A stretch of DNA of 64,000 nt from Gammaproteobacteria bacterium (lineage in GTDB: Bacteria; Pseudomonadota; Gammaproteobacteria; Steroidobacterales; Steroidobacteraceae), in the NCBI GenBank assembly GCA_027315105.1, contig DAHUYP010000076.1, positions 1 to 64,000 of the forward strand, read 5' to 3'. How positions within the stretch are numbered: the first letter of the stretch is position 1; each line of letters opens with the position of its first letter. This document shows, piece by piece, positions 1 through 64,000 of the stretch. A program made the translations under genes and the position numbers. The notes under the pieces were generated by a model, which was given only the letters and a program-made list of their open reading frames with translations, ran no database searches and had not been told where the DNA came from.

Positions 1-5
1 AGACG

Positions 6-503
6 ATGTTTCAGGCGGCGCTCGCGCACAGCGACGGCTTGGCGGGCGCGCACTGCATCCACGAGTTGTGGATGCGGCAGGCAATGCAGATCCAGATCGA
101 GGCGGGACTGGAACGGCTCTGGCAGCATGCGGCGGCATCGATTCCGGAATGGCTGCCGATGCGCTACGTCGAGTGGCTGCCGCTGGCGTACGAGGTGGCG
201 GGACGGTTTCAGGCGCCTCGCGGCCGAAGCAATATCTATCTGATCCTGCTCGACTATCGGGACAGCCGCGATGAGCCCTACGGCGCATACGTCGGCATGA
301 GCCGCTATGCGCCGGGGGCGCGGTTCGATCAGCACAAGGCAGGCATTCGGGCTGCCGGCAGCGTGCTGCGGCGCGGGCTCGAAGCGCTCACGGGGCCGAC
401 ACTGCATCTGCAGAATATCAAGCGCTCCGAGGCTGCGCAGATCGAGGAGCTACTGGCGGCGGCGCTGCGCGCCGAGGGATTATTCGTGCAAGGCGGGCAC
501 TGA
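6..503 (+). CDS. GIY-YIG-like protein of unknown function (5' end uncertain)
   Basis: A 165-residue reading frame whose middle reads IYLILLDY, then AYVGMSRY, then RFDQHKAG. This order (hydrophobic strand with a Y, then YVG, then an Arg/His helix) resembles the GIY-YIG endonuclease fold, with degenerate first motif. No partner domain is present. The ATG lies 5 bases from the window edge and the frame is open to the edge, so the true start may lie outside. It ends 4 bases before the Nramp gene, so the two are probably co-transcribed. Family assignment is by motif pattern only; nuclease activity is not implied. Confidence 0.6.
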   Translation: MFQAALAHSDGLAGAHCIHELWMRQAMQIQIEAGLERLWQHAAASIPEWLPMRYVEWLPLAYEVAGRFQAPRGRSNIYLILLDYRDSRDEPYGAYVGMSRYAPGARFDQHKAGIRAAGSVLRRGLEALTGPTLHLQNIKRSEAAQIEELLAAALRAEGLFVQGGH

Positions 504-507
504 GCGG

Positions 508-1785
508 GTGCTGACTCTCCAGGCACTCAGACGGCGGCTCGCCGAGCATCCGCTGGCGCGCGTCGGCCCCGGGCTCGTCACGGGAGTCGCGGACGACGAT
601 CCCAGCGGCATCGCGACCTATTCACAGGCCGGGGCCCAGTTCGGGTTCAATCTGTTGTGGACCATGCCGGTCTCCTATCCGCTGATGGCCGCAGTGCAGT
701 CGCTCTGCGGGCGCATCGGCCGCGTGACCGGTCAGGGGCTGGCCAGCAACATCAAGCGCGCCTTTCCCGCCTGGGTGCTCTACGGCACGGTGTGGCTGCT
801 GCTGCTTGCCAATACGTTCAACATCGCCGCCGACGTCGCAACCATGGGTGACGTGACCGCTCTGATGGTCGGCGGAAGCCGCCATCTGTGGACGATCGGA
901 TTGGTGATGGCCTCACTGCTGCTGCAGATCGTCATTCCATACCATCGGTACGTCAAATACCTGAAGTGGCTGACGTTCTCGCTGCTGTCCTACGCGGCGG
1001 TGCTGTTCACGGTGCGCGTACCGTGGTCAACGGTGGCACTACGGACCGTGGCGCCGAAGTTGGCGTTCGATGCACCTACCGCGACCGTGGTCGTCGGGGT
1101 GTTCGGAACGACGATCAGCCCGTATCTTTTCTTCTGGCAATGCTCGGAGGAAGTGGAGGACATGCGCGCCCGAACCGGCGCCCGCTCGCTGCTGGCCGAA
1201 GGCGCGGATGCGGCGCGGGAGTTGCGCCGTATCCACTGGGACACGTGGAGCGGGATGTTCTATTCGAATCTGATGGCCTTTTTCGTCATCCTCGCGACCG
1301 CGGTCACCCTGCACGTCGCGGGGGTCACGGACATCCAGAGCGCCACCGAGGCGGCCGGCGCGCTGCGACCGCTGGCCGGAGACTTTGCGTTCTATCTGTT
1401 CTCGCTGGGCATCATCGGCGTGGGTTTGATCGGCGTGCCGGTGCTGGCGGGTTCTGCGGGCTATGCGATGGCGGAGGCTATGGGGTGGCCGTCGGGGCTC
1501 GAAGTGCCGGTGAACGATGCCCGCGGTTTCTACGGTGTCATTGCCGTCGCCATGCTCGCGGGATTGACGCTCGGCTATACGCCGATCAACCCCATCAAGG
1601 CGCTGTTCTACAGCGCGGTGATCAACGGCATCGTGGCCGTGCCGCTGATCGTAGTGGTACTGCTGCTCGCGTCTCGATCGGTCGTCATGGGTGCGTACAC
1701 CGCAGATCGCGCGACGCTGCTTCTGGGCTGGGTCGCAGCGGCCGTCATGGCGCTGGCGGGGCTCGGGATGCTGATTCCGTCTTGA
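508..1785 (+). CDS. Nramp-family divalent metal cation transporter
   Basis: Encodes about 425 residues with around eleven hydrophobic segments. The N-terminal GPGLVTGVADDDPSGIAT stretch is the TM1 signature of Nramp transporters, in the DPSG variant rather than the DPGN of classical manganese/iron carriers, so the substrate may differ from Mn/Fe. A frame runs back to 307 but there it overlaps the preceding gene out of frame; the GTG at 508, 4 bases after that gene's stop, gives a normal N-terminus. It is an inner-membrane protein, proton- or metal-driven. The stop codon abuts the stop of the convergent kup gene with no spacer, so terminators must lie inside the genes or be shared. Confidence 0.85.
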   Translation: MLTLQALRRRLAEHPLARVGPGLVTGVADDDPSGIATYSQAGAQFGFNLLWTMPVSYPLMAAVQSLCGRIGRVTGQGLASNIKRAFPAWVLYGTVWLLLLANTFNIAADVATMGDVTALMVGGSRHLWTIGLVMASLLLQIVIPYHRYVKYLKWLTFSLLSYAAVLFTVRVPWSTVALRTVAPKLAFDAPTATVVVGVFGTTISPYLFFWQCSEEVEDMRARTGARSLLAEGADAARELRRIHWDTWSGMFYSNLMAFFVILATAVTLHVAGVTDIQSATEAAGALRPLAGDFAFYLFSLGIIGVGLIGVPVLAGSAGYAMAEAMGWPSGLEVPVNDARGFYGVIAVAMLAGLTLGYTPINPIKALFYSAVINGIVAVPLIVVVLLLASRSVVMGAYTADRATLLLGWVAAAVMALAGLGMLIPS

Positions 1786-3675
1786 TCAAATGGAGACGTG
1801 GCGGCCGATCTCGACCACGTCGTCGCTCGGCAGGCGCAGGAAGTCGCCGACGTGCATGGCGTTCCTCGCCATCGCGGCGTAGAGCACCTCCTGCCATGCC
1901 GGCAGTCCCAGACCGTCCTCGCGATGCACGATCGTCTCGCGTCCGACATAGTAGGTCACGTCGTCGAGCTGCAACGTGCAGCCGAGCGCGGGGGTCAGGC
2001 GCAGCAGGGCAGGGATATCGGGCCGTTCCATGAAACCGTAGTGGGCCGTGGCGCGGCAGAAATCGGGTGCGAGCGGCGTGATCTTCAGGCGCTCGCTGTG
2101 CTTGATCCACGGCACCGATTCCGTGATGACGGTGAGCACGAACAGCTTCTGGTGCAGGGCGCGATTCTTCGCGACGTGCCATTTCATGACCGGCGGTGTA
2201 TCCCGCGCGGTTCGGGTCACGAAGACCGCCGTTCCCGGCACCCGGGGAATGTGCCTGGCCTCGATGTCGGCGAGAAATTCGCCGATCGGCGTCACCGTCT
2301 CGCTCACGGCGCGCGATACCGCGGCCGTGCCGCGATGCCAGATCAACATGGCGCCGTAGACCAGGCCGGCGAGCAGCAGCGGTACGTAGCCTCCCTCCAT
2401 GACCTTGAGCAGATTGGCGCCGAAGAATGCCAGATCGACGCACAGGAACAGGCCCGCCAGCGCGGCACTGGCCCATAGACTCCAGCCCCAGACATCTCGC
2501 ATCGCCATGAACAGCAGCGCCGAGGTCATCAGCATGGTCAGCGACACCGCGATGCCGTAGGCTGCCGCCAGATTGTCCGATTTGCCGAAGAACAGCGTCA
2601 AACCGACCGTCACGGCCAGCAGCAGCCAGTTGACGGCGGCGACGTAGATCTGCCCGTAGCCGATTTCGGACGTTTGCTTGATTCTCAGCCGCGGCAACCA
2701 GCCGAGCTGGATGGCCTGGCGGGTCATCGAGAACGCCCCGGTGATGATGGATTGGCTGGCGATGATGGTGGCCAGGGTCGCGAGCACTATCAATGGGATC
2801 AGCAGCTGCGGTGGGCACAGCCGGAAGAAGATATTGTCGGTCGTCGGGGCGCCCTCGAGCACGATCGCCGCCTGTCCGGCGTAGTTGAGCAACAGGCTCG
2901 GAAACACGATCGCGCCCCATGCCAGGCGAATGGGCCGCGGCCCGAAGTGGCCCATGTCCGCGTACAGTGCCTCGGCACCGGTCACGCACAGAAAGACTCC
3001 ACCCAGCACCAGGAAACTGGCGAGCCCGTGCACGGCAAGGTAGCGCAGGCCATAGAGCGGATTGAGCGCCGCCAGGACGCTCGGGTGCTGTGCGATGCCC
3101 CAGATTCCAAGCGCTGCGATCGACAGGAACCAGAGCCCCATGATGGGGCCGAATGCGCTGCCGATGCGCGAAGTGCCCTTGGGCTGAATGGCGAACAGGG
3201 CGAAGAGCACTGCCACCGCCGCCGGCAATATATAGGGGTGAAGCTCGGGCACCGCGATGTCGAGGCCCTCGAGCGCGGACAGCACCGATATGGCCGGCGT
3301 GATTGCGCCGTCGCCATAGATCAATGCGGCGCCCAGCAAGCCCACCGCCACGATGGCCGGTCGCTGATGCTTCTTGAGCGCCAGCAGCGACATCAACGCG
3401 AGAATGCCGCCTTCGCCGTCGTTGTCGATGCTCATCGCGACGGTGACGTACTTGATGGTCGTGATGAATATGAGCGTCCAGAGCACCAGCGACAGCAGCC
3501 CGAGGATGGTGTCCGGGGCCGGTTGGTTGCCGGCGAGATTCAGGACGGTCTTGAGAGTATAGAGCGGGCTGGTGCCGATATCGCCGAAGACGATGCCAAG
3601 CGCCGAGAGCGCGAGCACGGGAAGGCCGTCGCGTGTTCGGGCCGGCGGTACATCAAGGTGCTGCGTGGCTGGCAT
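1786..3675 (-). CDS. kup: Low-affinity potassium transport system protein Kup
   Basis: A 629-residue protein of the KUP/HAK/KT family, which imports potassium with protons across the inner membrane. The family signature GDIGTSPLY is at residues 31-39, followed by about twelve membrane segments to around residue 430 and a hydrophilic C-terminal domain of roughly 190 residues, the normal Kup architecture and length. The ATG at 3675 places the signature correctly. It lies downstream of the secreted peptidase gene on the same strand, separated by a 65-base spacer containing a GC-rich tandem repeat. Confidence 0.96.
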   Translation of the reverse strand: MPATQHLDVPPARTRDGLPVLALSALGIVFGDIGTSPLYTLKTVLNLAGNQPAPDTILGLLSLVLWTLIFITTIKYVTVAMSIDNDGEGGILALMSLLALKKHQRPAIVAVGLLGAALIYGDGAITPAISVLSALEGLDIAVPELHPYILPAAVAVLFALFAIQPKGTSRIGSAFGPIMGLWFLSIAALGIWGIAQHPSVLAALNPLYGLRYLAVHGLASFLVLGGVFLCVTGAEALYADMGHFGPRPIRLAWGAIVFPSLLLNYAGQAAIVLEGAPTTDNIFFRLCPPQLLIPLIVLATLATIIASQSIITGAFSMTRQAIQLGWLPRLRIKQTSEIGYGQIYVAAVNWLLLAVTVGLTLFFGKSDNLAAAYGIAVSLTMLMTSALLFMAMRDVWGWSLWASAALAGLFLCVDLAFFGANLLKVMEGGYVPLLLAGLVYGAMLIWHRGTAAVSRAVSETVTPIGEFLADIEARHIPRVPGTAVFVTRTARDTPPVMKWHVAKNRALHQKLFVLTVITESVPWIKHSERLKITPLAPDFCRATAHYGFMERPDIPALLRLTPALGCTLQLDDVTYYVGRETIVHREDGLGLPAWQEVLYAAMARNAMHVGDFLRLPSDDVVEIGRHVSI

Positions 3676-3697
3676 CGGGGGGTCCTGGGAAAGCCTG

Positions 3698-3735
3698 GCG
3701 GGGCGGCGGGGCGGCGGGGCGCGCGGGGCGCGCGG
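3698..3735. repeat. GC-only tandem repeat between peptidase and kup
   Basis: About 38 bases made only of G and C, built from units GGGGCGGC (repeated) and then GGGGCGCGC (repeated). It lies in the spacer just upstream of kup on the coding strand of kup as a C-rich tract. It could form a stable RNA structure near the kup start or simply be slippage-prone low-complexity DNA. Confidence 0.6.
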
Positions 3736-3740
3736 TCCGA

Positions 3741-5900
3741 TCAGTCCATCAGTTTTTCGGTGAAGTACGTCATTTCAAGCGCGCGGGTGTGCGCCTGTTC
3801 CTTCAGATTGGCGCCGGCCGCATGGCCGCCCTCGATGACCTCGTAGAACAGGTAGGGTATGCCCATGGCCGCCAGCTTCGCGGCGAACTTGCGCGCATGT
3901 TGTGGGCCGACGCGGTCATCCTTGGTGGTGGTCCATATGAATGGCTCCGGGTAATGGACACCGCTCTTGAGATTATCGTACGGAGAGATCGAGGCGAGGA
4001 ACGCGCGCTCCTCGGGGTTGCCGACGCTGCCGTACTCGCCGACCCAGGAGGACCCAGCAGCGATCTTCTCGAACCGCAGCATGTCGAGCAGCGGCACCTG
4101 AATGTCGACTGCGTTCCACAGCGAGGGGTGCTGTGTGAATTCGACGCCCATGAGCAGGCCGCCGTTGGATCCGCCCTGGATCCCCAGGCGCCGCGCGCTG
4201 GTTATCCTGCGCGCGACCAGATCCTCGGCTACGGCGGCAAAATCGTCGTAGATGCGCTGGCGATGCGTCTTCAGCCCCGCTTCGTGCCAGGCCGGGCCGA
4301 ATTCGCCGCCGCCGCGGATGTTCGCGAGTACATAGACGCCGCCGCGCTCGAGCCACAGCTTGCCAACGTCGGCGGAGTAGGTCGGTGTCTGCGACACTTG
4401 AAAGCCGCCGTAGGCGTGCAGGATGGTCGGATTCTGTCCATCCAGCCGCATCGCCGCCTTGTGCACCACGAAGTACGGAATCCGGGTGCCGTCCCTGGAA
4501 GTCGCCTGGAACTGCTCGACGACGCAGCCCGAGGCGTCGAATTTCGGCGGCAGCTGCTTGACCTTGGCGAGCCCGCCGTTTGCCGCGTCGAGCAGCCACA
4601 GGCTCGAGGGCAGCAAGAAGCCGGTCACGTCGAGAAATGCCTGCTCGCTGTGCCAATCCGCTGCGACGACGGAAATCGAGGCGTTATCGGGCAACTGGAG
4701 CGCGCGCCGGCGCCAGCCCCCATCGGTCGCGGGCGCATAGACGAAGGCGCGTCCCTTCACATTCCGATAGATCGTCACGATCAGTTCCGAGCGCGTGGCG
4801 CCGGCTTCGCCGAGAGTCTCCCGCGGTCCCGGTGCGTACACCAGGCGCGGCCGAAGGTGCTGCGGGTCTGCCAGGGCGTCGCTCAATCCGATCGAAACCA
4901 GCGCGCCTTCCGGCAAGCGGTGGGGTCCCGCGTTCCAGGGCTGGTTCAGCTTGACGAGCAATCGGCCGGCGAGCAGATCCTGGAAGTCCACCTTCAACGG
5001 CAGACTGAGCTTCACGGGTCCGGCTGGGCCGAGAAGATAGTTCTCGGTCTCGAAAAAACTGATCGCGCGCTGGATCAGTACGGCCTTGTGGCCGCTGCCA
5101 TCCTCGAGGCTGGAGACGTCCACTTCCACGTCGTCGGGTCGGCCGCGAAATATCTCGTGTGCTGCCGACAGCGCCTCGCCCCGCTTCAAGGACTTGACCA
5201 CGAACGGATAGCCGGAGGCAGTCAGCGTGCCCGCTCCCCAGTCGCGCGCCACCAGCAGCCGATCCTGGTCGAGCCAGGCCGCGCTCTGCTTGGCCCTGGG
5301 CAGCTCGAAGCCGTGTTGCACGAATTGATCGCTCGCGAGGTCGAATTCCCGCACCGTGCTCGCATCTTCGCCGCCATCGGAGAGCATCACCAGGCACAGC
5401 CGCTCCTCCGGTCGCAGGCAATTCGCACCCTTCCAGAACCAATTGGCGTTCTCCGCCCGTGCGAGCGCATCGAGATCCAGTACCGTGCTCCATTGCGGCG
5501 CTGGCGCGCGGTAATTCGCCAGCGTAGTCTTGCGCCAGATGCCGCGCACGTGCACCGAATCGCGCCAGAAGTTGTAGATCTCTCCGGCCAGGAAGCTCGG
5601 CATCGGGATGCGATCCTTGGCCTCGGCGATGGTCAGCGCGTCCGCGTAGAGCCCGGGATATCGGGGATCGTTCTCCAGTACGGCGAGCGTCTTGGCGTTC
5701 TCGCTCCTGACCCAGTTCATCGATCGGTCGCCGTCCTGCTCCAGCCAGATGAACGGGTCGCTATCGGCGGCCGGCGCCTCGGGCGCCGCGGGCGCCGCGG
5801 GCGGCGCGGGCGGCGCGGCAAGCACCGGGCCCAGCAGTGCGAGCGTCGCCGCCAGGAAAAGATATCCGGATGAGCGGACCAGAATGGGCGCAAGTCTCAC
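3741..5900 (-). CDS. Secreted prolyl oligopeptidase family (S9) serine peptidase
   Basis: Encodes 719 residues from a GTG at 5900. That start has an ideal AGGAG seven bases upstream and gives an immediate signal peptide (hydrophobic core YLFLAATLALLGPVLA, cleavage after ALA); the longer frame to 6011 lacks this. The C-terminal alpha/beta-hydrolase domain shows GGSNGG with nucleophile Ser578, an Asp pair in DDRV at 661-662, and His693 in EGGH. The N-terminal two-thirds should be the beta-propeller that restricts access to oligopeptides. Likely periplasmic. The nearest class is S9A/prolyl endopeptidase-like; exact specificity cannot be read. Confidence 0.9.
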   Translation of the reverse strand: MRLAPILVRSSGYLFLAATLALLGPVLAAPPAPPAAPAAPEAPAADSDPFIWLEQDGDRSMNWVRSENAKTLAVLENDPRYPGLYADALTIAEAKDRIPMPSFLAGEIYNFWRDSVHVRGIWRKTTLANYRAPAPQWSTVLDLDALARAENANWFWKGANCLRPEERLCLVMLSDGGEDASTVREFDLASDQFVQHGFELPRAKQSAAWLDQDRLLVARDWGAGTLTASGYPFVVKSLKRGEALSAAHEIFRGRPDDVEVDVSSLEDGSGHKAVLIQRAISFFETENYLLGPAGPVKLSLPLKVDFQDLLAGRLLVKLNQPWNAGPHRLPEGALVSIGLSDALADPQHLRPRLVYAPGPRETLGEAGATRSELIVTIYRNVKGRAFVYAPATDGGWRRRALQLPDNASISVVAADWHSEQAFLDVTGFLLPSSLWLLDAANGGLAKVKQLPPKFDASGCVVEQFQATSRDGTRIPYFVVHKAAMRLDGQNPTILHAYGGFQVSQTPTYSADVGKLWLERGGVYVLANIRGGGEFGPAWHEAGLKTHRQRIYDDFAAVAEDLVARRITSARRLGIQGGSNGGLLMGVEFTQHPSLWNAVDIQVPLLDMLRFEKIAAGSSWVGEYGSVGNPEERAFLASISPYDNLKSGVHYPEPFIWTTTKDDRVGPQHARKFAAKLAAMGIPYLFYEVIEGGHAAGANLKEQAHTRALEMTYFTEKLMD

Positions 5901-6096
5901 CTGAGGTCTCCTGCGGTCGGGACGGCGGATGGGTCGGGGAAGAATCATCGAACGCGCAATCTTAGCGAATGCCGGGGTGCGCATGGGCTGCCGGGCGAAT
6001 CGGGCGGCCATGCGTCTCAGTTCCCGGCCGATGAGGGTGGCGGCGGGGGCGCCTTATAGTAGTGTTCTGCAGCCGCATCGATTTCGTGGAAGACAT

Positions 6097-6972
6097 ATGG
6101 TTGCCTGGCGACTGGTGGTCTCGATACTGCTGCTCTGCGGGCCCTGTCCGGTGGCGCTGGCGGGGGAGGGTCTGCATACCTTCTGGCAGGTCAAGGGCAG
6201 GCAGAATACCGTCTATCTGCTGGGCTCGGTACACATGCTCAAGCCTGATGACAGCGCCGTGCCGGCCGAGGCCCTGGACGCCTACGCCGCGTCCAGGGTT
6301 CTGGTGATGGAACTGGATCTCAATGATGTCGGCGCCGATGATCTGCTCGGTTCCGGCCAGGAGCTGGCGACGCTGCCGCAGGGCCAGTCGCTGCCGAGCG
6401 TGCTCGGGCCGGAGCTCAACGCGCAGCTCGAGTCGCGGCTGAGGGCCGATGGCCTCGATCCGGGGATCCTGAGCCATTCGCAACCATGGTTTGCGGCGCT
6501 GCTGCTCGAGCAGTTGCAGCTCGCGAAATCGGGCTTCGAACCGGGCGCCGGCGTCGACGAGCAGTTCGCCCAGCGCGCGCTGGCCGATCACAAGCCGATC
6601 ATCGGCCTGGAAACGCTCGACGAGCAGATGGGAATCTTCGCGCATCTGTCGCTGGAGCAGCAGCGCCAATACCTGCGCTCGACCCTGCAGCAATCCAGTA
6701 CCGATGCGGGCGAAACGCAGGAGATCGTTCGCGCCTGGCAGCACGGCGATACGGCCAGACTGGAGCAGATAATGCGTCAGGATTCCAGGGATTCCCCCGA
6801 GCTTTATCGCCTGCTGACCACCGACCGCAATCGCAAATGGCTGCCGAAGATCCTGGAGCTGCTGGATGGCGATGACGATTGTCTGATCATCGTCGGCGCG
6901 ATGCATCTGATCGGCCACGACGGCGTCATCGACCTGCTCCAGCAGCGCGGCTTCGCGGCCGTACAGCGCTGA
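6097..6972 (+). CDS. TraB/GumN family periplasmic protein
   Basis: Encodes 291 residues with a signal peptide (VAWRLVVSILLLCGPCPVALA). The TraB/GumN family signature is present at both ends: YLLGSVHMLKPDD near the N-terminus and IIVGAMHLIGHDGV near the C-terminus, with central GVDEQF and GLETLDEQ. The fold is related to metal-dependent EreA/ChaN-like proteins, and plant or pathogen members are called pheromone shutdown or gum-related, but bacterial function is not settled. The ATG at 6097 follows a GGAAG and begins at the signal peptide; the longer frame upstream overlaps the divergent peptidase gene. A second paralogue lies at 31588-32619. Confidence 0.85.
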   Translation: MVAWRLVVSILLLCGPCPVALAGEGLHTFWQVKGRQNTVYLLGSVHMLKPDDSAVPAEALDAYAASRVLVMELDLNDVGADDLLGSGQELATLPQGQSLPSVLGPELNAQLESRLRADGLDPGILSHSQPWFAALLLEQLQLAKSGFEPGAGVDEQFAQRALADHKPIIGLETLDEQMGIFAHLSLEQQRQYLRSTLQQSSTDAGETQEIVRAWQHGDTARLEQIMRQDSRDSPELYRLLTTDRNRKWLPKILELLDGDDDCLIIVGAMHLIGHDGVIDLLQQRGFAAVQR

Positions 6973-6981
6973 GCGGGTGCC

Positions 6982-7530
6982 TCACCACGTCAGGTCGTCG
7001 GGAACCGCAAAGTCGCGATAGGCGTCGTCGACGCTGCCCGGATCCGGGCCGGCGCCGTAGGCAATGACGGCACGCTCGTCGCGCTCGCGAATGCGGGCCG
7101 CTGCCGCGGCCGGCACCAGGTCGTAGCGCCCGTCGCAGCGCACGATGGCGATCTCGCCGCGGCTGAGCCGCTCGCGCACCGAGGCATCGGCGGGTATGCG
7201 GCGGACTTTGTTGCCGTCGACAAAATTGTACGACTCATCGGTGTCCGCTCTGGGCAAGCGGTGCTGCTCGATCAGCTGCCGTATCTGTGCCTGGCGGGCT
7301 TTCTTGTCCGCCTGCTCCTGCTGTCGCCGATTCAGCTCCTGATCGCGCTCGGCCTTGGCGAGCTGCGCCTGCTGTGCGGCCCGCGCCGGCTCGGAGGCCG
7401 CGCCGCGCAGCTGCTTGGGCAGCTGCTGCCGCCCCTGCTGTTGCAGCTGCAGTTGGCGCTCGGCTTCCCTGGCTTGCTTTTCACTGACCAGTCCTGCCTT
7501 CAACAGCTGATCGCGCAACGACATGCTCAT
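6982..7530 (-). CDS. DUF2058 family protein (YaiL-like)
   Basis: A 182-residue cytosolic protein. It begins SLRDQLLKAGLVSEKQA, then has a long Gln/Ala/Arg-rich, probably helical coiled region to about residue 95, and a compact C-terminal domain beginning IRQLIEQHRLP and YNFVDGNKVRRI. This is the layout of the DUF2058 family (E. coli YaiL), whose biochemical role is not known with certainty. Start at 7530 is an ATG with a second in-frame ATG two codons on. It converges on the TraB gene with a 9-base gap. Confidence 0.88.
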   Translation of the reverse strand: MSMSLRDQLLKAGLVSEKQAREAERQLQLQQQGRQQLPKQLRGAASEPARAAQQAQLAKAERDQELNRRQQEQADKKARQAQIRQLIEQHRLPRADTDESYNFVDGNKVRRIPADASVRERLSRGEIAIVRCDGRYDLVPAAAAARIRERDERAVIAYGAGPDPGSVDDAYRDFAVPDDLTW

Positions 7531-7675
7531 GAATCGCGATGACTCTTTCCGGTCGAATGCGGGTGAATCTTAGCGCGCCCCCGTCATGTGCGCATGCTTT
7601 GTCGCATCGCGTTGGGCGTTTGCCGTGCGGGCGGATTCGTAGCAAGATCCGTCACCGTTCCCGTGGCACGATGGC

Positions 7676-8263
7676 ATGCCGATGACACCATGGCTACGTT
7701 CTACTGCGGTTGTACGCCGGACACCGTTTCGGGCCGCGCTGATCGGTCTGGGCGCGACTGCCGCACTGCATTGGGGGCCGGCGCCGGCGCACGACCTGCG
7801 GCCGCCGGATGTGCCGACTGCACTGCAGGTACCTGCGGGACAGCGGTTGATGCTCGCGCTGCGTGCAAAAGGCGTGCAGATCTACGAGTGCAGGGCCAGC
7901 GGCGATCCGCGGGCCCCGTACGCGTGGAAATTGCAGGGCCCCGAGGCGAAGCTATTCGATGCGGCCGGACATCAGGTCGGCAAGCACTACGCGGGTCCGA
8001 CCTGGGAGTCGAACGACGGCAGCAAGGTGGTCGGCGAAGTGCGTGCCCAGGACGCGGGACCGGACTCGACGGCGGTGGCCTGGCTGCTGCTGACTGCCAA
8101 ATCCACCAGTGGCAGCGGCGTCTTCGGCAAGGTGCAGAGCATCCAGCGCGTGCGTACCTCGGGTGGCCAGGCACCCGCCGGTCCCTGCGGCATTGGCCAG
8201 GCGCACCGGACGCTGCGAGTGCCGTACACGGCGAGCTACTACTTCTACGCCGCCGATTCCTAG
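7676..8263 (+). CDS. DUF3455 domain-containing secreted protein
   Basis: A 195-residue protein with a basic N-terminus and hydrophobic segment (about residues 17-35) ending APAHD, consistent with a signal peptide. The mature part has PPDVPTALQVPAGQRL, IYECRA, WESNDGSKVVG and a C-terminal VPYTASYYFY, all matching the DUF3455 family seen in bacteria and fungi. Function is unknown. It stands alone between DUF2058 and a methyltransferase gene. Confidence 0.85.
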   Translation: MPMTPWLRSTAVVRRTPFRAALIGLGATAALHWGPAPAHDLRPPDVPTALQVPAGQRLMLALRAKGVQIYECRASGDPRAPYAWKLQGPEAKLFDAAGHQVGKHYAGPTWESNDGSKVVGEVRAQDAGPDSTAVAWLLLTAKSTSGSGVFGKVQSIQRVRTSGGQAPAGPCGIGQAHRTLRVPYTASYYFYAADS

Positions 8264-8509
8264 AGCGGCTCGCGGGGCCTTGCGCTCGCGATCGGGTCCT
8301 CGCGGCAGATGCATGTCGGCCGCGGCGAATTGACAGGCCGGTCGCGATCCCTGAGGATGACCGACGGCTTGCCCGGCCCATGTCGCCGGGGCGATGCGCC
8401 GGGCGATGAACCCAATCCTACGTTGGGCGTCAGATCGGCAGCCGCGGGCTTGCGGCTTCACTCGGCAACCCGGCACGCGCTTGAGGCGGTGCCGGACAGG
8501 ATCTGACGG

Positions 8510-9394
8510 ATGTATTTCGATTGGAGACGGTCGGCCTTCCGATCGCTGCGCGACATCGGCCTGTTCCTGGCCAGCGCGCGCAGCGACGCGCGACTGCAGG
8601 CATTACGGCGGCAGTCGACCAGTTGTCCGATTGCCTTCGATGCACTCTATCGAGACGCGCCGCAGAATGACCCCTGGGCCTCGAGCCTGCCGCGATACCA
8701 GTATCAGCGGCGCAAGTACGACGCCCTGGTAAGGCTGCTGCCGCAACGCCGCTTCCGGCGGGCACTCGATCTGGGCTGCGGCCTCGGACTGCTGACCGAG
8801 CGTCTGGCGCGCTGCGCACAAGAGGTGATCGGGATCGACGTCTCGTCGGTTGCACTCCGATGCGCCGCCGAGAGAACGCAGCCATTGAAGAACGTGCAAC
8901 TGCGGCAAGGGGACATCACGGCGCTGGCCCCCGAGCTCAACGGCAGCTTCGATCTCGTGGTCGTGGCCGACACGATCTATTATCTGCCGCCGCCGATTCA
9001 GGATGGGCTGCTCAAGCAGCTGGCCGCCCGATTATCCGGATTGCTGTCGCCGGACGGCATCCTGATGGTCGTGAACCATTATTTCCCGTTGCCGAACGCG
9101 GAGACGAGGCTCACGCGTCGAATCCATCGGGCCTTTCAATGGTCACCGGGCCTCACGCTCATGTCCGAGCACAGGCGCGCTTTCTACCTCGCAACCTTGT
9201 TGGGGCACAGCTTGCTGGGGCACAGCGCTGCCCCGGAACAGAGGCCGCCGGCTCAGGTCCAATCGCCCCCGCCGCCGCCGCCCATGTCGCCGCCGCCGAA
9301 TGATCCGCCGCCGTCGTCCCAGGAGCCGGCGTCGGAGATGCCGAAATCATTGCCGCCCATGTCGGTATTTTCGGGGATCGGCGGGGAATCGTAG
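8510..9394 (+). CDS. SAM-dependent methyltransferase, NodS-like, with antisense-encoded tail
   Basis: Encodes 294 residues. A class I methyltransferase core lies at about residues 75-190: ALDLGCGLGLLTERLA is the SAM-binding glycine loop, GIDVSSVAL follows as the acidic strand, and FDLVVVADTIYYL is motif IV. The IYYL and helical N-terminus recall the NodS/PF05401 group. After about residue 245 the sequence becomes Pro/Ser low-complexity because the gene runs 142 bases into the convergent TPR gene, opposite that gene's Gly-rich tail. The tail is therefore probably not conserved. Substrate unknown. Confidence 0.8.
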   Translation: MYFDWRRSAFRSLRDIGLFLASARSDARLQALRRQSTSCPIAFDALYRDAPQNDPWASSLPRYQYQRRKYDALVRLLPQRRFRRALDLGCGLGLLTERLARCAQEVIGIDVSSVALRCAAERTQPLKNVQLRQGDITALAPELNGSFDLVVVADTIYYLPPPIQDGLLKQLAARLSGLLSPDGILMVVNHYFPLPNAETRLTRRIHRAFQWSPGLTLMSEHRRAFYLATLLGHSLLGHSAAPEQRPPAQVQSPPPPPPMSPPPNDPPPSSQEPASEMPKSLPPMSVFSGIGGES

Positions 9395-10104
9395 GCCGAG
9401 CCGGCGCCCGTCATGGGAACGCCGCCGCCGTGATTCGAGTCGAACACTCGATGCACCAGTTCTTCGCCGGCCGCCAGGCCTGCGCCGACGGCCAGACCGG
9501 TCACCAGGTTGCTGGCCAGCCCCGAGCCGCCGAATCCTGCGTTTGGGGTCATCACGGCACCGCCGTATGGACCCGGCATCGGCACGGGGCCGGGCATCTG
9601 AGCCCCCGCCTGCGGATAGCCCGCATATCCCGGATAAGCTGCTGCCGTACTGCGTCGGCGCAAGAAGAGCAGCAGCAGGACGATGCCCGAGCCGACCAGC
9701 AACACGATACCCCATGGGAACGCGTGGGCAGCGGGAACCCGGCCGGCGATGTGCGCGGTCGACAGCTGCTGCTGCAGTTCATGGACGGCGTCGGGTCTGA
9801 CGAACGGCAAGCCGGGGGCGAGCTGCTCGGCGTGGCTAAGCTCCTGCCGCGCGGCGGGGAGGTTGCCTTCCCGCGCGTAGAGCTCCGCTTGCACGTAATG
9901 CGCCTTCGCGCTTTGCGGGTGATCACGCAGCACCTGATTCATCATCTGCTGCGCGGCCGGTAGCTGACCGCTGCGTGCAGCTTCGTAGATTTGCTGCATC
10001 GTCGGGTCGGTGTCGGCAGCGACTGCGACGGCGGCCGAGCCCGCGCCCGCCAAGGCAGTAAAAAATACCAGCTGAATCAAAAAGTTCTTGCGCATAGTGT
10101 CCAC
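9253..10104 (-). CDS. TPR-containing membrane protein with Gly-rich C-terminus
   Basis: About 283 residues from a GTG at 10104 with AAGGGG six bases upstream (an ATG three codons later is the alternative). Order: signal peptide, a TPR-like helical region (residues ~35-105, with DPTMQQIYEAARSG and AKAHYVQAELYAREG), a transmembrane helix (FPWGIVLLVGSGIVLLLLFL), then a Pro/Gly region and a C-terminus ending in poly-Gly. The middle part ASNLVTGLAVGAGLAAGEELV is typical of a family of uncharacterised proteobacterial tetratricopeptide proteins. Probably periplasmic and membrane-anchored. Its 3' end overlaps the methyltransferase gene in antisense. Confidence 0.75.
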   Translation of the reverse strand: MDTMRKNFLIQLVFFTALAGAGSAAVAVAADTDPTMQQIYEAARSGQLPAAQQMMNQVLRDHPQSAKAHYVQAELYAREGNLPAARQELSHAEQLAPGLPFVRPDAVHELQQQLSTAHIAGRVPAAHAFPWGIVLLVGSGIVLLLLFLRRRSTAAAYPGYAGYPQAGAQMPGPVPMPGPYGGAVMTPNAGFGGSGLASNLVTGLAVGAGLAAGEELVHRVFDSNHGGGVPMTGAGSAYDSPPIPENTDMGGNDFGISDAGSWDDGGGSFGGGDMGGGGGGDWT

Positions 10105-10309
10105 TATAGACCCCTTTCGAGTCCGAAGGTTCCTCGCCCGATGTACGGCCGGGCGGCCGCAGTTTCAAGAGCGGTGCCGAAAACCATCCTGGAGGATACT
10201 CCGGTCCGAAGGCGAGGGCGGCGTTGTGGACGAGGATCGTCGCTGAGCGCAGGCGCTGCGCGCGTGCGCCGGCGAATTCGATCCTCGATGGGTTAGGGAG
10301 GCCGCGGCG

Positions 10310-11290
10310 ATGGCCGACGTCGAGTTCGCGATTCTCGGAGCCGGGGCGATCGGCTCGATCATCGGTGCCCATTTGGCGCGTTCGGGCCGCAGCGTGCTGA
10401 TGTTGGCGCGGGCTCGCCGCGCGCAGCAGATCGAACGAAGCGGATTGCGCATCAGGGGGTTGGCGGAGTTCTCGCAGGCAGTACCGGTATTGGTCGAGCC
10501 CCGGCTGCTGCGCGCGGCCGCCGTGCTGGTCGTGGCGACCAAGACCGGCGGTACCGAGGCCGCCCTGGCGCCGCTGCGCGGCGCGTCGATCGGCACCGCG
10601 CTGTCGATTCAGAACGGGCTGATGAAGAATGATCAGCTCGCCGCCGTCTTCGGCCGCGCCACAGTGCTCGGTGCGCTGGCCGACACCAGCGGCGAGTTGC
10701 TGCCGTCCGGCGAAGTCATGTTCACGCGCAACGCCAATCTCTACGTCGGCGAGCTCGACGGCGGCGACAGCGCGCGCGCTCGGCGGATCGCGGCCACGAT
10801 CGACGCATCCGGCATCCGTGCCACGGTTGCGGCGAATATCCAGAGCCTCGAGTGGTCCAAGTTCGCCGCCTGGGCGGGTCTGATGGCGCTGGCAGTGACC
10901 ACGCGTGCGCCGACCTGGAGATATGCCGTGGATCCCGGCGCGGCCCTGGTGCTGGTCCGGCTGCTGCGCGAGGTCGGGCGGTTGGCGAAGGCTCGCGGGA
11001 TCGAGTTGTCCGATGAATCGGTACTGCCGGTCGCAGCGCTCTGCCGCGGCTCGGAGCAGCAGGCAGTCGCCGCGATTCGCCGGTTCGGCGACGAGCTCAA
11101 GTCAGGCGCGCCGGAACATCGCATGTCGACGCTGCAGGACCTGGAAGCGGGACGGTCCCTGGAGGTTGAGGAGACCCTGGGTCATGCGGTGCGGCTGGCG
11201 CAGGACTCGAACGTACCGGCCCCATTGCTGAGTGCGTTCTATGCGCTCGTGGCTGCGCTGGACCGCATGCGCGGCTCGCCGGTCGGATGA
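10310..11290 (+). CDS. 2-dehydropantoate 2-reductase family (ApbA/PanE-like) oxidoreductase
   Basis: A 326-residue cytosolic protein. FAILGAGAIGSIIGAHLARSG at the N-terminus is the NADP-binding Rossmann glycine motif of ketopantoate reductases, and the SIQNGL and LEWSKFAAWAG segments match the family. These enzymes reduce 2-dehydropantoate to pantoate in coenzyme A synthesis, but paralogues of other specificity are common and no pantothenate genes are near, so I leave the symbol open. AGGGAGG lies 8-14 bases before the ATG. Confidence 0.8.
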   Translation: MADVEFAILGAGAIGSIIGAHLARSGRSVLMLARARRAQQIERSGLRIRGLAEFSQAVPVLVEPRLLRAAAVLVVATKTGGTEAALAPLRGASIGTALSIQNGLMKNDQLAAVFGRATVLGALADTSGELLPSGEVMFTRNANLYVGELDGGDSARARRIAATIDASGIRATVAANIQSLEWSKFAAWAGLMALAVTTRAPTWRYAVDPGAALVLVRLLREVGRLAKARGIELSDESVLPVAALCRGSEQQAVAAIRRFGDELKSGAPEHRMSTLQDLEAGRSLEVEETLGHAVRLAQDSNVPAPLLSAFYALVAALDRMRGSPVG

Positions 11291-11318
11291 GCGGCTCCTG
11301 GCGGAGCGCGGCGCCCAA

Positions 11319-11342
11319 TTTTAGATAGTATGCTATCTAAAA
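11319..11342. promoter_or_regulatory. Inverted-repeat operator upstream of the tetR gene
   Basis: Two perfect 10-base arms, TTTTAGATAG and CTATCTAAAA, separated by TATG. The site is AT-rich inside very GC-rich DNA and ends 21 bases before the regulator's ATG. This is the size and symmetry expected for a TetR dimer site, so autoregulation is likely (inference). Confidence 0.8.
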
Positions 11343-11363
11343 ACCGCTGGATCTTTCCTGGAC

Positions 11364-12068
11364 ATGGCCCCGCTCCCACCCGGTCGCGGCACCGCACGTC
11401 GCTCGAGGCGCAGCCGCGACGAGCTTCGCACCCGGCTGCTCGCGGCGGCGCGCGAGTTGCTGGCTGTGCGCGGTAACGCGCGTGCGACGACGCGTGAGAT
11501 CGCGCGGCGCGCCGGGGTCGTGGAGCCAACCTTGTTTCGCCATTTCGGAAGCAAGGCAGGATTGCTCGAAGCGGTGCTCATCGAATCGTCGGGGGACCTT
11601 CTCGATGCCATGTCAGGCAGCCTCGAGCGCGACTTCGAGCAGATGCCCTGGCCGCATTGCGCGCGGCAGTGGGTCGCGATGACCTGCGACTGGCTGGAGG
11701 CCAATCGCGAAACGCTCGCCTCGCTGCTCGCAACCCCTGATGCGCGGACGGCGCCCGCGCGACGGCTGCCCCGGCTCCTGCACGGGCTGTTCCTGCGCCT
11801 GCAGACGCTGGCACAGTCCGGTCAGTCCGATGGCATCGGGGCCGACCCGCAAGCCTTTGCCGCGAATATGCTGCGCATCAGGCTCACCTTCGGCCTGATC
11901 ATCTCGAGCGTGCTGCTCGAGGATTGGCTCTTTGCAACGCCGCAGCAGCGTCCGTCGCGCGAGCGTCTGCTCGAGGTGCTGACTCGATTCATCGTCGGCG
12001 GTTGGGCGCGGGCGGCGCCCCGACCTGCCGGTGCATCGCGCCGCGCTCGCAGGCCGAGGTCGCGATGA
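11364..12068 (+). CDS. TetR/AcrR family transcriptional regulator
   Basis: A 234-residue protein. An N-terminal helix-turn-helix (about residues 40-72; TTREIARRAGVVEPTLFRHF, then SKAGLLEAV) is the classic TetR DNA-binding motif; the remaining helical domain would bind an unknown ligand and dimerise. It is preceded by a 24-base palindrome, suggesting autorepression. It converges on a cytochrome P450 gene, with 40 bases between stops. The P450 may be a target but no copy of the palindrome is seen near the P450 start. Confidence 0.9.
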   Translation: MAPLPPGRGTARRSRRSRDELRTRLLAAARELLAVRGNARATTREIARRAGVVEPTLFRHFGSKAGLLEAVLIESSGDLLDAMSGSLERDFEQMPWPHCARQWVAMTCDWLEANRETLASLLATPDARTAPARRLPRLLHGLFLRLQTLAQSGQSDGIGADPQAFAANMLRIRLTFGLIISSVLLEDWLFATPQQRPSRERLLEVLTRFIVGGWARAAPRPAGASRRARRPRSR

Positions 12069-12108
12069 TGCGCCTCATGGATCCGGTGGCAGCGGCCCTC
12101 GGGCGAAT

Positions 12109-13428
12109 TCAGCGCCGTTGCAAGCGCATGTGCAGATCGCGCTGGGTGCGAAGATTGATCAGGGCTTCGAACTCGATCGGTTGCTGCGCGGCCTCGGGCG
12201 GATGCAGGTGCAGACGGAACCGCCGCGCCGCCATCGACAGGTGCATGACCATCTCGAAGACCGCGAAGGTCTCGCCGACGCAGTGGCGCGGGCCGGCCGC
12301 GAAAGGAAAATAGGCGTACCGATGCCGTGCCTGTTCCGCCTCGGCGGTAAATCGCTCGGGCCGGAAGCTTTCCGGATCGTCCCAGTGCGCCGGGTGGCGG
12401 TGGATCAGGTAGGGGCTCAGGAACACGTCGGTCCCTGCGGGCACTGCGTAGCCCGCGAGGTGGTCGGCTTCGATCGTGCGGCGCGTCACCACCCAGACCG
12501 GAGGGTAGAGCCGCAAGGCCTCGTGCACGATTTGACTGGTATAGGCGAGCGACTCGGTTGCCTTGAGGCTCGGATCCGTGGACGGCGCGACCGCGAGCTC
12601 GGCGTGCAGCGCGGCCTCCGCCTGCGGGTGAGTCGCCAGCAGGTACCAGGCCCAGTTGAGGACGCTGGCCGTGGTTTCATGACCGGCGACGATCAGCGTC
12701 ATGATTTCGTCGACCAACTCGCGCTCGCTCATCGGCAGGCCGTCGTCGTCGACGGCCGACATGAGCATGCCCAGAAAATCGAAGTCATGCTCATCGGGGA
12801 CCGCGCGCCGTCGCTGGATGGCTTCAATGACGTGCTTGGTCAGCGAGCGGAAGCGGAAGGCGAACGGCAGATTGCGCGCGGGCTCGCGCGTCACGACCGC
12901 GAAGGGATTGTCGCCGGCTGCGTCCGTCATCAGATCGAGGTCGCGCCCAAAGATCGACCGCAGCACGATCTCGAGCGTCAGTTCGCTCATTTCGGCCGTG
13001 ATGTTGATCGATTGCTGCTGCGCCGCCTTGCGTTCCCACAGCTCCAGGCGCTGCTGATTACACTGCGCGATCAGCGCGCCGAAGCGCTCGATGACACGCC
13101 GGTGGAACGCCGGTTGGATCATGCGGCGCTGGCGGCGCCAGAATTCGCCCTCGCTGACGATGATGCCGTTGCCGAGCAGGATCTTCACCCGGTCCATGCC
13201 CACGCCCTTGGTGTAGTTGCGGTGGTTGGTGACCAGCACACGCTTCACGGCATCCGGGTTGGAAACGACCCAGGTGTCGCGCCGCCGGCCCGGCGCGTAG
13301 ACGCGGAAGACGTCGCCGAACTGGGCGAAATATTGCTGCATCCTCTGCAGCGAGTCCGCGGCCGAGCCGATGTCGAACTGCTCGGTGGGGCCCGGCGGCG
13401 CCGAGCGCTTGGCGCGATGGGGTTCCAT
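12109..13428 (-). CDS. Cytochrome P450
   Basis: Encodes 439 residues and shows all P450 landmarks: I-helix oxygen-binding AGHETTA, the K-helix ExxR in EALRLYPPVW, and the heme-thiolate loop FAAGPRHCVGE with the ligand Cys. It is a soluble monooxygenase by appearance (no N-terminal membrane anchor). The ATG at 13428 gives a normal N-terminus; the open frame continues far upstream only because it runs antisense through the next gene. No ferredoxin or reductase lies nearby. Substrate unknown. Divergently placed from the phosphate acyltransferase gene with 96 bases between starts. Confidence 0.92.
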   Translation of the reverse strand: MEPHRAKRSAPPGPTEQFDIGSAADSLQRMQQYFAQFGDVFRVYAPGRRRDTWVVSNPDAVKRVLVTNHRNYTKGVGMDRVKILLGNGIIVSEGEFWRRQRRMIQPAFHRRVIERFGALIAQCNQQRLELWERKAAQQQSINITAEMSELTLEIVLRSIFGRDLDLMTDAAGDNPFAVVTREPARNLPFAFRFRSLTKHVIEAIQRRRAVPDEHDFDFLGMLMSAVDDDGLPMSERELVDEIMTLIVAGHETTASVLNWAWYLLATHPQAEAALHAELAVAPSTDPSLKATESLAYTSQIVHEALRLYPPVWVVTRRTIEADHLAGYAVPAGTDVFLSPYLIHRHPAHWDDPESFRPERFTAEAEQARHRYAYFPFAAGPRHCVGETFAVFEMVMHLSMAARRFRLHLHPPEAAQQPIEFEALINLRTQRDLHMRLQRR

Positions 13429-13524
13429 GTCCTGGGCGTGCTGTATCTTTCTAATGGCGTGGTGGCCCGCGGGCGTTATTCTATACGGGGGCGGCGTCAT
13501 TATCCCCTTACCGAGGACCGCGAT

Positions 13525-14472
13525 ATGGCCGAGCAGCGCAAGCACGAGAAGTACGACGCGCTGATTCGCGCCTGCGCGGCGCTGCCGCCGGTTCGAACCG
13601 CCGTGGCTCATCCCTGCGATGAGATCTCGCTGCGGGCCCTGACGGCGGCAGCCGCCGCCAAACTGATCCGGCCGCTGCTGGTGGGGCCCCAGGCGCGCAT
13701 CCGAGCGCTGGCCGGCTCGCTGCAGCTGGACCTGACCGGAATGCCGCTGGTGGACGCTCCGCACAGCCACGCGGCGGCGGAGAAAGCGGTCGCGCTGGTC
13801 CGCGCCGGGGAGGCCGAAGTGCTGATGAAGGGGAGTCTGCACACCGACGAATTCATGGCCGAAGTCGTTCGCAAGGACACCGGCATCCGCACCGCCAGGC
13901 GCATCAGCCACGTCTTCATCATGGACGTGCCCACCTATCCCAAGCCGCTGTTCATCACCGATGGCGCGGTCAACATCGTGCCGAGCCTGGAGGACAAGGC
14001 CGACATCGTCCGCAACGCGATCGACCTGGCGCACGCGCTGGGGATCGCCGTGCCGAAGGTGGCGATCCTCTCGGCGCTGGAAACCATCACCTCGAAGATT
14101 CCGTCGACGATCGACGCCGCGGCGCTGTGCAAGATGGCGGATCGAGGCCAGATCACCGGCGCGCTGCTCGACGGACCACTGGCGCTGGACAACGCCATCA
14201 ACCGCGACGCGGCGGCCATCAAGCACATCGATTCGAAGGTCGCCGGCGATGCCGACATCCTGATCGCGCCCGACCTGGAAGCCGGTAACCTGCTGGCCAA
14301 GGAGCTGAGCTTCCTGGCCAATGCCGATGCCGCAGGGATCGTGCTCGGTGCGCGGGTGCCAATCGTCCTGACCAGCCGGGCGGACAGCGTCCGCGCGCAT
14401 CTGGCCAGTTGCGCAGTGGCCGTACTGTTCGTCCACGCGACGCGCGTCTCGTCCGGTAGAACGCAGGCCTGA
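13525..14472 (+). CDS. Phosphate acetyl/butyryltransferase family protein
   Basis: A 315-residue protein from an ATG with GAGGA eight bases upstream. It matches the stand-alone PTA/PTB catalytic domain: LLVGP, the VLMKGSLHTDEF loop, FITDGAVNI, and the C-terminal DILIAPDLEAGNLLAKEL. Members transfer an acyl group between CoA and phosphate; the protein lacks the MaoC-like N-terminal domain found in longer bifunctional versions. Acetate kinase or butyrate kinase is not adjacent, so the acyl group cannot be assigned. Located between the divergent P450 and a DsbA gene. Confidence 0.88.
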   Translation: MAEQRKHEKYDALIRACAALPPVRTAVAHPCDEISLRALTAAAAAKLIRPLLVGPQARIRALAGSLQLDLTGMPLVDAPHSHAAAEKAVALVRAGEAEVLMKGSLHTDEFMAEVVRKDTGIRTARRISHVFIMDVPTYPKPLFITDGAVNIVPSLEDKADIVRNAIDLAHALGIAVPKVAILSALETITSKIPSTIDAAALCKMADRGQITGALLDGPLALDNAINRDAAAIKHIDSKVAGDADILIAPDLEAGNLLAKELSFLANADAAGIVLGARVPIVLTSRADSVRAHLASCAVAVLFVHATRVSSGRTQA

Positions 14473-14499
14473 AGGGGCCTGAAGACCGTGGGGAACACG

Positions 14500-15207
14500 A
14501 TGCAACGACGCACCGCCGTCACGCTGATGCTGAACTGCGCATTGCTGGCGATTGCCCCGGCGGGCCACAGCGCCGAGCGTTGGGTCGCCGGCGAGCATTA
14601 CTTCGTGATTCAGCCCGCGCAGCCGACCCCGCGCCACGATGGCAAGATCCAGGTCATCGAAGTGTTTTCCTATGCCTGCCCGGGCTGCAACCGCTTCTAT
14701 CCGGTCGCCGACCGTCTCAGGACGAGCCTGCCGGCCGATGCCGAGCTCGACTTCCTCGCGGCCTCGTTCCGACCGGACGAGGACTGGCCGACGTTCCAGC
14801 GCGCCTATTGCGCCGCGAGGGAGCTCGGCATCGACATGAAGACCCACGATGCGATGTTCGACGCGATATGGAAGACCGGTGAGCTGGCGGTCTACAACGA
14901 GCGCACGCAACGCGCGACGGTGCCGGCGCCGGCGATCCCCGGCATCGCCCGGTTCTATGCGCGCCTGACCGGCATCAAGCCGGAGACTTTCATCGCCACG
15001 GCGACGTCGTTCGCGATCGACGTCAAGATGCGGCAGGCGGATGAGCTGATCAAAGCCTACGGTGTCGGCGAGACGCCAAGCATCGTCGTGAACGGCAGGT
15101 ATCGCCTCAACCCGGTCAGCGCCGGCGGCTACGATGAAACCATCGAGCTGGTGAAGTGGCTGGTCGCGAAGGAAGGCGCGGACATCAAGGCGTCGCGGGG
15201 CAGGTGA
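14500..15207 (+). CDS. dsbA: Thiol:disulfide interchange protein, DsbA family
   Basis: About 235 residues with signal peptide (TAVTLMLNCALLAIAPAGHSA). The thioredoxin-like active site is CPGC at residues 60-63 (EVFSYACPGC), with the helical insertion and the cis-proline loop VGETPSIVVNGRY of DsbA. The dipeptide PG differs from the usual PH of DsbA, which could shift redox potential. It would introduce disulfides into periplasmic proteins. A GTG at 14488, four codons upstream in frame, is an alternative start; the ATG follows a GGGGAA. Confidence 0.87.
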   Translation: MQRRTAVTLMLNCALLAIAPAGHSAERWVAGEHYFVIQPAQPTPRHDGKIQVIEVFSYACPGCNRFYPVADRLRTSLPADAELDFLAASFRPDEDWPTFQRAYCAARELGIDMKTHDAMFDAIWKTGELAVYNERTQRATVPAPAIPGIARFYARLTGIKPETFIATATSFAIDVKMRQADELIKAYGVGETPSIVVNGRYRLNPVSAGGYDETIELVKWLVAKEGADIKASRGR

Positions 15208-15241
15208 AGCGGCGCGCGCATGCGCGCGCGTACGTCACGAT

Positions 15242-15835
15242 TCAGCCGCGTAGCTCCAGCAGGTCTTCGGGATAGTCGATGTCGATCGCGGCCTCCGGAT
15301 GCGAGAGCCGTGTCACGTGATCCGCGTAGCGACGCAGCAGAGTGCGCGCGCCCTCATCGCCGCGCAGCGCCGCGAGGTCGCCGAAGCACCAGCGCGGAAA
15401 GATCGCCGGCACGCCGGTCACGGCGCCGTAGCGAGAGGCGACGATACCGCGCGGGCTGCGGCGCCACGCGGCGGCCAGGCGATTGAGCCTCACGGGCGTC
15501 ACGAGCGGCTGGTCCGCCAACAGCATCAGTACGCCATCGCAGGCGCCGGGCAGACGCGCGACGCCGACGCGAATGGAGCTCGCGATGCCCTGCTGCCAGT
15601 CGCGATTGATCAGCACGCTGGCGCTGCCGGCGGACAACGTCGCGGTAATTTCGGCCGCGTGAGCGCCGAGCACGACCGTCACGGCGGCACCGGCCAGCTC
15701 CGTGGCCGAGGCGATCACTCGCTGCAGCAGCGACTGGCCTTCGTAGCGCACCAGTTGCTTCGGCGAGCCGAAGCGGCTGGAGGCACCGGCGGCCAGCACG
15801 ATCGCATGCAGCGTGGCGCCCGCGGGCCGGTTCAT
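15242..15835 (-). CDS. mocA: Molybdenum cofactor cytidylyltransferase (MocA-like)
   Basis: A 197-residue nucleotidyltransferase. The N-terminal LAAGASSRFGSPKQL is the LAAGxSxRxGxxKxL nucleotide-binding signature, and LMLLADQPLVTP contains the metal-binding Asp. Members attach CMP (or GMP in MobA) to molybdopterin. Its start overlaps the stop of the XdhC gene by 4 bases (ATGA), so the pair is translationally coupled; the pairing with XdhC argues for MocA and for a xanthine-dehydrogenase-type enzyme elsewhere in the genome. Confidence 0.85.
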   Translation of the reverse strand: MNRPAGATLHAIVLAAGASSRFGSPKQLVRYEGQSLLQRVIASATELAGAAVTVVLGAHAAEITATLSAGSASVLINRDWQQGIASSIRVGVARLPGACDGVLMLLADQPLVTPVRLNRLAAAWRRSPRGIVASRYGAVTGVPAIFPRWCFGDLAALRGDEGARTLLRRYADHVTRLSHPEAAIDIDYPEDLLELRG

Positions 15836-16923
15836 GCGTGCCTGCGGCTCAGCGGCGCCATGCTCGCGCTGCCTGCGAGCGTGGCATGAACCTCGGCGGC
15901 GATCGACAGGGCAATCGCCTCCGGCGTGACTGCACCGAGGTCGAGCCCGATCGGCGCGCGCAGCCGCGGACGCAGCCTCACGGCGTCGGCCCCGAGATCA
16001 TTGAGCAGCCGCTCGCGCCGCACCGCCGGCCCGAGCAGCCCGATGTACGCAATATCGCTGCTTGCCAGCGCGCGCAGATACGCCAGGTCGGTCGCCAGAT
16101 GATGGCTCATGACCACCGCGGCCGCGAATGGCGCGGCGCCCGGGAGCAGCAGCGCCGCAACCCCTGCCGGGCCCGCGTCCAGCACGGCGGCGGCCTGCGG
16201 AAAGCGGGCCGGCTGCGCGTAGCAGCTGCGGTGGTCGACCACCGTCAGGCGCCAGCCGAGGAAAGCGGCGAGCTGGGCCACGGGTTGAGCATCGGGGCCG
16301 GCGCCGAGCAGCAGCACGTGTGACGGCGCGGGTTGCAGCAGCGCCAAGACATCGACGCCGGGCAGCACCGCCGGCACCACACGGCTGCTTGACGGCAGCA
16401 CCGAGCGCAGCCGCGACGCCAGGGTGCGCAGGCGCTGGTTCTCGCCGGCGCCGAAGCACTGGCAGTCGTCCGCAAACACCCCGGCACCCGCGGGCAACGC
16501 CGGATCGGTGGATTCGGCCACCAGCAGCAGCGCGCTCGCGCGTTGCGAGCGCCACGCCGCCGCCAGCCGCGTCATCGGCTGCCAGTCATTGGCGGCGTCG
16601 AGGGGCTGCAGCAGGATGTCCATGGCGCCCTCGCAACCCGAGCCGAGGCCGAACAGCAGATCGTCGGGGCCACGCATGTCGTAACGCACGAGACGTGGCA
16701 GGCCGGTGGCCAGCACGCTGCGGCCGTGCTCTGCCAGATCGCCTTCCAGGCAGCCGCCCGACAGCAGGCCCGCGTATTCGCCACTGCCTGTGATCAGCAT
16801 CAGGGCGCCCGGCTTCGAGTAGGTTGGTCCGGCCGTGCGCAGCACGGTGGCCAGCACCAGCGGATGTTCCCGCGCACGCTCGGCGTCGAACAGCGGCAGC
16901 AGGCGTTGTAGCGAAAAACTCAT
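15832..16923 (-). CDS. xdhC: XdhC/CoxI family molybdoenzyme accessory protein
   Basis: A 363-residue protein. The N-terminal XdhC/CoxI domain has TAGPTYSKPGALMLI and YAGLLSGGCLEGDL with the conserved Cys; the C-terminal Rossmann domain begins VLLLGAGPDAQPVA, followed by VVMSHHLATDLAYL and YIGLLGP. XdhC-type proteins bind the molybdenum cofactor and supply its sulfido ligand to xanthine dehydrogenase/CO dehydrogenase family enzymes. Upstream gene of the mocA pair. No molybdoenzyme structural genes lie in the window. Confidence 0.9.
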   Translation of the reverse strand: MSFSLQRLLPLFDAERAREHPLVLATVLRTAGPTYSKPGALMLITGSGEYAGLLSGGCLEGDLAEHGRSVLATGLPRLVRYDMRGPDDLLFGLGSGCEGAMDILLQPLDAANDWQPMTRLAAAWRSQRASALLLVAESTDPALPAGAGVFADDCQCFGAGENQRLRTLASRLRSVLPSSSRVVPAVLPGVDVLALLQPAPSHVLLLGAGPDAQPVAQLAAFLGWRLTVVDHRSCYAQPARFPQAAAVLDAGPAGVAALLLPGAAPFAAAVVMSHHLATDLAYLRALASSDIAYIGLLGPAVRRERLLNDLGADAVRLRPRLRAPIGLDLGAVTPEAIALSIAAEVHATLAGSASMAPLSRRHA

Positions 16924-17025
16924 GGGTTTCGAGAGGCGCGGCAGACTATACCAACCCCGGTCGGCCTGCGAGCGATTGCCTTGACTTGGCGGCCGTTGGT
17001 CTTAAGATTCCCCTCTTGCCACGGT

Positions 17026-17101
17026 GCGGGAATAGCTCAGTTGGTAGAGCGCAACCTTGCCAAGGTTGAGGTCGCGAGTTCGAGCCTCGTTTCCCGCTCC
17101 A
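17026..17101 (+). tRNA. tRNA-Gly (GCC)
   Basis: 76 bases with encoded CCA. Acceptor GCGGGAA pairs with TTCCCGC; the D arm holds AGCTCAGTTGGTAGAGC; anticodon stem CAACC/GGTTG encloses TTGCCAA, anticodon GCC at 17059-17061; the T arm contains GTTCGAG. Confidence 0.97.
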
Positions 17102-17116
17102 ATGAACAGATTGCGC

Positions 17117-17153
17117 AAGCCCTTGCGGACCGCAGGACCGCAAGGGCTTTTTT
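17117..17153 (+). terminator. Rho-independent terminator after tRNA-Gly
   Basis: A 12-base stem AAGCCCTTGCGG / CCGCAAGGGCTT around a 9-base loop, running into TTTTTT. It lies between tRNA-Gly and tRNA-Cys, so tRNA-Cys may need its own promoter or readthrough. Confidence 0.88.
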
Positions 17154-17167
17154 CGGCCATCGCGTGC

Positions 17168-17241
17168 GGCTAGGTGGCAGAGTGGTCATGCAGCGGCCTG
17201 CAAAGCCGTCTACGCCGGTTCGATTCCGACCCTAGCCTCCA
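17168..17241 (+). tRNA. tRNA-Cys (GCA)
   Basis: 74 bases with encoded CCA. Acceptor GGCTAGG pairs with CCTAGCC; anticodon loop CTGCAAA gives GCA at 17200-17202; T arm GGTTCGATTCC. A degraded copy of its 3' half occurs 877 bases downstream. Confidence 0.97.
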
Positions 17242-17443
17242 GTTGCATTTTCCGTTGTAACTGGCTGTATTTACATCACTATCCGCCGCGGATTCGTCGC
17301 GCGCGTCGTCCTCCCCGCCGACCCACGCGCTGCGCCGCATCGCGCGAAAGCGCCGATCCGGCAGCCCGCCGGCGCGGCCGAACCTTCGCGCAGGATCGCA
17401 GTCTGTTGAGAGTTCGCACAACCCCGGCTCCGAGGAAATGAAT

Positions 17444-17893
17444 GTGAAGTCGAATAGCTGCGGTGCGCGCCGTCCCGGGCGATATTCGCGCTTCGGCTCA
17501 GTCGTCGCCCTGCTGTGCGCCGTCGGTATTCTCACGGCCTGCCAGACCCAAAGGCAGATGGTGTCACAGCACGAGGACTACCTCGCAGCAGCCGGATTCA
17601 TCGTGCGACCCGCAAATACATCGGCGCGCGAGACCATGCTGGAACGATTGCCGCCGCACCGATTCGTGCGACGATCGAAGGGCGAAGACGTCTATTACGT
17701 CTACGCGGATCCGCTGGTGTGTGACTGTCTGTACGTCGGTACCCAGAAGGCCTATGACCAGTACCGGCGGGATCGGCTGGCGCGGCATCTGGCCGATGAG
17801 GAGGAACTCACCGCCGAGTCGTATTACGACTCGTCGTGGAGTTGGGCGGCGTGGGGTCCGGGATTTGCCGACGGTCCCGATTTTGGCTGGTAG
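17444..17893 (+). CDS. Small conserved lipoprotein of unknown function
   Basis: About 149 residues. A hydrophobic N-terminus ends in the lipobox GILTAC, so it is probably an outer- or inner-membrane lipoprotein. The mature part contains EDYLAAAGFIVRPANT, ERLPPHRFVRR and a striking YVYADPLVCDCLYVGTQKAY; this pattern I recognise as a widespread uncharacterised proteobacterial family. GTG at 17444 lies seven bases after GAGGA; the ATG at 17438 is nearer the ribosome site and is the alternative. The C-terminus is acidic and aromatic (SWSWAAWGPG). It occupies the 0.88-kb segment bracketed by tRNA-Cys and its 3' copy. Confidence 0.7.
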   Translation: MKSNSCGARRPGRYSRFGSVVALLCAVGILTACQTQRQMVSQHEDYLAAAGFIVRPANTSARETMLERLPPHRFVRRSKGEDVYYVYADPLVCDCLYVGTQKAYDQYRRDRLARHLADEEELTAESYYDSSWSWAAWGPGFADGPDFGW

Positions 17894-18070
17894 GCGCTGC
17901 GCGCGACCGCAACCCAGTCACACCGCGCGGCGCGTCCATAGCGCGCGGCGCGTCAGCGCGACAGCGGCGCGCGGATCTCATGCATAATTGGCGCCGGGCG
18001 GGCATATCCGCGTCAGGTGGCGAATTCGGTGGCGCAAGGTCGTGAGTCTGCAGTCGAACTGACCGTCCGG

Positions 18071-18118
18071 CGGCCCGCCAGACCGTCCATGCCGGTCCGA
18101 TTCCGGCCCTAGCCTCCA
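18071..18118 (+). pseudogene. Degenerate tRNA-Cys 3' copy
   Basis: Aligned at an offset of 877 with the intact tRNA-Cys, the 50 bases 18071-18120 match 17194-17243 at 42 positions, with the last 20 differing at one. It keeps the T arm, the CCTAGCC acceptor strand and CCA, but no 5' acceptor strand that could pair with it is adjacent. A weakly similar 5'-half-like stretch (GGTGGCGAATTCGGT) lies near 18016. It ends 8 bases before tRNA-Leu. Confidence 0.8.
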
Positions 18119-18125
18119 GTCAAGC

Positions 18126-18213
18126 GCGGACGTGGCGAAACCGGTAGACGCAGCAGACTTAAAATCTGCTTCCTTAAAAGGGAGTGTGGGTTCGAGTCCC
18201 GCCGTCCGCACCA
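18126..18213 (+). tRNA. tRNA-Leu (TAA)
   Basis: 88-base class II tRNA with encoded CCA. Acceptor GCGGACG pairs with CGTCCGC; anticodon loop CTTAAAA between GCAGA and TCTGC gives TAA; the long variable arm TTCCTTAAAAGGGAGT is typical of leucine tRNA. Its last base is one base before the ccmA start codon. Confidence 0.97.
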
Positions 18214-18214
18214 A

Positions 18215-18832
18215 ATGAACGAACTGTCGGTCGAGAATCTGCATCTGTGGCGCGGCGAGCAGCACGTCCTGCGCGGCGTGGGCTTCGGGCTGCAGGGCGG
18301 CCAATGCCTGCAGATCACGGGTGCCAACGGGGCCGGCAAGACCACGCTGCTGCGCGCGCTGTGCGGGTTGGTGCCGCTCGAGGAGGGACGGATCCACTGG
18401 TGCGGTCGCGACGTCCGGCAGGATCCGGCGGCCTTCCATGCCGAGCTCGATTACCTCGGTCACGACAACGGTCTGAAGGGCGAACTCACGGCGACGGAGA
18501 ACCTGCGTTTCGCCGCATCGCTCAGGCGGCGCGTTCGCAGCGCCGAGATCGCGCAGGCGCTGGTGCGCGCCGGCGTCGCCGACGTGGGCGGGCAGCTGCT
18601 GCGGCGCCTGTCGGCCGGTCAGCGGCGGCGGGTGGCGCTGGCGCGGCTCATGCTGACCGGTGCGGCGCTGTGGGTGCTCGATGAGCCCGGATCCAACCTC
18701 GACGCGGGGGGGCAGCGGCTGCTTTGCGAGCTGATTGCCGCGCACCTGCATGCGGGGGGCGCGGCCGTCGTGGCCACGCACCAACTCCTGGAACTGCCGG
18801 CCGAGCAGCGGCGCTCGCTGACGCTGCAATGA
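18215..18832 (+). CDS. ccmA: Cytochrome c biogenesis ATP-binding export protein CcmA
   Basis: A 205-residue ABC ATPase. Walker A is TGANGAGKTT, the signature is RLSAGQRRRVALARL, and Walker B is LWVLDEP with the CcmA-typical PGSNLD. CcmA pairs with CcmB to release holo-CcmE from CcmC/D using ATP. First gene of ccmABCDEFGHI. The ATG starts two bases after the tRNA-Leu 3' end, leaving no room for a ribosome site outside the tRNA; translation may be leaderless after tRNA processing. No later start keeps the family N-terminus. Its stop overlaps ccmB. Confidence 0.95.
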   Translation: MNELSVENLHLWRGEQHVLRGVGFGLQGGQCLQITGANGAGKTTLLRALCGLVPLEEGRIHWCGRDVRQDPAAFHAELDYLGHDNGLKGELTATENLRFAASLRRRVRSAEIAQALVRAGVADVGGQLLRRLSAGQRRRVALARLMLTGAALWVLDEPGSNLDAGGQRLLCELIAAHLHAGGAAVVATHQLLELPAEQRRSLTLQ

Positions 18833-19518
18833 GCGCTCAGCGCGTCGGCTTTGCCGCCGCGGCCGCGGCATTGATCGTGCGCGATCTGCGACTGGCGCTG
18901 CGCCGCTCAGGCGACACGCTGCAGCCGCTCGGCTTCTTTCTGGTCGTAACCACTCTGTTTCCATTGGCCCTGGATCCGGAAATGTCGCTGCTGCGAGACA
19001 TCGCACCGGCTGCCCTCTGGGTCGGCGCGCTGTTATCCTCGCTGCTGGCGCTGGATCTGCTGTTTCGTGAAGACGCGCAGGACGGAACGCTCGAGCAGCT
19101 GGCGCTGTGCGGCCTGCCGTTCGCCGGGCTGCTATTGGCCAAGACGGTGGTGCATTGGCTGCTGACCGGGTTGCCGCTGGTACTGATCGCGCCGCTGGCG
19201 GCGATTGCGCTGGGTGCACCCTATGCGGCGATGCCAGGTATCCTGGCGGCCTTGCTGCTCGGGACGGTTGCCCTGAGCCTGATTGGCGCCGTGGGCGCCG
19301 GCTTGACCATGAGCCTCAAGCGCAATGGATCATTGCTGGCGCTGCTGGTACTGCCGCTCGCTGTGCCGGTGCTGATCTTCGGCGCGCGCGCGACCGCCCT
19401 GGCAATCGCCGGGGAGCCGCTCGCGGCGCCTCTGTACCTGCTCGCCGCCATGGCCGTGCTGGCGGCGACCCTGGCACCCTGGGCCCTGGCCGCAGCGGTG
19501 CGCATCGGCTTGGAGTAA
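18829..19518 (+). CDS. ccmB: Heme exporter protein CcmB
   Basis: A 229-residue integral membrane protein with six predicted helices. It starts at the ATGA overlap with ccmA. The stretch LFREDAQDGTLEQLAL is characteristic of CcmB. It forms the membrane part of the CcmAB transporter. The frame can be extended upstream antisense-free but only inside ccmA, so the overlap start is preferred. Confidence 0.94.
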   Translation: MSAQRVGFAAAAAALIVRDLRLALRRSGDTLQPLGFFLVVTTLFPLALDPEMSLLRDIAPAALWVGALLSSLLALDLLFREDAQDGTLEQLALCGLPFAGLLLAKTVVHWLLTGLPLVLIAPLAAIALGAPYAAMPGILAALLLGTVALSLIGAVGAGLTMSLKRNGSLLALLVLPLAVPVLIFGARATALAIAGEPLAAPLYLLAAMAVLAATLAPWALAAAVRIGLE

Positions 19519-19542
19519 CGGGCGGTACCGCCTGGAGTCACT

Positions 19543-20298
19543 GTGGCTTGGGTTTGGTTTCATCGTTTTGGCTCGCCGCCGCACTTCTATCGCCTGGCCG
19601 GTCGGCTGACGCCGTGGTTCGCCTGGCCGGCGGCGCTGCTGTGCCTGGCTGGCCTGATCGGCGGGCTCGGGATGGCGCCGGCCGATTATCAGCAGGGCGA
19701 CGGCTTTCGCATCGTCTACGTGCATGCGCCGGCCGCCTGGCTGTCGCTGATGGTCTACGTCGTCATGGCAGGTACCGCGGCCGTCGGGCTGGTCTGGCGC
19801 ATGAACGTCGCGTATGCGGTAGCTGCGAGCTGCGCTGCGATCGGCGCCTCGTTCACGGTGGTGGCGCTGGTGACCGGCATGCTCTGGGGACGGCCGATGT
19901 GGGGCACGTATTGGGAATGGGATCCGCGGCTGACCTCGGAACTTCTGCTGCTGTTCCTGTATCTGGGGTACATGGGATTGCGCAATTCGATCGATGACGT
20001 CGGGCGCGCGGACCGCGCCAGCGCGCTGCTGGCGATCGTCGGCGTGGTCAATGTGCCGATCATCCATTACTCGGTGATCTGGTGGAATTCCCTGCATCAG
20101 GCCCCGAGCGTGATGAAATTCGGCCGGCCGACCATGCCGGCCTCGATGTTCGTGCCGTTGCTGCTGATGCTCGCGGGATTCACCGCCTATTTCGTGGCGC
20201 TGCTGCTGACCCGGGCCCGCGGCGAGGTGCTGCGCCGCGAACGCAACGCGCACTGGATTGCCGAGGCCCTGGGGCAAGGCCCGGGCTGCAAGGTGTAG
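19543..20298 (+). CDS. ccmC: Heme exporter protein CcmC
   Basis: A 251-residue membrane protein from a GTG at 19543. The WWD heme-handling motif WGTYWEWDPRLTS is present around residue 123-135, flanked by conserved histidines in VYVHAPAAWL and IIHYSVIWW. CcmC loads heme onto the His of CcmE at the periplasmic face. It follows ccmB by 24 bases. Confidence 0.96.
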   Translation: MAWVWFHRFGSPPHFYRLAGRLTPWFAWPAALLCLAGLIGGLGMAPADYQQGDGFRIVYVHAPAAWLSLMVYVVMAGTAAVGLVWRMNVAYAVAASCAAIGASFTVVALVTGMLWGRPMWGTYWEWDPRLTSELLLLFLYLGYMGLRNSIDDVGRADRASALLAIVGVVNVPIIHYSVIWWNSLHQAPSVMKFGRPTMPASMFVPLLLMLAGFTAYFVALLLTRARGEVLRRERNAHWIAEALGQGPGCKV

Positions 20299-20301
20299 CG
20301 C

Positions 20302-20466
20302 ATGCTGAAGTTCCTGCAGATGGGAGGCTACGCGGTCTATCTGTGGCCCTCGTACGCGCTGACCGCGGCCGTCGTCGCGCTCAACATCTACTGGGCGCGC
20401 CGCAGTCTGCACGGCGCGCAGGCCGAAGCAAGGCGCCGGTTGGCGACGCTGAAGGCGGCCTCGTGA
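20302..20466 (+). CDS. ccmD: Heme exporter protein CcmD
   Basis: A 54-residue single-pass protein: MLKFLQMGGYAVYLWPSY leads into a transmembrane helix and a basic, Ala/Arg-rich C-terminus (QAEARRRLATLK). Size, topology, the GGYAVYLWPSY motif and position between ccmC and ccmE identify CcmD, which stabilises the CcmC-CcmE complex. It starts 3 bases after the ccmC stop and its stop overlaps the GTG of ccmE. Confidence 0.93.
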   Translation: MLKFLQMGGYAVYLWPSYALTAAVVALNIYWARRSLHGAQAEARRRLATLKAAS

Positions 20467-20900
20467 CGCCGCGGCGCCGGCGATTGCTGTGGGTGCTCGG
20501 CATCCTGGTCGGGGTGGCCGCAGCGGGCGGCCTGGCGCTGCGTGCGTTCCAGCAGAACGTGATGTTCTATTTCGATCCCAGCAAGATCGCGGCCGGCGAG
20601 GTCAAGCCGGGTCAGCGTTTTCGCCTGGGCGGCATGGTCGAGAAGGGCAGCGTGCAACGCATCCCCGGTACGCTCGAGGTGCGCTTCGTGGTCACCGATT
20701 TCAGGCACAGCGTCCCGGTGCGCTACTCAAACGTGCTGCCTGACCTGTTCCGCGAGGGTGCGGGCGTGGTCGCCCACGGCCGGCTGGATGCCAATGGCAC
20801 CTTCGTGGCCGACGAAGTGCTGGCCAAGCACGACGAGAAATACATGCCGCCGGAAGTCGCGCGCTCGCTCAACCAGGGCGCGTCGTCCCGGACGCAATGA
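20463..20900 (+). CDS. ccmE: Cytochrome c-type biogenesis heme chaperone CcmE
   Basis: A 145-residue protein anchored by an N-terminal helix (RRLLWVLGILVGVAAAG), followed by an OB-fold beta barrel (FRLGGMVEKGSV, VRFVVTDF) and the covalent heme-binding His in LAKHDEKYMPPEV. It carries heme from CcmC to the CcmF/H ligase. The GTG start at 20463 overlaps the ccmD stop (GTGA). Confidence 0.96.
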   Translation: MTPRRRRLLWVLGILVGVAAAGGLALRAFQQNVMFYFDPSKIAAGEVKPGQRFRLGGMVEKGSVQRIPGTLEVRFVVTDFRHSVPVRYSNVLPDLFREGAGVVAHGRLDANGTFVADEVLAKHDEKYMPPEVARSLNQGASSRTQ

Positions 20901-20913
20901 TGCGGGTGCCACG

Positions 20914-22911
20914 ATGGTGATCGAACTCGGCCATTACGCGCTCATCCTGGCGCTGCTGCTGGCGGCCGCGCAGGCGTTCTTCGGGCTCGCCGGGCCGGTG
21001 CTGCGGCGCGAGCGCTGGCTCGCAGCCGTGCCTTCGGCGGCCTGCGGCCAGTTCGTATTCACCGCGCTCGCCGTGGCCGTGCTGGTGCATGCATTCATCG
21101 TCAATGACTTCTCGGTGCGCTACGTGGCCGAGAACTCCAATTCCGCGCTGCCGCTGTTCTACCGTGTCACCGCCCTCTGGGGCGCGCACGAGGGCTCGAT
21201 GCTGCTGTGGATACTGGTGCTCGCGCTCTGGACCATGGCCGTGGTCGCGAGCATGCGACGGTTGCCGGTCGAGTTCGCGGCGCGTGCGCTCGGCGTGCTG
21301 GGTGTGATCAGCTTCGGCTTCCTGCTGTTCACGCTGGCTACCTCCAACCCTTTCGCGCGCCTGAATCCGGCCGCGCCCGACGGCAACGATCTCAACCCGG
21401 TGCTGCAGGATCCGGCGTTTGCGATCCATCCGCCGATTCTCTACATGGGCTACGTCGGCTTCAGCGTCGGCTTTGCATTCGCCTGCGCCGCGATGCTGGA
21501 GGGCCGCCGCGACCAGCTCTGGGCGCGCTGGATGCGTCCGTGGACGGTGATGGCCTGGGCGTTCCTGAGCTGCGGCATCGCACTCGGCAGCTGGTGGGCG
21601 TATTACGAGCTCGGCTGGGGCGGCTTCTGGTTCTGGGACCCGGTGGAGAACGCCTCGTTCATGCCGTGGCTGATCGGTACGGCGCTGATTCATTCGCTGG
21701 CGGTGACCGAGAAGCGCGGGCTGTTCAAGAGCTGGACGCTGCTGCTGGCGGTGACCGCGTTCTCACTGAGCCTGCTCGGCACTTTCCTGGTCCGCTCCGG
21801 CGTGCTGGTCTCGGTGCATTCGTTCGCCGCCGATCCGAGCCGCGGCATCTTCATTCTCGCCTTCCTGGTGGTGATGATCGGCGGAGCGCTGCTGCTGTAC
21901 GCCTGGCGCGCGCCGCGGATGAAATCGGCGGCTGGCTTCGATCTGATGTCGCGCGAGTCGTTCCTGCTGTTCAACAACATCCTGCTCACGATCGCCGCGG
22001 CGGTGGTATTCGGCGGCACCCTGGCGCCGCTGATCGCCGATACGCTGGGGCTGGGCACGCTGTCGGTCGGGCCGCCGTATTTCAATCCGAGCTTCCTGGT
22101 GCCGATGCTGCCGTTGCTGGCGCTGGTGCCTCTGGGCATGCACGCGCGCTGGAAGCGCGGCGGCCTGGGTGAAGCCGGGCGACCGCTGCTGATCGCGCTG
22201 GCAGTCGCCGCGGTGCTGGCGCTCGCACTGGCATTCGGCGTCTACGCGCATCCGCTCACGCTCACGCCGATCGGGGCCACCCTCGGTATCTGGATCATGT
22301 TCGCGGCGCTTATCGACCCGCTGAGTCGCTGGCGGCGACGCCTGCCGCTGCCCGCAGGCGTGCTCGGCATGTCGATCGCGCACCTGGGCCTGGGCGTGTT
22401 CGTGCTCGGGATCACGTTCGTGCAATCCAATACCATCGAGCGCGACATCGCGCTCAAGCCGGGCGAATCGGCGCAGATCGGCAGCTACACCTTCCGCTAT
22501 CTGGGCGGCGAGGATATCGAGGGCCCCAACTACGAAGGCTTTCGCGGTACGGTCGGCATCAGTCGCGGCGGCAGGGCGGTGACGGTGCTGCACCCCGAAA
22601 AGCGCCGCTATTGGGTGCAAGGCACGGTGCAAACCACGGCGGCCATCGCGCCGGGCCTCAACCGCGACCTGCTGGCCGCGCTCGGCGAGGATGTCGGCGC
22701 CGGCGCCTGGAGCCTGCGCTTCCAGTATCGGCCGTTGATCCGCCTGATCTGGCTCGGCGCGCTGATCATGGCGATCGGCGGCGTCACGGCCGTGCTCGGC
22801 TGGCGCCAGCGCGGCCTGGCGCCCAGCGACGCATCGACGGCGATCGCTCCCGGCGGGCCGCTTGGCGCGGCCACCGGCTCGCCGGCCGGGAGCCGGGGCG
22901 GCGTCTCGTGA
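20914..22911 (+). CDS. ccmF: Cytochrome c heme lyase subunit CcmF
   Basis: A 665-residue membrane protein with about fifteen helices. The tryptophan-rich WWD motif GWGGFWFWDPVENASFMPW lies about residue 230-250, and conserved regions include LWGAHEGSMLLW and IHPPILYMGYVG. CcmF accepts heme from CcmE and attaches it to apocytochromes with CcmH/I. The ATG at 20914 begins 13 bases after ccmE; its stop overlaps the GTG of ccmG. Confidence 0.97.
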   Translation: MVIELGHYALILALLLAAAQAFFGLAGPVLRRERWLAAVPSAACGQFVFTALAVAVLVHAFIVNDFSVRYVAENSNSALPLFYRVTALWGAHEGSMLLWILVLALWTMAVVASMRRLPVEFAARALGVLGVISFGFLLFTLATSNPFARLNPAAPDGNDLNPVLQDPAFAIHPPILYMGYVGFSVGFAFACAAMLEGRRDQLWARWMRPWTVMAWAFLSCGIALGSWWAYYELGWGGFWFWDPVENASFMPWLIGTALIHSLAVTEKRGLFKSWTLLLAVTAFSLSLLGTFLVRSGVLVSVHSFAADPSRGIFILAFLVVMIGGALLLYAWRAPRMKSAAGFDLMSRESFLLFNNILLTIAAAVVFGGTLAPLIADTLGLGTLSVGPPYFNPSFLVPMLPLLALVPLGMHARWKRGGLGEAGRPLLIALAVAAVLALALAFGVYAHPLTLTPIGATLGIWIMFAALIDPLSRWRRRLPLPAGVLGMSIAHLGLGVFVLGITFVQSNTIERDIALKPGESAQIGSYTFRYLGGEDIEGPNYEGFRGTVGISRGGRAVTVLHPEKRRYWVQGTVQTTAAIAPGLNRDLLAALGEDVGAGAWSLRFQYRPLIRLIWLGALIMAIGGVTAVLGWRQRGLAPSDASTAIAPGGPLGAATGSPAGSRGGVS

Positions 22912-23471
22912 ACCGGTTTCTGTTACCGCTGGCCGCCTTCGCGCTGCTGCTGGTGGTGCTCATCGTCGGTCTCAAGCACGCGCCGCAGAAGGACATCATT
23001 CCCTCGCCCCTGATCGGCAAGAGCGCGCCGCACTTCACGTTGCCGAATCTGCTCGATGAGGGGCACCCTGTCAGCGACGATGCGCTCAAGGGCCGCTGGT
23101 CGCTGGTGAACGTCTGGGGCACGTGGTGTGGCGAGTGCCGGGCCGAGCATGCGACCTTGCTGCAGATCAAGCAGGAAGCCCGCGTGCCGATCATCGGCAT
23201 CGACTGGAGGGACCAGGATGCGGACGCGAAGAACTGGCTGACACAGCTCGGCGACCCCTACGAGCGCGTCGGCACCGATCACGACGGGCGCGTCGCGATC
23301 GATTGGGGCGTGTACGGCGCGCCGGAGAGCTTCCTGATCGATCCGGCCGGCACCGTGGTCTACAAGCACGTGGGTGCCATGACGCCGCAGGTCTGGCAGC
23401 AGGAATTCCTGCCACGTGTCGGTGCCGCGCCGGCGCCCGCAGCGCCGGCGCCGGCGGGCTCCGGCGCATGA
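22908..23471 (+). CDS. ccmG: Thiol:disulfide interchange protein CcmG/DsbE
   Basis: A 187-residue thioredoxin-like protein anchored by an N-terminal helix (LLPLAAFALLLVVLIVGL). The active site is in VWGTWCGECRAEH; the CGEC dipeptide differs from the commoner CPTC/CVPC, though the flanking Trp and acidic Glu are conserved. The cis-Pro region is VYGAPESFLID. It keeps apocytochrome cysteines reduced. The C-terminus carries an Ala/Pro tail. Starts with a GTGA overlap. Confidence 0.95.
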   Translation: MNRFLLPLAAFALLLVVLIVGLKHAPQKDIIPSPLIGKSAPHFTLPNLLDEGHPVSDDALKGRWSLVNVWGTWCGECRAEHATLLQIKQEARVPIIGIDWRDQDADAKNWLTQLGDPYERVGTDHDGRVAIDWGVYGAPESFLIDPAGTVVYKHVGAMTPQVWQQEFLPRVGAAPAPAAPAPAGSGA

Positions 23472-23953
23472 GGCCGTCGCGATTCGCGCCGGCGCTGCTG
23501 CTCAGCGCCGGTCTGGCGGCCCTCGGTCTGACCGCGAGCTTCAGCGCCTCCGCGGTCGACAACACGCCGCCGCTGCCCGATCCGCAGCTGCAGCAGCGCT
23601 ACTTCGAGCTCACGCACGAGCTGCGTTGCATGCAATGCCAGAACGAGGCCCTGGCCGACTCGCCGGTCAGCCTGGCCGCGGATCTGCGGTTGCAGGTACG
23701 CGAGCTGCTGCTCGCCGGCCAGAGCGATGACCAGATCCGCGACCACATGGTGGCGCGCTACGGGGAATTCATCCTGTTCCGGCCGCGCATGAGCGCCCGC
23801 AATGCCTGGCTCTGGGGCGCGCCCCCGGTGCTGATGCTCATCGGCCTGGTGGTGGCCTGGCGCGTGGTGCGCACGCGCCGGCGCCTGGTCGGCGGCGACG
23901 ACGACGGCGGCGACGCCGACGACGCCGACGACGGTGGGTCGCCGGGACCATGA
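23468..23953 (+). CDS. ccmH: Cytochrome c-type biogenesis protein CcmH (CcmL)
   Basis: A 161-residue protein with signal peptide, the thiol motif LRCMQCQNEALADS, the helical YGEFILFRP segment, and a C-terminal membrane helix. This is the short CcmH (CcmL) form; the TPR part is separate as ccmI. It reduces apocytochrome c thiols. The tail is an unusual Asp/Gly low-complexity string. ATGA overlaps at both ends. Confidence 0.95.
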   Translation: MRPSRFAPALLLSAGLAALGLTASFSASAVDNTPPLPDPQLQQRYFELTHELRCMQCQNEALADSPVSLAADLRLQVRELLLAGQSDDQIRDHMVARYGEFILFRPRMSARNAWLWGAPPVLMLIGLVVAWRVVRTRRRLVGGDDDGGDADDADDGGSPGP

Positions 23954-24939
23954 TCGGATTCATCGTCGGGGCGCTGCTGCTGGCACTGCTGGCAGCGCTG
24001 TTCGTGGTCTGGCCGCTGTTGCGGCGCGGCCCGGGCGCGCCGCCGTCACGCCTCGCGGCGCTGCTCGCGGTGCTGGCGCTGATCGGCGCCAGCGTGCTCG
24101 CTTACAGTGTGCTCGGCAGCCGAAGCTGGCTGCGTGCCGAGGCGGGCCGCGGCGCCGGCGGCGACATCGCCGAGCTCGCGCGGCACCTGGAGATCGAGCC
24201 GCAGGACCAGTCCGGCTGGCTGGCGCTGGGCAGCGCCTACAGCGCCATCGGCCAATATACACTCGCGCTGCGAGCCTACGAGCGCGCCAACCGGCTGGCG
24301 AACGGCGGCAACGCGGCTGCGCTGGCGGGCATCGCCGAGGCGATGGTGATGTCCGGTGACAGCACGCAGATCGCGACCGCCTCGGAATTCATCGAGCGCG
24401 CGCTGCTGCTCGATCCCAAGCAGCCGAAGGCGCTGTTCTACGGCGCGGTCACGGCCTACGGTGCGGGCCGCCTCGAGGTGGCGCGCGCTCGCTTCGCGGC
24501 GATGCTGGCGCTGTCGCCGCCGCCGCCGCAGAACGTGCGCGTCCTGCTGCAGAAGCAGATCGAGGACATCGATGCCAAGCTGCACCCCAAAGTCGATGCC
24601 GCAACCGCCATTCGCCTGCATGTGACGCTGGCGGCGGCGTTGGCCGCCCAGGTGCCCGCCAACGCTTCGCTGTTCGTGTTCGTGCGTTCGCCCGACGGCG
24701 GTGCGCCGCTGGCGGTCAGGCGCGGCGCCGCGACCCTGCCGCAGGATGTCGAGCTGTCGGCGGCGGATTCGATGGTCGCGGGGCGCGGCCTGCAGCCCGG
24801 CCAGAAGGTGTCGGTGGTGGCGCGCATCTCGGCCTCCGGCAGCCCGCTGCCACAGAGCGGCGATCTCTACGGCCAGATCGAGTATGTGGCCGGGAAGAGC
24901 GGCGCGCGCTCGCTCGAGATTGATAAGCTGAGCCCCTGA
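23950..24939 (+). CDS. ccmI: Cytochrome c-type biogenesis protein CcmI (CycH)
   Basis: A 329-residue protein: two N-terminal membrane helices (residues ~3-20 and ~37-55), a TPR region (GWLALGSAYSAIGQYTLALRA and following repeats), then a periplasmic C-terminal domain with VFVFVRSPDGG-like strands and GPLA-type loops. CcmI holds apocytochrome c C-termini for the CcmF/H ligase. Last gene of the ccm operon. Confidence 0.92.
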   Translation: MIGFIVGALLLALLAALFVVWPLLRRGPGAPPSRLAALLAVLALIGASVLAYSVLGSRSWLRAEAGRGAGGDIAELARHLEIEPQDQSGWLALGSAYSAIGQYTLALRAYERANRLANGGNAAALAGIAEAMVMSGDSTQIATASEFIERALLLDPKQPKALFYGAVTAYGAGRLEVARARFAAMLALSPPPPQNVRVLLQKQIEDIDAKLHPKVDAATAIRLHVTLAAALAAQVPANASLFVFVRSPDGGAPLAVRRGAATLPQDVELSAADSMVAGRGLQPGQKVSVVARISASGSPLPQSGDLYGQIEYVAGKSGARSLEIDKLSP

Positions 24940-24967
24940 GAGCATCCACGAGAAGAGTCGGGAACGT

Positions 24968-25894
24968 ATGGACAGCGGAGCTCTGGAGCGGCGGCTGCGG
25001 GCCGGCGAGTTTGTCGTCACTGCCGAGATCACGCCGCCGCTGTCGGCGGATCCGCAGGCGCTGCTCGAGCAGGCGCTGCCGTTGCGCGATCTGGCCGATG
25101 CCCTGAACGTCACCGACGGCGCGAGCGCCCGGGCGCATCTCGATGTACTGACCGCCGCGGTGATCCTGGCGCGGGCCGGTATCGAGCCGGTGATGCAGGT
25201 GACCTGTCGCGACCGCAATCGCATCGCGCTGCAGAGCATGCTGGTCGGTGCGGCGGCGCAGGGCGTGCGCAACATTCTCGTGCTCCGCGGCGATGATCCG
25301 CGCGCCGGCGATCAGCCGGAGGCGAAACCGGTATTCGACCTCGATTCCAATACGCTGCTGGCCACGGCAAGCGCGATTCGCGATCGCGGCCAGCTGCCGC
25401 ATGGGCGCACCGTCGGCGGCAGGATCGAATTCTTTCTCGGCGCCGCGGACGCGCCGATCGATCCGCCGCCCGGATGGCAGCCCGAGGGCCTCAGTCGCAA
25501 GCTCGATGCCGGCGCGCAGTTCGTGCAGACGCAGTTCTGCATGGATGCGGCGGTGGTGCGGCGCTATATCGAGCGCCTGTCCGCCCACCACCTGACCGAG
25601 CGCCTCTATATCCTGATCGGTCTGGCGCCGCTGGCGTCGGCGCGTTCGGCGCGCTGGATCCTCAATCATCTGTACGGGTCCATTATCCCCAAGCCGTTGA
25701 TCGAACGCCTGGAGGCGGCAAGCGACCAGAAGCTCGAAGGACGGCGCATCTGCGTCGAGCTGATGCAACAGATGCAGCAGATTCCAGGCGTCGCCGGCGT
25801 GCACCTGATGGCGCCGCTGAACCACGGCGCCCTGGGCGCCGTGGTCGGCGAGTATCGCGCCCGCGCGGGCGACAGGCGGCGCGCGGCCGGATGA
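24968..25894 (+). CDS. metF: Methylenetetrahydrofolate reductase family protein
   Basis: A 308-residue TIM-barrel flavoprotein. The N-terminus FVVTAEITPP, the central VMQVTCRDRNR, the GVRNILVLRGDDP strand and C-terminal GVHLMAPLNH are MetF features. Family members reduce 5,10-methylene-THF to 5-methyl-THF. It is more divergent from E. coli MetF than usual and resembles the shorter versions that lack some FAD-domain insertions. Directly follows ccmI by 28 bases. Confidence 0.85.
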   Translation: MDSGALERRLRAGEFVVTAEITPPLSADPQALLEQALPLRDLADALNVTDGASARAHLDVLTAAVILARAGIEPVMQVTCRDRNRIALQSMLVGAAAQGVRNILVLRGDDPRAGDQPEAKPVFDLDSNTLLATASAIRDRGQLPHGRTVGGRIEFFLGAADAPIDPPPGWQPEGLSRKLDAGAQFVQTQFCMDAAVVRRYIERLSAHHLTERLYILIGLAPLASARSARWILNHLYGSIIPKPLIERLEAASDQKLEGRRICVELMQQMQQIPGVAGVHLMAPLNHGALGAVVGEYRARAGDRRRAAG

Positions 25895-25899
25895 GGCAG

Positions 25900-26349
25900 T
25901 CAGTTCAGGCACACCACCAGGCGCGCATGGTAGGTACGCCATTCGATCGGGATCACGATGGCGCGCGTGTTGAGCGGATATTCCATGACGGCGTTGCGTC
26001 CATGCACCACCGACGGCACCGAGATGCTGAACTGCCGGCCGAAATCGCGGCGCGCATTGCCCGAGAGCGTATTGGCGATCTCGCCGACCAGGTCGCAGAG
26101 GTTGTCGTGGCTCATGTCGGTCTCCTGCATGCGCATGAGCATCACGCACAGCATGCTCTTTGGAGCGGTGAAGAACACCACCCCGTCGCGCTTGCCGCTG
26201 ATCCTGATCATGCCGGTGTAGTCGGAGACCTCGGGGCTGCGGCCGAGCGCCAGGTAGGGCGTGCCGCACTCGGCGACCTGCTGCACCGTGGTGTCGAAAT
26301 AGTGCAGCACGCCGTTCACGAACACGCCGATTTCGGATTCAGGGCTCAC
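25900..26349 (-). CDS. CheX-like chemotaxis phosphatase domain protein
   Basis: A 149-residue cytosolic protein. The core VGEIANTLSGNARRDFG carries the E-xx-N pattern that CheC/CheX phosphatases use to dephosphorylate CheY, and GMIRISGKRDGVVFF matches the CheX beta sheet. It is the last gene of a minus-strand operon with a CheY-like regulator and a CheA-like kinase, so it probably resets that regulator (inference). Confidence 0.85.
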   Translation of the reverse strand: MSPESEIGVFVNGVLHYFDTTVQQVAECGTPYLALGRSPEVSDYTGMIRISGKRDGVVFFTAPKSMLCVMLMRMQETDMSHDNLCDLVGEIANTLSGNARRDFGRQFSISVPSVVHGRNAVMEYPLNTRAIVIPIEWRTYHARLVVCLN

Positions 26350-26366
26350 GGGCTGCGCTCGGGGTC

Positions 26367-26744
26367 CTAGTCTTCGATCAGCTTGCGCAGCGCATCGTTG
26401 AGCTGGCGGTCGGTGAACGGCTTGCAGAGAAAGCCGCTGGCGCCGCGCTCGATCGCATCGATGGCGGTGAGCTTGTCGGCCAGCGCCGAGATCACCAGGA
26501 TGCGCACCTCCGGGTCACGCTGTACCAGCGCCGCCACGCACTCGCTGCCGTCCATCTCCGGCATCGTCAAGTCCATGGTGACGATCGTCGGCCGCAGCTG
26601 CTGTTGCATCTCGAGAGCTTCGATGCCGTTGCGCGCCGCGCCGATGAATTCGACGTTGGGCAGATCCTGAACGCGTTCGATGCGCCGGCGAATCACATTC
26701 GAATCGTCCACGACCATGAGGCGATGTGCCAAGACCTGGTTCAT
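26367..26744 (-). CDS. Single-domain response regulator, CheY-like
   Basis: A 125-residue receiver: acidic pair in MVVDDSN, phosphoryl Asp in VTMDLTMPEMDG, Ser in LVISALAD, and Lys in GFLCKPF. No output domain. It lies 40 bases after the kinase gene and 17 bases before the CheX gene, consistent with phosphorylation by the one and dephosphorylation by the other. The ATG at 26744 avoids an implausible low-complexity extension. Confidence 0.93.
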   Translation of the reverse strand: MNQVLAHRLMVVDDSNVIRRRIERVQDLPNVEFIGAARNGIEALEMQQQLRPTIVTMDLTMPEMDGSECVAALVQRDPEVRILVISALADKLTAIDAIERGASGFLCKPFTDRQLNDALRKLIED

Positions 26745-26784
26745 GACTGGTTCCGGAGCCGCGGCGCCTGCGGTGTGCGGGCGC

Positions 26785-29013
26785 TCAAGCGGCCGACGGC
26801 GCGGCGGCCGAGGCGGTCGCGAGCTTCGGCAGCAGCACCTTGAACCGCGTGTACTGGCCGGCCACCGTGGACACGCCGACCTTGCCGCCGTGCTCGCGCA
26901 CCAGGCTGCCGACTGCATCCAGGCCCACGCCGCGGCCCGCGTGTTCCGAGACCTGGTCGACGGTGGAGAAGCCGGGTTGGAATATGAGGCGGTAGACCGT
27001 CGCACGATCGAGCGCCATCGCCTGCTGCGGGCGCAGCAGTCCTTGCCGCAGGGCCTTGTCCATGATCTGCTCGTAGCTCAAGCCGCGACCGTCGTCCTCG
27101 ATCGTGAGCAGATAGTCCTCCGGACTGTCGGTCGCGAAGCTGATCTGCACCGTGCCTTCCGCGCTCTTGCCGTGCTGCGCCCGCAGCTGCGGCGACTCGA
27201 TGCCGTGCACGACGGCGTTGCGGATCATTTGAATGCAGATGTCCTTCACCGCTGCGCTGTAGCGCGCCGGCACGTGTTCGAGTCCGCGCGCCACGAGCCG
27301 CACGGCGCGGCCCTGGGCGCGGGCGACTTCCTGCGCCAGGGGGCGCAACAACTCCAGTATCGGTGCCGATGCCGGTGCCGATGCGGCGGCGGGCGCAGGT
27401 GTGGGTGCGGCGGGCGGCGGCTCGAGCGCCACCGGCTCGTTGATCACCGTGGTATCGCGCTGCTCATCGGCGTGCGCCTCGGACGGGGACTTCGCACCCT
27501 GGAGGCGAAACGATGCGACACGCTCCTGCATGGACTGGATCGTGGCGACGTGCGTCATGAGCTCATCGAGCCGCACCACCAGCGGCAGGAAGTCGTTGCC
27601 GCTGAGCGCGGCCTTGCCGCGCAGCGCCGACAGCGCATCCTCGATGGCATGAATGCGCTCGACGAAGCTGCGCAGCGCCAGCGCCGCGGCTTCGCCTTTG
27701 ATCGCGTGCAGCTCGCGGAATACCCCGTTGAGCTTCTTCTTCAGGTCCTGCTGTTCGATGCCAGGGGCCGTGAGCATGGCGTTGCTCTTGCGGAACGCGA
27801 CGTCGGCGGTGGCCAGAAACGATTGTAGCTGGTTCGGATCGACCCGCAGCAGCTGCAGCAGCAGCGAAGCCTGCGAATCGTTGTCGGCCTTCGCGTGCTC
27901 GAGCTCGCGCGCCAGCAGCACGCGGTCGGTGACGTCCGCGACCACGCCGAGCAGGTAATCGGCCGACGCCTCGTCGCCGCGTACGCGGCGGAACGAGAAG
28001 GCCAGGTAGCGCGTATCGGTGCCGCCGTGGCTATTGGGGAACGAGACCTCGATCTGGCTCAGAGGATTGACCGACTCGATCAGCTCCTCGTGCACCTTGT
28101 CCTTCCACAACAGACCGAGGAACTTGAGCGCCGCGGTCATGGTCTTCTGATCGACCAGCGGCTCGAGCAGCTGCTCGAAGCTCAGGCCGGCGGTCGCCGG
28201 CAGCCGCAGCAGCTGCGTCAACGAGGCCGAACAGGTCTCGCCCAGGCGCATGTCGCGACCGACGAGGAACAGCCCCTCGCGCACGGTGCCGAGAATATTG
28301 GCGACCTGCCGCTGGGCGCTGGCCGCGCTCGCCGCCGACAGGCGCGCGCGCCAGGCGTAATAGAGCATCATGCCCAGCAGCAGCGCGGCCACGCCCGTAC
28401 CACCCAGCAGAATGCTGCGCAGGCTGCGGCCGTTGTCGGCCACGTTGGCGCGCAGCATGGCGCAGAGCTGACCGAGCTTGTCGCCCATGATCTGCAGATT
28501 CTGCGATTGTGCCGCGAGCATGCTGTCGACCGCGGCCTTCATCTGCTTGCCTGAGGCCGTGAGCTCGGAGCCCGAGTTGGTGTCCAGATACAGCTCGGCG
28601 CTGCGCTTCTTGTTGAGCGCCTCGAGGCCGCGATCCAGGCTCTGCCAGCGGTTCAGCGCGACTGCCAGGGGCCCGGCCACGTCCGGCTGATCGGCCAGCC
28701 GGGCGCCGCGCAGCTGCTGCTCTATTAGCGGGAAGGCTTCGTTGCTGCTCTCGCGGATGGCCGCGATGTTGCGCAGCGGGTCGCCGACGTAGGTCGTGGT
28801 CTCGAGGCCGCGTTGCAGCAGCGTCAGTTCCGAGCGCACGATCGCCGGTCTCGAGCTCAACTCCGAGGCCAGCTGCAGCGCCGAGGATGCCGACTGCAAT
28901 TCGTCGGCGCGGCGCATGCCGAGCATCAGCAGCACGGTGAGCGCGGCCGCGAACAGAATGGTGGCGGCAAACTGCAGCCACTGGCCGGAAATCGCGGACG
29001 AGCGACGAGCCAT
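26785..29013 (-). CDS. Membrane-anchored CheA-like histidine kinase with sensor region and Hpt domain
   Basis: A 742-residue protein. Order: TM1 (about 13-32), a periplasmic helical sensor (33-200), TM2 (201-220), a PAS-like domain (235-365), a coiled linker, an Hpt domain with phospho-acceptor His436 in ELHAIKGEA, a Pro/Ala linker (527-552), then a HATPase domain with N-box IRNAVVHGIE (Asn599), DDGRG (640-644) and GRGVGLD (693-699). It uses a CheA-like transferred His yet lacks the P2, dimerisation and CheW-type domains of true CheA. Part of the tonB-like/kinase/CheY/CheX operon. Confidence 0.88.
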   Translation of the reverse strand: MARRSSAISGQWLQFAATILFAAALTVLLMLGMRRADELQSASSALQLASELSSRPAIVRSELTLLQRGLETTTYVGDPLRNIAAIRESSNEAFPLIEQQLRGARLADQPDVAGPLAVALNRWQSLDRGLEALNKKRSAELYLDTNSGSELTASGKQMKAAVDSMLAAQSQNLQIMGDKLGQLCAMLRANVADNGRSLRSILLGGTGVAALLLGMMLYYAWRARLSAASAASAQRQVANILGTVREGLFLVGRDMRLGETCSASLTQLLRLPATAGLSFEQLLEPLVDQKTMTAALKFLGLLWKDKVHEELIESVNPLSQIEVSFPNSHGGTDTRYLAFSFRRVRGDEASADYLLGVVADVTDRVLLARELEHAKADNDSQASLLLQLLRVDPNQLQSFLATADVAFRKSNAMLTAPGIEQQDLKKKLNGVFRELHAIKGEAAALALRSFVERIHAIEDALSALRGKAALSGNDFLPLVVRLDELMTHVATIQSMQERVASFRLQGAKSPSEAHADEQRDTTVINEPVALEPPPAAPTPAPAAASAPASAPILELLRPLAQEVARAQGRAVRLVARGLEHVPARYSAAVKDICIQMIRNAVVHGIESPQLRAQHGKSAEGTVQISFATDSPEDYLLTIEDDGRGLSYEQIMDKALRQGLLRPQQAMALDRATVYRLIFQPGFSTVDQVSEHAGRGVGLDAVGSLVREHGGKVGVSTVAGQYTRFKVLLPKLATASAAAPSAA

Positions 29014-29040
29014 GCGGGATGTTTCCTCGGTGAGTTTCGG

Positions 29041-30837
29041 TTAACCGGGCTTGAACGTCAGGCGGATGCGCGCGCGCCGCGACTGCTTATGAATCAGGCC
29101 GCTGCTGTCGTAGCGGGCGTGCATGACCGCGGTGATGGCCGCACGATCGAATACGCCCGTCGGCTGCGCCTCGACCACGGTCGGACTACTGGGAAGGCCG
29201 TCCGCGTGCAAGGTGAATTCGATCACCACGTAGCCCTCGATCCTGGAACCGGCTGCTGCTGCAGGATAGGTGACGTTGATCGGGCTCAGCGGCCGTGCGG
29301 CAATGTAGCTCGCAGAGCTGCTGCCGGTCGCCTCCGGCGTCACGGGGTCGCTGCCGCCGCTCGGTGCGCTGCCGGCGGAAGGCGCGGATGGCGCCGTGCG
29401 GGCCGCAGCCGAACGCTGGGCGGCCAGGTCGACCTGCGCCTGCAGCGCGCGCCTGGCCTCCGCGAGGTCCGCCGTCGGGTTGCTGTCGGCGGCAGCAGCG
29501 AGGTAGCGCTGTGCCAGGTCGAATTGATCCTTGCGCGTGGCTTCCTGCGCCCGCGCCAGCAGGGCCGCCTGCAGGTCGCGCTGCGCCTCGAGCGTCAGCG
29601 GGTGGTTGCGGCCAATGTTGCGCATCGCCTGCAGGCGAGCGCGCGCGCTGTCGGCGCCCGTATCGAGCAGCGCGCCGGCATCGATGGCGGCCTTGACGTC
29701 GTTGAGCATCGAACCCAGCTGCTGGTCGAGCTTCCTGGCGTCGATGGCGCGACGCAGTTCGGCCATGCTATTGCGATCGGCACCGGCGGCGCTCATTTGC
29801 GCCAGGGTCTGCTCGGCGGCGGCCAGGTCGCCGGCGGCGATGCTTTCCTGGGCTTTCGCGGCCAGCCACTTGGGCCGCGCGGCGGCGACGCTGGCCTCGA
29901 CGTCGTGCAACGCCTCGGGCTCGACACCGGCGCTCTTGAAGTAACCGATCAGGCGCGTCGCATCGTCGAGCTTGCCGCTTGCCAGATCGCTCTGGATGCG
30001 CGCCTTGCCGACCGCAAGCAGGCGCCGCACGCCGTCCAGCGCCTCCTCGTTGGCGGGCTCCTGGCGAAGCACCTGTATGTACAGCTCGAGTGCGCTGTCG
30101 CCGCGGCCCTCGCCATCGGCGCGCGGCAGCAGCTTCTGATCGTGAAAGGCGATGCGCGCGGAGGACAGCAGCTCGAACACCGACGCCGGCGCAACCACGG
30201 TCCGATTGTCGTTGGCGGCCGGATCGACATCCAGGCCGCTCAAGGGATTGTAGGCGGACGCGGGCGCGAGCGACCAGAGCAGTCCGGCGCATGCGATGCC
30301 GAGGACCGCGAACACGATGGCCAGCAGCAGCGAGGACGCGGATGGCGGGGCGTTCGAGTCGCCGGCGCCAGCGCCAGGCGACGCGGGTCGCGTGGCGCCG
30401 GCCACGCCATCATCTGCGTGGGCCGCGAGCCGGTTCTCGGCGATGGCCAGCAGGGCCAGCAGCCGCGCGCTGCCGAGATCGTCACGCCCGATGGTGGCGA
30501 CGACTGCGCCATGCGATACCGCCGAGGTCCATTCCTCGGAGGTCTTCGTGACGACTATGATTTCGGCGCCCGGGAACTGCCGCTGCAGCCGCGTCACGGC
30601 GGCGTGCGCATCCGGCAGCGCGAGCGCATCGACGATGGCGATCCAGCGCGTGGCGTCGGTCGCGGCGGCAATGGCATCGGGATGATCCACCGTGCGCGTG
30701 CGATAGCGGTCGCCCAGCACCGGCCCGAGCTCGATCAAGAAGCCGTCGTCGCCGGAGACGATAATCGCCTCGGTCCGTCGCGTGCGGACGGTCCTGGTAT
30801 CGGCGGGATGCATCCTCTCTTGCGCTAGTGGCTTCAT
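29041..30837 (-). CDS. TonB-like protein with N-terminal receiver-like domain
   Basis: A 598-residue protein. Residues 20-135 resemble a response-regulator receiver (acidic SGDDG, then IAIVDAL with a possible Asp70, then IIVVTKTS) but lack the usual Lys, so it may be degenerate. A membrane helix lies at about 168-190, then long periplasmic TPR-like helices (about 230-480) and a C-terminal TonB domain (about 512-598; YPAAAAGSRIEGYVVIEF, QPTGVFDRAAITAV, RIRLTF). It starts at 30837 with AAGGAA upstream. It leads the CheA-like operon, suggesting envelope-linked sensing. Confidence 0.82.
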   Translation of the reverse strand: MKPLAQERMHPADTRTVRTRRTEAIIVSGDDGFLIELGPVLGDRYRTRTVDHPDAIAAATDATRWIAIVDALALPDAHAAVTRLQRQFPGAEIIVVTKTSEEWTSAVSHGAVVATIGRDDLGSARLLALLAIAENRLAAHADDGVAGATRPASPGAGAGDSNAPPSASSLLLAIVFAVLGIACAGLLWSLAPASAYNPLSGLDVDPAANDNRTVVAPASVFELLSSARIAFHDQKLLPRADGEGRGDSALELYIQVLRQEPANEEALDGVRRLLAVGKARIQSDLASGKLDDATRLIGYFKSAGVEPEALHDVEASVAAARPKWLAAKAQESIAAGDLAAAEQTLAQMSAAGADRNSMAELRRAIDARKLDQQLGSMLNDVKAAIDAGALLDTGADSARARLQAMRNIGRNHPLTLEAQRDLQAALLARAQEATRKDQFDLAQRYLAAAADSNPTADLAEARRALQAQVDLAAQRSAAARTAPSAPSAGSAPSGGSDPVTPEATGSSSASYIAARPLSPINVTYPAAAAGSRIEGYVVIEFTLHADGLPSSPTVVEAQPTGVFDRAAITAVMHARYDSSGLIHKQSRRARIRLTFKPG

Positions 30838-31045
30838 CGGCCGTTCCTTCAGCACTTGCACCGGTTGCGAGCGTGAACTGTGGTGCGTTGCGCCGGCACA
30901 GGCAGCGCGTCGGTTCACAAATTGACGCGGCCGATTCCACGGCCGAACGACTGGGACCGAGGACTGAGGCGCAGGTCACAGAATTGCAGCGCTGAATGGG
31001 CAGCCTCATAATCGTCGTCCCAGGAACAGGCGAGGTACCGCGACC

Positions 31046-31582
31046 ATGAAACGGCTGCTGCCCATGTTGTTGCTGTGCTGCTGCGCCGGTGCCTCGATGG
31101 CGGCGCTGCAGCCGGGGGCCAAGGCTCCGGAATTCACGACCCAGGCGTCGCTCGCGGGCAAGGCATTTCAGTTCTCGCTGGCCGAGGCCCTCAAAAAGGG
31201 CCCGGTCGTGCTGTACTTCTACCCGGCCGCATTTACGCCGGGATGTACGGCGGAGGCGCACGATTTCGCAGTTGCGACCGCCGACTTTCAGGCCCTCGGC
31301 GCAACGGTGATCGGTGTCTCCCACGACGACGTCAACACGCTCAACAGATTTTCGGTCAGCGAGTGCCGCAACAAGTTCGCCGTGGCTTCCGACCCGGACC
31401 AGCACATCATGAAATCCTATGATGCCGTGCTGGCGATGAATCCCAAACTGGCGGACCGCACCTCGTATGTGATCTCTCCCGAGGGCAAGATCATCTACAG
31501 CTACTCGGCTCTGAACCCGGACAAGCATGTTGCCAACACGCTGGCCGCGGTAAAGCGGTGGGTTGCCGAACATCCGCACTGA
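31046..31582 (+). CDS. Secreted peroxiredoxin (AhpC/TSA, BCP/PrxQ type)
   Basis: A 178-residue protein with a signal peptide (LLPMLLLCCCAGASMAAL). The catalytic motif is FYPAAFTPGCTAEAHDF, with peroxidatic Cys in the PxxxTxxC context; a second Cys lies in SECRNKF. Together these indicate a 2-Cys BCP/PrxQ-like thiol peroxidase acting on peroxides in the periplasm. It sits 5 bases upstream of a TraB-family gene and is divergent from the signalling operon. Confidence 0.9.
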   Translation: MKRLLPMLLLCCCAGASMAALQPGAKAPEFTTQASLAGKAFQFSLAEALKKGPVVLYFYPAAFTPGCTAEAHDFAVATADFQALGATVIGVSHDDVNTLNRFSVSECRNKFAVASDPDQHIMKSYDAVLAMNPKLADRTSYVISPEGKIIYSYSALNPDKHVANTLAAVKRWVAEHPH

Positions 31583-31587
31583 GCTCT

Positions 31588-32619
31588 GTGCGCGGTCTCG
31601 TCGGCGCCGCGTCGCTGATCGCTGCCGCGTGGCTGAGCGGCACTGCCGGCGTGGCCGCGGCGCCGCAACCCATCGCGGCCGTTGCGTTGCCGGCTGCGCC
31701 GACGGCCTCGGAGGCAACGGCCGGCGGCCTGCAGCAGCTCGAAGAGATCGATATCGTCGGCGAGCGACCCGGCCCGCGACTGTGGAAGGTCTCGAAAGGC
31801 GATCACGTGCTGTGGTTGCTCGGCACGCTCAATCACCTGCCGAAGCGGATGAAGTGGAGTTCGAGCGAGGTCGAAGCGGCCCTGGCCGATTCGCAGCAAC
31901 TGTTGCAAAGCGGCCCCTCGGTATCGGCCAACGTCGGCCCGATCTCGGCCATCCGACTCTACGTTCAGTGGCGGCGCACACAGAAGAATCCGGGCCGCGC
32001 CAAGCTCGCGGATTGGCTGACGGCGCCGCAGTACGCCCGCTTCGAAGCGCTCAAGTCGCGTTTTGATGCGCGCGACTCCGGCATCGAGGAGCTGCGCCCG
32101 ATGTTTGCCGCGCTGCGACTGTATGAGCAGGCCATCGACGCCGCGGGACTGACGCAGCATGACGAGGTGGAGCAGGCGGTGATCCGGCTCGCCAAGCGGC
32201 GGCACGTGCCGATCGTACGCGCGCAGCTCAGGGTCGACGATCCATCGGGCGTGCTCAGGGAAGTCGGCGAGCTGTCGCCGAGCGTGGAAGTGAGCTGCCT
32301 CGATGCCACGATGACGCGCATCGAGAGCGATTTGCCCGCGATGCAGGAGCGTGCCAGGGCCTGGGCCGTGGGCGACGTCGATCGGCTGCGCGCCCTGCCG
32401 TATCCGAATCAGCGTGAAGTGTGCATGAACGTGCTGTCGAATTCATCGCGCATCAAGACTCTGGTGGAGTTTGCGGGACAAGCCTGGAGTGCCCAGGCGC
32501 AATCCGCCTTGGAGCACTATCGCGTGAGCTTCGCCATGCGACCGATCTATGAGCTGCTGTCGAGCGATGGACCGCTGGCCCGGTTTCGGGCCGAGGGCTA
32601 CACGGTGCAGGGTCCCTGA
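31588..32619 (+). CDS. TraB/GumN family protein, second copy
   Basis: About 343 residues from a GTG 5 bases after the peroxiredoxin stop (a GTG at 31558 is the alternative). The N-terminus is hydrophobic and Ala-rich, consistent with a signal peptide. LWLLGTLNHLPKRM is the N-terminal TraB motif in degenerate form; the family's C-terminal GxxH motif is not evident (it ends ...PIYELL and AEGYTVQGP). It is thus a more divergent member than the one at 6097. Probably co-transcribed with the peroxiredoxin. Function unknown. Confidence 0.65.
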   Translation: MRGLVGAASLIAAAWLSGTAGVAAAPQPIAAVALPAAPTASEATAGGLQQLEEIDIVGERPGPRLWKVSKGDHVLWLLGTLNHLPKRMKWSSSEVEAALADSQQLLQSGPSVSANVGPISAIRLYVQWRRTQKNPGRAKLADWLTAPQYARFEALKSRFDARDSGIEELRPMFAALRLYEQAIDAAGLTQHDEVEQAVIRLAKRRHVPIVRAQLRVDDPSGVLREVGELSPSVEVSCLDATMTRIESDLPAMQERARAWAVGDVDRLRALPYPNQREVCMNVLSNSSRIKTLVEFAGQAWSAQAQSALEHYRVSFAMRPIYELLSSDGPLARFRAEGYTVQGP

Positions 32620-32651
32620 AACCGCTGCGCGCCCAGGGCCCATCCGCCGAT

Positions 32652-33938
32652 TCAAATAAAAACAGTAGTAGGAACAAATAGATATAGAATCATCGATAGA
32701 AACAGGATGAGGATGTGCGCGCGGTGCAGGCGCGCTTCCGCCAGCAGCCCGACGAGCAGCAGACTCGCCGCAGCGCTCAGGAACAGCATCAGGCCGTTGG
32801 GATTCCAGACGTCCATCGCCAATCCGCCCACGGTGGGCCCGATGATGCCGCCGCCGCAGTACACGACCACGAACACGGCATTGGCGTCTGCCAGTTCGTG
32901 CGGCGGGTACGACTCGCCGAGCAGCGCGATGCCCTGGGTGTAGAAGCCGTACATCATCCCTCCCCACAGGAACAGCAACGGCCACAGCAGCCAGGGGACA
33001 TGCATCATCGACGGCAAGAGCAATGGTCCGAGTACGCTGACCAGCGCACAGGCGCCGAGCACGCGACGGCGTCCGAGCCGGTCGGCGAGGCGACCGATGG
33101 GCAGCTGCAGGATGACGTTGCCGGCCAGGAACACGGTCACCAGCGACAGCGATGCGCGCTCATCGAATCCGCGATGCAGTCCGAATACCGGCAGCAATGA
33201 CAGGTCCGCGGACTCCACCAGGCCGGCGATCATGGCTGCCAGCATCACCACCGGGGCGGCACGCAGCAGCCGCCACGGCGGCCGGCGCTGCGCATCGCGC
33301 TGTGCGCAGGGGGTATGGCGCGCGAACAGCAGCGGCAGGGCGGTGAGCGCCAGGCAGGCGGCGCCGAGCTGGAACGGCCGCCAGCCCGCGGTACCGGTGA
33401 GCTGCAGCAGCAGCGGGCCCGCCATCACGCCGGCGGCGAACGCCGTGGCATACAGGGCCATGACGGTGCTGCGCACATCATCAGTGCTGACCGTATTGAG
33501 CCAGATCTCGCTGGCAATCCATACCAGTCCGAGCGCGCAGCCGGTCAGGAAGCGAAGCACGAACCACGCGCGCACGCCATGCAGCAACGGCATTGCCAGC
33601 AGGGCCAGCACCGCCAGGCCGATGCCGCCAAGGACCGCGCGGCGCAGGCCCAGGCGGGCGATCAGAGGCGGATAGAGCGGGCCGAAGAGGATCACGGCAA
33701 CGGTGCTGATGCCGATGACGGTCCCGATCTCGAAGCTCGAGGCGCCGTCGCGCGACAGCACGAACGCCAGCAGCGGCGGCTGGAAACCGAATATCAGGCC
33801 GACGCCGACGGTAACGGTGAATACGGTGGCGAGACTGCGCTTCCATGGGTCGCCGATGCCGATGCGGTGCGAGGGCGTGAGGGCAGGCTGCACGTCGACT
33901 TCGATCCTTGGGGAATGGACTGTGTTAGTTTGCCGCAT
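32652..33938 (-). CDS. MFS transporter (YcaD-like)
   Basis: A 428-residue permease with about twelve helices. Helix 2-3 loop LYPPLIARLGLRR and the cytoplasmic loop GRLADRLGRRRVLG are MFS loop motifs; the helix-5 region LTGCALGLVWIASEIWLN resembles the YcaD group of uncharacterised exporters. Inner membrane. The last 20 or so codons lie in an unusually AT-rich stretch (about 32650-32710), giving a hydrophobic tail unlike the rest. Convergent with the TraB gene. The start at 33938 has no obvious ribosome site. Confidence 0.85.
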   Translation of the reverse strand: MRQTNTVHSPRIEVDVQPALTPSHRIGIGDPWKRSLATVFTVTVGVGLIFGFQPPLLAFVLSRDGASSFEIGTVIGISTVAVILFGPLYPPLIARLGLRRAVLGGIGLAVLALLAMPLLHGVRAWFVLRFLTGCALGLVWIASEIWLNTVSTDDVRSTVMALYATAFAAGVMAGPLLLQLTGTAGWRPFQLGAACLALTALPLLFARHTPCAQRDAQRRPPWRLLRAAPVVMLAAMIAGLVESADLSLLPVFGLHRGFDERASLSLVTVFLAGNVILQLPIGRLADRLGRRRVLGACALVSVLGPLLLPSMMHVPWLLWPLLFLWGGMMYGFYTQGIALLGESYPPHELADANAVFVVVYCGGGIIGPTVGGLAMDVWNPNGLMLFLSAAASLLLVGLLAEARLHRAHILILFLSMILYLFVPTTVFI

Positions 33939-34048
33939 TCTAGGCGTAACACTGGCCTGCGCGCCGCGGCAGCGGATCGCGAGCGCTTGCGAGCGGCACA
34001 CGGCCTACGGCGGCAACATGGTCAACTACCCCCGGACGGCGCAGCGTC

Positions 34049-35443
34049 ATGAATGACCTGGGCCGCGTCCACTCCAAACCGGCGACCCGCGGGGCCGATG
34101 CCGGTGCCGGCTTGAGCCGCTCGCTGGCACCGCGCCACGTGACGATGATCTCGATCGGCGGCATCATCGGCGCCGGGCTGTTCGTCAGCAGCAGCGCCGC
34201 GATCGTCACTGCGGGACCGGCGATCGTGCTCAGCTATCTGGCCGCGGGCATACTGGTATTCCTGATCATGCGCATGCTCGGCGAGATGGCGGTCGCGCTG
34301 CCGCAGGTGCGTTCGTTCAGCGACTTCGCGCGCGCCGGCCTCGGTGCCGGTGCCGGCTTCCTCACGGGCTGGCTGTACTGGTATTTCTGGGTGGTCGTGA
34401 TCCCGGTCGAAGCCATCGCCGGTGCCAACCTGCTGCACGTCTGGATATCGCTGCCGACATGGGAGCTCGGGCTGGCCCTCATGGGGGTCATGACCGCCGT
34501 CAATCTGCTCTCGGCGCGCTCCTTCGGCGAATGCGAATTCTGGTTTGCCTCGATCAAGGTCGCGGCCATCCTCACGTTCATCGCGCTGGCCGGCTGCTAC
34601 GCGTTCGGCTGGACGGCGCCCGGCGGCATGACGTTCGGCAATCTGGTGAGCCATGGCGGTTTCGCGCCCCACGGCTTCGTAGCGGTGCTGGCGGGCATTA
34701 CCACCGTGTTCTTTTCGATGACCGGCGCCGAGATCACGATGATCGCGGCGGCCGAATCGAAGGCGCCGGCGCGCGCCATCGCACAGATGACCGGTTCGGT
34801 CGTCTCCCGGATTCTCATCTTCTACGTGGTATCGCTGTTCCTGATCGTCTCGGTGGTGCCGTGGGAGCGCGTCGTGGCCGGCCAGTCGCCCTTCACGCTC
34901 GCGCTGGCGACCATGGGCCTGCGCTGGGCCGGCACCGCGATGAGCGTCATCATCCTGACCGCGGTGCTGTCGTGCCTGAATTCATCGTTCTATGTCTGCT
35001 CGAGAGTGCTGTTCGTGCTGGCCGAGCACGGAGATGCGCCGCAGTGGCTGGTCAAGCTCAGCGCCAGCCGCGTGCCGGCGCGCTCGGTTCTGATCGGCGC
35101 GGCCGCGGGCGTGCTCGGCATCATCGCCAACGCCGCCGCACCGAGCACCGTGTTTGCCTTTCTGGTCAACGCCTCGGGAGCCTTGATCCTGTTGGTCTAC
35201 GCGATGATCTGCCTGGCGCAGGTTCGGCTGCGCCGTGAACGTCAGCGCACCGGGAGCCGGGAGCCGGCGCTGCTGATGTGGTGGTACCCCTGGGGCAGCT
35301 ATGCCGCGATCGCGGCCATGGGCGCAGTGTTGCTGGCGATGGCGTTCACGCCGGCGCTGGCGAGCCAGTTCTACGTCAGCGCGCTGGCTTTCACGATCGC
35401 GCTCGGCGCCTATTGGCTGGTGAGGCGCTCGCGCAGCCTCTAG
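34049..35443 (+). CDS. Amino acid permease of the APC superfamily (GabP/AnsP-like)
   Basis: A 464-residue, twelve-helix permease. The N-terminal ISIGGIIGAGLFVSSSAA is the APC amino-acid binding motif, followed by LGEMAVALPQ and ADISRFGPG-like regions; closest to the AAT subfamily (GABA, asparagine, proline permeases). It imports amino acids with protons. Its stop overlaps the convergent FG-GAP gene by 4 bases. A role in GABA uptake would fit the aldehyde dehydrogenase and decarboxylase genes elsewhere in the window, but this is inference. Confidence 0.88.
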   Translation: MNDLGRVHSKPATRGADAGAGLSRSLAPRHVTMISIGGIIGAGLFVSSSAAIVTAGPAIVLSYLAAGILVFLIMRMLGEMAVALPQVRSFSDFARAGLGAGAGFLTGWLYWYFWVVVIPVEAIAGANLLHVWISLPTWELGLALMGVMTAVNLLSARSFGECEFWFASIKVAAILTFIALAGCYAFGWTAPGGMTFGNLVSHGGFAPHGFVAVLAGITTVFFSMTGAEITMIAAAESKAPARAIAQMTGSVVSRILIFYVVSLFLIVSVVPWERVVAGQSPFTLALATMGLRWAGTAMSVIILTAVLSCLNSSFYVCSRVLFVLAEHGDAPQWLVKLSASRVPARSVLIGAAAGVLGIIANAAAPSTVFAFLVNASGALILLVYAMICLAQVRLRRERQRTGSREPALLMWWYPWGSYAAIAAMGAVLLAMAFTPALASQFYVSALAFTIALGAYWLVRRSRSL

Positions 35444-36732
35444 GGTAGATTCTGCAGGGGACCGAAGTTCCCCGGCGAGCTGGGGTCTTGCAGCAGCACG
35501 CCCGGATTATTGGGAATCACGCCATTGCGAGCCGGCTGGGATGGACCCGTGCCAATGACGATATCGGGGTAACCGTCGCCGTTGACGTCCAGCACGGCGA
35601 TCTCGTTCGCGTTCGTCACCGCATAGTTGACCGCCGCCGCGAAACGACCGGGGCTGGCCGCGTTCTGCAGCAGCACGCTGACCGCGCCCGTGCCGCCGAT
35701 CACGATGTCGGGATGGCCGTCGCCGTTGACGTCGGTCACGACGATGGATTGCGCCATGCTGCCGGGCGCGGTCGGATAGCCCACCGGTGCCAGGAACTGC
35801 CCCGGATGGGCGGCGTCCTGCAGCAGCACCGAGACCGTCGGTGAGCCGCCACCGGTCGGGCCTGGATCCGTGATCACGAGGTCGTTGAAGCCGTCGCCGT
35901 TCAGATCCGCGATCGCGATCAGGTTCGCGCCGAAGGCGTTGGCGTTGATCGTCTGGTTGAATATCGCGACCGGTGCGGCGTAGGTGGCGGTGCCGGCGGC
36001 GCCGGTATGCAGCAGCAGCTTGACGCCGACGTTGTCGGTCAGTACCACGTCCGGAATGCCGTCCCCATTGAGGTCGCCCACGGCTACCCAGTTGGCGCCG
36101 CCCGGGTACAGCGCGATGGGATTGGCAAATGTACCCGGTGACGTCTGCAGGAACAGCGACACGTTGAAGTCGGCCGACACGAGGTCGGGCAGGCCGTCAC
36201 CGTTCATGTCGGCGATCGCGACCTGGGAGGCGCCGGGTGAGGACAGGATCAGCGGCGCGGCGAATGTGCCCGGGGTTTGCGTACTGTTGAAGAACACTGC
36301 GAGCGCGCCATCGTCGTAGCTCGCCGAGACGACGTCGGGCAGCGTGTCGCCATTGAGGTCGGCGGTGGCGAGATACAGTGGATCGTTGCCATCGCTGGTC
36401 AGCACCGGCGGTGCGAAGCCACCGGGGCCCGTCGATAGGTAGATCTTCAGGTTGCCCGCATTGAACTGCGGGTTGTACAGGACGGTACTGGTCGCAACGA
36501 TCGATGGGTGACCGTTGTTGGTGAAATTCCCGGCCACCAATCCCAACGACACCTCGGTCGGCGTGTAGACCGCACAAGACCCGCAATAGTTGTCGCCGCC
36601 GCAGCTCGTGAGCGCGGGCAGGGCGGCGAGCAGCACCAGACTGCGCAGCGACGGCCGCGACCGCGGCCACTGCGGCGCGCTGGCTGGATGACCCTCGAGC
36701 ATCAGCGCGCGGCATTCGGTGGTGGATGTCAT
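35440..36732 (-). CDS. FG-GAP/VCBS repeat lipoprotein
   Basis: A 430-residue protein with a late lipobox (LPALTSC) after a basic leader, so a surface or periplasmic lipoprotein. The rest is a beta-propeller of about seven FG-GAP repeats with Ca-binding loops of the form DxNGDGxxD (DLNGDTLPD, DMNGDGLPD, DLNGDGIPD, DLNGDGFND, DVNGDGHPD, DVNGDGYPD). Such propellers mediate adhesion or substrate binding; the ligand is unknown. It converges on the amino acid permease. Confidence 0.85.
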   Translation of the reverse strand: MTSTTECRALMLEGHPASAPQWPRSRPSLRSLVLLAALPALTSCGGDNYCGSCAVYTPTEVSLGLVAGNFTNNGHPSIVATSTVLYNPQFNAGNLKIYLSTGPGGFAPPVLTSDGNDPLYLATADLNGDTLPDVVSASYDDGALAVFFNSTQTPGTFAAPLILSSPGASQVAIADMNGDGLPDLVSADFNVSLFLQTSPGTFANPIALYPGGANWVAVGDLNGDGIPDVVLTDNVGVKLLLHTGAAGTATYAAPVAIFNQTINANAFGANLIAIADLNGDGFNDLVITDPGPTGGGSPTVSVLLQDAAHPGQFLAPVGYPTAPGSMAQSIVVTDVNGDGHPDIVIGGTGAVSVLLQNAASPGRFAAAVNYAVTNANEIAVLDVNGDGYPDIVIGTGPSQPARNGVIPNNPGVLLQDPSSPGNFGPLQNLP

Positions 36733-37057
36733 GGGGTCTCCTCACGGATCATCGGAGTTGCATCGCGTACCGTCGGCGCAAGCGTGAAACGGCTCGCGGC
36801 CCATTGCGTTGACGTCCGGTGTCGGCGCCCGAGAGCGGCAATATTCTACGGCAAGCGGCCGTGCCTCCCGCGCCGGAAACGCGCGCCTCGCGTGCGGCAA
36901 ACCCGCGCCTTCGTGGCGCGTTGCCGCATGAAAGCCTGGGAAAAATCACGTTGCCCGGCGTGCAGGCAGGCGGGCGCGCGGGCGCGGCCGGCGTGATGAT
37001 GCTCTGCAACAGCCGATGGCGTAGCGCATCTGCCGACCGCGCGCGCTGCGCGGGGGA
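36733..37057. other. 325-base intergenic region, nothing recognised
   Basis: Between the FG-GAP lipoprotein and the uracil-DNA glycosylase gene. Short open frames occur on both strands but none has a plausible ribosome site plus family motif. It would hold the FG-GAP gene promoter near its left end. I see no tRNA, terminator or repeat. Confidence 0.5.
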
Positions 37058-37792
37058 CTATCGATCGCCGCCTGGCCACCGATGCGCTGCCGGGCGCGGC
37101 GAGCGCAGTGCGTCGCGCAGGCCACGCGCGAATTCGGCGGCGCCTCCCATCGAAGGATGGCGCAGACGAACGGCGGCGCATCCGAGCTCATCGAGCGCCC
37201 GCTGGGCATGGCGGCCGACCGCGAACACGGTTGCGTCCGGCCATCCATTCAGCAGCGCCGCGAGCACCGGCAGTCCGCGCGCCAGCTCCGCGCGCGCCGG
37301 TGTGCGATTGGATTGCAGATTGCGGGCGGCATGCGGGTGCCAGGGGAAGGCATTCCAGAGCACCGTGTCGTGCGCGACGCCCAGCTCGTGCAGGGCTTTC
37401 CAGACCGTGGTGGCCGAGGGTTCGCTCCACGGGACATGACGGGTGGACAGGCGCGATGCCGGGGCCGCGACTCGTGGCACCGCGCCCGCGATGAGCAGGC
37501 GCTCGCTGGTGAATGCGATACCGCTCACGTGACAGCCCTGGTAGCCGGCCGCTTCGCCGACCAGAATCCGCGCCGGCCGAACGCTCAGGTGCGCGCGCAG
37601 ACGTTCGCGCCGAGCCACCGGCCCATTGAGCGCTCCATCGGTGCGCGGGTCGCGCTCGGTCCATGGGTTGAAACTGTCGGAGCCGCCGCCGGCCGCCAGC
37701 AGGCGAAAGAAATGAGCCAGGCAGGACGGCGGCACTGCCGATACGGTGCCTCGGACCGGTGCCGGCTGCTCTACAATCGACGTCCGTGTCAT
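37058..37792 (-). CDS. Uracil-DNA glycosylase superfamily protein
   Basis: A 244-residue protein. The motif-1 region ILVGEAAGYQGCHVSGIAFTSE, the strand LWNAFPWHPH and the C-terminal RHPSMGGAAEF (HPS motif) match a uracil-DNA glycosylase-fold family that excises uracil or damaged bases. The usual family Asp/Asn of motif 1 is replaced here (GEAAGYQG), so the exact UDG class and lesion are uncertain. Start at 37792 is chosen because the longer frame is low-complexity. Divergent from the GlcG gene with 44 bases between starts. Confidence 0.75.
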   Translation of the reverse strand: MTRTSIVEQPAPVRGTVSAVPPSCLAHFFRLLAAGGGSDSFNPWTERDPRTDGALNGPVARRERLRAHLSVRPARILVGEAAGYQGCHVSGIAFTSERLLIAGAVPRVAAPASRLSTRHVPWSEPSATTVWKALHELGVAHDTVLWNAFPWHPHAARNLQSNRTPARAELARGLPVLAALLNGWPDATVFAVGRHAQRALDELGCAAVRLRHPSMGGAAEFARGLRDALRSPRPAAHRWPGGDR

Positions 37793-37836
37793 CCGGGGAA
37801 GCTCGGCGCGTGATCTGCCGTCAGGAGGGATGAAAT

Positions 37837-38376
37837 ATGTACTCTCGCATCGGACTGTCGATACTGGCCGCCGGCTTGCTGCTGGAGGTCGATCCGGGGC
37901 GCGCCGCGGATCAGGCCCCGCCGGCCGCGAACCCGCTCGACGTGATCCCTGAGAAAATGCCATTCAACATGCCTTATGGAGTACCGATCTCGCTGCAGCG
38001 TGCCCAGGCCGCCGCGCAGGCGGCCGTGGCCGAGGCCGCCAAGCGCGGCTGGCAGCTCAATGTCGCGGTCGTGGATTCCGGCGCCAATCTGGTGGCATTC
38101 ATGCGCATGGACGGAGCCCAGCTCGCCTCGATCGCGATCGCGGAGCACAAGGCGCGTACGGCGGTGGAGTTTCGCAGGCCCACCAAGGTATTCGAGGACG
38201 CGCTGCAGAAGTCGGACTTCAAATACGTGCTGACGCTCGATGGCGTCATCGCCTCGCGCGGCGGGATTCCCCTGGTCGAGGACGGCAAGATCATCGGCGC
38301 CATCGGCTGCTCCGGCGGCACCGGCTCCCAGGACGAGGTGGCCTGCAGCGCTGCTGCCGCCGCGATCGACAGGTAG
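37837..38376 (+). CDS. GlcG/HbpS family heme-binding protein (secreted)
   Basis: A 179-residue protein with a signal peptide (LSILAAGLLLEVDPGRAAD). The mature domain has LNVAVVDSGANLVAFMRMDGA, HKARTA and the C-terminal GKIIGAIGCSGGTGSQDE, all of the GlcG/HbpS fold. Family members bind heme or are found in glycolate and corrinoid contexts; a precise role here cannot be given. An AGGAGG lies eight bases before the ATG. Confidence 0.85.
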   Translation: MYSRIGLSILAAGLLLEVDPGRAADQAPPAANPLDVIPEKMPFNMPYGVPISLQRAQAAAQAAVAEAAKRGWQLNVAVVDSGANLVAFMRMDGAQLASIAIAEHKARTAVEFRRPTKVFEDALQKSDFKYVLTLDGVIASRGGIPLVEDGKIIGAIGCSGGTGSQDEVACSAAAAAIDR

Positions 38377-38405
38377 GACGGCCGCGAAGGCGCACCCGCC
38401 GCGGC

Positions 38406-39395
38406 TCATGGTGGTGGCGCGCCGACGTCGAAACGGTCCTGAACGACCCACTTGCCCGGCGCGGGTGCATCGGCATCGGCCAGCCGCACCATTTCCCCGC
38501 GCAGCCGATGGTCCAGCAGCTCGAAGCGCAGATAGTGGAAGTTCGGGAATTGGTCGCCCTGGTAGCGGTCCGCGGCGGATCGCGTCACGGGCAGCGGCTT
38601 TGCGCCGCCGCCGCCCGATACCAGATACGTTACACCGTCGCGCTCGAAGCGCTCGTAATTGTGGACGTGCGCGGCGCACACAATGAAGTGACGCGAAGAG
38701 TGTCTCGCCGCGGCGGTCAATTGTGCCGCCATGGCCGCTTCGTTCGCCCGCACGCCCGCCGGCGCGTCGGTCATGGGCGGATGGTGCAGCAGGATCACCA
38801 CGAAGAGAATGCCGTCGGCGGGCGCGTCGAGCCGTCGTTGCAGCCACTGGGCCTGTTCACTGCCCGGCAGCAGAGAGGCGTTGCTGTCGAGCGCGATGAA
38901 CTGCAGTTGGGCGCCGAGCGTCACCGCGTACCAGCGCCGGCCGCGCAGATCCGGGAACGCCTGCCACCAGCGCTCGAGACAGCCGAGCTGCTCGCACTGC
39001 TGGAACTCGTGATTGCCGAGCACCGGGAACACGCGCAGCCGCTCGGCGCGCCATGCCGCGGTCTCCTGCCGATAGACGCGGTAATCACGTTCGTCGCCGC
39101 CGTGCCACGGCACGTCGCCTGTCAGGAACAGGGCGTCGGGACGTTCGGCGGCGATCTCGGCCACGAGCGCCTGACGCGGGCCCGGGCGGCTCGCCTGCGC
39201 TTCACGCACGTCCGTGAAGCGCATGTCGCCGTAGACGATGAACCGGGTCGGTTGGCGGAGCACGGCCTGGTCGATCCTGAAGGCGTCGTCCGCTGCGGCC
39301 GGCGGCGGCGCGCTCGGCGGTGCGTGCGCGCACGCGGCCAGCAGCGTTGCCGACAGCAGCGAGCTGATCAGCCTGATGATTCGGCCTGTATGCAT
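38406..39395 (-). CDS. Metallophosphoesterase lipoprotein (purple acid phosphatase-like)
   Basis: A 329-residue protein with lipobox LLAAC after a short leader. Calcineurin-like metal-binding blocks occur in order: FIVYGDMRFTD, ALFLTGDVPW, VLGNHEFQQ, ILLHHPP and CAAHVHNYERF (GHxH position). These residues should hold a di-metal centre for phosphoester hydrolysis in the periplasm; substrate unknown. The frame continues for 1000 codons upstream antisense to the aminopeptidase gene, so the ATG at 39395 just before the lipobox leader is used. Confidence 0.88.
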   Translation of the reverse strand: MHTGRIIRLISSLLSATLLAACAHAPPSAPPPAAADDAFRIDQAVLRQPTRFIVYGDMRFTDVREAQASRPGPRQALVAEIAAERPDALFLTGDVPWHGGDERDYRVYRQETAAWRAERLRVFPVLGNHEFQQCEQLGCLERWWQAFPDLRGRRWYAVTLGAQLQFIALDSNASLLPGSEQAQWLQRRLDAPADGILFVVILLHHPPMTDAPAGVRANEAAMAAQLTAAARHSSRHFIVCAAHVHNYERFERDGVTYLVSGGGGAKPLPVTRSAADRYQGDQFPNFHYLRFELLDHRLRGEMVRLADADAPAPGKWVVQDRFDVGAPPP

Positions 39396-39629
39396 GGCTC
39401 TGCTTCTTGATCGGCGCGGGACGCGACCCGCGCTTCGCGCCCGTGGCGTGCAGCGCGGACTGCCGGCTGCCGCAGGTCGCCGGGGTCGCGCGACAGGACC
39501 GCGACGATACCCGGATACCCAGGTCGCGACAACCCGCCCGCGCGACGGCCGGGCGCTCCTGGAACCGACCCTCGAGCCTGCGAGTCTGTTACTCTCTCGC
39601 CAAACAACAAGGCGAGCGAGGCCGATCTC

Positions 39630-42377
39630 ATGACCAGGTTTCCCCGGATCATTGCTCCGAAGTCGTCGCCCTTCACGATGCGCATGCCGTGCCGGCGCGC
39701 GCTCGCGGCTACGGCCCTGACCGCCGCGGCCGTGGCCGCTGCCGGCCTGGTGCCGGGTCCGGCGCTGGCGTCGCCGGTCGCCGCCGAAGCGCCATTTTCG
39801 TTCGATACCGCGCCCGGCCGGCTGCCCAAGGACGTGGTGCCGATCGATTACAGCATTGCGATCGTACCGGACGCCGGCGCCCGCACGTTGACCGGCACGG
39901 AAACGGTGACGCTGCGGTTCCGCTCGGCGGCAGACAAGGTGATATTCAATACCCTCAATCTGAAGCTGCGCCAGGTGCGCCTGGACGGTAAACCCGTCAA
40001 ACGCGTGCAATCGGACGACGACGCGCAGCTCACCACGGTGACACTCGCAGCGCGGGCGCCGGCCGGGCTGCACCGGCTGACCCTGGCCTATTCGGGGGTC
40101 ATCCAGACGCAGCCGCAGGGAATGTTTGCTCAGCCCTACTCCAAGCCCGGCAGCGGCACCGGCGGGCTGCTGCTGTCCACCCAGATGGAGGCGACCGATG
40201 CGCGCCGCATGTTCCCATGCTGGGATGAACCCGCATTTCGTGCCACGTTCAAGCTGACCGTCACCGTACCGGCTGCCTGGACGACCTTGTCCAACATGCC
40301 GGTCACCAAGCGCATCGTGCACGGGGCGCTCGCGATCACTACATTCGCGCGTACGCCGCCCATGCCCTCGTATCTGGTCGAATTGACCGCCGGCGATCTG
40401 CGTTCGATCGGCGCCCAGGGCGGCGGGGTGCATTTCGGCGTATGGGCGGTGCGCGGACGCGAAGCCGACGGCGCCTATGCGCTCGCCAACGCGCAGCAGA
40501 TCCTGGCCGATTACAACGACTATTTCGGCTACCCGTATCCTCTGCCGAAGCTCGATTCGATCGCCATCCCGGGCGGCTTTTCGGGCGCGATGGAGAACTG
40601 GGGTGCGATCACATACAACGATCAGCTGCTGCTGGTCTCGAGCGCCAGCTCGATTGCCGACCGCCAGGAAGTCTACAGCACGCAGGCGCACGAGATGGCG
40701 CATCAGTGGAACGGCGATCTGGTGACGATGGGCTGGTGGGATGACCTGTGGCTCAACGAGAGCTTCGCCTCCTGGCGCGCCGCGAAGGAAACGGATCTGC
40801 GCAATCCGACCTGGAAATGGTGGGAGCGGCAGGACGCCGAGAAGGAGAGCGCCATGCGGGCCGACGCGCGTGTTTCGTCGCACGCCATCCAGCAGCACGT
40901 CACCGACGAACTGCAGGCCTCGAGCGCGTTCGACCCGACCATCACCTACCACAAGGGTCAGGCGGTGCTGCGCATGTTCGAGGCGTATCTGGGCCCGGAC
41001 ACCTTCCGCGACGGCATTCGCCGCTACATGAAGGCGCACGCGTTCGGCAACGCCACCACGGCGGATCTGTGGAATGCGCTGAGCGGCGCGAGCGGCCAGG
41101 ATGTCGGCGCGATCGCCGCGGGTTGGACCGAGCAGGCCGGCTTCCCTCTGGTCAGCGTGACCGCCCGCTGCGACGCGGAGGGCAAGCGTACGATCGTGCT
41201 GTCGCAGCGGCGCTTCCTGCTGCACGCAACCGATGGCGCCCAGAGCGATACCCAGGCTGCAAACTGGAAGGTTCCGCTGCAGATCCGCGCCGGCGCGCAG
41301 GGTGTGCCGCAGTCGGTGCTGCTGACGCAGGATGCGCAGACGGCGAGCGCGGGTTCCTGCCAGGATCCGTTGAGCGCCGACGCCGGCGCCATCGGGTACT
41401 ATCGGGTCCAGTACGACGCCGCCACGCTGGCGGAAAATACCCGCAGCTTCGGCACGATACCGGACGGCGACCGCATCGCGTTGCTGGACGACCAATGGGG
41501 GCTGGTCGAGTCGGGCGCCGCGCCGCTGCCGACCTATCTGGCGCTGGCGGCAGCGATGGGTGGCAATCTGGACACCCGCGCCTGGGAGCAGATCACGGGG
41601 GCCCTGGGAACCATCGAATACGACGAGCGCGGCAGCCCCGGGCATGAGGCGTTCAGCGCCTACGCGCGCTCGATCCTCGAGCCGGTGGCGGATCGTCTCG
41701 GCTGGGACGGCAAGGCCGACGAGACGCCGGATTTGCAGCGGCTGCGCCGAACCGTGATCGGCGATCTGGGGGCCTGGGGCGATCAGGCGGTGATTGCGGA
41801 AGCACGCCGCCGCTTCGCCTCGTTCCTGCACGATCACAACACCATCAGCGCCGATGATCAGGATATGGTCCTGTCGATCGTCGGACGCTACGCCGACGCG
41901 GCGACGTTCGAACAGCTGCACGCGCTGGCGAAGCATGCGAATGACGAGGCGGAGCTGAAGCGCTTCTACCTGGCGCTGGCCCAGGTGCGGGACCCCGAGC
42001 TTGCCGCGCAGGTCGTGCAGATTGCGCTCGGCCCGGAGTTGCCGCCGCAGGCGGTGCTCCTGCGGGCGATGATGATCTTCACGCTTCGCGGCGAGCACCC
42101 GCAGCTGGCCTGGACGACGTTCAGCGACAACGCGGACAAGTTGTTGGCATCGTTTGGCAACCTGAAGCCGCTGTTCCTGGCGCAGTTCGTCCCCGACGTC
42201 TTCTGGGACAGCCTGCCACTGGATCAGCTCGAAGCGTGGATCAAGGCGCACGTGCCGCCGGAGATGTCGCCCAGTGTCGCCAAGGGCATGGAGGGTGCGC
42301 GCATCAGGCTGTTCGTGAAGCAGTCGCTGGTGCCCGCCGCCGATGCCTACCTGGCCGCCAAAGCGACGCGCGCATGA
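39630..42377 (+). CDS. M1 family metallo-aminopeptidase, secreted
   Basis: A 915-residue protein with an N-terminal signal region (RRALAATALTAAAVAAAGL, cleavage after ALA). The exopeptidase motif GAMEN is at 319-323, the zinc motif HEMAH at 354-358 and the third ligand Glu377 in LNESF. A C-terminal ERAP1-like helical domain follows. It would trim N-terminal amino acids from peptides in the periplasm, complementing the S9 peptidase at 3741. The ATG at 39630 or an internal ATG at 39678 could start it; both keep the signal. Confidence 0.93.
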   Translation: MTRFPRIIAPKSSPFTMRMPCRRALAATALTAAAVAAAGLVPGPALASPVAAEAPFSFDTAPGRLPKDVVPIDYSIAIVPDAGARTLTGTETVTLRFRSAADKVIFNTLNLKLRQVRLDGKPVKRVQSDDDAQLTTVTLAARAPAGLHRLTLAYSGVIQTQPQGMFAQPYSKPGSGTGGLLLSTQMEATDARRMFPCWDEPAFRATFKLTVTVPAAWTTLSNMPVTKRIVHGALAITTFARTPPMPSYLVELTAGDLRSIGAQGGGVHFGVWAVRGREADGAYALANAQQILADYNDYFGYPYPLPKLDSIAIPGGFSGAMENWGAITYNDQLLLVSSASSIADRQEVYSTQAHEMAHQWNGDLVTMGWWDDLWLNESFASWRAAKETDLRNPTWKWWERQDAEKESAMRADARVSSHAIQQHVTDELQASSAFDPTITYHKGQAVLRMFEAYLGPDTFRDGIRRYMKAHAFGNATTADLWNALSGASGQDVGAIAAGWTEQAGFPLVSVTARCDAEGKRTIVLSQRRFLLHATDGAQSDTQAANWKVPLQIRAGAQGVPQSVLLTQDAQTASAGSCQDPLSADAGAIGYYRVQYDAATLAENTRSFGTIPDGDRIALLDDQWGLVESGAAPLPTYLALAAAMGGNLDTRAWEQITGALGTIEYDERGSPGHEAFSAYARSILEPVADRLGWDGKADETPDLQRLRRTVIGDLGAWGDQAVIAEARRRFASFLHDHNTISADDQDMVLSIVGRYADAATFEQLHALAKHANDEAELKRFYLALAQVRDPELAAQVVQIALGPELPPQAVLLRAMMIFTLRGEHPQLAWTTFSDNADKLLASFGNLKPLFLAQFVPDVFWDSLPLDQLEAWIKAHVPPEMSPSVAKGMEGARIRLFVKQSLVPAADAYLAAKATRA

Positions 42378-42607
42378 GGTGCAGAGGGAACGCGTCGGAG
42401 TCTCGCTCGACGTCGCACAAGCGGCGTGCATCATTGCGCCGCCGTGCCCTCAATTCATTCTTCCGGCGTTCGCCTGGCGCCGGAGCAGGAGGCCCGTCCT
42501 TGCAATAACCACCTGATCCACATGGCTTTCCGTTGAGCGCGAATGCCATGGCATAAACGTTGCATCGACAATCGGGCGCCGGTAGCCACATGGCCGCCGG
42601 CAAGGGC

Positions 42608-42629
42608 GCGGATCCGACAGCGGGTCCGC
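42608..42629 (+). promoter_or_regulatory. Leader hairpin upstream of the narK terminator
   Basis: An 8-base stem GCGGATCC / GGGTCCGC (one G-T pair) with the six-base loop GACAGC, 10 bases before the terminator stem. Hexaloop hairpins are what ANTAR proteins such as NasT bind; the loop does not have the A1/G4 consensus, so this identity is tentative. Confidence 0.5.
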
Positions 42630-42639
42630 CAAGGCAACG

Positions 42640-42692
42640 CCGCCAATCCGGACGCAGCCCTCTCGGCTGCGTGCCGCTGGCGGTTTTTTTTT
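42640..42692 (+). terminator. Intrinsic terminator in the narK leader
   Basis: Outer stem CCGCCA/TGGCGG and inner stem ACGCAGCC/GGCTGCGT around loop CTCTC, ending in nine T. It points towards narK and lies in the same transcript, 58 bases before the ATG. The preceding gene ends 262 bases upstream, so it is either that gene's terminator or an attenuator of narK. Confidence 0.85.
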
Positions 42693-42750
42693 GCGTGCGA
42701 GATCGCGCGAAGTGCAAGCCAATCATCCGCTCAGGCAGGGGACTACATCG

Positions 42751-44130
42751 ATGACGCCATTACTTGCTGCATTGAGGAGTGGGAACTGGAAGTGTCTGTT
42801 TGCGTGCTTCCTGTATTTCGACACCGGTTTCACCGCCTGGGTGATGCTCGGGCCGCTTGCGCCGTACATCGGCAAGCAACTGGTGCTGACGCCGGCCCGG
42901 TCGGGTTTCCTGGTCGCGGTACCGGTGCTCGTGGCCGCCATCGTGCGCGTGACGCTGGGCAATCTATTTCAGTCGGTCGACGGCCGCAGGCTCGCGCTGC
43001 TCGGCATCACGCTGTCGGCGATTCCGGCGTTCGTGCTGCTGTGGCCGATCGCGCCGACCTACACGCTGTTGCTGGTCCTGGGGGGATTGCTGGGTCTGGG
43101 CGGCGCGAGCTTCGCGATCGCATTGCCGATGGCGGGCAGCAGCTATCCGCCGCGCGTGCAGGGGCTCGTGCTGGGATTGGCGGCGGCCGGCAATATCGGC
43201 GCCGTCGTGGACGGTTTCCTGTTTCCGAGTCTCGCGCTGCACTTTGGCTGGCAGCGCGCCACCGCGGCGGTGCTGCCCTTGCTGGCGCTGACCGCCGTCG
43301 CGGTGATCCTCTGGGCGGAGGATCGCAGTGCCAAGAGCGGCAGCGCGGCGCGTGCCTTTGGCGGCTTTGCGGTATCGCTGATCGGCGTGATGGCGCTGGT
43401 GCTGCTGGTCGATGCGGGGCTGTTCGGCCATGGCAAGGCCGGACTGTTGCTGCTGCCGGTTTTCGGCGCCGTGGTCGCGCTCGCAGTGCTGCCGCGCAAG
43501 TACCTGGCGGTGCTCGCCGAACGCGATACCTGGGTGGTCATGCTCGTCTACAGCATCACCTTCGGAGGCTTCGTCGGCATGTCATCCTACGTGAGCCTGC
43601 TGCTGACGACGCAGTATCAAATGCCGAAAGTCGACGCCGGCCTGTGCATGGCGGCCCTGTCCTTCACGGGCGCCATGGTGCGCCCGATCGGTGGATTCAT
43701 CGCCGATCGTCTCTCGGGCGTGCGCGTGCTGCTGGTGTTGCTGCTGGCGATCTCGGTATGCAACTTCGCGTTTGCAGCGCTCATGCCGTCGCTAGCGGGC
43801 GGAATCGCGTTGCTGGCAGCCCTGTACTTCTGCTTCGGTCTCGGCAACGGCGCCACGTTTCAGCTGGTGCCGCATCGCTGGCGCGGCAAGACGGGCCTGA
43901 TGACCGGCATCATCGGCGCGGCCGGCGGCATCGGCGGTTTCTACCTGCCGGTGGTCATGGGCATCGCCAGAGAGAGCACCGGCAGCTACCAGCTCGGCTT
44001 CGCCACCTTCGGCGCCCTGGCGGCGCTCGCTCTGCTGCTGGTCGGTGCCTTGCAGCAGCAATGGCTCGCCTGGGCGCTGCCCGGCGATGTCGGCCTGGGC
44101 CTCGACGCCCCCGTCGCGCAGGCGGAGTGA
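42751..44130 (+). CDS. narK: NarK/NNP family nitrate/nitrite transporter
   Basis: A 459-residue, twelve-helix MFS protein. The N-terminal FDTGFTAWVMLGPLAPYIGK and the helix-5 GLAAAGNIGAVVDGFLFP motifs are typical of nitrate/nitrite porters (NarK/NasA). AGGGGA lies eight bases before the ATG. It should import nitrate or exchange nitrate/nitrite at the inner membrane. The downstream genes (nasT remnant, NasS-like sensor) support a nitrate role; a leader terminator precedes it. Confidence 0.88.
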   Translation: MTPLLAALRSGNWKCLFACFLYFDTGFTAWVMLGPLAPYIGKQLVLTPARSGFLVAVPVLVAAIVRVTLGNLFQSVDGRRLALLGITLSAIPAFVLLWPIAPTYTLLLVLGGLLGLGGASFAIALPMAGSSYPPRVQGLVLGLAAAGNIGAVVDGFLFPSLALHFGWQRATAAVLPLLALTAVAVILWAEDRSAKSGSAARAFGGFAVSLIGVMALVLLVDAGLFGHGKAGLLLLPVFGAVVALAVLPRKYLAVLAERDTWVVMLVYSITFGGFVGMSSYVSLLLTTQYQMPKVDAGLCMAALSFTGAMVRPIGGFIADRLSGVRVLLVLLLAISVCNFAFAALMPSLAGGIALLAALYFCFGLGNGATFQLVPHRWRGKTGLMTGIIGAAGGIGGFYLPVVMGIARESTGSYQLGFATFGALAALALLLVGALQQQWLAWALPGDVGLGLDAPVAQAE

Positions 44131-44227
44131 ATTCCAATTCCGGGCGACGACCACGCAACGCCGGCGGCGCCGCCCCCGGCGCGCGAGTAGCCGCGTCCAC
44201 GGCCGATCAGGCGCTGCGCTCGCGCCG

Positions 44228-44314
44228 TTGCGCAAGGCCGCCATGGATTCCAACCTGCGGCTGGCGCAGGTCGGGCAGAGTGTCATCGCGGCGGCACGGT
44301 TGCTTGGCAAATAG
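44228..44314 (+). pseudogene. nasT: C-terminal remnant of NasT (ANTAR domain)
   Basis: The last 28 codons in this frame read LRKAAMDSNLRLAQVGQSV then IAAARLLGK, which matches the end of an ANTAR RNA-binding domain (LRK.AMD.N.RL..V...L) as found at the C-terminus of NasT antiterminators. The receiver domain and the rest of the ANTAR are absent; upstream sequence is unrelated. It stops 11 bases before the NasS-like gene, exactly where nasT would lie. Recognition is by motif; loss by deletion is inference. Confidence 0.7.
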
Positions 44315-44325
44315 GATCATCGCGC

Positions 44326-45474
44326 ATGAGCGGACAGAGAATCGTCGCGGGCTTCATTCCTCTGCTGGACTGCGCGAGCGTGGTGGTTGCGGCAGAGTGC
44401 GGTTTCGCCGCCGCCGAGGGCATCGAGTTGCGCCTGGTGCGCGAATCCTCCTGGGCCAACATCCGCGATCGGTTGATCGTCGGGCAATTCCAGGCCGCGC
44501 ACATGCTCGCGCCCATGGCCGTCGCCTGCTCGCTCGGCATCGGTCATCTGCAGGTGCCGATGATCGCCCCGGTGGCATTGGGGCTGGGCGGCAATGCGAT
44601 CACGGTGTCGACCGCGCTGCACGCCGCGATGCAGCGTCACGGCGCGAGTCCCGGACTCGATCCGGCTGCGGCCGGCGCGGCGCTGCGCGCCGTGGTGCGT
44701 ACACGCGCAGCGGCTGGCTCGCCGCCGCTGGCGCTGGCCATGGTCTATCCCTTTTCGGCACATAACTACGAGCTGCGCTATTGGCTGGCGGCGAGCGGCA
44801 TCGATCCCGATCAGGACGTGCGGCTGGTGGTCATCCCGCCGCCGCTGCTGGTGGATGCGATGCGCGAGGGGCAGATCGACGGTTTCTGCGTCGGCGAGCC
44901 CTGGAGCAGTGTGGCGGTGGCTGCGGGCGTCGGGACGATCGTCACGACGGCGAGCCATATCTGGCCGTTGAGCCCGGAAAAAGTGCTGGGCCTCCAGGCC
45001 GAATGGGCCGAGTCCCATGGGCCGCAGGTCACGGCACTGGTGCGCGCGGTGGTGCGCGCGGCGCTCTGGTGCGAGGACCAGGGCAATCACGCGGATCTGG
45101 CGCGCCTGCTGGCGGGGCCGCGCTACGTCGGCGTGCCGGCTGAATTGCTGCAACTCGTCCTGTCGGGGCAGCTTCGGTTGCGCTACGGCGCGCTGCCGAC
45201 CGCGGTACCGGACTTCCTGGCCTTCGCGCGCGGCGGCGCGACCTTTCCGTGGCCCGGCCATGCGCTGTGGTTCTATCGGCAGATGCTGCGCTGGCGGCAG
45301 GTCGAATCCTCGCCGGGCGCGGCGGCGAGCGCACAGGCGACGTATCGGCCCGATCTGTATCGCCGGGCCGCCGCGGGCCTGCCCATCGAGATGCCGCAGG
45401 CCGACTTCAAGCAGGAGTCGTTCTTCGACGGCCGCGATTTCGCGGCGGCCATTGGCACCGTCGCCGGGTGCTAG
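44326..45474 (+). CDS. nasS: NasS-like cytosolic nitrate/nitrite-binding sensor (NrtA/CmpA family)
   Basis: A 382-residue periplasmic-binding-protein fold (IVAGFIPLLDCASVVVAAECG, AHMLAPMAVACSLGI, FCVGEPW) of the NrtA/CmpA type. It starts directly at the domain, with no signal peptide or lipobox, which marks NasS-type sensors rather than transporter components. NasS sequesters the ANTAR protein NasT until nitrate binds. Here the adjacent nasT is reduced to a remnant, so either a distant NasT exists or NasS is orphaned. Confidence 0.85.
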   Translation: MSGQRIVAGFIPLLDCASVVVAAECGFAAAEGIELRLVRESSWANIRDRLIVGQFQAAHMLAPMAVACSLGIGHLQVPMIAPVALGLGGNAITVSTALHAAMQRHGASPGLDPAAAGAALRAVVRTRAAAGSPPLALAMVYPFSAHNYELRYWLAASGIDPDQDVRLVVIPPPLLVDAMREGQIDGFCVGEPWSSVAVAAGVGTIVTTASHIWPLSPEKVLGLQAEWAESHGPQVTALVRAVVRAALWCEDQGNHADLARLLAGPRYVGVPAELLQLVLSGQLRLRYGALPTAVPDFLAFARGGATFPWPGHALWFYRQMLRWRQVESSPGAAASAQATYRPDLYRRAAAGLPIEMPQADFKQESFFDGRDFAAAIGTVAGC

Positions 45475-45550
45475 CCGATCACGGCCCGGGAAGCTTCGTC
45501 CAGGCACTGTGCAACGCCCGATCGGTCCGCCTCGGCGGGCGCGAGCTCGG

Positions 45551-46417
45551 CTAGGGCGCGCGCACCGTATGGGTCGCGAGCCACGAGCCGAGCAGGATCA
45601 GGCCCAGGCCCAGTGCGGCGCCCGGACCGAAGCGCTCATGCAGCAGCGCGACGCCGAGCAGTGTGGCGATCGCCGGATTGACGTAGGTGATGATGGCGGC
45701 GCGCGAGGCCCCGGCGTGCTTGATGAGCATGAAGAACAGCACCAGTCCGATCGCGGTGCAGACGATGCCGAGCACGGCGATCGAGGTCAGTACCAGCGCG
45801 GACGGCCGCGCGAGCGGCGCGGTCCAGATGGCCGCGGGTAGCAGCACCACCGCCGCCACCGCCAGGCTTGCCGTGGCCGCGCCCAGGCCATCGATCCGGG
45901 CGAGGTACCGCTGGGCGATCAGCGGCCCGACCGCGTAACCCACCGTCGCGACCAGCGTGCAGGCGACACCGACCCAGCCGAGCGTTCCGCCAACCGTGCC
46001 GATCCCGAGCAGGATCACCACGCCGGCGAATCCGAGCGCGATACCGGACAGTCGGCGCAGTCCCAACGGCTCCCGCAGTCCGAACCGCGGCGACAGCGCG
46101 ATCACGGTCATCGGCACGGTCGCCATCAGGATGCCCGTCAGCGAGGAGTCGATCCAGCGTTCGCCCATGGCAATCAGGCAGAACGGCATGACCAGCTCGA
46201 CGAGCGCGAACGCCCAGATAGCGCCCTGGTGCGCGCTGACGCCGCGCAACGCTCCGCGCTTCCAGGCCACGGGCAGCAGCACGGCGGCTGCCAATGCGAT
46301 GCGTCCCCACGCCACGCCGAACGGCGAGACCTCCGCGACCGCGAGCTTGATGAAGAAATAAGGCACGCCCCAGATCACGCACAGGGCGGCGAATGCGAGC
46401 CACGCGCGCCAGGTCAC
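45551..46417 (-). CDS. EamA/DMT superfamily transporter
   Basis: A 288-residue protein with ten helices and two EamA repeats (N-terminal CVIWGVPYFFIKLAV; C-terminal ITYVNPAIATLLGVALLHE). Such carriers usually export amino acids or metabolites. Its ATG overlaps the stop of the upstream amino acid permease gene by 4 bases, so the two form one unit, perhaps importing a compound and exporting its product. Confidence 0.88.
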   Translation of the reverse strand: MTWRAWLAFAALCVIWGVPYFFIKLAVAEVSPFGVAWGRIALAAAVLLPVAWKRGALRGVSAHQGAIWAFALVELVMPFCLIAMGERWIDSSLTGILMATVPMTVIALSPRFGLREPLGLRRLSGIALGFAGVVILLGIGTVGGTLGWVGVACTLVATVGYAVGPLIAQRYLARIDGLGAATASLAVAAVVLLPAAIWTAPLARPSALVLTSIAVLGIVCTAIGLVLFFMLIKHAGASRAAIITYVNPAIATLLGVALLHERFGPGAALGLGLILLGSWLATHTVRAP

Positions 46418-47937
46418 ACGTGCGCACTCCCGGCGGTTTCTTCGATGGAGGGCGCCAGGCGGTGTGCGTCGCCGGCCGGCGCCTGGCCGCGGTCATAAGG
46501 TCTGCCGACGACCATGTAGGTCGTTCCGAGCAGCAGCACTGCCGCCGTGGTGACGATCATTCCATAGTTGCTGTACCACGGATCCTGCGGATTGCGCGGC
46601 CACATCATGTCGACGATCGCGCATACGCCATAGGCCAGCGCAACCAGGTTGACCGGCCAGCCCCAACGCCGCAGGCGGAACGGACCGCCCGGCTGCCAAC
46701 CCTTCGCGCGCGCGATCAGGGCCGCCAGCACCAGCATCTGAAACGCGATATAGATGCCGGCCGCCGCAAAGCTGATGATCGTGGCGACCGCATCCTGCAG
46801 CCACAGGCCGCACAGCGCGATCAGTGCCGGGATCAGTCCGGTCAGCAGCAACGCCGTCACCGGCACGTGCGTGTGCGGCGACATGCGGCTCAAGTACCGG
46901 CTGCCGGCGATCATTTCGTCGCGCGCGTAGGCGAACAACAGCCGGCTCGCGGCCGCCTGTACGCTCAGCGCGCAGGAGACGAACGATATCAATACGACCG
47001 CAAGCACCGCGCGGAATCCGAGCTCGCCCATGGCGGTGCGCAGGATCGTGGCGACCGGGTCGGTGTCCTTGCCGGCGATGACCGCCTGCATGTCCGGGAC
47101 GGCGAGAATCAGCGCCAGGCACACCAGCATCGAGGCCGCGCCGCCGACATAGATGGTCATGCGCATGGCCTTGGGGATCCTGCGACTGGCGTCCGGCGTC
47201 TCCTCGGCGACGTCGCCGCAGGCCTCGAAGCCGTAGTAGCAGAACATGGCGGCCAGGGCCGCGGCCAGGAAGGCCGGCAGGTAGCTGCCATGGCGGCCGA
47301 TGCCAAAGGTGTCGAACAGCACGCTGAACGGGTGGCGGCGGGCGAGCAGCAGCAGATAGGCACCGACGATGATGGCGCCGATGAGCTCGCAGATGAAGCC
47401 GAACATCGCCACCCGCGCAAGCAGCCGCGTACCGCTCACGTTGAACAGCGTTGCGAGTGCGATCATTGCCAGCGCGATGGCGGTCGTGGTCATGGGCGTG
47501 GGCGTGAAGCCCAGCAGCTGGGCCAGGAACGGCGCTCCGCCGGTGGCGACCGCCGCGATCGAGACGAACAGGGCCCAGCCGTACACCCAGCCGGCCATCC
47601 AGGCCCAGCGCTTGCCGACCAGGCGGCGGGCCCACGGATAAAGGCCGCCGGAGATCGGGAATTGCGACACCACTTCGCCGAAGATCAGACAGACGAACAT
47701 CTGGCCGAAACCGACCAGCACGTACCACCAGAACATCGGTGGACCGCCGGCCGCCAGTGCAAACCCGAACAGACTGTAGACCCCGACCACCGGCGAGAGA
47801 TAAGTGAAGCCGAGCGAAAAGTTCTCGAGCTCGGTCATCGTGCGATCGAACTTGGAGGCGTAGCCGAGCGCCTGCAGCTGCGCGGCATCGGCGTCAAGGG
47901 TCGCCTGGGCCGGGCTCTTGTTGCCGGCAGCATTCAT
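46414..47937 (-). CDS. Amino acid permease (APC family, amino acid/polyamine type)
   Basis: A 507-residue permease with about twelve helices. It begins LQALGYASKFDRTMTELENF, the usual N-terminus of the amino acid/choline-type APC permeases, then SLGFTYLSPVVGVYSLFG and ISGGLYPWARRL. The loop CYYGFEACGDVAEET and C-terminal ISFAAAGIYIAFQML match the same group, which imports GABA, ethanolamine, choline-like or polyamine substrates. Substrate cannot be read. Divergent from the GcvT-like gene. Confidence 0.88.
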   Translation of the reverse strand: MNAAGNKSPAQATLDADAAQLQALGYASKFDRTMTELENFSLGFTYLSPVVGVYSLFGFALAAGGPPMFWWYVLVGFGQMFVCLIFGEVVSQFPISGGLYPWARRLVGKRWAWMAGWVYGWALFVSIAAVATGGAPFLAQLLGFTPTPMTTTAIALAMIALATLFNVSGTRLLARVAMFGFICELIGAIIVGAYLLLLARRHPFSVLFDTFGIGRHGSYLPAFLAAALAAMFCYYGFEACGDVAEETPDASRRIPKAMRMTIYVGGAASMLVCLALILAVPDMQAVIAGKDTDPVATILRTAMGELGFRAVLAVVLISFVSCALSVQAAASRLLFAYARDEMIAGSRYLSRMSPHTHVPVTALLLTGLIPALIALCGLWLQDAVATIISFAAAGIYIAFQMLVLAALIARAKGWQPGGPFRLRRWGWPVNLVALAYGVCAIVDMMWPRNPQDPWYSNYGMIVTTAAVLLLGTTYMVVGRPYDRGQAPAGDAHRLAPSIEETAGSAHV

Positions 47938-48149
47938 ACCAGGGGCAGCGCGCGTTCGGGGCGCGCTTCTCGCGGCGGTTCGCGACATGCCATATGATTG
48001 CATGGCAACAACGCCCGTTCCATGCAGATGCCCTGCACGGCGGCAACCCGTCTGAGCCCAGTGACGCGCGCCCGTCCGAGCCCGCGGATGTCTGCGCGCC
48101 GTGATCGCCTGCGGCCGAGTTGCGAGGCGCTCATCAGAGGAGGCGGATC

Positions 48150-49283
48150 GTGGCATTGAGCTGGCGCTATTCGGTACTCGCTGATCGCCATCGCGCCCTG
48201 GGCTCGAAGCTCGAGGATTGGAACGGCATGGGCACGCCGTGGACCTATGCGAAGGACCCGGCGCTCGATCACGTGGCGATCCGCACGCGCGCGGGTCTCA
48301 TGGATGTCTCGGGCCTGAAGAAACTTCATCTGGTCGGGCCGCATGCATCGGCCGTGCTGCATCATGCAACCACCCGCGACGTCGGCAAGATCTATCCGGG
48401 CAAGTCCGCATATGCCTGCATGTTGAATGACGCCGGCCACTTCATCGATGACTGCATTCTGTTTCGCACCGCGCCCAACGCATGGATGGTGGTTCATGGC
48501 GGCGGTGCCGGGCACGAGACGCTGGCGCGCGCGGTGGTCGGCCGCAACGCGGCGATGCTGGTCGACGAGGACCTGCACGATCTGTCGCTGCAGGGGCCCG
48601 TGGCGGTGGACTTCCTGGCCAAGCATGTGCCGGGCATACGCGAGCTCAAATACTTCCACCACATGCCGGCGCTGCTATTCGGCCGGCCGGCGATGATTTC
48701 GCGCACCGGCTACACCGGCGAGCGCGGTTACGAGCTGTTCTGCAAAGCCGAGGATGCCGGGCCGATCTGGGACACGGTGCTCGCGGAGGGCAATAGCATG
48801 GGCATCATCCCGACCTGCTTTGCCACTCTCGGCATGCTGCGCGTGGAGAGCTCGCTGCTGTTCTATCCCTACGACATGTCGCAGACGCATCCATTCGAGA
48901 ACGATCCGCCGGGCGATTCGCTGTGGGAGCTCGGTCTCGACTTCACGGTCAGCCCCGGCAAGACCGATTTCACCGGCGCCGAGCGGCACTACCGGCTCAA
49001 AGGCAAGGAGCGCTTCAGGATCTTCGGCCTGCTGGTGGACGGCGTGGTGCCGGCGGCGGCGGGTGATGCGGTGTGTGTCGCCGGCAGGAAGGTCGGCGTC
49101 GTGACCTGCGGCATGTACTCCACGCTGACGAAGAAATCGATGGCGATCGCGCGCCTGGAAGTCCCGGTGGCGGTCCACGGCACGCGCGTGGAGATTCGCG
49201 GCAAGCGCGTGAGCGGTGCGGCCGCCGCGCACACGCTGCCATTCGACGACCCGCAGAAGAAAAAGCGCATCGCGGTCGGCTAG
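48150..49283 (+). CDS. GcvT-family folate-dependent aminomethyl/methyl transferase
   Basis: A 377-residue protein from a GTG with AGAGGAGG six bases upstream. GcvT-fold elements: DHVAIRTRAGLMDVSGLKK, GHFIDDCILFR (folate-site Asp position), ISRTGYTGERGYELF, and the C-terminal barrel LPVAVHGTRVEI. It is a stand-alone enzyme, not the glycine-cleavage T-protein (no gcvH/gcvP). Related enzymes move a methyl group from glycine betaines, DMSP or methoxy-aromatics to tetrahydrofolate. Neighbouring permease, folD and a purU remnant suggest methyl oxidation; the substrate is unknown. Confidence 0.83.
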   Translation: MALSWRYSVLADRHRALGSKLEDWNGMGTPWTYAKDPALDHVAIRTRAGLMDVSGLKKLHLVGPHASAVLHHATTRDVGKIYPGKSAYACMLNDAGHFIDDCILFRTAPNAWMVVHGGGAGHETLARAVVGRNAAMLVDEDLHDLSLQGPVAVDFLAKHVPGIRELKYFHHMPALLFGRPAMISRTGYTGERGYELFCKAEDAGPIWDTVLAEGNSMGIIPTCFATLGMLRVESSLLFYPYDMSQTHPFENDPPGDSLWELGLDFTVSPGKTDFTGAERHYRLKGKERFRIFGLLVDGVVPAAAGDAVCVAGRKVGVVTCGMYSTLTKKSMAIARLEVPVAVHGTRVEIRGKRVSGAAAAHTLPFDDPQKKKRIAVG

Positions 49284-49335
49284 ACGCGTCCGGCTGGACG
49301 CGGCTGGCGGCAACATGCGTCCGGCGATCGAGCGC

Positions 49336-50226
49336 TCAGGTTCGCGCCGGCGTGCCACGGCGCGCCACGGCGGCCTGCAGCGTATTGGCGAGCAGACAAG
49401 CGATCGTCATCGGACCGACTCCGCCGGGAACCGGCGTGAGCGCTCCGGCCACCTGCCTGGCTTCCTCGAAGGCGACGTCGCCGACCAGCCGGCCTGGTCG
49501 GCCGGCCTCCGCGGCGAGGCGGTTGATGCCAACGTCGATCACGATCGCTCCGGGCTTGATCCAGTCGCCCCGGACCATTTCCGGCCGGCCGACCGCCGCC
49601 ACCAATACGTCGGCCTCGCGGCAGCGCTCGGCCAGATGGCGGGTCTTCGAGTGCGTCATGGTCACGGTGCAACGTTCGGCCACCAGCAGCTGCGCCATCG
49701 GCTTGCCGACGATGTTCGACACCCCGATGATGACGGCGTCGAGGCCCATCGGCCGGGGCTCGACGGATTTGATCAGCTTCAGGCAGCCAAGCGGCGTACA
49801 CGGCACGATACCGCCGCTGCCGGTCGCCAGGCGCCCGGCGTTCATGGGATGAAAGCCATCGACATCCTTCGCCGGATCGATGGCTTCGATGACGGCGTGC
49901 GCATTGATGTGGGCCGGCAGAGGCAGCTGCACCAGGATGCCGTCCACCTGCGGGTCGGAATTGAGCTGTGCGATCAGCGCCAGCAGCTGCGCCTGCGTGG
50001 CGTCGTGCGGCAGGCGATGCTCGAAGGATTGCATGCCCACGGCCGTGGTCTGGCGCACTTTCGAGCCGACGTACACCTCGCTCGCCGCATTGTTGCCGAT
50101 CAGCACCACCGCCAATCCGGGCCGAATGCCTTGCGCGGCGAACAGTCTCTCGACCGCCTCGCCGGTCTCGCGGCGCAACGCCTCGGCTACGGCCTTGCCA
50201 TCGATGATCCTTGCACTCATGGTCAA
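49336..50226 (-). CDS. folD: Bifunctional methylene-THF dehydrogenase/methenyl-THF cyclohydrolase FolD
   Basis: A 296-residue cytosolic enzyme. Folate-site motif [27 protein letters not shown], and the cyclohydrolase-typical [10 protein letters not shown] and [11 protein letters not shown] (NADP site) are present. It interconverts 5,10-methylene-THF and 10-formyl-THF. Its start overlaps the stop of the purU remnant (ATGA), so it was once the second gene of a purU-folD operon. It converges with the GcvT-like gene. Confidence 0.94.
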
Positions 50227-50519
50227 TCCTTGAAGACGACGGTCTTGCGGCCGTCGAGCAGTGTGCGGCCGTCCAAATGCCAGGCCACCGCGCCTGACAA
50301 CAGGCGTCGCACGCGTCGCTCGAATTCGCGTCCCTGGCGGAACGATGCCTCAGGGAGGTCGTGATGGCCGACTGATTCGACATCCTGCGCGATGATCGGG
50401 CCGTCGTCCAGATCCTCGGCCCGGTAATGGGCCGTGGCGCCGCGCAGCTTCACGCCGCGGCCATGCACCTGGTGGTTGGGCTTGGCGCCCTCGAAGTCGG
50501 CAGGAGCGAACGGCCGCAT
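50223..50519 (-). pseudogene. purU: Truncated formyltetrahydrofolate deformylase (PurU C-terminus)
   Basis: About 98 codons align with the end of PurU: EGAKPNHQVHGRGVKLRGAT, then AHYRAEDLDDGPIIAQDV and an end YGNK-like GRKTVVF. The catalytic Asp region (DDGPII) is kept, but the N-terminal ACT domain, the hinge and the first half of the formyltransferase domain are missing; the INIHHSFLP motif is degenerate (FHHRLPGRC). Full PurU is about 280-290 residues. PurU would release formate from 10-formyl-THF. An ATG at 50519 could express a short peptide. Confidence 0.82.
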
Positions 50520-50737
50520 ATTAACGCATCGGCCGGGCAGGCGATGGTGGAACTTCGAGACCGGCCATGGCCGCCCAAGGCACGCCGCCGCCCGGGCGAG
50601 CGTTGGCCTCGCTGCTTGCCGCTGCGCACGCGGCGCGAGCTTCGTATACTTGCGCGGCGAGGCGTACCGGGACTCCCCGAGGGGGCTTGACATTCGGGCG
50701 CACCAACCATCGCAGGTGCGCGAGCGACGAGGCGCTG

Positions 50738-52165
50738 ATGCAGACCAAACTATTGATCAATGGCGCCCTAGTCGCGGGCGAGGGCCGCACGGAAGGCATA
50801 TTGGATCCGGCCACCGGTGCGCTGATTGCGCAGGTGGCGGAGGCGAGTCGCGAGCAGGTGGACGGCGCCGTGGCGGCGGCTCAGGCCGCCTTCGGCGGCT
50901 GGTCGCAGACGCCGCCGAAGGAGCGCGCGGCGTTGCTGCTCAAGCTCGCAGACCGCATCGAGAGCGCCGGGAGCGACTATGCGCAGCTCGAATCGCGCAA
51001 CACCGGCAAGCCGCTGCCGGCGGCGCTCAACGACGAGATTCCGGCGATTGCCGATGTATTTCGGTTCTTTGCCGGCGCCGCGCGCGCCCAGCACGGCGCA
51101 CTGGCGGGGGAATATCTGCCCGGCTATACGAGCATGATCCGTCGCGATCCGGTCGGCGTGGTCGCCTCGATCGCGCCCTGGAACTATCCGCTCATGATGG
51201 CGGCCTGGAAGCTCGCGCCCGCGCTGGCCGCCGGCAATACGGTGATCCTGAAGCCCTCCGAGCAAACGCCGCTGACGGCGCTGAAGCTCGGCGAGGACCT
51301 GCGCGAGCTGTTTCCGCCGGGTGTGGTGAACGTCATATGCGGCCGCGGCGAGAGCGTCGGCGCGCCGTTGGTCGCGCACCCGCGGGTGCGCATGGTGTCG
51401 GTCACCGGCGATGTCTCCACCGGCCAGAAGGTGCTCAGCGCCGCCGCCGGCAATCTCAAGCGCACGCACCTGGAATTGGGAGGCAAGGCGCCGGTCATCG
51501 TGTTCGATGATGCGGATCTGGAGTCGGTCGTCGCCGGTGTGCGCACCTTTGGTTTCTACAATGCCGGCCAGGACTGCACCGCTGCCTGCCGCCTGTATGC
51601 CGGACCCGCGGTGTACGACAAGCTGGTGGCCGATCTGACCGGTGCCGTCAAGACTCTCAAGGTCGGCATTCAGACCGAGCCGGGCATCGAGATGGGCCCG
51701 CTCATCTCCGCGGAGCAACGCGCACGCGTGGCCGGCTTCGTCGAGCGCGCCGCTGCGGCGCCGCACATCCAGGTCACCACCGGCGGCAAGGTTCGCGCCG
51801 GCGGCGGGTTCTTTTACGAACCGACCGTGGTGGCGGGAACCGCGCAGACCGATGAGATCGTGCAGCGCGAGGTGTTCGGCCCCGTGGTCTCGGTTACGCG
51901 CTTCACCGACACCGAACAGGCGATCGCCTGGGCCAACGATTCGGAATATGGCCTGGCGTCCTCGGTCTGGACCCGAGACGTGTCCAAGGCGATGGCGGTC
52001 GCGGCGCGCCTGCAGTATGGCTGCACGTGGATCAACACCCACTTCACGCTCGTCAGCGAGATGCCGCACGGCGGTTTCAAGCGTTCGGGCTACGGCAAGG
52101 ACCTGTCGGTATACGCGCTGGAGGATTACACGGTGCCGCGCCACGTGATGGTGCGATTCGCCTGA
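50738..52165 (+). CDS. patD: Gamma-aminobutyraldehyde dehydrogenase (PatD-like)
   Basis: A 475-residue aldehyde dehydrogenase. Catalytic Cys280 in FYNAGQDC, general base Glu246 in LELGGKAP, cofactor motif [11 protein letters not shown], and the C-terminal [17 protein letters not shown], all as in PatD (gamma-aminobutyraldehyde to GABA, polyamine breakdown); related enzymes act on 4-guanidinobutyraldehyde. A GAGG lies 5 bases before the ATG. Divergent from the purU remnant. Confidence 0.88.
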
Positions 52166-52385
52166 TGGGCCGGCAACCAGGCGGCTCTCGAACGCCGGCC
52201 TCGAGACAGCGCCGCGACGGCGTTGGCATAATGGCGCTGCCGGCGCAGCGGCACCGTTGCCTGAGCCTCGGGCCGAGTAGGATATGATTGATAACTTCAG
52301 CCGAACCAATGCCGAGCCCGGGCGGTCCAACCGCGCACGTACCCCAGGTTCGCCGAACCGTAATCCCTTAATCCAGGAGTGATGC

Positions 52386-53231
52386 ATGAACCAGTTTGCG
52401 ATGCGCGCGCTACTGCCGGCGCTCAGCTTGGCGATCGCCGCGACCACGATGACCGTCACGGCAATGGCCGCCGCGCCCGGCCAGGGCGCTTCGGCGCCGG
52501 CCGCATCCGCTCAAGTCGGCGCCCCCAAGAAGGACGCGTCGCCGGCCCCGAACGGCGCACCGGGCAACGCACCGAGCAACGAGGACGACAAGATGTTGTA
52601 CGAGCTCGGTGTGCTGATGAGCGGGAATCTGGATAATTTCCAGCTCTCCGAATCCGAGTTCAAGCTCGTCAGCGCCGGCATTGCCGATGGCTATCATCAC
52701 CGTGCCGACCCGGCGCAGGCGGTGACGTACGAGACGAAGCTGCAGGCGCTGCTGCGCACGCGCATGGCGTCGGTGTCGGCGCACGAGAAGGAAGCCGGAC
52801 AGGCGTATCTGGCGAAGGCAGCGGCGGCACCGGGTGCCAGGAAGACGGCCACCGGGCTGGTCTACATACCGATCGTCGAAGGCAAGGGCGCCAGCCCGAC
52901 GCCCCACGACCAGGTCAAACTGAACTACGAGGGCAAACTCATCGACGGCACCGTGTTCGACAGCTCGGCGTCACGCGGCCAGCCCGCAACGTTCGTGGTC
53001 GGCAACGTGATTCCGTGCTTCACCGAAGCGCTGCAGCTCATGAAGGTGGGCGGCAAGAGCCGCATCGTCTGCCCGTCGGATCTGGCCTACGGCGACCGCG
53101 GTGCCGGGCCGAAGATCAAGCCCGGGGATACGCTGGAGTTCGAAGTCGAACTCGTCGAGATCACGCCGCCGGCGACCACGAGCGTGAAGCCCGTGATGCC
53201 GCCGGCAACGTCAGCGCCGGCAGCGAAATAG
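52386..53231 (+). CDS. FKBP-type peptidyl-prolyl isomerase (FkpA/Mip-like), secreted
   Basis: A 281-residue protein with signal peptide (TMTVTAMAAAPG), a Pro/Ala spacer, an N-terminal helical dimerisation domain (ELGVLMSGNLD, QAYLAKAAA) and a C-terminal FKBP domain (about 150-265: VKLNYEGKLIDGTVFDSS, VGNVIPCFTEALQLM, PSDLAYGDRG). FkpA/Mip proteins catalyse proline isomerisation and act as periplasmic chaperones. AGGAG lies seven bases before the ATG. A C-rich GC hairpin follows the stop. Confidence 0.92.
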   Translation: MNQFAMRALLPALSLAIAATTMTVTAMAAAPGQGASAPAASAQVGAPKKDASPAPNGAPGNAPSNEDDKMLYELGVLMSGNLDNFQLSESEFKLVSAGIADGYHHRADPAQAVTYETKLQALLRTRMASVSAHEKEAGQAYLAKAAAAPGARKTATGLVYIPIVEGKGASPTPHDQVKLNYEGKLIDGTVFDSSASRGQPATFVVGNVIPCFTEALQLMKVGGKSRIVCPSDLAYGDRGAGPKIKPGDTLEFEVELVEITPPATTSVKPVMPPATSAPAAK

Positions 53232-53243
53232 AGCAGCGCGATG

Positions 53244-53271
53244 CCGTGCGCCCGTGCCCGCGGGCGCACGG
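53244..53271. terminator. GC hairpin between convergent genes
   Basis: Perfect 11-base stem CCGTGCGCCCG / CGGGCGCACGG with loop TGCCCG between the FKBP stop and the convergent small gene. It lacks a T tract, so it may act as a bidirectional 3' end or processing stem rather than a strict intrinsic terminator. Confidence 0.6.
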
Positions 53272-53281
53272 CGCGCCGCGC

Positions 53282-53725
53282 CTATGGCGCGGCCCCGCCG
53301 TCGCAACGCCGGTACACGCGCTGAAATTTGACCGCCTCGACGATTCCCCAATCGCCAGGCGCGTATTGCAGCAGCCAATCGCCGGCGCGTCCCTGCAGCC
53401 GGTCGCCCGCCGGTGAACGCCGCACCGTGAAGTCCTCCGGCATCTGCAGCGCCAGCACCGGCACTGGCCGGGCCCGATAGGCGCCGTCGGCGCCGTGCGC
53501 CAGCGGCGCGACGGGCTCGTAGCGGGCGTCGAAGCGCGGCCGCGAAACGCTCCAGCGATCGCCGTTGGCGGCCGTGATCAGCGCATCGCCCGGCAGATAG
53601 CGATTGGCGCCTTCGCGACTGGCGACGCTGCCCGCGCAGGTCGCGATCACGACCGCTACGGTTTCATGCTTGGCGTACCACTGCGCGCGTGGCTGCGCGC
53701 GCAGATCCACGTTGTCGAGATTCAC
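53282..53725 (-). CDS. Conserved small protein with repeated PGD-W motif (possible PGDYG family)
   Basis: A 147-residue protein from a GTG with AAGGA seven bases upstream. Two similar halves: YLPGDALITAANGDRW..SVSRPRFDARYEPV and AGDWLLQYAPGDWG..VEAVKFQRVYRR, each with a Gly-Asp turn, a Trp and a terminal Phe/Tyr. The APGDWG string suggests the PGDYG family, recalled rather than searched. No signal peptide. Function unknown. Confidence 0.7.
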   Translation of the reverse strand: MNLDNVDLRAQPRAQWYAKHETVAVVIATCAGSVASREGANRYLPGDALITAANGDRWSVSRPRFDARYEPVAPLAHGADGAYRARPVPVLALQMPEDFTVRRSPAGDRLQGRAGDWLLQYAPGDWGIVEAVKFQRVYRRCDGGAAP

Positions 53726-53886
53726 GTCGCGGTCCTTGAGATCGGCTGCTGCGAGGTCGCCGCATTGTAGCGAGCGCGCCGCGCGGCGCGGCGGCGATGA
53801 CGCCCATCCATCGCACCGTGTTCACGGCCGCCCGGCGCTTGTACCATTGGCACCGGTCGAGGCCCGCGTCCTGCGGCAGGCGCCCC

Positions 53887-54768
53887 ATGGCAACGAGCGC
53901 GAACACGAATTCCGCAGCACACACGACCCGTTTTGCCCCGAGCCCAACCGGCTGGCTGCACCTCGGTCATGCCTTGGCGGCCATCAGCGCCTTCGACGCC
54001 GCCCGCGGCGGCCGCTTCCTGCTGCGCATCGAGGATCTGGATCGGGGCCGCGCGCGCCACGAGTACGAGGCTGCCATTCTCGATGATCTTGGCTGGCTGG
54101 GTTTGCGCTGGCAAGAGCCCGTGCTGCGGCAGTCGGAGCGCAGCGACGCCTATCGAACCGCGCTCGCCGCCTTGCAGCGCCGTGGCCTCGTCTATCCCTG
54201 TTTCTGTTCGCGGCGCGAGATCGCCGCAGAGATCGCGCGCGCGGCCGGAGCACCGCATGGCGCGGCGGGCGACGTCTATCGGGGCACCTGCCGTGCGCTG
54301 GCGCCGGCGCAGCGGCAGATGCGCACGGAGCGCGGCGATGCGTTCGCTCTCAGGTTGGACGCCGCGAAGGCCGCAGCCGAGGCCGGTGCGCTGACCTTCA
54401 CCGAGCGGGGGCTGGGCCCGCATGGCGAGCGCGGTGTCATCGGCGTCGACCCCATGCTGCTCGGCGACGTGGTGCTGGCACGCAGGGATCTGCCGGCGGC
54501 GTATCACCTGGCGGTGGTGGTCGACGACGCCTTCCAAGGTGTGAGTCTGGTCACGCGGGGCAACGATCTGTTCGGCGCCACGCACGTGCAACGCCTGCTG
54601 CAATCGCTGCTGGGCCTGCCCGCACCGCTGTACGCGCATCACCGTCTGGTGCTGGATGCCGAGGGCAGGAAGTTCTCCAAGCGCGACCAGGCGGTCAGCC
54701 TGAGGAGCCTGCGCGCGGCCGGGCTCGACCCGCTTCAAATACGGCGGCGAATTGGCGTCGCCGGCTGA
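53887..54768 (+). CDS. gluQ: Glutamyl-Q tRNA(Asp) synthetase GluQRS
   Basis: A 293-residue class I synthetase core without the anticodon-binding half. FAPSPTGWLHLGHALAA carries the HIGH-like motif, CFCSRREI the zinc-region cysteines, and KFSKRDQAV the KMSKS-like loop. It attaches glutamate to queuosine at the anticodon of tRNA-Asp. The ATG at 53887 is used since the upstream frame has no ribosome site. Its last 34 bases overlap pqqE in antisense. Confidence 0.92.
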   Translation: MATSANTNSAAHTTRFAPSPTGWLHLGHALAAISAFDAARGGRFLLRIEDLDRGRARHEYEAAILDDLGWLGLRWQEPVLRQSERSDAYRTALAALQRRGLVYPCFCSRREIAAEIARAAGAPHGAAGDVYRGTCRALAPAQRQMRTERGDAFALRLDAAKAAAEAGALTFTERGLGPHGERGVIGVDPMLLGDVVLARRDLPAAYHLAVVVDDAFQGVSLVTRGNDLFGATHVQRLLQSLLGLPAPLYAHHRLVLDAEGRKFSKRDQAVSLRSLRAAGLDPLQIRRRIGVAG

Positions 54769-55886
54769 GCATCCGGCTGGCGCAGGGAATTCTCCGGCGT
54801 GCGGAATAGCAACGGCTGTTCGTGCGCGGCCGGCGCCGGCTGGCGAGTGATCTGCAGCACGCGCGCGTGCGCGGGGGACTTGTCGCACACCGGATCGGTG
54901 GCCTCGATGTCGCCGGTGAGCAGGAACGCCTGGCAGCGGCAGCCGCCCAGATCCTTGCTCTTCTCCGGACAGCTGCGGCAGGGCTCCGGCATCCACCGGT
55001 CGCCGCGGAAGCGGTTGAAGGCCGGCGAGTCGAGCCACACCTCCCGAAGGCTCGACTCGCGGACCGACGGCAGCTCGATGCCCGGCAACATGCGTGCGGC
55101 GTGACAGGGCATCACGGTGCCGTCGGGGGCGATCACCATGAAGGTGGTCCCCCAGCCGTTCATGCAGCGCTTGGGTCGAGCCTCGTGGAGGTCCGAGGTG
55201 ACCCAGAGGATACGCAGGCCATCGCCGATGCGCCGACGATAGTCCGCGACCACCGCCTCCGCCCGCTGCAGTTGCTCGCGGGTCGGCAGCAGGTGCGCGC
55301 GATTGAGGTGTGCCCAGCCGTAGAACTGCGTGTTGGCGAGTTCCAGATACTGCGCGTCGATCTCGAGCGCCAGATCGATGATGCGACCGACGTGCTCGAT
55401 GTTGAGCCGGTGTACGACGCAGTTCATGACCATGGGCAGCCCATGGTCCTTGATCAGCTTGGCGGCGCGGCGTTTGAGCTCGAAGGTGCGCGTGCTGGAG
55501 AGAAAATCGTTCAGCTCCCGGGTGGAATCCTGGAACGACAGCTGCACGTGGTCGAGGCCCGCCTGCTGCAGGGCGCGCATTCTGTCTGCGGTGAGTCCAA
55601 TGCCGGAGGTGATCAGGTTGGTGTAGTAGCCGAGCTCGTGGGCCGCGGCCACCAGCTGTTCGATATCCGGGCGGCTCAGGGGCTCCCCGCCAGTCAGTCC
55701 GAGCTGTACCGCGCCGAGCTCGCGCGCCTCCTGCAGTACGCGGCACCACTCTTCCGTGGTGAGTTCGGATCGGTGTTTGGCGAAATCGACCGGATTGGAG
55801 CAGAACGGGCAGTGCAGCGGGCACCGGTAGGTGACCTCGGCGACCAGCCAGAGCGGCAGCGTGCGGGGTTCGGGCGCGGTGGTCAT
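54735..55886 (-). CDS. pqqE: PQQ biosynthesis radical SAM enzyme PqqE
   Basis: A 383-residue radical SAM enzyme. The SAM cluster motif is Cys22/26/29 in YRCPLHCPFC; GLTGGEPLSRPD follows; C-terminal SPASM cysteines occur in CHAARML and CRSCPEKSKDLGGCRC. PqqE links Glu and Tyr of the PqqA peptide, the first step of pyrroloquinoline quinone formation, and normally needs PqqD. It lies 130 bases downstream of pqqA on the same strand with no pqqB, C or D between. It also has no fused PqqD domain. Confidence 0.95.
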   Translation of the reverse strand: MTTAPEPRTLPLWLVAEVTYRCPLHCPFCSNPVDFAKHRSELTTEEWCRVLQEARELGAVQLGLTGGEPLSRPDIEQLVAAAHELGYYTNLITSGIGLTADRMRALQQAGLDHVQLSFQDSTRELNDFLSSTRTFELKRRAAKLIKDHGLPMVMNCVVHRLNIEHVGRIIDLALEIDAQYLELANTQFYGWAHLNRAHLLPTREQLQRAEAVVADYRRRIGDGLRILWVTSDLHEARPKRCMNGWGTTFMVIAPDGTVMPCHAARMLPGIELPSVRESSLREVWLDSPAFNRFRGDRWMPEPCRSCPEKSKDLGGCRCQAFLLTGDIEATDPVCDKSPAHARVLQITRQPAPAAHEQPLLFRTPENSLRQPDAQPATPIRRRI

Positions 55887-55985
55887 TGCACTGCCTGGGC
55901 GGTCGAGCCTGACGGCCCGGCCGCGGGCGCAGATCCCGCTGCCGCACCAGTCGGCGCGGCGCCAGGGCTCAAGGGGGGTCGGGAT

Positions 55986-56010
55986 CCCGCCCCGGAATCA
56001 CCGGGGCGGG
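55986..56010 (-). terminator. Hairpin between pqqA and pqqE
   Basis: Perfect 10-base stem CCCGCCCCGG / CCGGGGCGGG with the loop AATCA, starting 7 bases after the pqqA stop. No strong T tract. Such a stem-loop commonly lets pqqA be transcribed far more than the rest of the pqq genes by partial termination. Confidence 0.8.
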
Positions 56011-56016
56011 AATCGC

Positions 56017-56091
56017 TCAGCGGTTGGAAACGTAAGCGTTGATCTCCATTCCGAATCGCAGGACCACTGCTGCGGGGGTCGTCCATTTCAT
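56017..56091 (-). CDS. pqqA: PQQ precursor peptide PqqA
   Basis: A 24-residue peptide, MKWTTPAAVV then LRFGMEINAYVSNR, below normal annotation size limits. The Glu-x-x-x-Tyr pair (EINAY) gives the Glu and Tyr that become PQQ. AAGGAG lies six bases before the ATG. A GC hairpin follows. This is the expected length and sequence for PqqA. Confidence 0.95.
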   Translation of the reverse strand: MKWTTPAAVVLRFGMEINAYVSNR

Positions 56092-56406
56092 AGCTCACTC
56101 CTTACAGAACGTTGATCGCGGGCCGGGCCGCCGCCAGGTTCAGGACACTCGGCGGCGGGCGGTTGGCATCTGGTTGAACCGGACGCCGCCGAATCCGCCG
56201 CGAATCACCGGGTAGAGTGTCGCCGCAGCCGAGGTCGCCGGCCTCAATGGAACCTCCAAACCGGCCTCATGATTTTCATGATTCGGCGCCCCTGCCGCCC
56301 TGCGTCGCCGCTGGGGTAGCATGGCCGGCATGGCCATGATCAGCACGCACAGTGCGCCTGCCGCGGCGCCCGGGCCGCCGCCGCGCCCCCGTCCGGGGGC
56401 GGCGCC
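56092..56406. other. 315-base divergent promoter region
   Basis: Between pqqA (minus) and the sensor kinase (plus). It should hold both promoters. I see a direct repeat TCATGATT at 56267-56274 and 56276-56283 that could be a regulator site, but no confident promoter. The frames here are short and unrecognised. Confidence 0.5.
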
Positions 56407-57756
56407 GTGAGCCTCAGACTGCAGATCAATCTGATCATTGCGGCACTGATGATCGTGTTCATCGGCGCCCTGGGGTACCAGCAGATCGAGGATACGCGCA
56501 GCAGCGTGCGCGAGGAGATCGAGGCATCGAACCGCGTTGCGACGCAATTGCTGACCCGGGTCTCGTGGGTATACCAGGAGGCCGGGCTGCGGGGCATGCT
56601 GAGCTTTCTCGGCCAGCTCGGCCGCGTGCGAGCCAACGAGGTGCTGCTGTATGATCCTGACGGCCAGGTCGTCTACGCCTCGCCGGCCTCGCCGTACAAG
56701 AGCGGGCGCGATGCGCCGCACTGGTATGCGCGGCTGGTGTCACCGGCGGTAGAGCCGCAGGAGATTCGCATCGGCGGTGGCCGACTGGTGCTGCGGGCGG
56801 ATTCCTCGCGCGCCGTCCTGGACGGTTGGGACAGCCTGACGCAGCTGCTCCTGGTGAGCGCGATCGCTCTGGCCGTCATCAATCCGGTGGTGTTCTGGGC
56901 CACGGGCCGCGTTCTGCAGCCGCTGCAGATCCTCACCCAGGGGCTGCAGCGCATCGAGCAGGGTGACTATGCCGCGCGGCTGCCGACCCTGAAGAGCAAG
57001 GAGGGCCGGCTGCTGAGCCTGACGTTCAATCGCACCGCCCAGGCGGTGGCAGAGAGCATCACCGCACAGAAGGCGGCCAGCGAAGCCCGCCAGCGGCTGC
57101 AGGAGAACCGCGAGTTGACGCAGATGATCCGTGATCATATCGAGGAGGAGCGGCGCACGATCGCGCGCGAGCTGCACGACGAGCTCGGACAGTCCATCAC
57201 GGCGATCAAGAGCATGGGCCTATCGATCGTGCAGCGGACCGAAGGCGACGCGCAGCGGGTGACCGAAACGGCGGGGCTCATCGTCGAGACCGCCGGCCGG
57301 ATGTACGACGCGGTACACGAGATGATTCCCCGGCTGCGGCCGTTCGCCCTGGACGCCTTCGGCCTGGCGGACGCGCTGGGCGATCTGGTGGCCGAGTGGC
57401 GCACCCGCCACCCCGAGCTGGATCTGCGGCTCACCGTCGATGAGCCGTTGCCGGCGCTGGGCGATGCGCTCACCACCTGCGCCTATCGCGTGGTGCAGGA
57501 GTCGCTCAACAACGCCCTGCGCCATGCGGTTGCGAAGCGCATCGAGGTATCGGTGCATGCCGTGGGCAGTGAGTTGGTGGTGCGCGTCGCCGACGACGGC
57601 GTCGGTCTGCCGCCGCAGTGGGAGCAACCGCGCCACTACGGCGTGCGCGGCATGCGCGAGCGGGCCGCCGCGCTGGGCGGCACCTTCGAGCTGCTGCCCG
57701 GCGACCACGGCGGCGCGCAGGCCGTCGCCCGCTTGCCGCTGGCGTCACCCTCATGA
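56407..57756 (+). CDS. Sensor histidine kinase (NarL/ExaD class)
   Basis: A 449-residue membrane kinase from a GTG. Order: TM1 (about 7-24), a periplasmic domain (25-140), TM2 (145-165), a HAMP linker (RVLQPLQILTQGLQRIEQGDY), a coiled coil, then HisKA_3 with EEERRTIARELHDELGQ (phospho-His in LHDE) and a HATPase (ESLNNALRHA, VADDGVGL, GVRGMRERAA). Its stop overlaps the response regulator. Position next to pqqA/pqqE parallels the exaD/exaE control of PQQ-dependent alcohol oxidation; that link is inference. Confidence 0.88.
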   Translation: MSLRLQINLIIAALMIVFIGALGYQQIEDTRSSVREEIEASNRVATQLLTRVSWVYQEAGLRGMLSFLGQLGRVRANEVLLYDPDGQVVYASPASPYKSGRDAPHWYARLVSPAVEPQEIRIGGGRLVLRADSSRAVLDGWDSLTQLLLVSAIALAVINPVVFWATGRVLQPLQILTQGLQRIEQGDYAARLPTLKSKEGRLLSLTFNRTAQAVAESITAQKAASEARQRLQENRELTQMIRDHIEEERRTIARELHDELGQSITAIKSMGLSIVQRTEGDAQRVTETAGLIVETAGRMYDAVHEMIPRLRPFALDAFGLADALGDLVAEWRTRHPELDLRLTVDEPLPALGDALTTCAYRVVQESLNNALRHAVAKRIEVSVHAVGSELVVRVADDGVGLPPQWEQPRHYGVRGMRERAAALGGTFELLPGDHGGAQAVARLPLASPS

Positions 57757-58391
57757 AGCGCACCAACGTCATGCTGGTCGATGATCACGCAGTTGTGCGC
57801 GTCGGATTCCGGCTGCTGCTGCAAGCGGCCGAGGACATGCTGGTGGTGGCGGAGGCCGACAGCGGCGAGGCCGCCTGCGCCACGTACCTCACGGTCAAGC
57901 CGGACGTGGTGCTGATGGATCTGGCGATGCCCGGTATCGGCGGCATCGAGGCGGTCAAGCGCATCCTCGCCCGCGATGAGCGCGCGCGCATCCTGGCGCT
58001 CTCGGCGCACGCCGATACCAGTCACCCGAAATGGGTGCTCAAGGCGGGCGCGCTGGGCTACCTGTCCAAGCGCAGCGCCCCCGAAACGCTCATCGAGGCG
58101 ATACGCACCGTGGCGGCCGGTCGGATGTATATCGAAGCCGGGATTGCCCAGCGCATGGCGGTGCAGGACGTCACCGGCGGTCATGGCCCGGTCGAGCAGC
58201 TCTCGGAACGCGAGTTCGAGGTCTTCGTGCTGCTGGCGCGCGGCATGTCGGTGAATCAGATTGCCGAGATGCTGCACCTCAGTCCCAGCACCGTCGGCAC
58301 GCATCTGTACAACATCAAGCAGAAGCTGGCGGCATCGAATCAGGCGGAGCTGACACTGATCGCCGTGCGCCACGGCCTGATCGAGGCCTGA
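57753..58391 (+). CDS. LuxR-family response regulator (ExaE/NarL-like)
   Basis: A 212-residue regulator. Receiver with VDDHAVVR, phosphoryl Asp56 in VVLMDLAMP and KSAPETL-type Lys region; the C-terminal LuxR helix-turn-helix is LSEREFEVFVLLARGMSVNQIAEML...STVGTHLYNIKQKL. ATGA overlap with the kinase stop. The pair likely governs pqq or PQQ-dependent dehydrogenase genes (inference). Confidence 0.92.
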   Translation: MKRTNVMLVDDHAVVRVGFRLLLQAAEDMLVVAEADSGEAACATYLTVKPDVVLMDLAMPGIGGIEAVKRILARDERARILALSAHADTSHPKWVLKAGALGYLSKRSAPETLIEAIRTVAAGRMYIEAGIAQRMAVQDVTGGHGPVEQLSEREFEVFVLLARGMSVNQIAEMLHLSPSTVGTHLYNIKQKLAASNQAELTLIAVRHGLIEA

Positions 58392-58430
58392 GCGGCCAGC
58401 GCCGTCGGGCGCGGCGGATCGAATGCGACC

Positions 58431-58988
58431 CTAGCTGCCGCGGCGCATGGTGCTCACGAAGCCCAGCAGGAACTCGCGCAGTTGCTGCGCCAGCGCGGCA
58501 TCGGTCAGGGTTCCGTCCGCGGCGAACGCGTTCTGCGCCCGCGACAGCATGAGCCGGCCGCCGAACCAAGGGGCCGTGCCGAGCGTTCGCAGCACCGGCA
58601 GCCAGGCGGCCTGGCTCAACGTCGTGCCGAAACCGCCGGGCGATGCGCCCATGAGCGCCACCGGTTTGCCGCCGAAGGTGCGCGCGACGTCGGCTGGTGG
58701 CCGCGACAGCCAGTCGATGGCATTCTTGAACACCCCCGGAATGCCGTTGTTGTATTCCGGCGTGGCGAGAATCAGGCCGTCGGCAGCGACCAGCGCCTGC
58801 TTGAGCACCAGCACGCCCGCCGGCAGACCCTCGGCGCTTTCGACGTCGCCGTCGTAGAGCGGGATGCCGTGCAGGGTCCTGACCTCGAGCGCGGCCTGCT
58901 CGGGCATCAGTGCCGCAGCGGCACGCAGCAGGGCCGTGTTGAACGAGCCGCGCCGCAGGCTGCCTGAGAGTCCGAGCAACTGGATCAC
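58431..58988 (-). CDS. NADPH-dependent FMN reductase
   Basis: A 185-residue flavodoxin-fold protein: GLSGSLRRGSFN is the FMN-phosphate loop, TPEYNNGIPGVFKNAIDWLSR the conserved flavin/dimer segment, and VALMGASPGGFGT the C-terminal strand. It reduces quinones, chromate or azo compounds with NAD(P)H. Stands alone, convergent with the regulator gene. Confidence 0.9.
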   Translation of the reverse strand: MIQLLGLSGSLRRGSFNTALLRAAAALMPEQAALEVRTLHGIPLYDGDVESAEGLPAGVLVLKQALVAADGLILATPEYNNGIPGVFKNAIDWLSRPPADVARTFGGKPVALMGASPGGFGTTLSQAAWLPVLRTLGTAPWFGGRLMLSRAQNAFAADGTLTDAALAQQLREFLLGFVSTMRRGS

Positions 58989-59266
58989 CTGGCACCTCGA
59001 TTCGACACTTCGGCAACGCCGGCAGAGTGCCAGAGCGCGGGCCGGGAAAGCTACCGCCGGGGCAGATGCGCGCCGCCGGCCAGCGGCCGAGACGGCCGCT
59101 GGCAGGTTCCGGGCGCGGCCGGCGCTCCAGGCATATAGTCGTTCATATTCATCATGTTGTGATGATTATCGAAACTGAACCTCATCACGCCAGCGCCCGC
59201 CTGCACCGCGCCCGCGCCGCCCGGGACCGATATGCTGGCGGCTGCACCGCAAGCGACGAGCATCTC

Positions 59267-60871
59267 ATGAGGAGACTTGGCCGTTACCTGATCGAGGCGC
59301 TGGAAGCAGCCGATGTGCGCCACGTTTTCGGCATCCCCGGTGTGCATAACCTGGAGATCTATCGCGGTCTCGAAGGGGCCTCGTTGCGGCACATTACCGG
59401 GCGGCACGAGCAGGGGCTCGGCTTCATGGCCGACGGCTATGCGCGCCTGTCGGGCCGCCCAGGGGTGTGCTTCACGATCAGCGGACCCGGGGTCAGCAAT
59501 ATCGCCACGGCTCTCGGCCAGGCTTACGGCGACTCCGTTCCCGTGCTGGTGATCTCGAGCCAGAATCGGCGCGGCGAGGCGGGCAGTGGCCGGGGCTTTC
59601 TACACGAGCTGCCCGATCAGCGCGCGCTGGCGAGCACGGTCACGGCGGCCAGCTTTGCGATCGGCGAGCCGGGCGAGCTGCCCGAAGCGCTGGCGCGAGC
59701 CTTCGCGCTGTTCGCCTCGGGCCGGCCGCGGCCGGTCTACATCGAGATCCCGCTGGATGTCCTGGCGGCCGATGCGGGCGCACTGCCGCTGCCCGAGTTC
59801 GGGGCTGCGCCGCCGCGTGCGGACCCGGCGGCGCTCGCGGACGCGGCGGCGTTGCTGCGCGCCGCACGGCGTCCGGTGCTGTTGGCCGGCGGCGGGGCCG
59901 TCCGCGCAGCCGCGCCGCTGCGGCAGTTGGCCGAACGGCTCGGCGCGCCGCTGGTCATGACCAGCAACGGCCGGGGCATTCTGCCTCCCGGACATCCCCT
60001 GGCGGTGGCCGCGAGCCCGTCGCTCGAGCCGATTCGCTCCCTGATCGCGGCGGCGGACGTGGTGCTGGCCGTCGGCACCGAAATCGGACCGACCGACTAT
60101 GACATGTATTCGGTGAGCGAATTTCCGAGCCCGGCAATGCTGATCCGCATCGACATCGATGCGCAGCAACTCATGCGCAACGCGGCGCCACGGATTGGGC
60201 TGTGCGCCGATGCCGCGCAGGCGCTGCGCGCGCTGCTCGAGCACGATCTGGGTGCGCCGGCGCTGCGCGGCGCGCAGGGCACGGGTGCCGTGGCCGCAGC
60301 GCGCGCGCGCCAGCAGGCCAGTGCGGCGCTGTCGCCGCTCATGCGGCGCCATGTGAGTCTGCTCGAGTTGATCCGCGAGACGCTTCCGGGCGCCGTCATG
60401 GTCGGGGACTCGACCCAGCTGGTGTACGCGGGGAACCTCGGCTTCGCGGCCGCGGCGCCCGGCTCCTGGTTCAACTCGGCAACCGGCTACGGGACCCTGG
60501 GCTACGCGCTGCCGGCCTCGACCGGAGCCGGATTGGCAGCGCCGGAGCGGCCCATCGTCTGCCTGGTCGGGGACGGCGGACTGCAGTTCTCGCTCGGCGA
60601 GCTCGCGGTGCTGCGCGAAGTGAATGCCTGGACGGCGATCATCGTGTGGAACAACCACGGCTATGGCGAGATTCGCTCCTCGATGATCGCGGCCGGCATC
60701 CGGCCGCAAGGCGTCGACGTGGAGCCGCCGGACTGCGCCATGCTCGCGGCAGCCTATGGCTGCGCACACCGGCTGATCGAGTCGTCGCAGGCACTGCGCG
60801 GCGCGCTGGAGGAATTCGCCGGGCGGCGACAGGTGCTGTTGCTGGAGATCGCGGCGCGGGCATTCGAGTAA
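59267..60871 (+). CDS. Thiamine diphosphate decarboxylase, 5-guanidino-2-oxopentanoate decarboxylase-like (AruI)
   Basis: A 534-residue ThDP enzyme. The N-terminal Pyr domain has RHVFGIPGVHNLE and catalytic Glu48 in GRHEQGLGFMADGYAR; the PP domain carries GDGGLQFSLGELAVL and later NNHGYG. The N-terminal LGRYLIEALEAADVRHVFG resembles AruI, which decarboxylates 2-ketoarginine to 4-guanidinobutyraldehyde in the arginine transaminase route. Acetolactate synthase-type activity is an alternative, but no small subunit is present. Substrate is inference. Confidence 0.75.
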   Translation: MRRLGRYLIEALEAADVRHVFGIPGVHNLEIYRGLEGASLRHITGRHEQGLGFMADGYARLSGRPGVCFTISGPGVSNIATALGQAYGDSVPVLVISSQNRRGEAGSGRGFLHELPDQRALASTVTAASFAIGEPGELPEALARAFALFASGRPRPVYIEIPLDVLAADAGALPLPEFGAAPPRADPAALADAAALLRAARRPVLLAGGGAVRAAAPLRQLAERLGAPLVMTSNGRGILPPGHPLAVAASPSLEPIRSLIAAADVVLAVGTEIGPTDYDMYSVSEFPSPAMLIRIDIDAQQLMRNAAPRIGLCADAAQALRALLEHDLGAPALRGAQGTGAVAAARARQQASAALSPLMRRHVSLLELIRETLPGAVMVGDSTQLVYAGNLGFAAAAPGSWFNSATGYGTLGYALPASTGAGLAAPERPIVCLVGDGGLQFSLGELAVLREVNAWTAIIVWNNHGYGEIRSSMIAAGIRPQGVDVEPPDCAMLAAAYGCAHRLIESSQALRGALEEFAGRRQVLLLEIAARAFE

Positions 60872-60994
60872 CGGGCGCCGGCTGCTGCTGCCGGGCCGGT
60901 AGCCGTGGTCCGTGTGGCTCTACCGCAGAGCGTCATTTCGCTCCGGCAACGCAAGGTCGTAGAATACGCACACGCTTCTGTCACGGAGGTTGCC

Positions 60995-61285
60995 ATGTCC
61001 GCTCGACACCCGTGGATTGCCGCCTGCGTCGCGACGCTGGGGCTCGCAGCCTGTGCGTCCAACCCGGCGGGCAACGTCGCGCAGGCGAAGAGCCGTGCGC
61101 AGCCGGCATTGACCACCTATGCGACCGGTTCACTCATACCGGTTCCCGTGGACCCCAGCAGCGGCCAACCGCAGACCAACTCGCCGCTGCAGATCGTGAC
61201 CGCTGAAGACATTCAGAACACGGGACGCACCACCGTGGACGGCGCGCTGCGCGCGCTGGTGCCGCAGCTGATGCGAGGGCCGTGA
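60995..61285 (+). CDS. Small lipoprotein with TonB-plug-like C-terminus
   Basis: A 96-residue protein: short leader, lipobox LAAC, a Pro/Gln-rich linker and a C-terminus LQIVTAEDIQNTGRTTVDGA that mirrors the start of TonB-receptor plug domains (vvTaedI.ntG.ttv.dAL). GGAGG lies nine bases before the ATG. It ends shortly after, so no receptor barrel follows. Function unknown. Confidence 0.7.
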   Translation: MSARHPWIAACVATLGLAACASNPAGNVAQAKSRAQPALTTYATGSLIPVPVDPSSGQPQTNSPLQIVTAEDIQNTGRTTVDGALRALVPQLMRGP

Positions 61286-61305
61286 GGCGCGCCAGCGCGG
61301 GTGAG

Positions 61306-62580
61306 TCAGCGCAGGTAGATCAGGGCCACCGCCAGGCCGAGGCCGCCCAGGCAGAACAGGACCGCGGCCGCGCGCGCGCAGGCGCGAGCCCCGCCGAATA
61401 GCAGCGCATAGCCGCCGTTCAAGGCATTGTTGGAGGCGACCGCGATGAGGATCGCCACGCGCAATGCGCTCACCGGTATGTTGCTCACGCCCCCTTGCGC
61501 CAGGCTCAGCACGAACGGGTTGATATCCGTCGTGCCGGTGATCGCGGCCAGCACGTAGACCCCGCGCACGCCAAAGCTCGTGCTCACCCAACTCGAGGCC
61601 AGCGCGATGACCACGAACAGCAGCGCAAAGGTCACCGCGGTCATCAACTGCAGCGGGTTGATTGCCGCCAGCGGTGTGCTGATGGGCGGCAAAGAGCGGT
61701 CGCGGCGCCGCCATTGCCAGGCGGCGATGAGCGTGCCGAGCACGCTCAGGCCGCTCAATGCCGGCAACAGCGCCAGCGCCAGCGGCGCATTGAATATGGC
61801 GACCACCACCACGATGCGCAGATACATGATGGCCGTGGCCGCGACGATGCCGACCGTCAGATCAGTGCGCGCGGCGCCGGCCTCCTTTTGCCGCCGCGCC
61901 AGTGCCACGGTGGTGGCGGTGGACGAATAGACGCCGCCGAGCACCGCCGGCAACAGCGCACCGGATTTCATCGGCAGATAGCGCTGCACCAGATAGCTGG
62001 CGTAGGACAGGCTCGAGACGGCCACCAGCGCGAGCCAGATCTTGAACGGTGAGATCGGCGTCCAGGCGACGACCGGATGGTCGGGTACCAGCGGCAGCAC
62101 GATGCCTGCCAGGATCAGGAATTTCCCGAGCGTGAACACCTCGTCGGGCGCGACCTGCAGTACCAGGCGATGCAGCGCTTCGCGGCTCTCGAGCAGCAGC
62201 ACCGCGGCGACTGCCGCGGCGACCACGAGCCATGGCGCGAGCGTGAGTGCCGCCGGTCCGAAGGTGTAGGCGAGCAGGTTCGCGGTCGGAATCATGAGAC
62301 TGGGCCGCTCGCCATGGTTTCCCGCGGCGGCGCGGATGTGCGCATACATCCAGGCGGCCACCCCGGCCAGTCCGACGACGAACGGCAGCTTCGAGCGCGT
62401 GTCGAGCAGGAACAGGATCGCGCCGAGCACGGCCAGCATCGGGAACGTGCGAATGCCGCCGGGACTGGAGCGCTCCTCGCGCTTGTAGACCCCTTCGAAA
62501 GCCAGACCCATGAAGACCGCCATGGCGACCGCGAGGCCCAGCCGCCCGGCTCTCTCGATCGCGCCCAGATCATCGGTCAT
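61306..62580 (-). CDS. MgtC/SapB-DUF4010 family membrane protein
   Basis: A 424-residue protein with about twelve helices. The N-terminus VFMGLAFEGVYKREERS and GGIRTFPMLAVLGA is the MgtC/SapB signature; the C-terminal half with ITGTTDINPFVLSLAQGG and ASNNALNGGYALL is DUF4010. Such fusions are of unknown function, possibly in Mg or envelope stress. Convergent with the small lipoprotein. Confidence 0.88.
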   Translation of the reverse strand: MTDDLGAIERAGRLGLAVAMAVFMGLAFEGVYKREERSSPGGIRTFPMLAVLGAILFLLDTRSKLPFVVGLAGVAAWMYAHIRAAAGNHGERPSLMIPTANLLAYTFGPAALTLAPWLVVAAAVAAVLLLESREALHRLVLQVAPDEVFTLGKFLILAGIVLPLVPDHPVVAWTPISPFKIWLALVAVSSLSYASYLVQRYLPMKSGALLPAVLGGVYSSTATTVALARRQKEAGAARTDLTVGIVAATAIMYLRIVVVVAIFNAPLALALLPALSGLSVLGTLIAAWQWRRRDRSLPPISTPLAAINPLQLMTAVTFALLFVVIALASSWVSTSFGVRGVYVLAAITGTTDINPFVLSLAQGGVSNIPVSALRVAILIAVASNNALNGGYALLFGGARACARAAAVLFCLGGLGLAVALIYLR

Positions 62581-62606
62581 GTGTGCTCACCCCGCGCTGT
62601 GTCGCA

Positions 62607-63716
62607 TTATCGCAGCGATAACGGATGGTCGTAACCCGTGAGCTCGAGATAGCCGCGGCCCACGCCGCGGGCTCGTTCCTGCACGCGCACGGCGCCCTCC
62701 CAGTAGATCGCGCCGCTGCTCTGACGAGCATCGTTTTCCTGATCATCGAGCAGCGGCGACAACTCGAACTCGCGCTCACCGAGCCGCAGGCTCCAGGTCA
62801 CGGGGTAGCTCACGGCGGTGCGCGGCGAGCGCCAGCGCCGGCCCGGCGTGAACAGGACCTGCGCCGGACCGAATGTCTGCACGTCTCCCAGCGCGCCGCG
62901 CAGCGTGCCGCCTGCCCACAGCGATTGCCCCTGACGGCCGCGAATCCGAAACGCCATGAGCGCGCTGCCGTCATCGAGATTGAGGCCGACCCAGTCCCAG
63001 CCGGCAGCATTGCGATCCAGGTACTCGCTGGACCATTCGTGATCGAGCCAGGCCACGCCGCTGACCGTATCGCTGCGGCCGGCGCGCACGATGCTGCCGC
63101 TCACGCGCAGCTGCGGCTGGCTGTAGTAATAGCTGGCCGAGGCCGTGTCCGGTCCCTTCCGGCTGTAGCCCGCCTGACCATTGAGCATCGGCGGCTGCGT
63201 GCTCGCAAGACTCAGCGACAGCGCAAAATCCGCGGCCGTGACCTGCGCCGAGTAGGCGTCGTCGCTGCGCTCGAGCCGCCAGTCATCGATCCAGACCTTG
63301 GTATCCGTGCTCTGCGCCTCGGCCAACCCGAAACCCGCGCGCCGGATGCGCTGATCCTGCCACAGTCGGCCGCGCTGCGGATCGCTGATGGCGCAATGGG
63401 CGATCAGCAGCTGGTGCGGCGCGAAAGCGCTCGGATTGGAGGCATCGAGCCGGCTGCGGATGCGAAAGAACGTGACCTGGAAGCCGAGCTGCTGCTGCCG
63501 GGCCGTGGTGAGCCAGCCGGTCAGGTACCACCACTCGATGCCGAACTGCGGATGGCTGCCGAAATCGCGCGGAAACTGCAGCGTGTATCCAGGCACGACC
63601 GCCGGCAACGCGCTGTCGCCGGCACGCTGCTCCTGCGCCGCGAAGCCGCCCAGTGCCGGGCACAGCGTGCACAGCGCCAGCGCCAGTCGCGCAGCGGGCG
63701 GCGGCGAGGTCCTCAC
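62607..63716 (-). CDS. Secreted lipocalin-like/CrtC-AttH family protein
   Basis: A 369-residue protein with a signal peptide (ARLALALCTLCPALGGFAA). The double lipocalin-like fold of CrtC/AttH proteins shows in QFGIEWWYLTGWL, LLIAHCAISD, WLDHEWSSEYLDRN and WDWVGLNLDDGSALMAF. These proteins are often encoded with an ABC permease of the LolC/FtsX type, as here (ATGA overlap with the permease stop). Substrate unknown; not shown to act on carotenoids. Confidence 0.85.
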   Translation of the reverse strand: MRTSPPPAARLALALCTLCPALGGFAAQEQRAGDSALPAVVPGYTLQFPRDFGSHPQFGIEWWYLTGWLTTARQQQLGFQVTFFRIRSRLDASNPSAFAPHQLLIAHCAISDPQRGRLWQDQRIRRAGFGLAEAQSTDTKVWIDDWRLERSDDAYSAQVTAADFALSLSLASTQPPMLNGQAGYSRKGPDTASASYYYSQPQLRVSGSIVRAGRSDTVSGVAWLDHEWSSEYLDRNAAGWDWVGLNLDDGSALMAFRIRGRQGQSLWAGGTLRGALGDVQTFGPAQVLFTPGRRWRSPRTAVSYPVTWSLRLGEREFELSPLLDDQENDARQSSGAIYWEGAVRVQERARGVGRGYLELTGYDHPLSLR

Positions 63717-64000
63717 CAGTCCTCACGCACGGCTCGAATCGCCTCCTGGCTCATGGCGGCCCGGCCGCTCCAGAGCGCGGTAAACGCCGAGGCCGCGATC
63801 AGCACCGCGCTCAGGGCACCGAGCCGCCGCCACGGCACCGCCAGATCGATGCTCCAGCCGAAGGATTGCCGATTGATGACGTACACCAGGATCAGGCTCA
63901 CGACGGCACCGAGCAGCAGTCCGTAGACGACGGCCAGCGCGCTCATGATGACGCCTTCGCCTGCGAGCATCGCCAGTACCTGCCGTCGAAGCATGCCCAG
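63713..64000 (-). CDS. ABC transporter permease, C-terminal part (FtsX/LolC-type)
   Basis: At least 96 residues of the C-terminal membrane half of an FtsX-fold permease: LRRQVLAMLAGEGVIMSALA, a helix pair (VVYGLLLGAVVSLILVYVI) and WSGRAAMSQEAIRAVRED. The 5' end lies beyond the window. Together with the lipocalin-like gene it forms a lipid/lipoprotein export unit whose ATPase must lie further upstream. Confidence 0.8.
   Translation of the reverse strand: MGMLRRQVLAMLAGEGVIMSALAVVYGLLLGAVVSLILVYVINRQSFGWSIDLAVPWRRLGALSAVLIAASAFTALWSGRAAMSQEAIRAVREDW

Follow-up and report, generated by a model that had tools for sequence, protein, structure and literature searches.

Four adjacent genes on the minus strand of a 64,000-nucleotide stretch of DNA from a gammaproteobacterium of the Steroidobacteraceae (hereafter the window) encode chemotaxis-type phosphorelay parts together with a protein that joins a receiver fold across the membrane to a TonB-type periplasmic end. 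The association is conserved among related genomes in two gene orders, and the set probably links the cell interior to the envelope. We give an even chance to the proposal that the four genes make up a single signalling system, in which a CheA-derived phosphorelay reset by CheX would be read through docking of a pseudo-receiver, with a TPR-TonB rod acting on a partner in the envelope. A first-pass annotation, made from the sequence alone, had proposed that the genes form one system, and the survey of their linkage within the window's family supports that idea.

Organization of the four genes

The four open reading frames occupy 30837 to 25900 on the minus strand, and Pfam and an ORF check of the window found them where the first-pass annotation had placed them. 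Read along that strand they encode a receiver-TM-TPR-TonB_C fusion protein (29041-30837; 598 aa from the ATG at 30837), a membrane histidine kinase (26785-29013; 742 aa), a single-domain CheY-like response regulator (26367-26744; 125 aa) and a CheX-type phosphatase (25900-26349; 149 aa). The frame of the fusion gene stays open to a GTG at 30918, and the ATG is its probable start; the orthologue in L024 starts there too. The gaps had been put at 17 to 40 bases, and measure 27 (29014-29040), 40 (26745-26784) and 17 bases (26350-26366).

Both flanking genes are on the plus strand, and so oriented opposite to the set. They are an AhpC/TSA gene (31046-31582) and a methylenetetrahydrofolate reductase-like gene (24968-25894; product of 308 aa), the latter converging on the operon. 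A promoter and terminator scan gave no promoter-like and one terminator-like site, which is not above the result for shuffled sequences. The statement that no motor or receptor genes lie near is borne out as far as the five CheW and six MotA/ExbB matches in the genome are concerned, all of which are on other contigs. Elsewhere in the window, genes for tRNA-Gly, tRNA-Cys and tRNA-Leu lie on the plus strand at 17026-18213.

A membrane kinase with CheA-type catalytic parts

The kinase was analysed by Pfam, PDB profile search, an AF2 model and Foldseek. Pfam detects HATPase_c (9.7e-14) and Hpt (4.6e-6), and Hpt is detected in 22/22 kinase members. The histidine of the Hpt domain is H436, as first annotated; it is invariant in the 22 aligned family kinases, and in 29/29 once those from outside the family are added. 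The ATPase residues N599, D640-D641-G642 and G693-R694-G695 are also invariant in 22/22 aligned family kinases. A hydropathy script calls the two expected transmembrane (TM) segments, around a helical periplasmic part. In the model, long helices surround that part; next come a PAS-like region at 247-360 and an Hpt bundle at 393-507, and a disordered linker leads on to the ATPase domain. The PAS-like assignment made earlier rests on the strands and helices at 247-360 of the model; the Pfam family PAS_4 is seen weakly, in 1 of the 22 members.

The best solved relatives in the PDB profile search are CheA P4 domains, from 4.1e-56, in keeping with the earlier CheA-like label, while Hpt domains (including that of CheA) match more weakly. 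Foldseek of the kinase model also leads to CheA P4. For the periplasmic part, the profile search gives a chain of a chemotaxis transducer (6gcv) at 1.7e-4. Because a designed helical protein was also matched, at 8.8e-4, this is only a hint of a possible likeness to chemotaxis transducers.

P2, dimerisation and CheW domains had been described as missing, and the window kinase indeed gives no Pfam match to P2, H-kinase_dim or CheW up to E = 1. The P3 dimerisation domain was found neither by Pfam, in the window kinase and the 22 members, nor in the model. HMMER is described as often missing P3 in PMC10782961; the absence of P3 here is read from Pfam, from where the PDB profile matches start and from the AF2 model. 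Chains comprising CheA P3 and P4 match the kinase only from about residue 61-65, past P3, and about 36 profile positions lie between the Hpt match and the P4 match. Before the ATPase strands the model is disordered at 509-547 and has a single helix at 552-566, with no P3 hairpin. By Pfam and in the model there is no C-terminal CheW-like domain either, the kinase terminating directly after the ATPase domain.

In the survey of Berry et al. 2023 (PMC10782961) all CheA proteins examined are reported to have four core domains, with P2 alone often missing. Since two of the core domains, P3 and the CheW-like domain, were not found, we reject the possibility that the kinase is a true CheA and do not class it as one. 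Judged from the profile matches and the model, it appears to resemble CheA in its catalytic parts, sharing the Hpt phospho-acceptor and the CheA-type P4 ATPase. It differs in sitting in the membrane and in having a periplasmic part and a PAS-like region of its own.

The single receiver and the CheX-type protein

Hpt kinases hand phosphate on to CheY-like receivers, which CheX then dephosphorylates. The single receiver identified in the first reading matches Response_reg at 2.2e-23 and carries the full set of CheY-like active-site residues, i.e. the acid pair D13 and D14, the Asp D58, the Ser/Thr position S86 and the Lys K108, all of them invariant in 20/20 aligned sequences. The adjoining gene was correctly recognized as CheX-like. 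Its product matches Pfam CheX at 1.6e-19 and CheX/CheC-type chains in the PDB from 5.9e-14, and has the ExxN motif (E90xxN93); D86, E90, N93 and P112 are invariant in 20/20. It is therefore a predicted phosphatase, sharing its Pfam family and the conserved D, E, N and P residues with the CheX/CheC phosphatases, but it falls in a distinct subfamily. CheX is matched at 1e-10 in 26 of 369 genomes of the class, of which 12 score >95 bits and the other 14 <60 bits.

A receiver fold joined to a TonB-type end

The AF2 model of the fusion protein (mean pLDDT 83.6) comprises a receiver (22-146), a TM helix (168-186), helices at 220-481 and TonB_C at about 511-598. This agrees with the TM segment, TPR-like helices and TonB domain originally described, and the hydropathy script likewise calls one TM segment. 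Pfam detects TonB_C at 4.1e-12, and in 18/18 aligned orthologues. Five Foldseek matches of the model lie below 0.001, all of them TonB C-terminal domains, and the C-terminal domain matches that of E. coli TonB. They are followed by KaiA (0.0049), CpaE (0.0065), BamD (0.016) and then many receivers. KaiA and CpaE, which we take to hold pseudo-receivers, resemble the fusion protein in having a receiver fold without the full phosphorylation site. The difference is that in the window protein this fold is joined via a TM helix to a periplasmic TonB-type end.

The receiver-like N-terminus claimed in the annotation is upheld, though unseen by Pfam, which detects no receiver in the window protein and one in 1 of the 18 orthologues (E 0.0025, below the curated cut-off). 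The model shows a receiver fold. Residues 22-146 form five alternating strands and five helices, and VIA-align matches residues 20-149 to receivers with Z reaching 16.8 (129 residues, rmsd 2.2, 13% identity). In small sets of translated loci, the single receivers of the kinase-receiver-CheX trio are also picked up by a profile of the N-terminal domain (1.2e-5 to 5.8e-4). At the end of strand 3 stands the acceptor Asp, D70 (D97 if numbering begins at the GTG), which is invariant in 25/25 sequences. The places of the acid pair, as set by the model strands, are taken by Ser28-Gly29 in the window protein and hold Asp in none of the 25; the first is Ser or Thr in 24 sequences, and the second is Glu in one. 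An Asp stands one position beyond in 19/25, and might stand in for the acid pair. The Lys after strand 5 is present in 7/25 and absent from the window protein. Given that the acid pair and mostly the Lys have been lost, the N-terminus is probably a pseudo-receiver. It may be phosphorylated weakly or in an unusual manner, and phosphotransfer to so atypical a receiver is doubtful.

Classical E. coli TonB needs a His in its N-terminal TM segment that contacts ExbB. There is no His in the TM segment of any of the 24 fusion sequences in which one is called (19-residue window; none was called in L036), and no ExbB-type gene on the window's contig. We therefore do not favour a classical TonB energiser. 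The fusion shares the C-terminal domain fold with TonB energy transducers, but a cytoplasmic receiver and a TPR-like periplasmic middle part set it apart from them and, with the missing His, weaken the case for a TonB driven by the proton-motive force. The term envelope energiser used in the first-pass annotation is thus not sustained.

Linkage of the four genes within the family

A sample of 60 genomes of the window's family was drawn evenly from a larger group. The CheX profile matches 30 of them at 1e-22, the kinase profile 35 at 1e-30, and the fusion profile 41 at 1e-15 with paralogues and TonB ends included. All 30 CheX-bearing genomes fall within the 35 kinase-positive ones. The five without this CheX (G026, G027, G029, G037 and G052) have partial or ATPase-only kinase matches; in G026 a fusion gene adjoins the partial kinase gene.

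The fusion gene, or the readable part of it, lies alongside the trio in 24 of the 30 CheX-bearing genomes. Both receiver and TonB_C are present in 20 of these; in three (G014, G033 and G006) the contig breaks off so that just the TonB_C end can be read, and in one (G028) the receiver is there with no TonB_C found. It is upstream of the kinase gene in 19/24, with one gene, itself a kinase gene, in between in G002, and downstream of CheX in 5/24 (G003, G028 and G044, which are of one genus, G016 and G011). The linkage in G004 was judged from profile-match coordinates alone. In the remaining six genomes (G001, G007, G039, G045, G048 and G059) the contig ends upstream, and the downstream side is in view and has no fusion gene; in G048 a fusion gene lies at the end of a different contig. 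In G005 the receiver gene is missing from its place between kinase and CheX. In G028 the gene downstream of CheX (L034:9250-10428) is fusion-like and has a receiver part, with no TonB_C found in the stretch. A scan of genome contigs gave three loci, two of them from one assembly.

The linkage of the fusion gene to the trio therefore holds in two gene orders. Failure of the genes to co-occur in other genomes had been named beforehand as a result that would weaken the idea of a system; the fusion is with the trio in 24/24 readable family genomes, and chance neighbourhood is rejected on the same survey.

The distances of the fusion, kinase, receiver and CheX proteins correlate between proteins with r = 0.67-0.94, and for each pair 0/999 permutations were as high (14 to 21 loci per pair, L043 left out), although shared descent alone can give such a correlation. 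The strongest between-protein correlation, r = 0.94 over 17 loci, is that of the periplasmic part of the kinase with the fusion. The alignments, with the window's proteins counted among the members, comprise 22/24 kinases (A1), 18/21 fusions (A2), 20/23 CheX proteins (A3) and 20/22 receivers (A4), the members left out being partial or near-duplicate; alignment A5 was made without L041, L114, L115, L118 and L127.

The trio outside the family

The kinase profile is matched at 1e-70 in at least 12 of the 369 class genomes, the best two candidates per genome being scored. These are the same 12 genomes that hold the high-scoring CheX. Two of them (the window's own genome and G003) belong to the window's family, leaving 10 outside. 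In all 12 loci from these 10 genomes (L089-L100, 7 to 17 kb) kinase, receiver and CheX genes adjoin, and the TonB end is absent from all 12. G201 has three trio loci and G144 has two trios in tandem; the kinase in L089 reads as two overlapping frames. The trio is thus a sporadic module in the class, with the link to TonB seen only in the family. Since it occurs without the fusion, the core does not need TonB. In a survey of the phylum (398 genomes) only two pass 1e-22, namely G144 and the genome of the window itself; both belong to the class, and the survey thus shows nothing beyond it.

A target gene shared between loci was not found next to the set. Among eight same-strand neighbours of the outside-family trios there is no shared target; they encode a multicopper oxidase, a nitroreductase, an ammonium transporter, a penicillin amidase, a hexapeptide protein, two proteins without a Pfam match and one receiver-Ser/Thr kinase. 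The stretch L097:2846-11431 has two kinase-receiver-CheX trios in tandem, an extra CheX gene and genes for two proteins without a Pfam match (312 and 291 aa).

A proposed mechanism and its alternatives

The domains, the conserved catalytic residues, the topology given by hydropathy and models, and the conserved linkage suggest the following scheme. The helical periplasmic part of the kinase and its PAS-like domain would sense a state of the envelope. The CheA-type ATPase domain would phosphorylate the kinase's own Hpt domain at His436, from which the phosphate would pass to the CheY-like receiver, to be stripped from it again by CheX. The fusion would be the envelope partner. Its cytoplasmic pseudo-receiver would dock, reading either the kinase or the CheY-like protein, and docking would alter the periplasmic TPR-like rod and the TonB-type end. 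Rod and end would in turn bind a partner in the outer membrane, the peptidoglycan or a secretion machine. We infer the direction, inside to outside, along with the ligand and the target, the phosphotransfer and the docking. The invariance of the active-site residues of kinase, receiver and CheX in the aligned members counts for the scheme, as do the linkage, the receiver fold, the TonB_C match and the distance correlations; the match to 6gcv and the receiver-Ser/Thr kinase genes attached to some trios and paralogues point to it weakly. Counted against it are the trios without a fusion outside the family, the missing receiver in G005 and missing TonB_C in G028, a kinase without a known dimerisation domain, the six genomes that are unreadable upstream and have no downstream fusion, and the 5 of 35 kinase-positive genomes without this CheX.

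The signal might instead run from outside to inside, with the fusion as an accessory of the sensor. Its periplasmic TPR and TonB-type end would then monitor the cell wall or outer membrane, and the pseudo-receiver, as a competitor of the CheY-like protein for the kinase, would set kinase output. The same linkage data apply here, a degenerate receiver is what a competitor should have, and the highest distance correlation pairs the fusion with the kinase's periplasmic part. However, the kinase has a periplasmic part of its own, sequences that evolve fast may show higher correlations for unrelated reasons, and the kinase outside the family has no fusion partner beside it. We regard this reading as rather unlikely. 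It is improbable that the trio is an accessory chemotaxis branch, with a flagellar or pilus motor as the target of its CheY-like protein and the fusion gene as a mere neighbour. The five CheW matches in the genome (contigs C43, C47 and C85), two of which lie in proteins that also match the ATPase part of the kinase, speak for such a branch, but the kinase lacks a CheW domain and has sensor parts of its own, and the fusion accompanies the trio in two gene orders. Least probable of all is the idea of the first-pass annotation that the fusion works as a genuine TonB energy transducer, with phosphorylation of its receiver switching its transport work, for while TonB_C and the acceptor Asp are conserved throughout the aligned sequences and MotA/ExbB-type genes exist elsewhere in the genome, the TM segment has no His, the contig no ExbB-type gene, and the receiver has lost its acid pair and mostly its Lys.

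The set presents Hpt kinase, CheY and CheX, all parts of chemotaxis type, as components of a membrane sensor that lacks a CheW domain, and an effector layout with a receiver fold joined across the membrane to a TonB-type periplasmic end. If signalling from the interior to the envelope is correct, the direct target of a CheY-like circuit would here be the envelope, and neither a motor nor transcription. A literature search, with most subscription papers outside its coverage, found nothing like this four-gene set, and the predicted combination of a phosphorelay of chemotaxis parts with this effector layout was not met there. The proposal can be tested on the conserved set and on the variants of it that occur in nature.

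Paralogous receiver-TonB genes and receiver-Ser/Thr kinases

The analysis also covered eleven loci that carry paralogues of the receiver-TonB gene (L111-L118, L121, L122 and L124). The paralogue is near the type II secretion genes gspA and gspB in five (L111, L112, L117, L121 and L122), a likeness to the GspA/GspB region; the other six have no gsp gene, and the window operon differs in having none beside it. L122 is in the window's own genome (G000:C79, 3074-8459), and its contig ends inside the paralogous gene. The next gene after the paralogue encodes a receiver-Ser/Thr kinase in 4/11 loci (L111, L112, L117 and L121; Pfam was run on three). In L111 and L112 there follows a further kinase gene matching the Hpt-ATPase part of the profile, in which Pfam sees only HATPase_c.

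Receiver-Ser/Thr kinase genes also occur with the trio. One lies directly after it in 1 of the 12 outside-family loci (L092:10113-11357), its receiver looking complete by eye, and in one of the 20 family loci (L040:3576-4877) such a gene separates kinase from fusion. We consider it possible, though on balance doubtful, that the four genes are a family-specific inside-out switch, in which the CheX-reset phosphorelay would drive the pseudo-receiver-TPR-TonB rod on a machine of the outer membrane, wall or secretion, the paralogous set adding a receiver-Ser/Thr kinase. Genes for such kinases are also found without either partner nearby (L151, L152 and L155), so that a network common to receiver-fused effectors counts as a lead and not as a result. 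In G144 the stretch L155:6507-9329 has a tandem pair of genes that match the receiver-Ser/Thr kinase profile.
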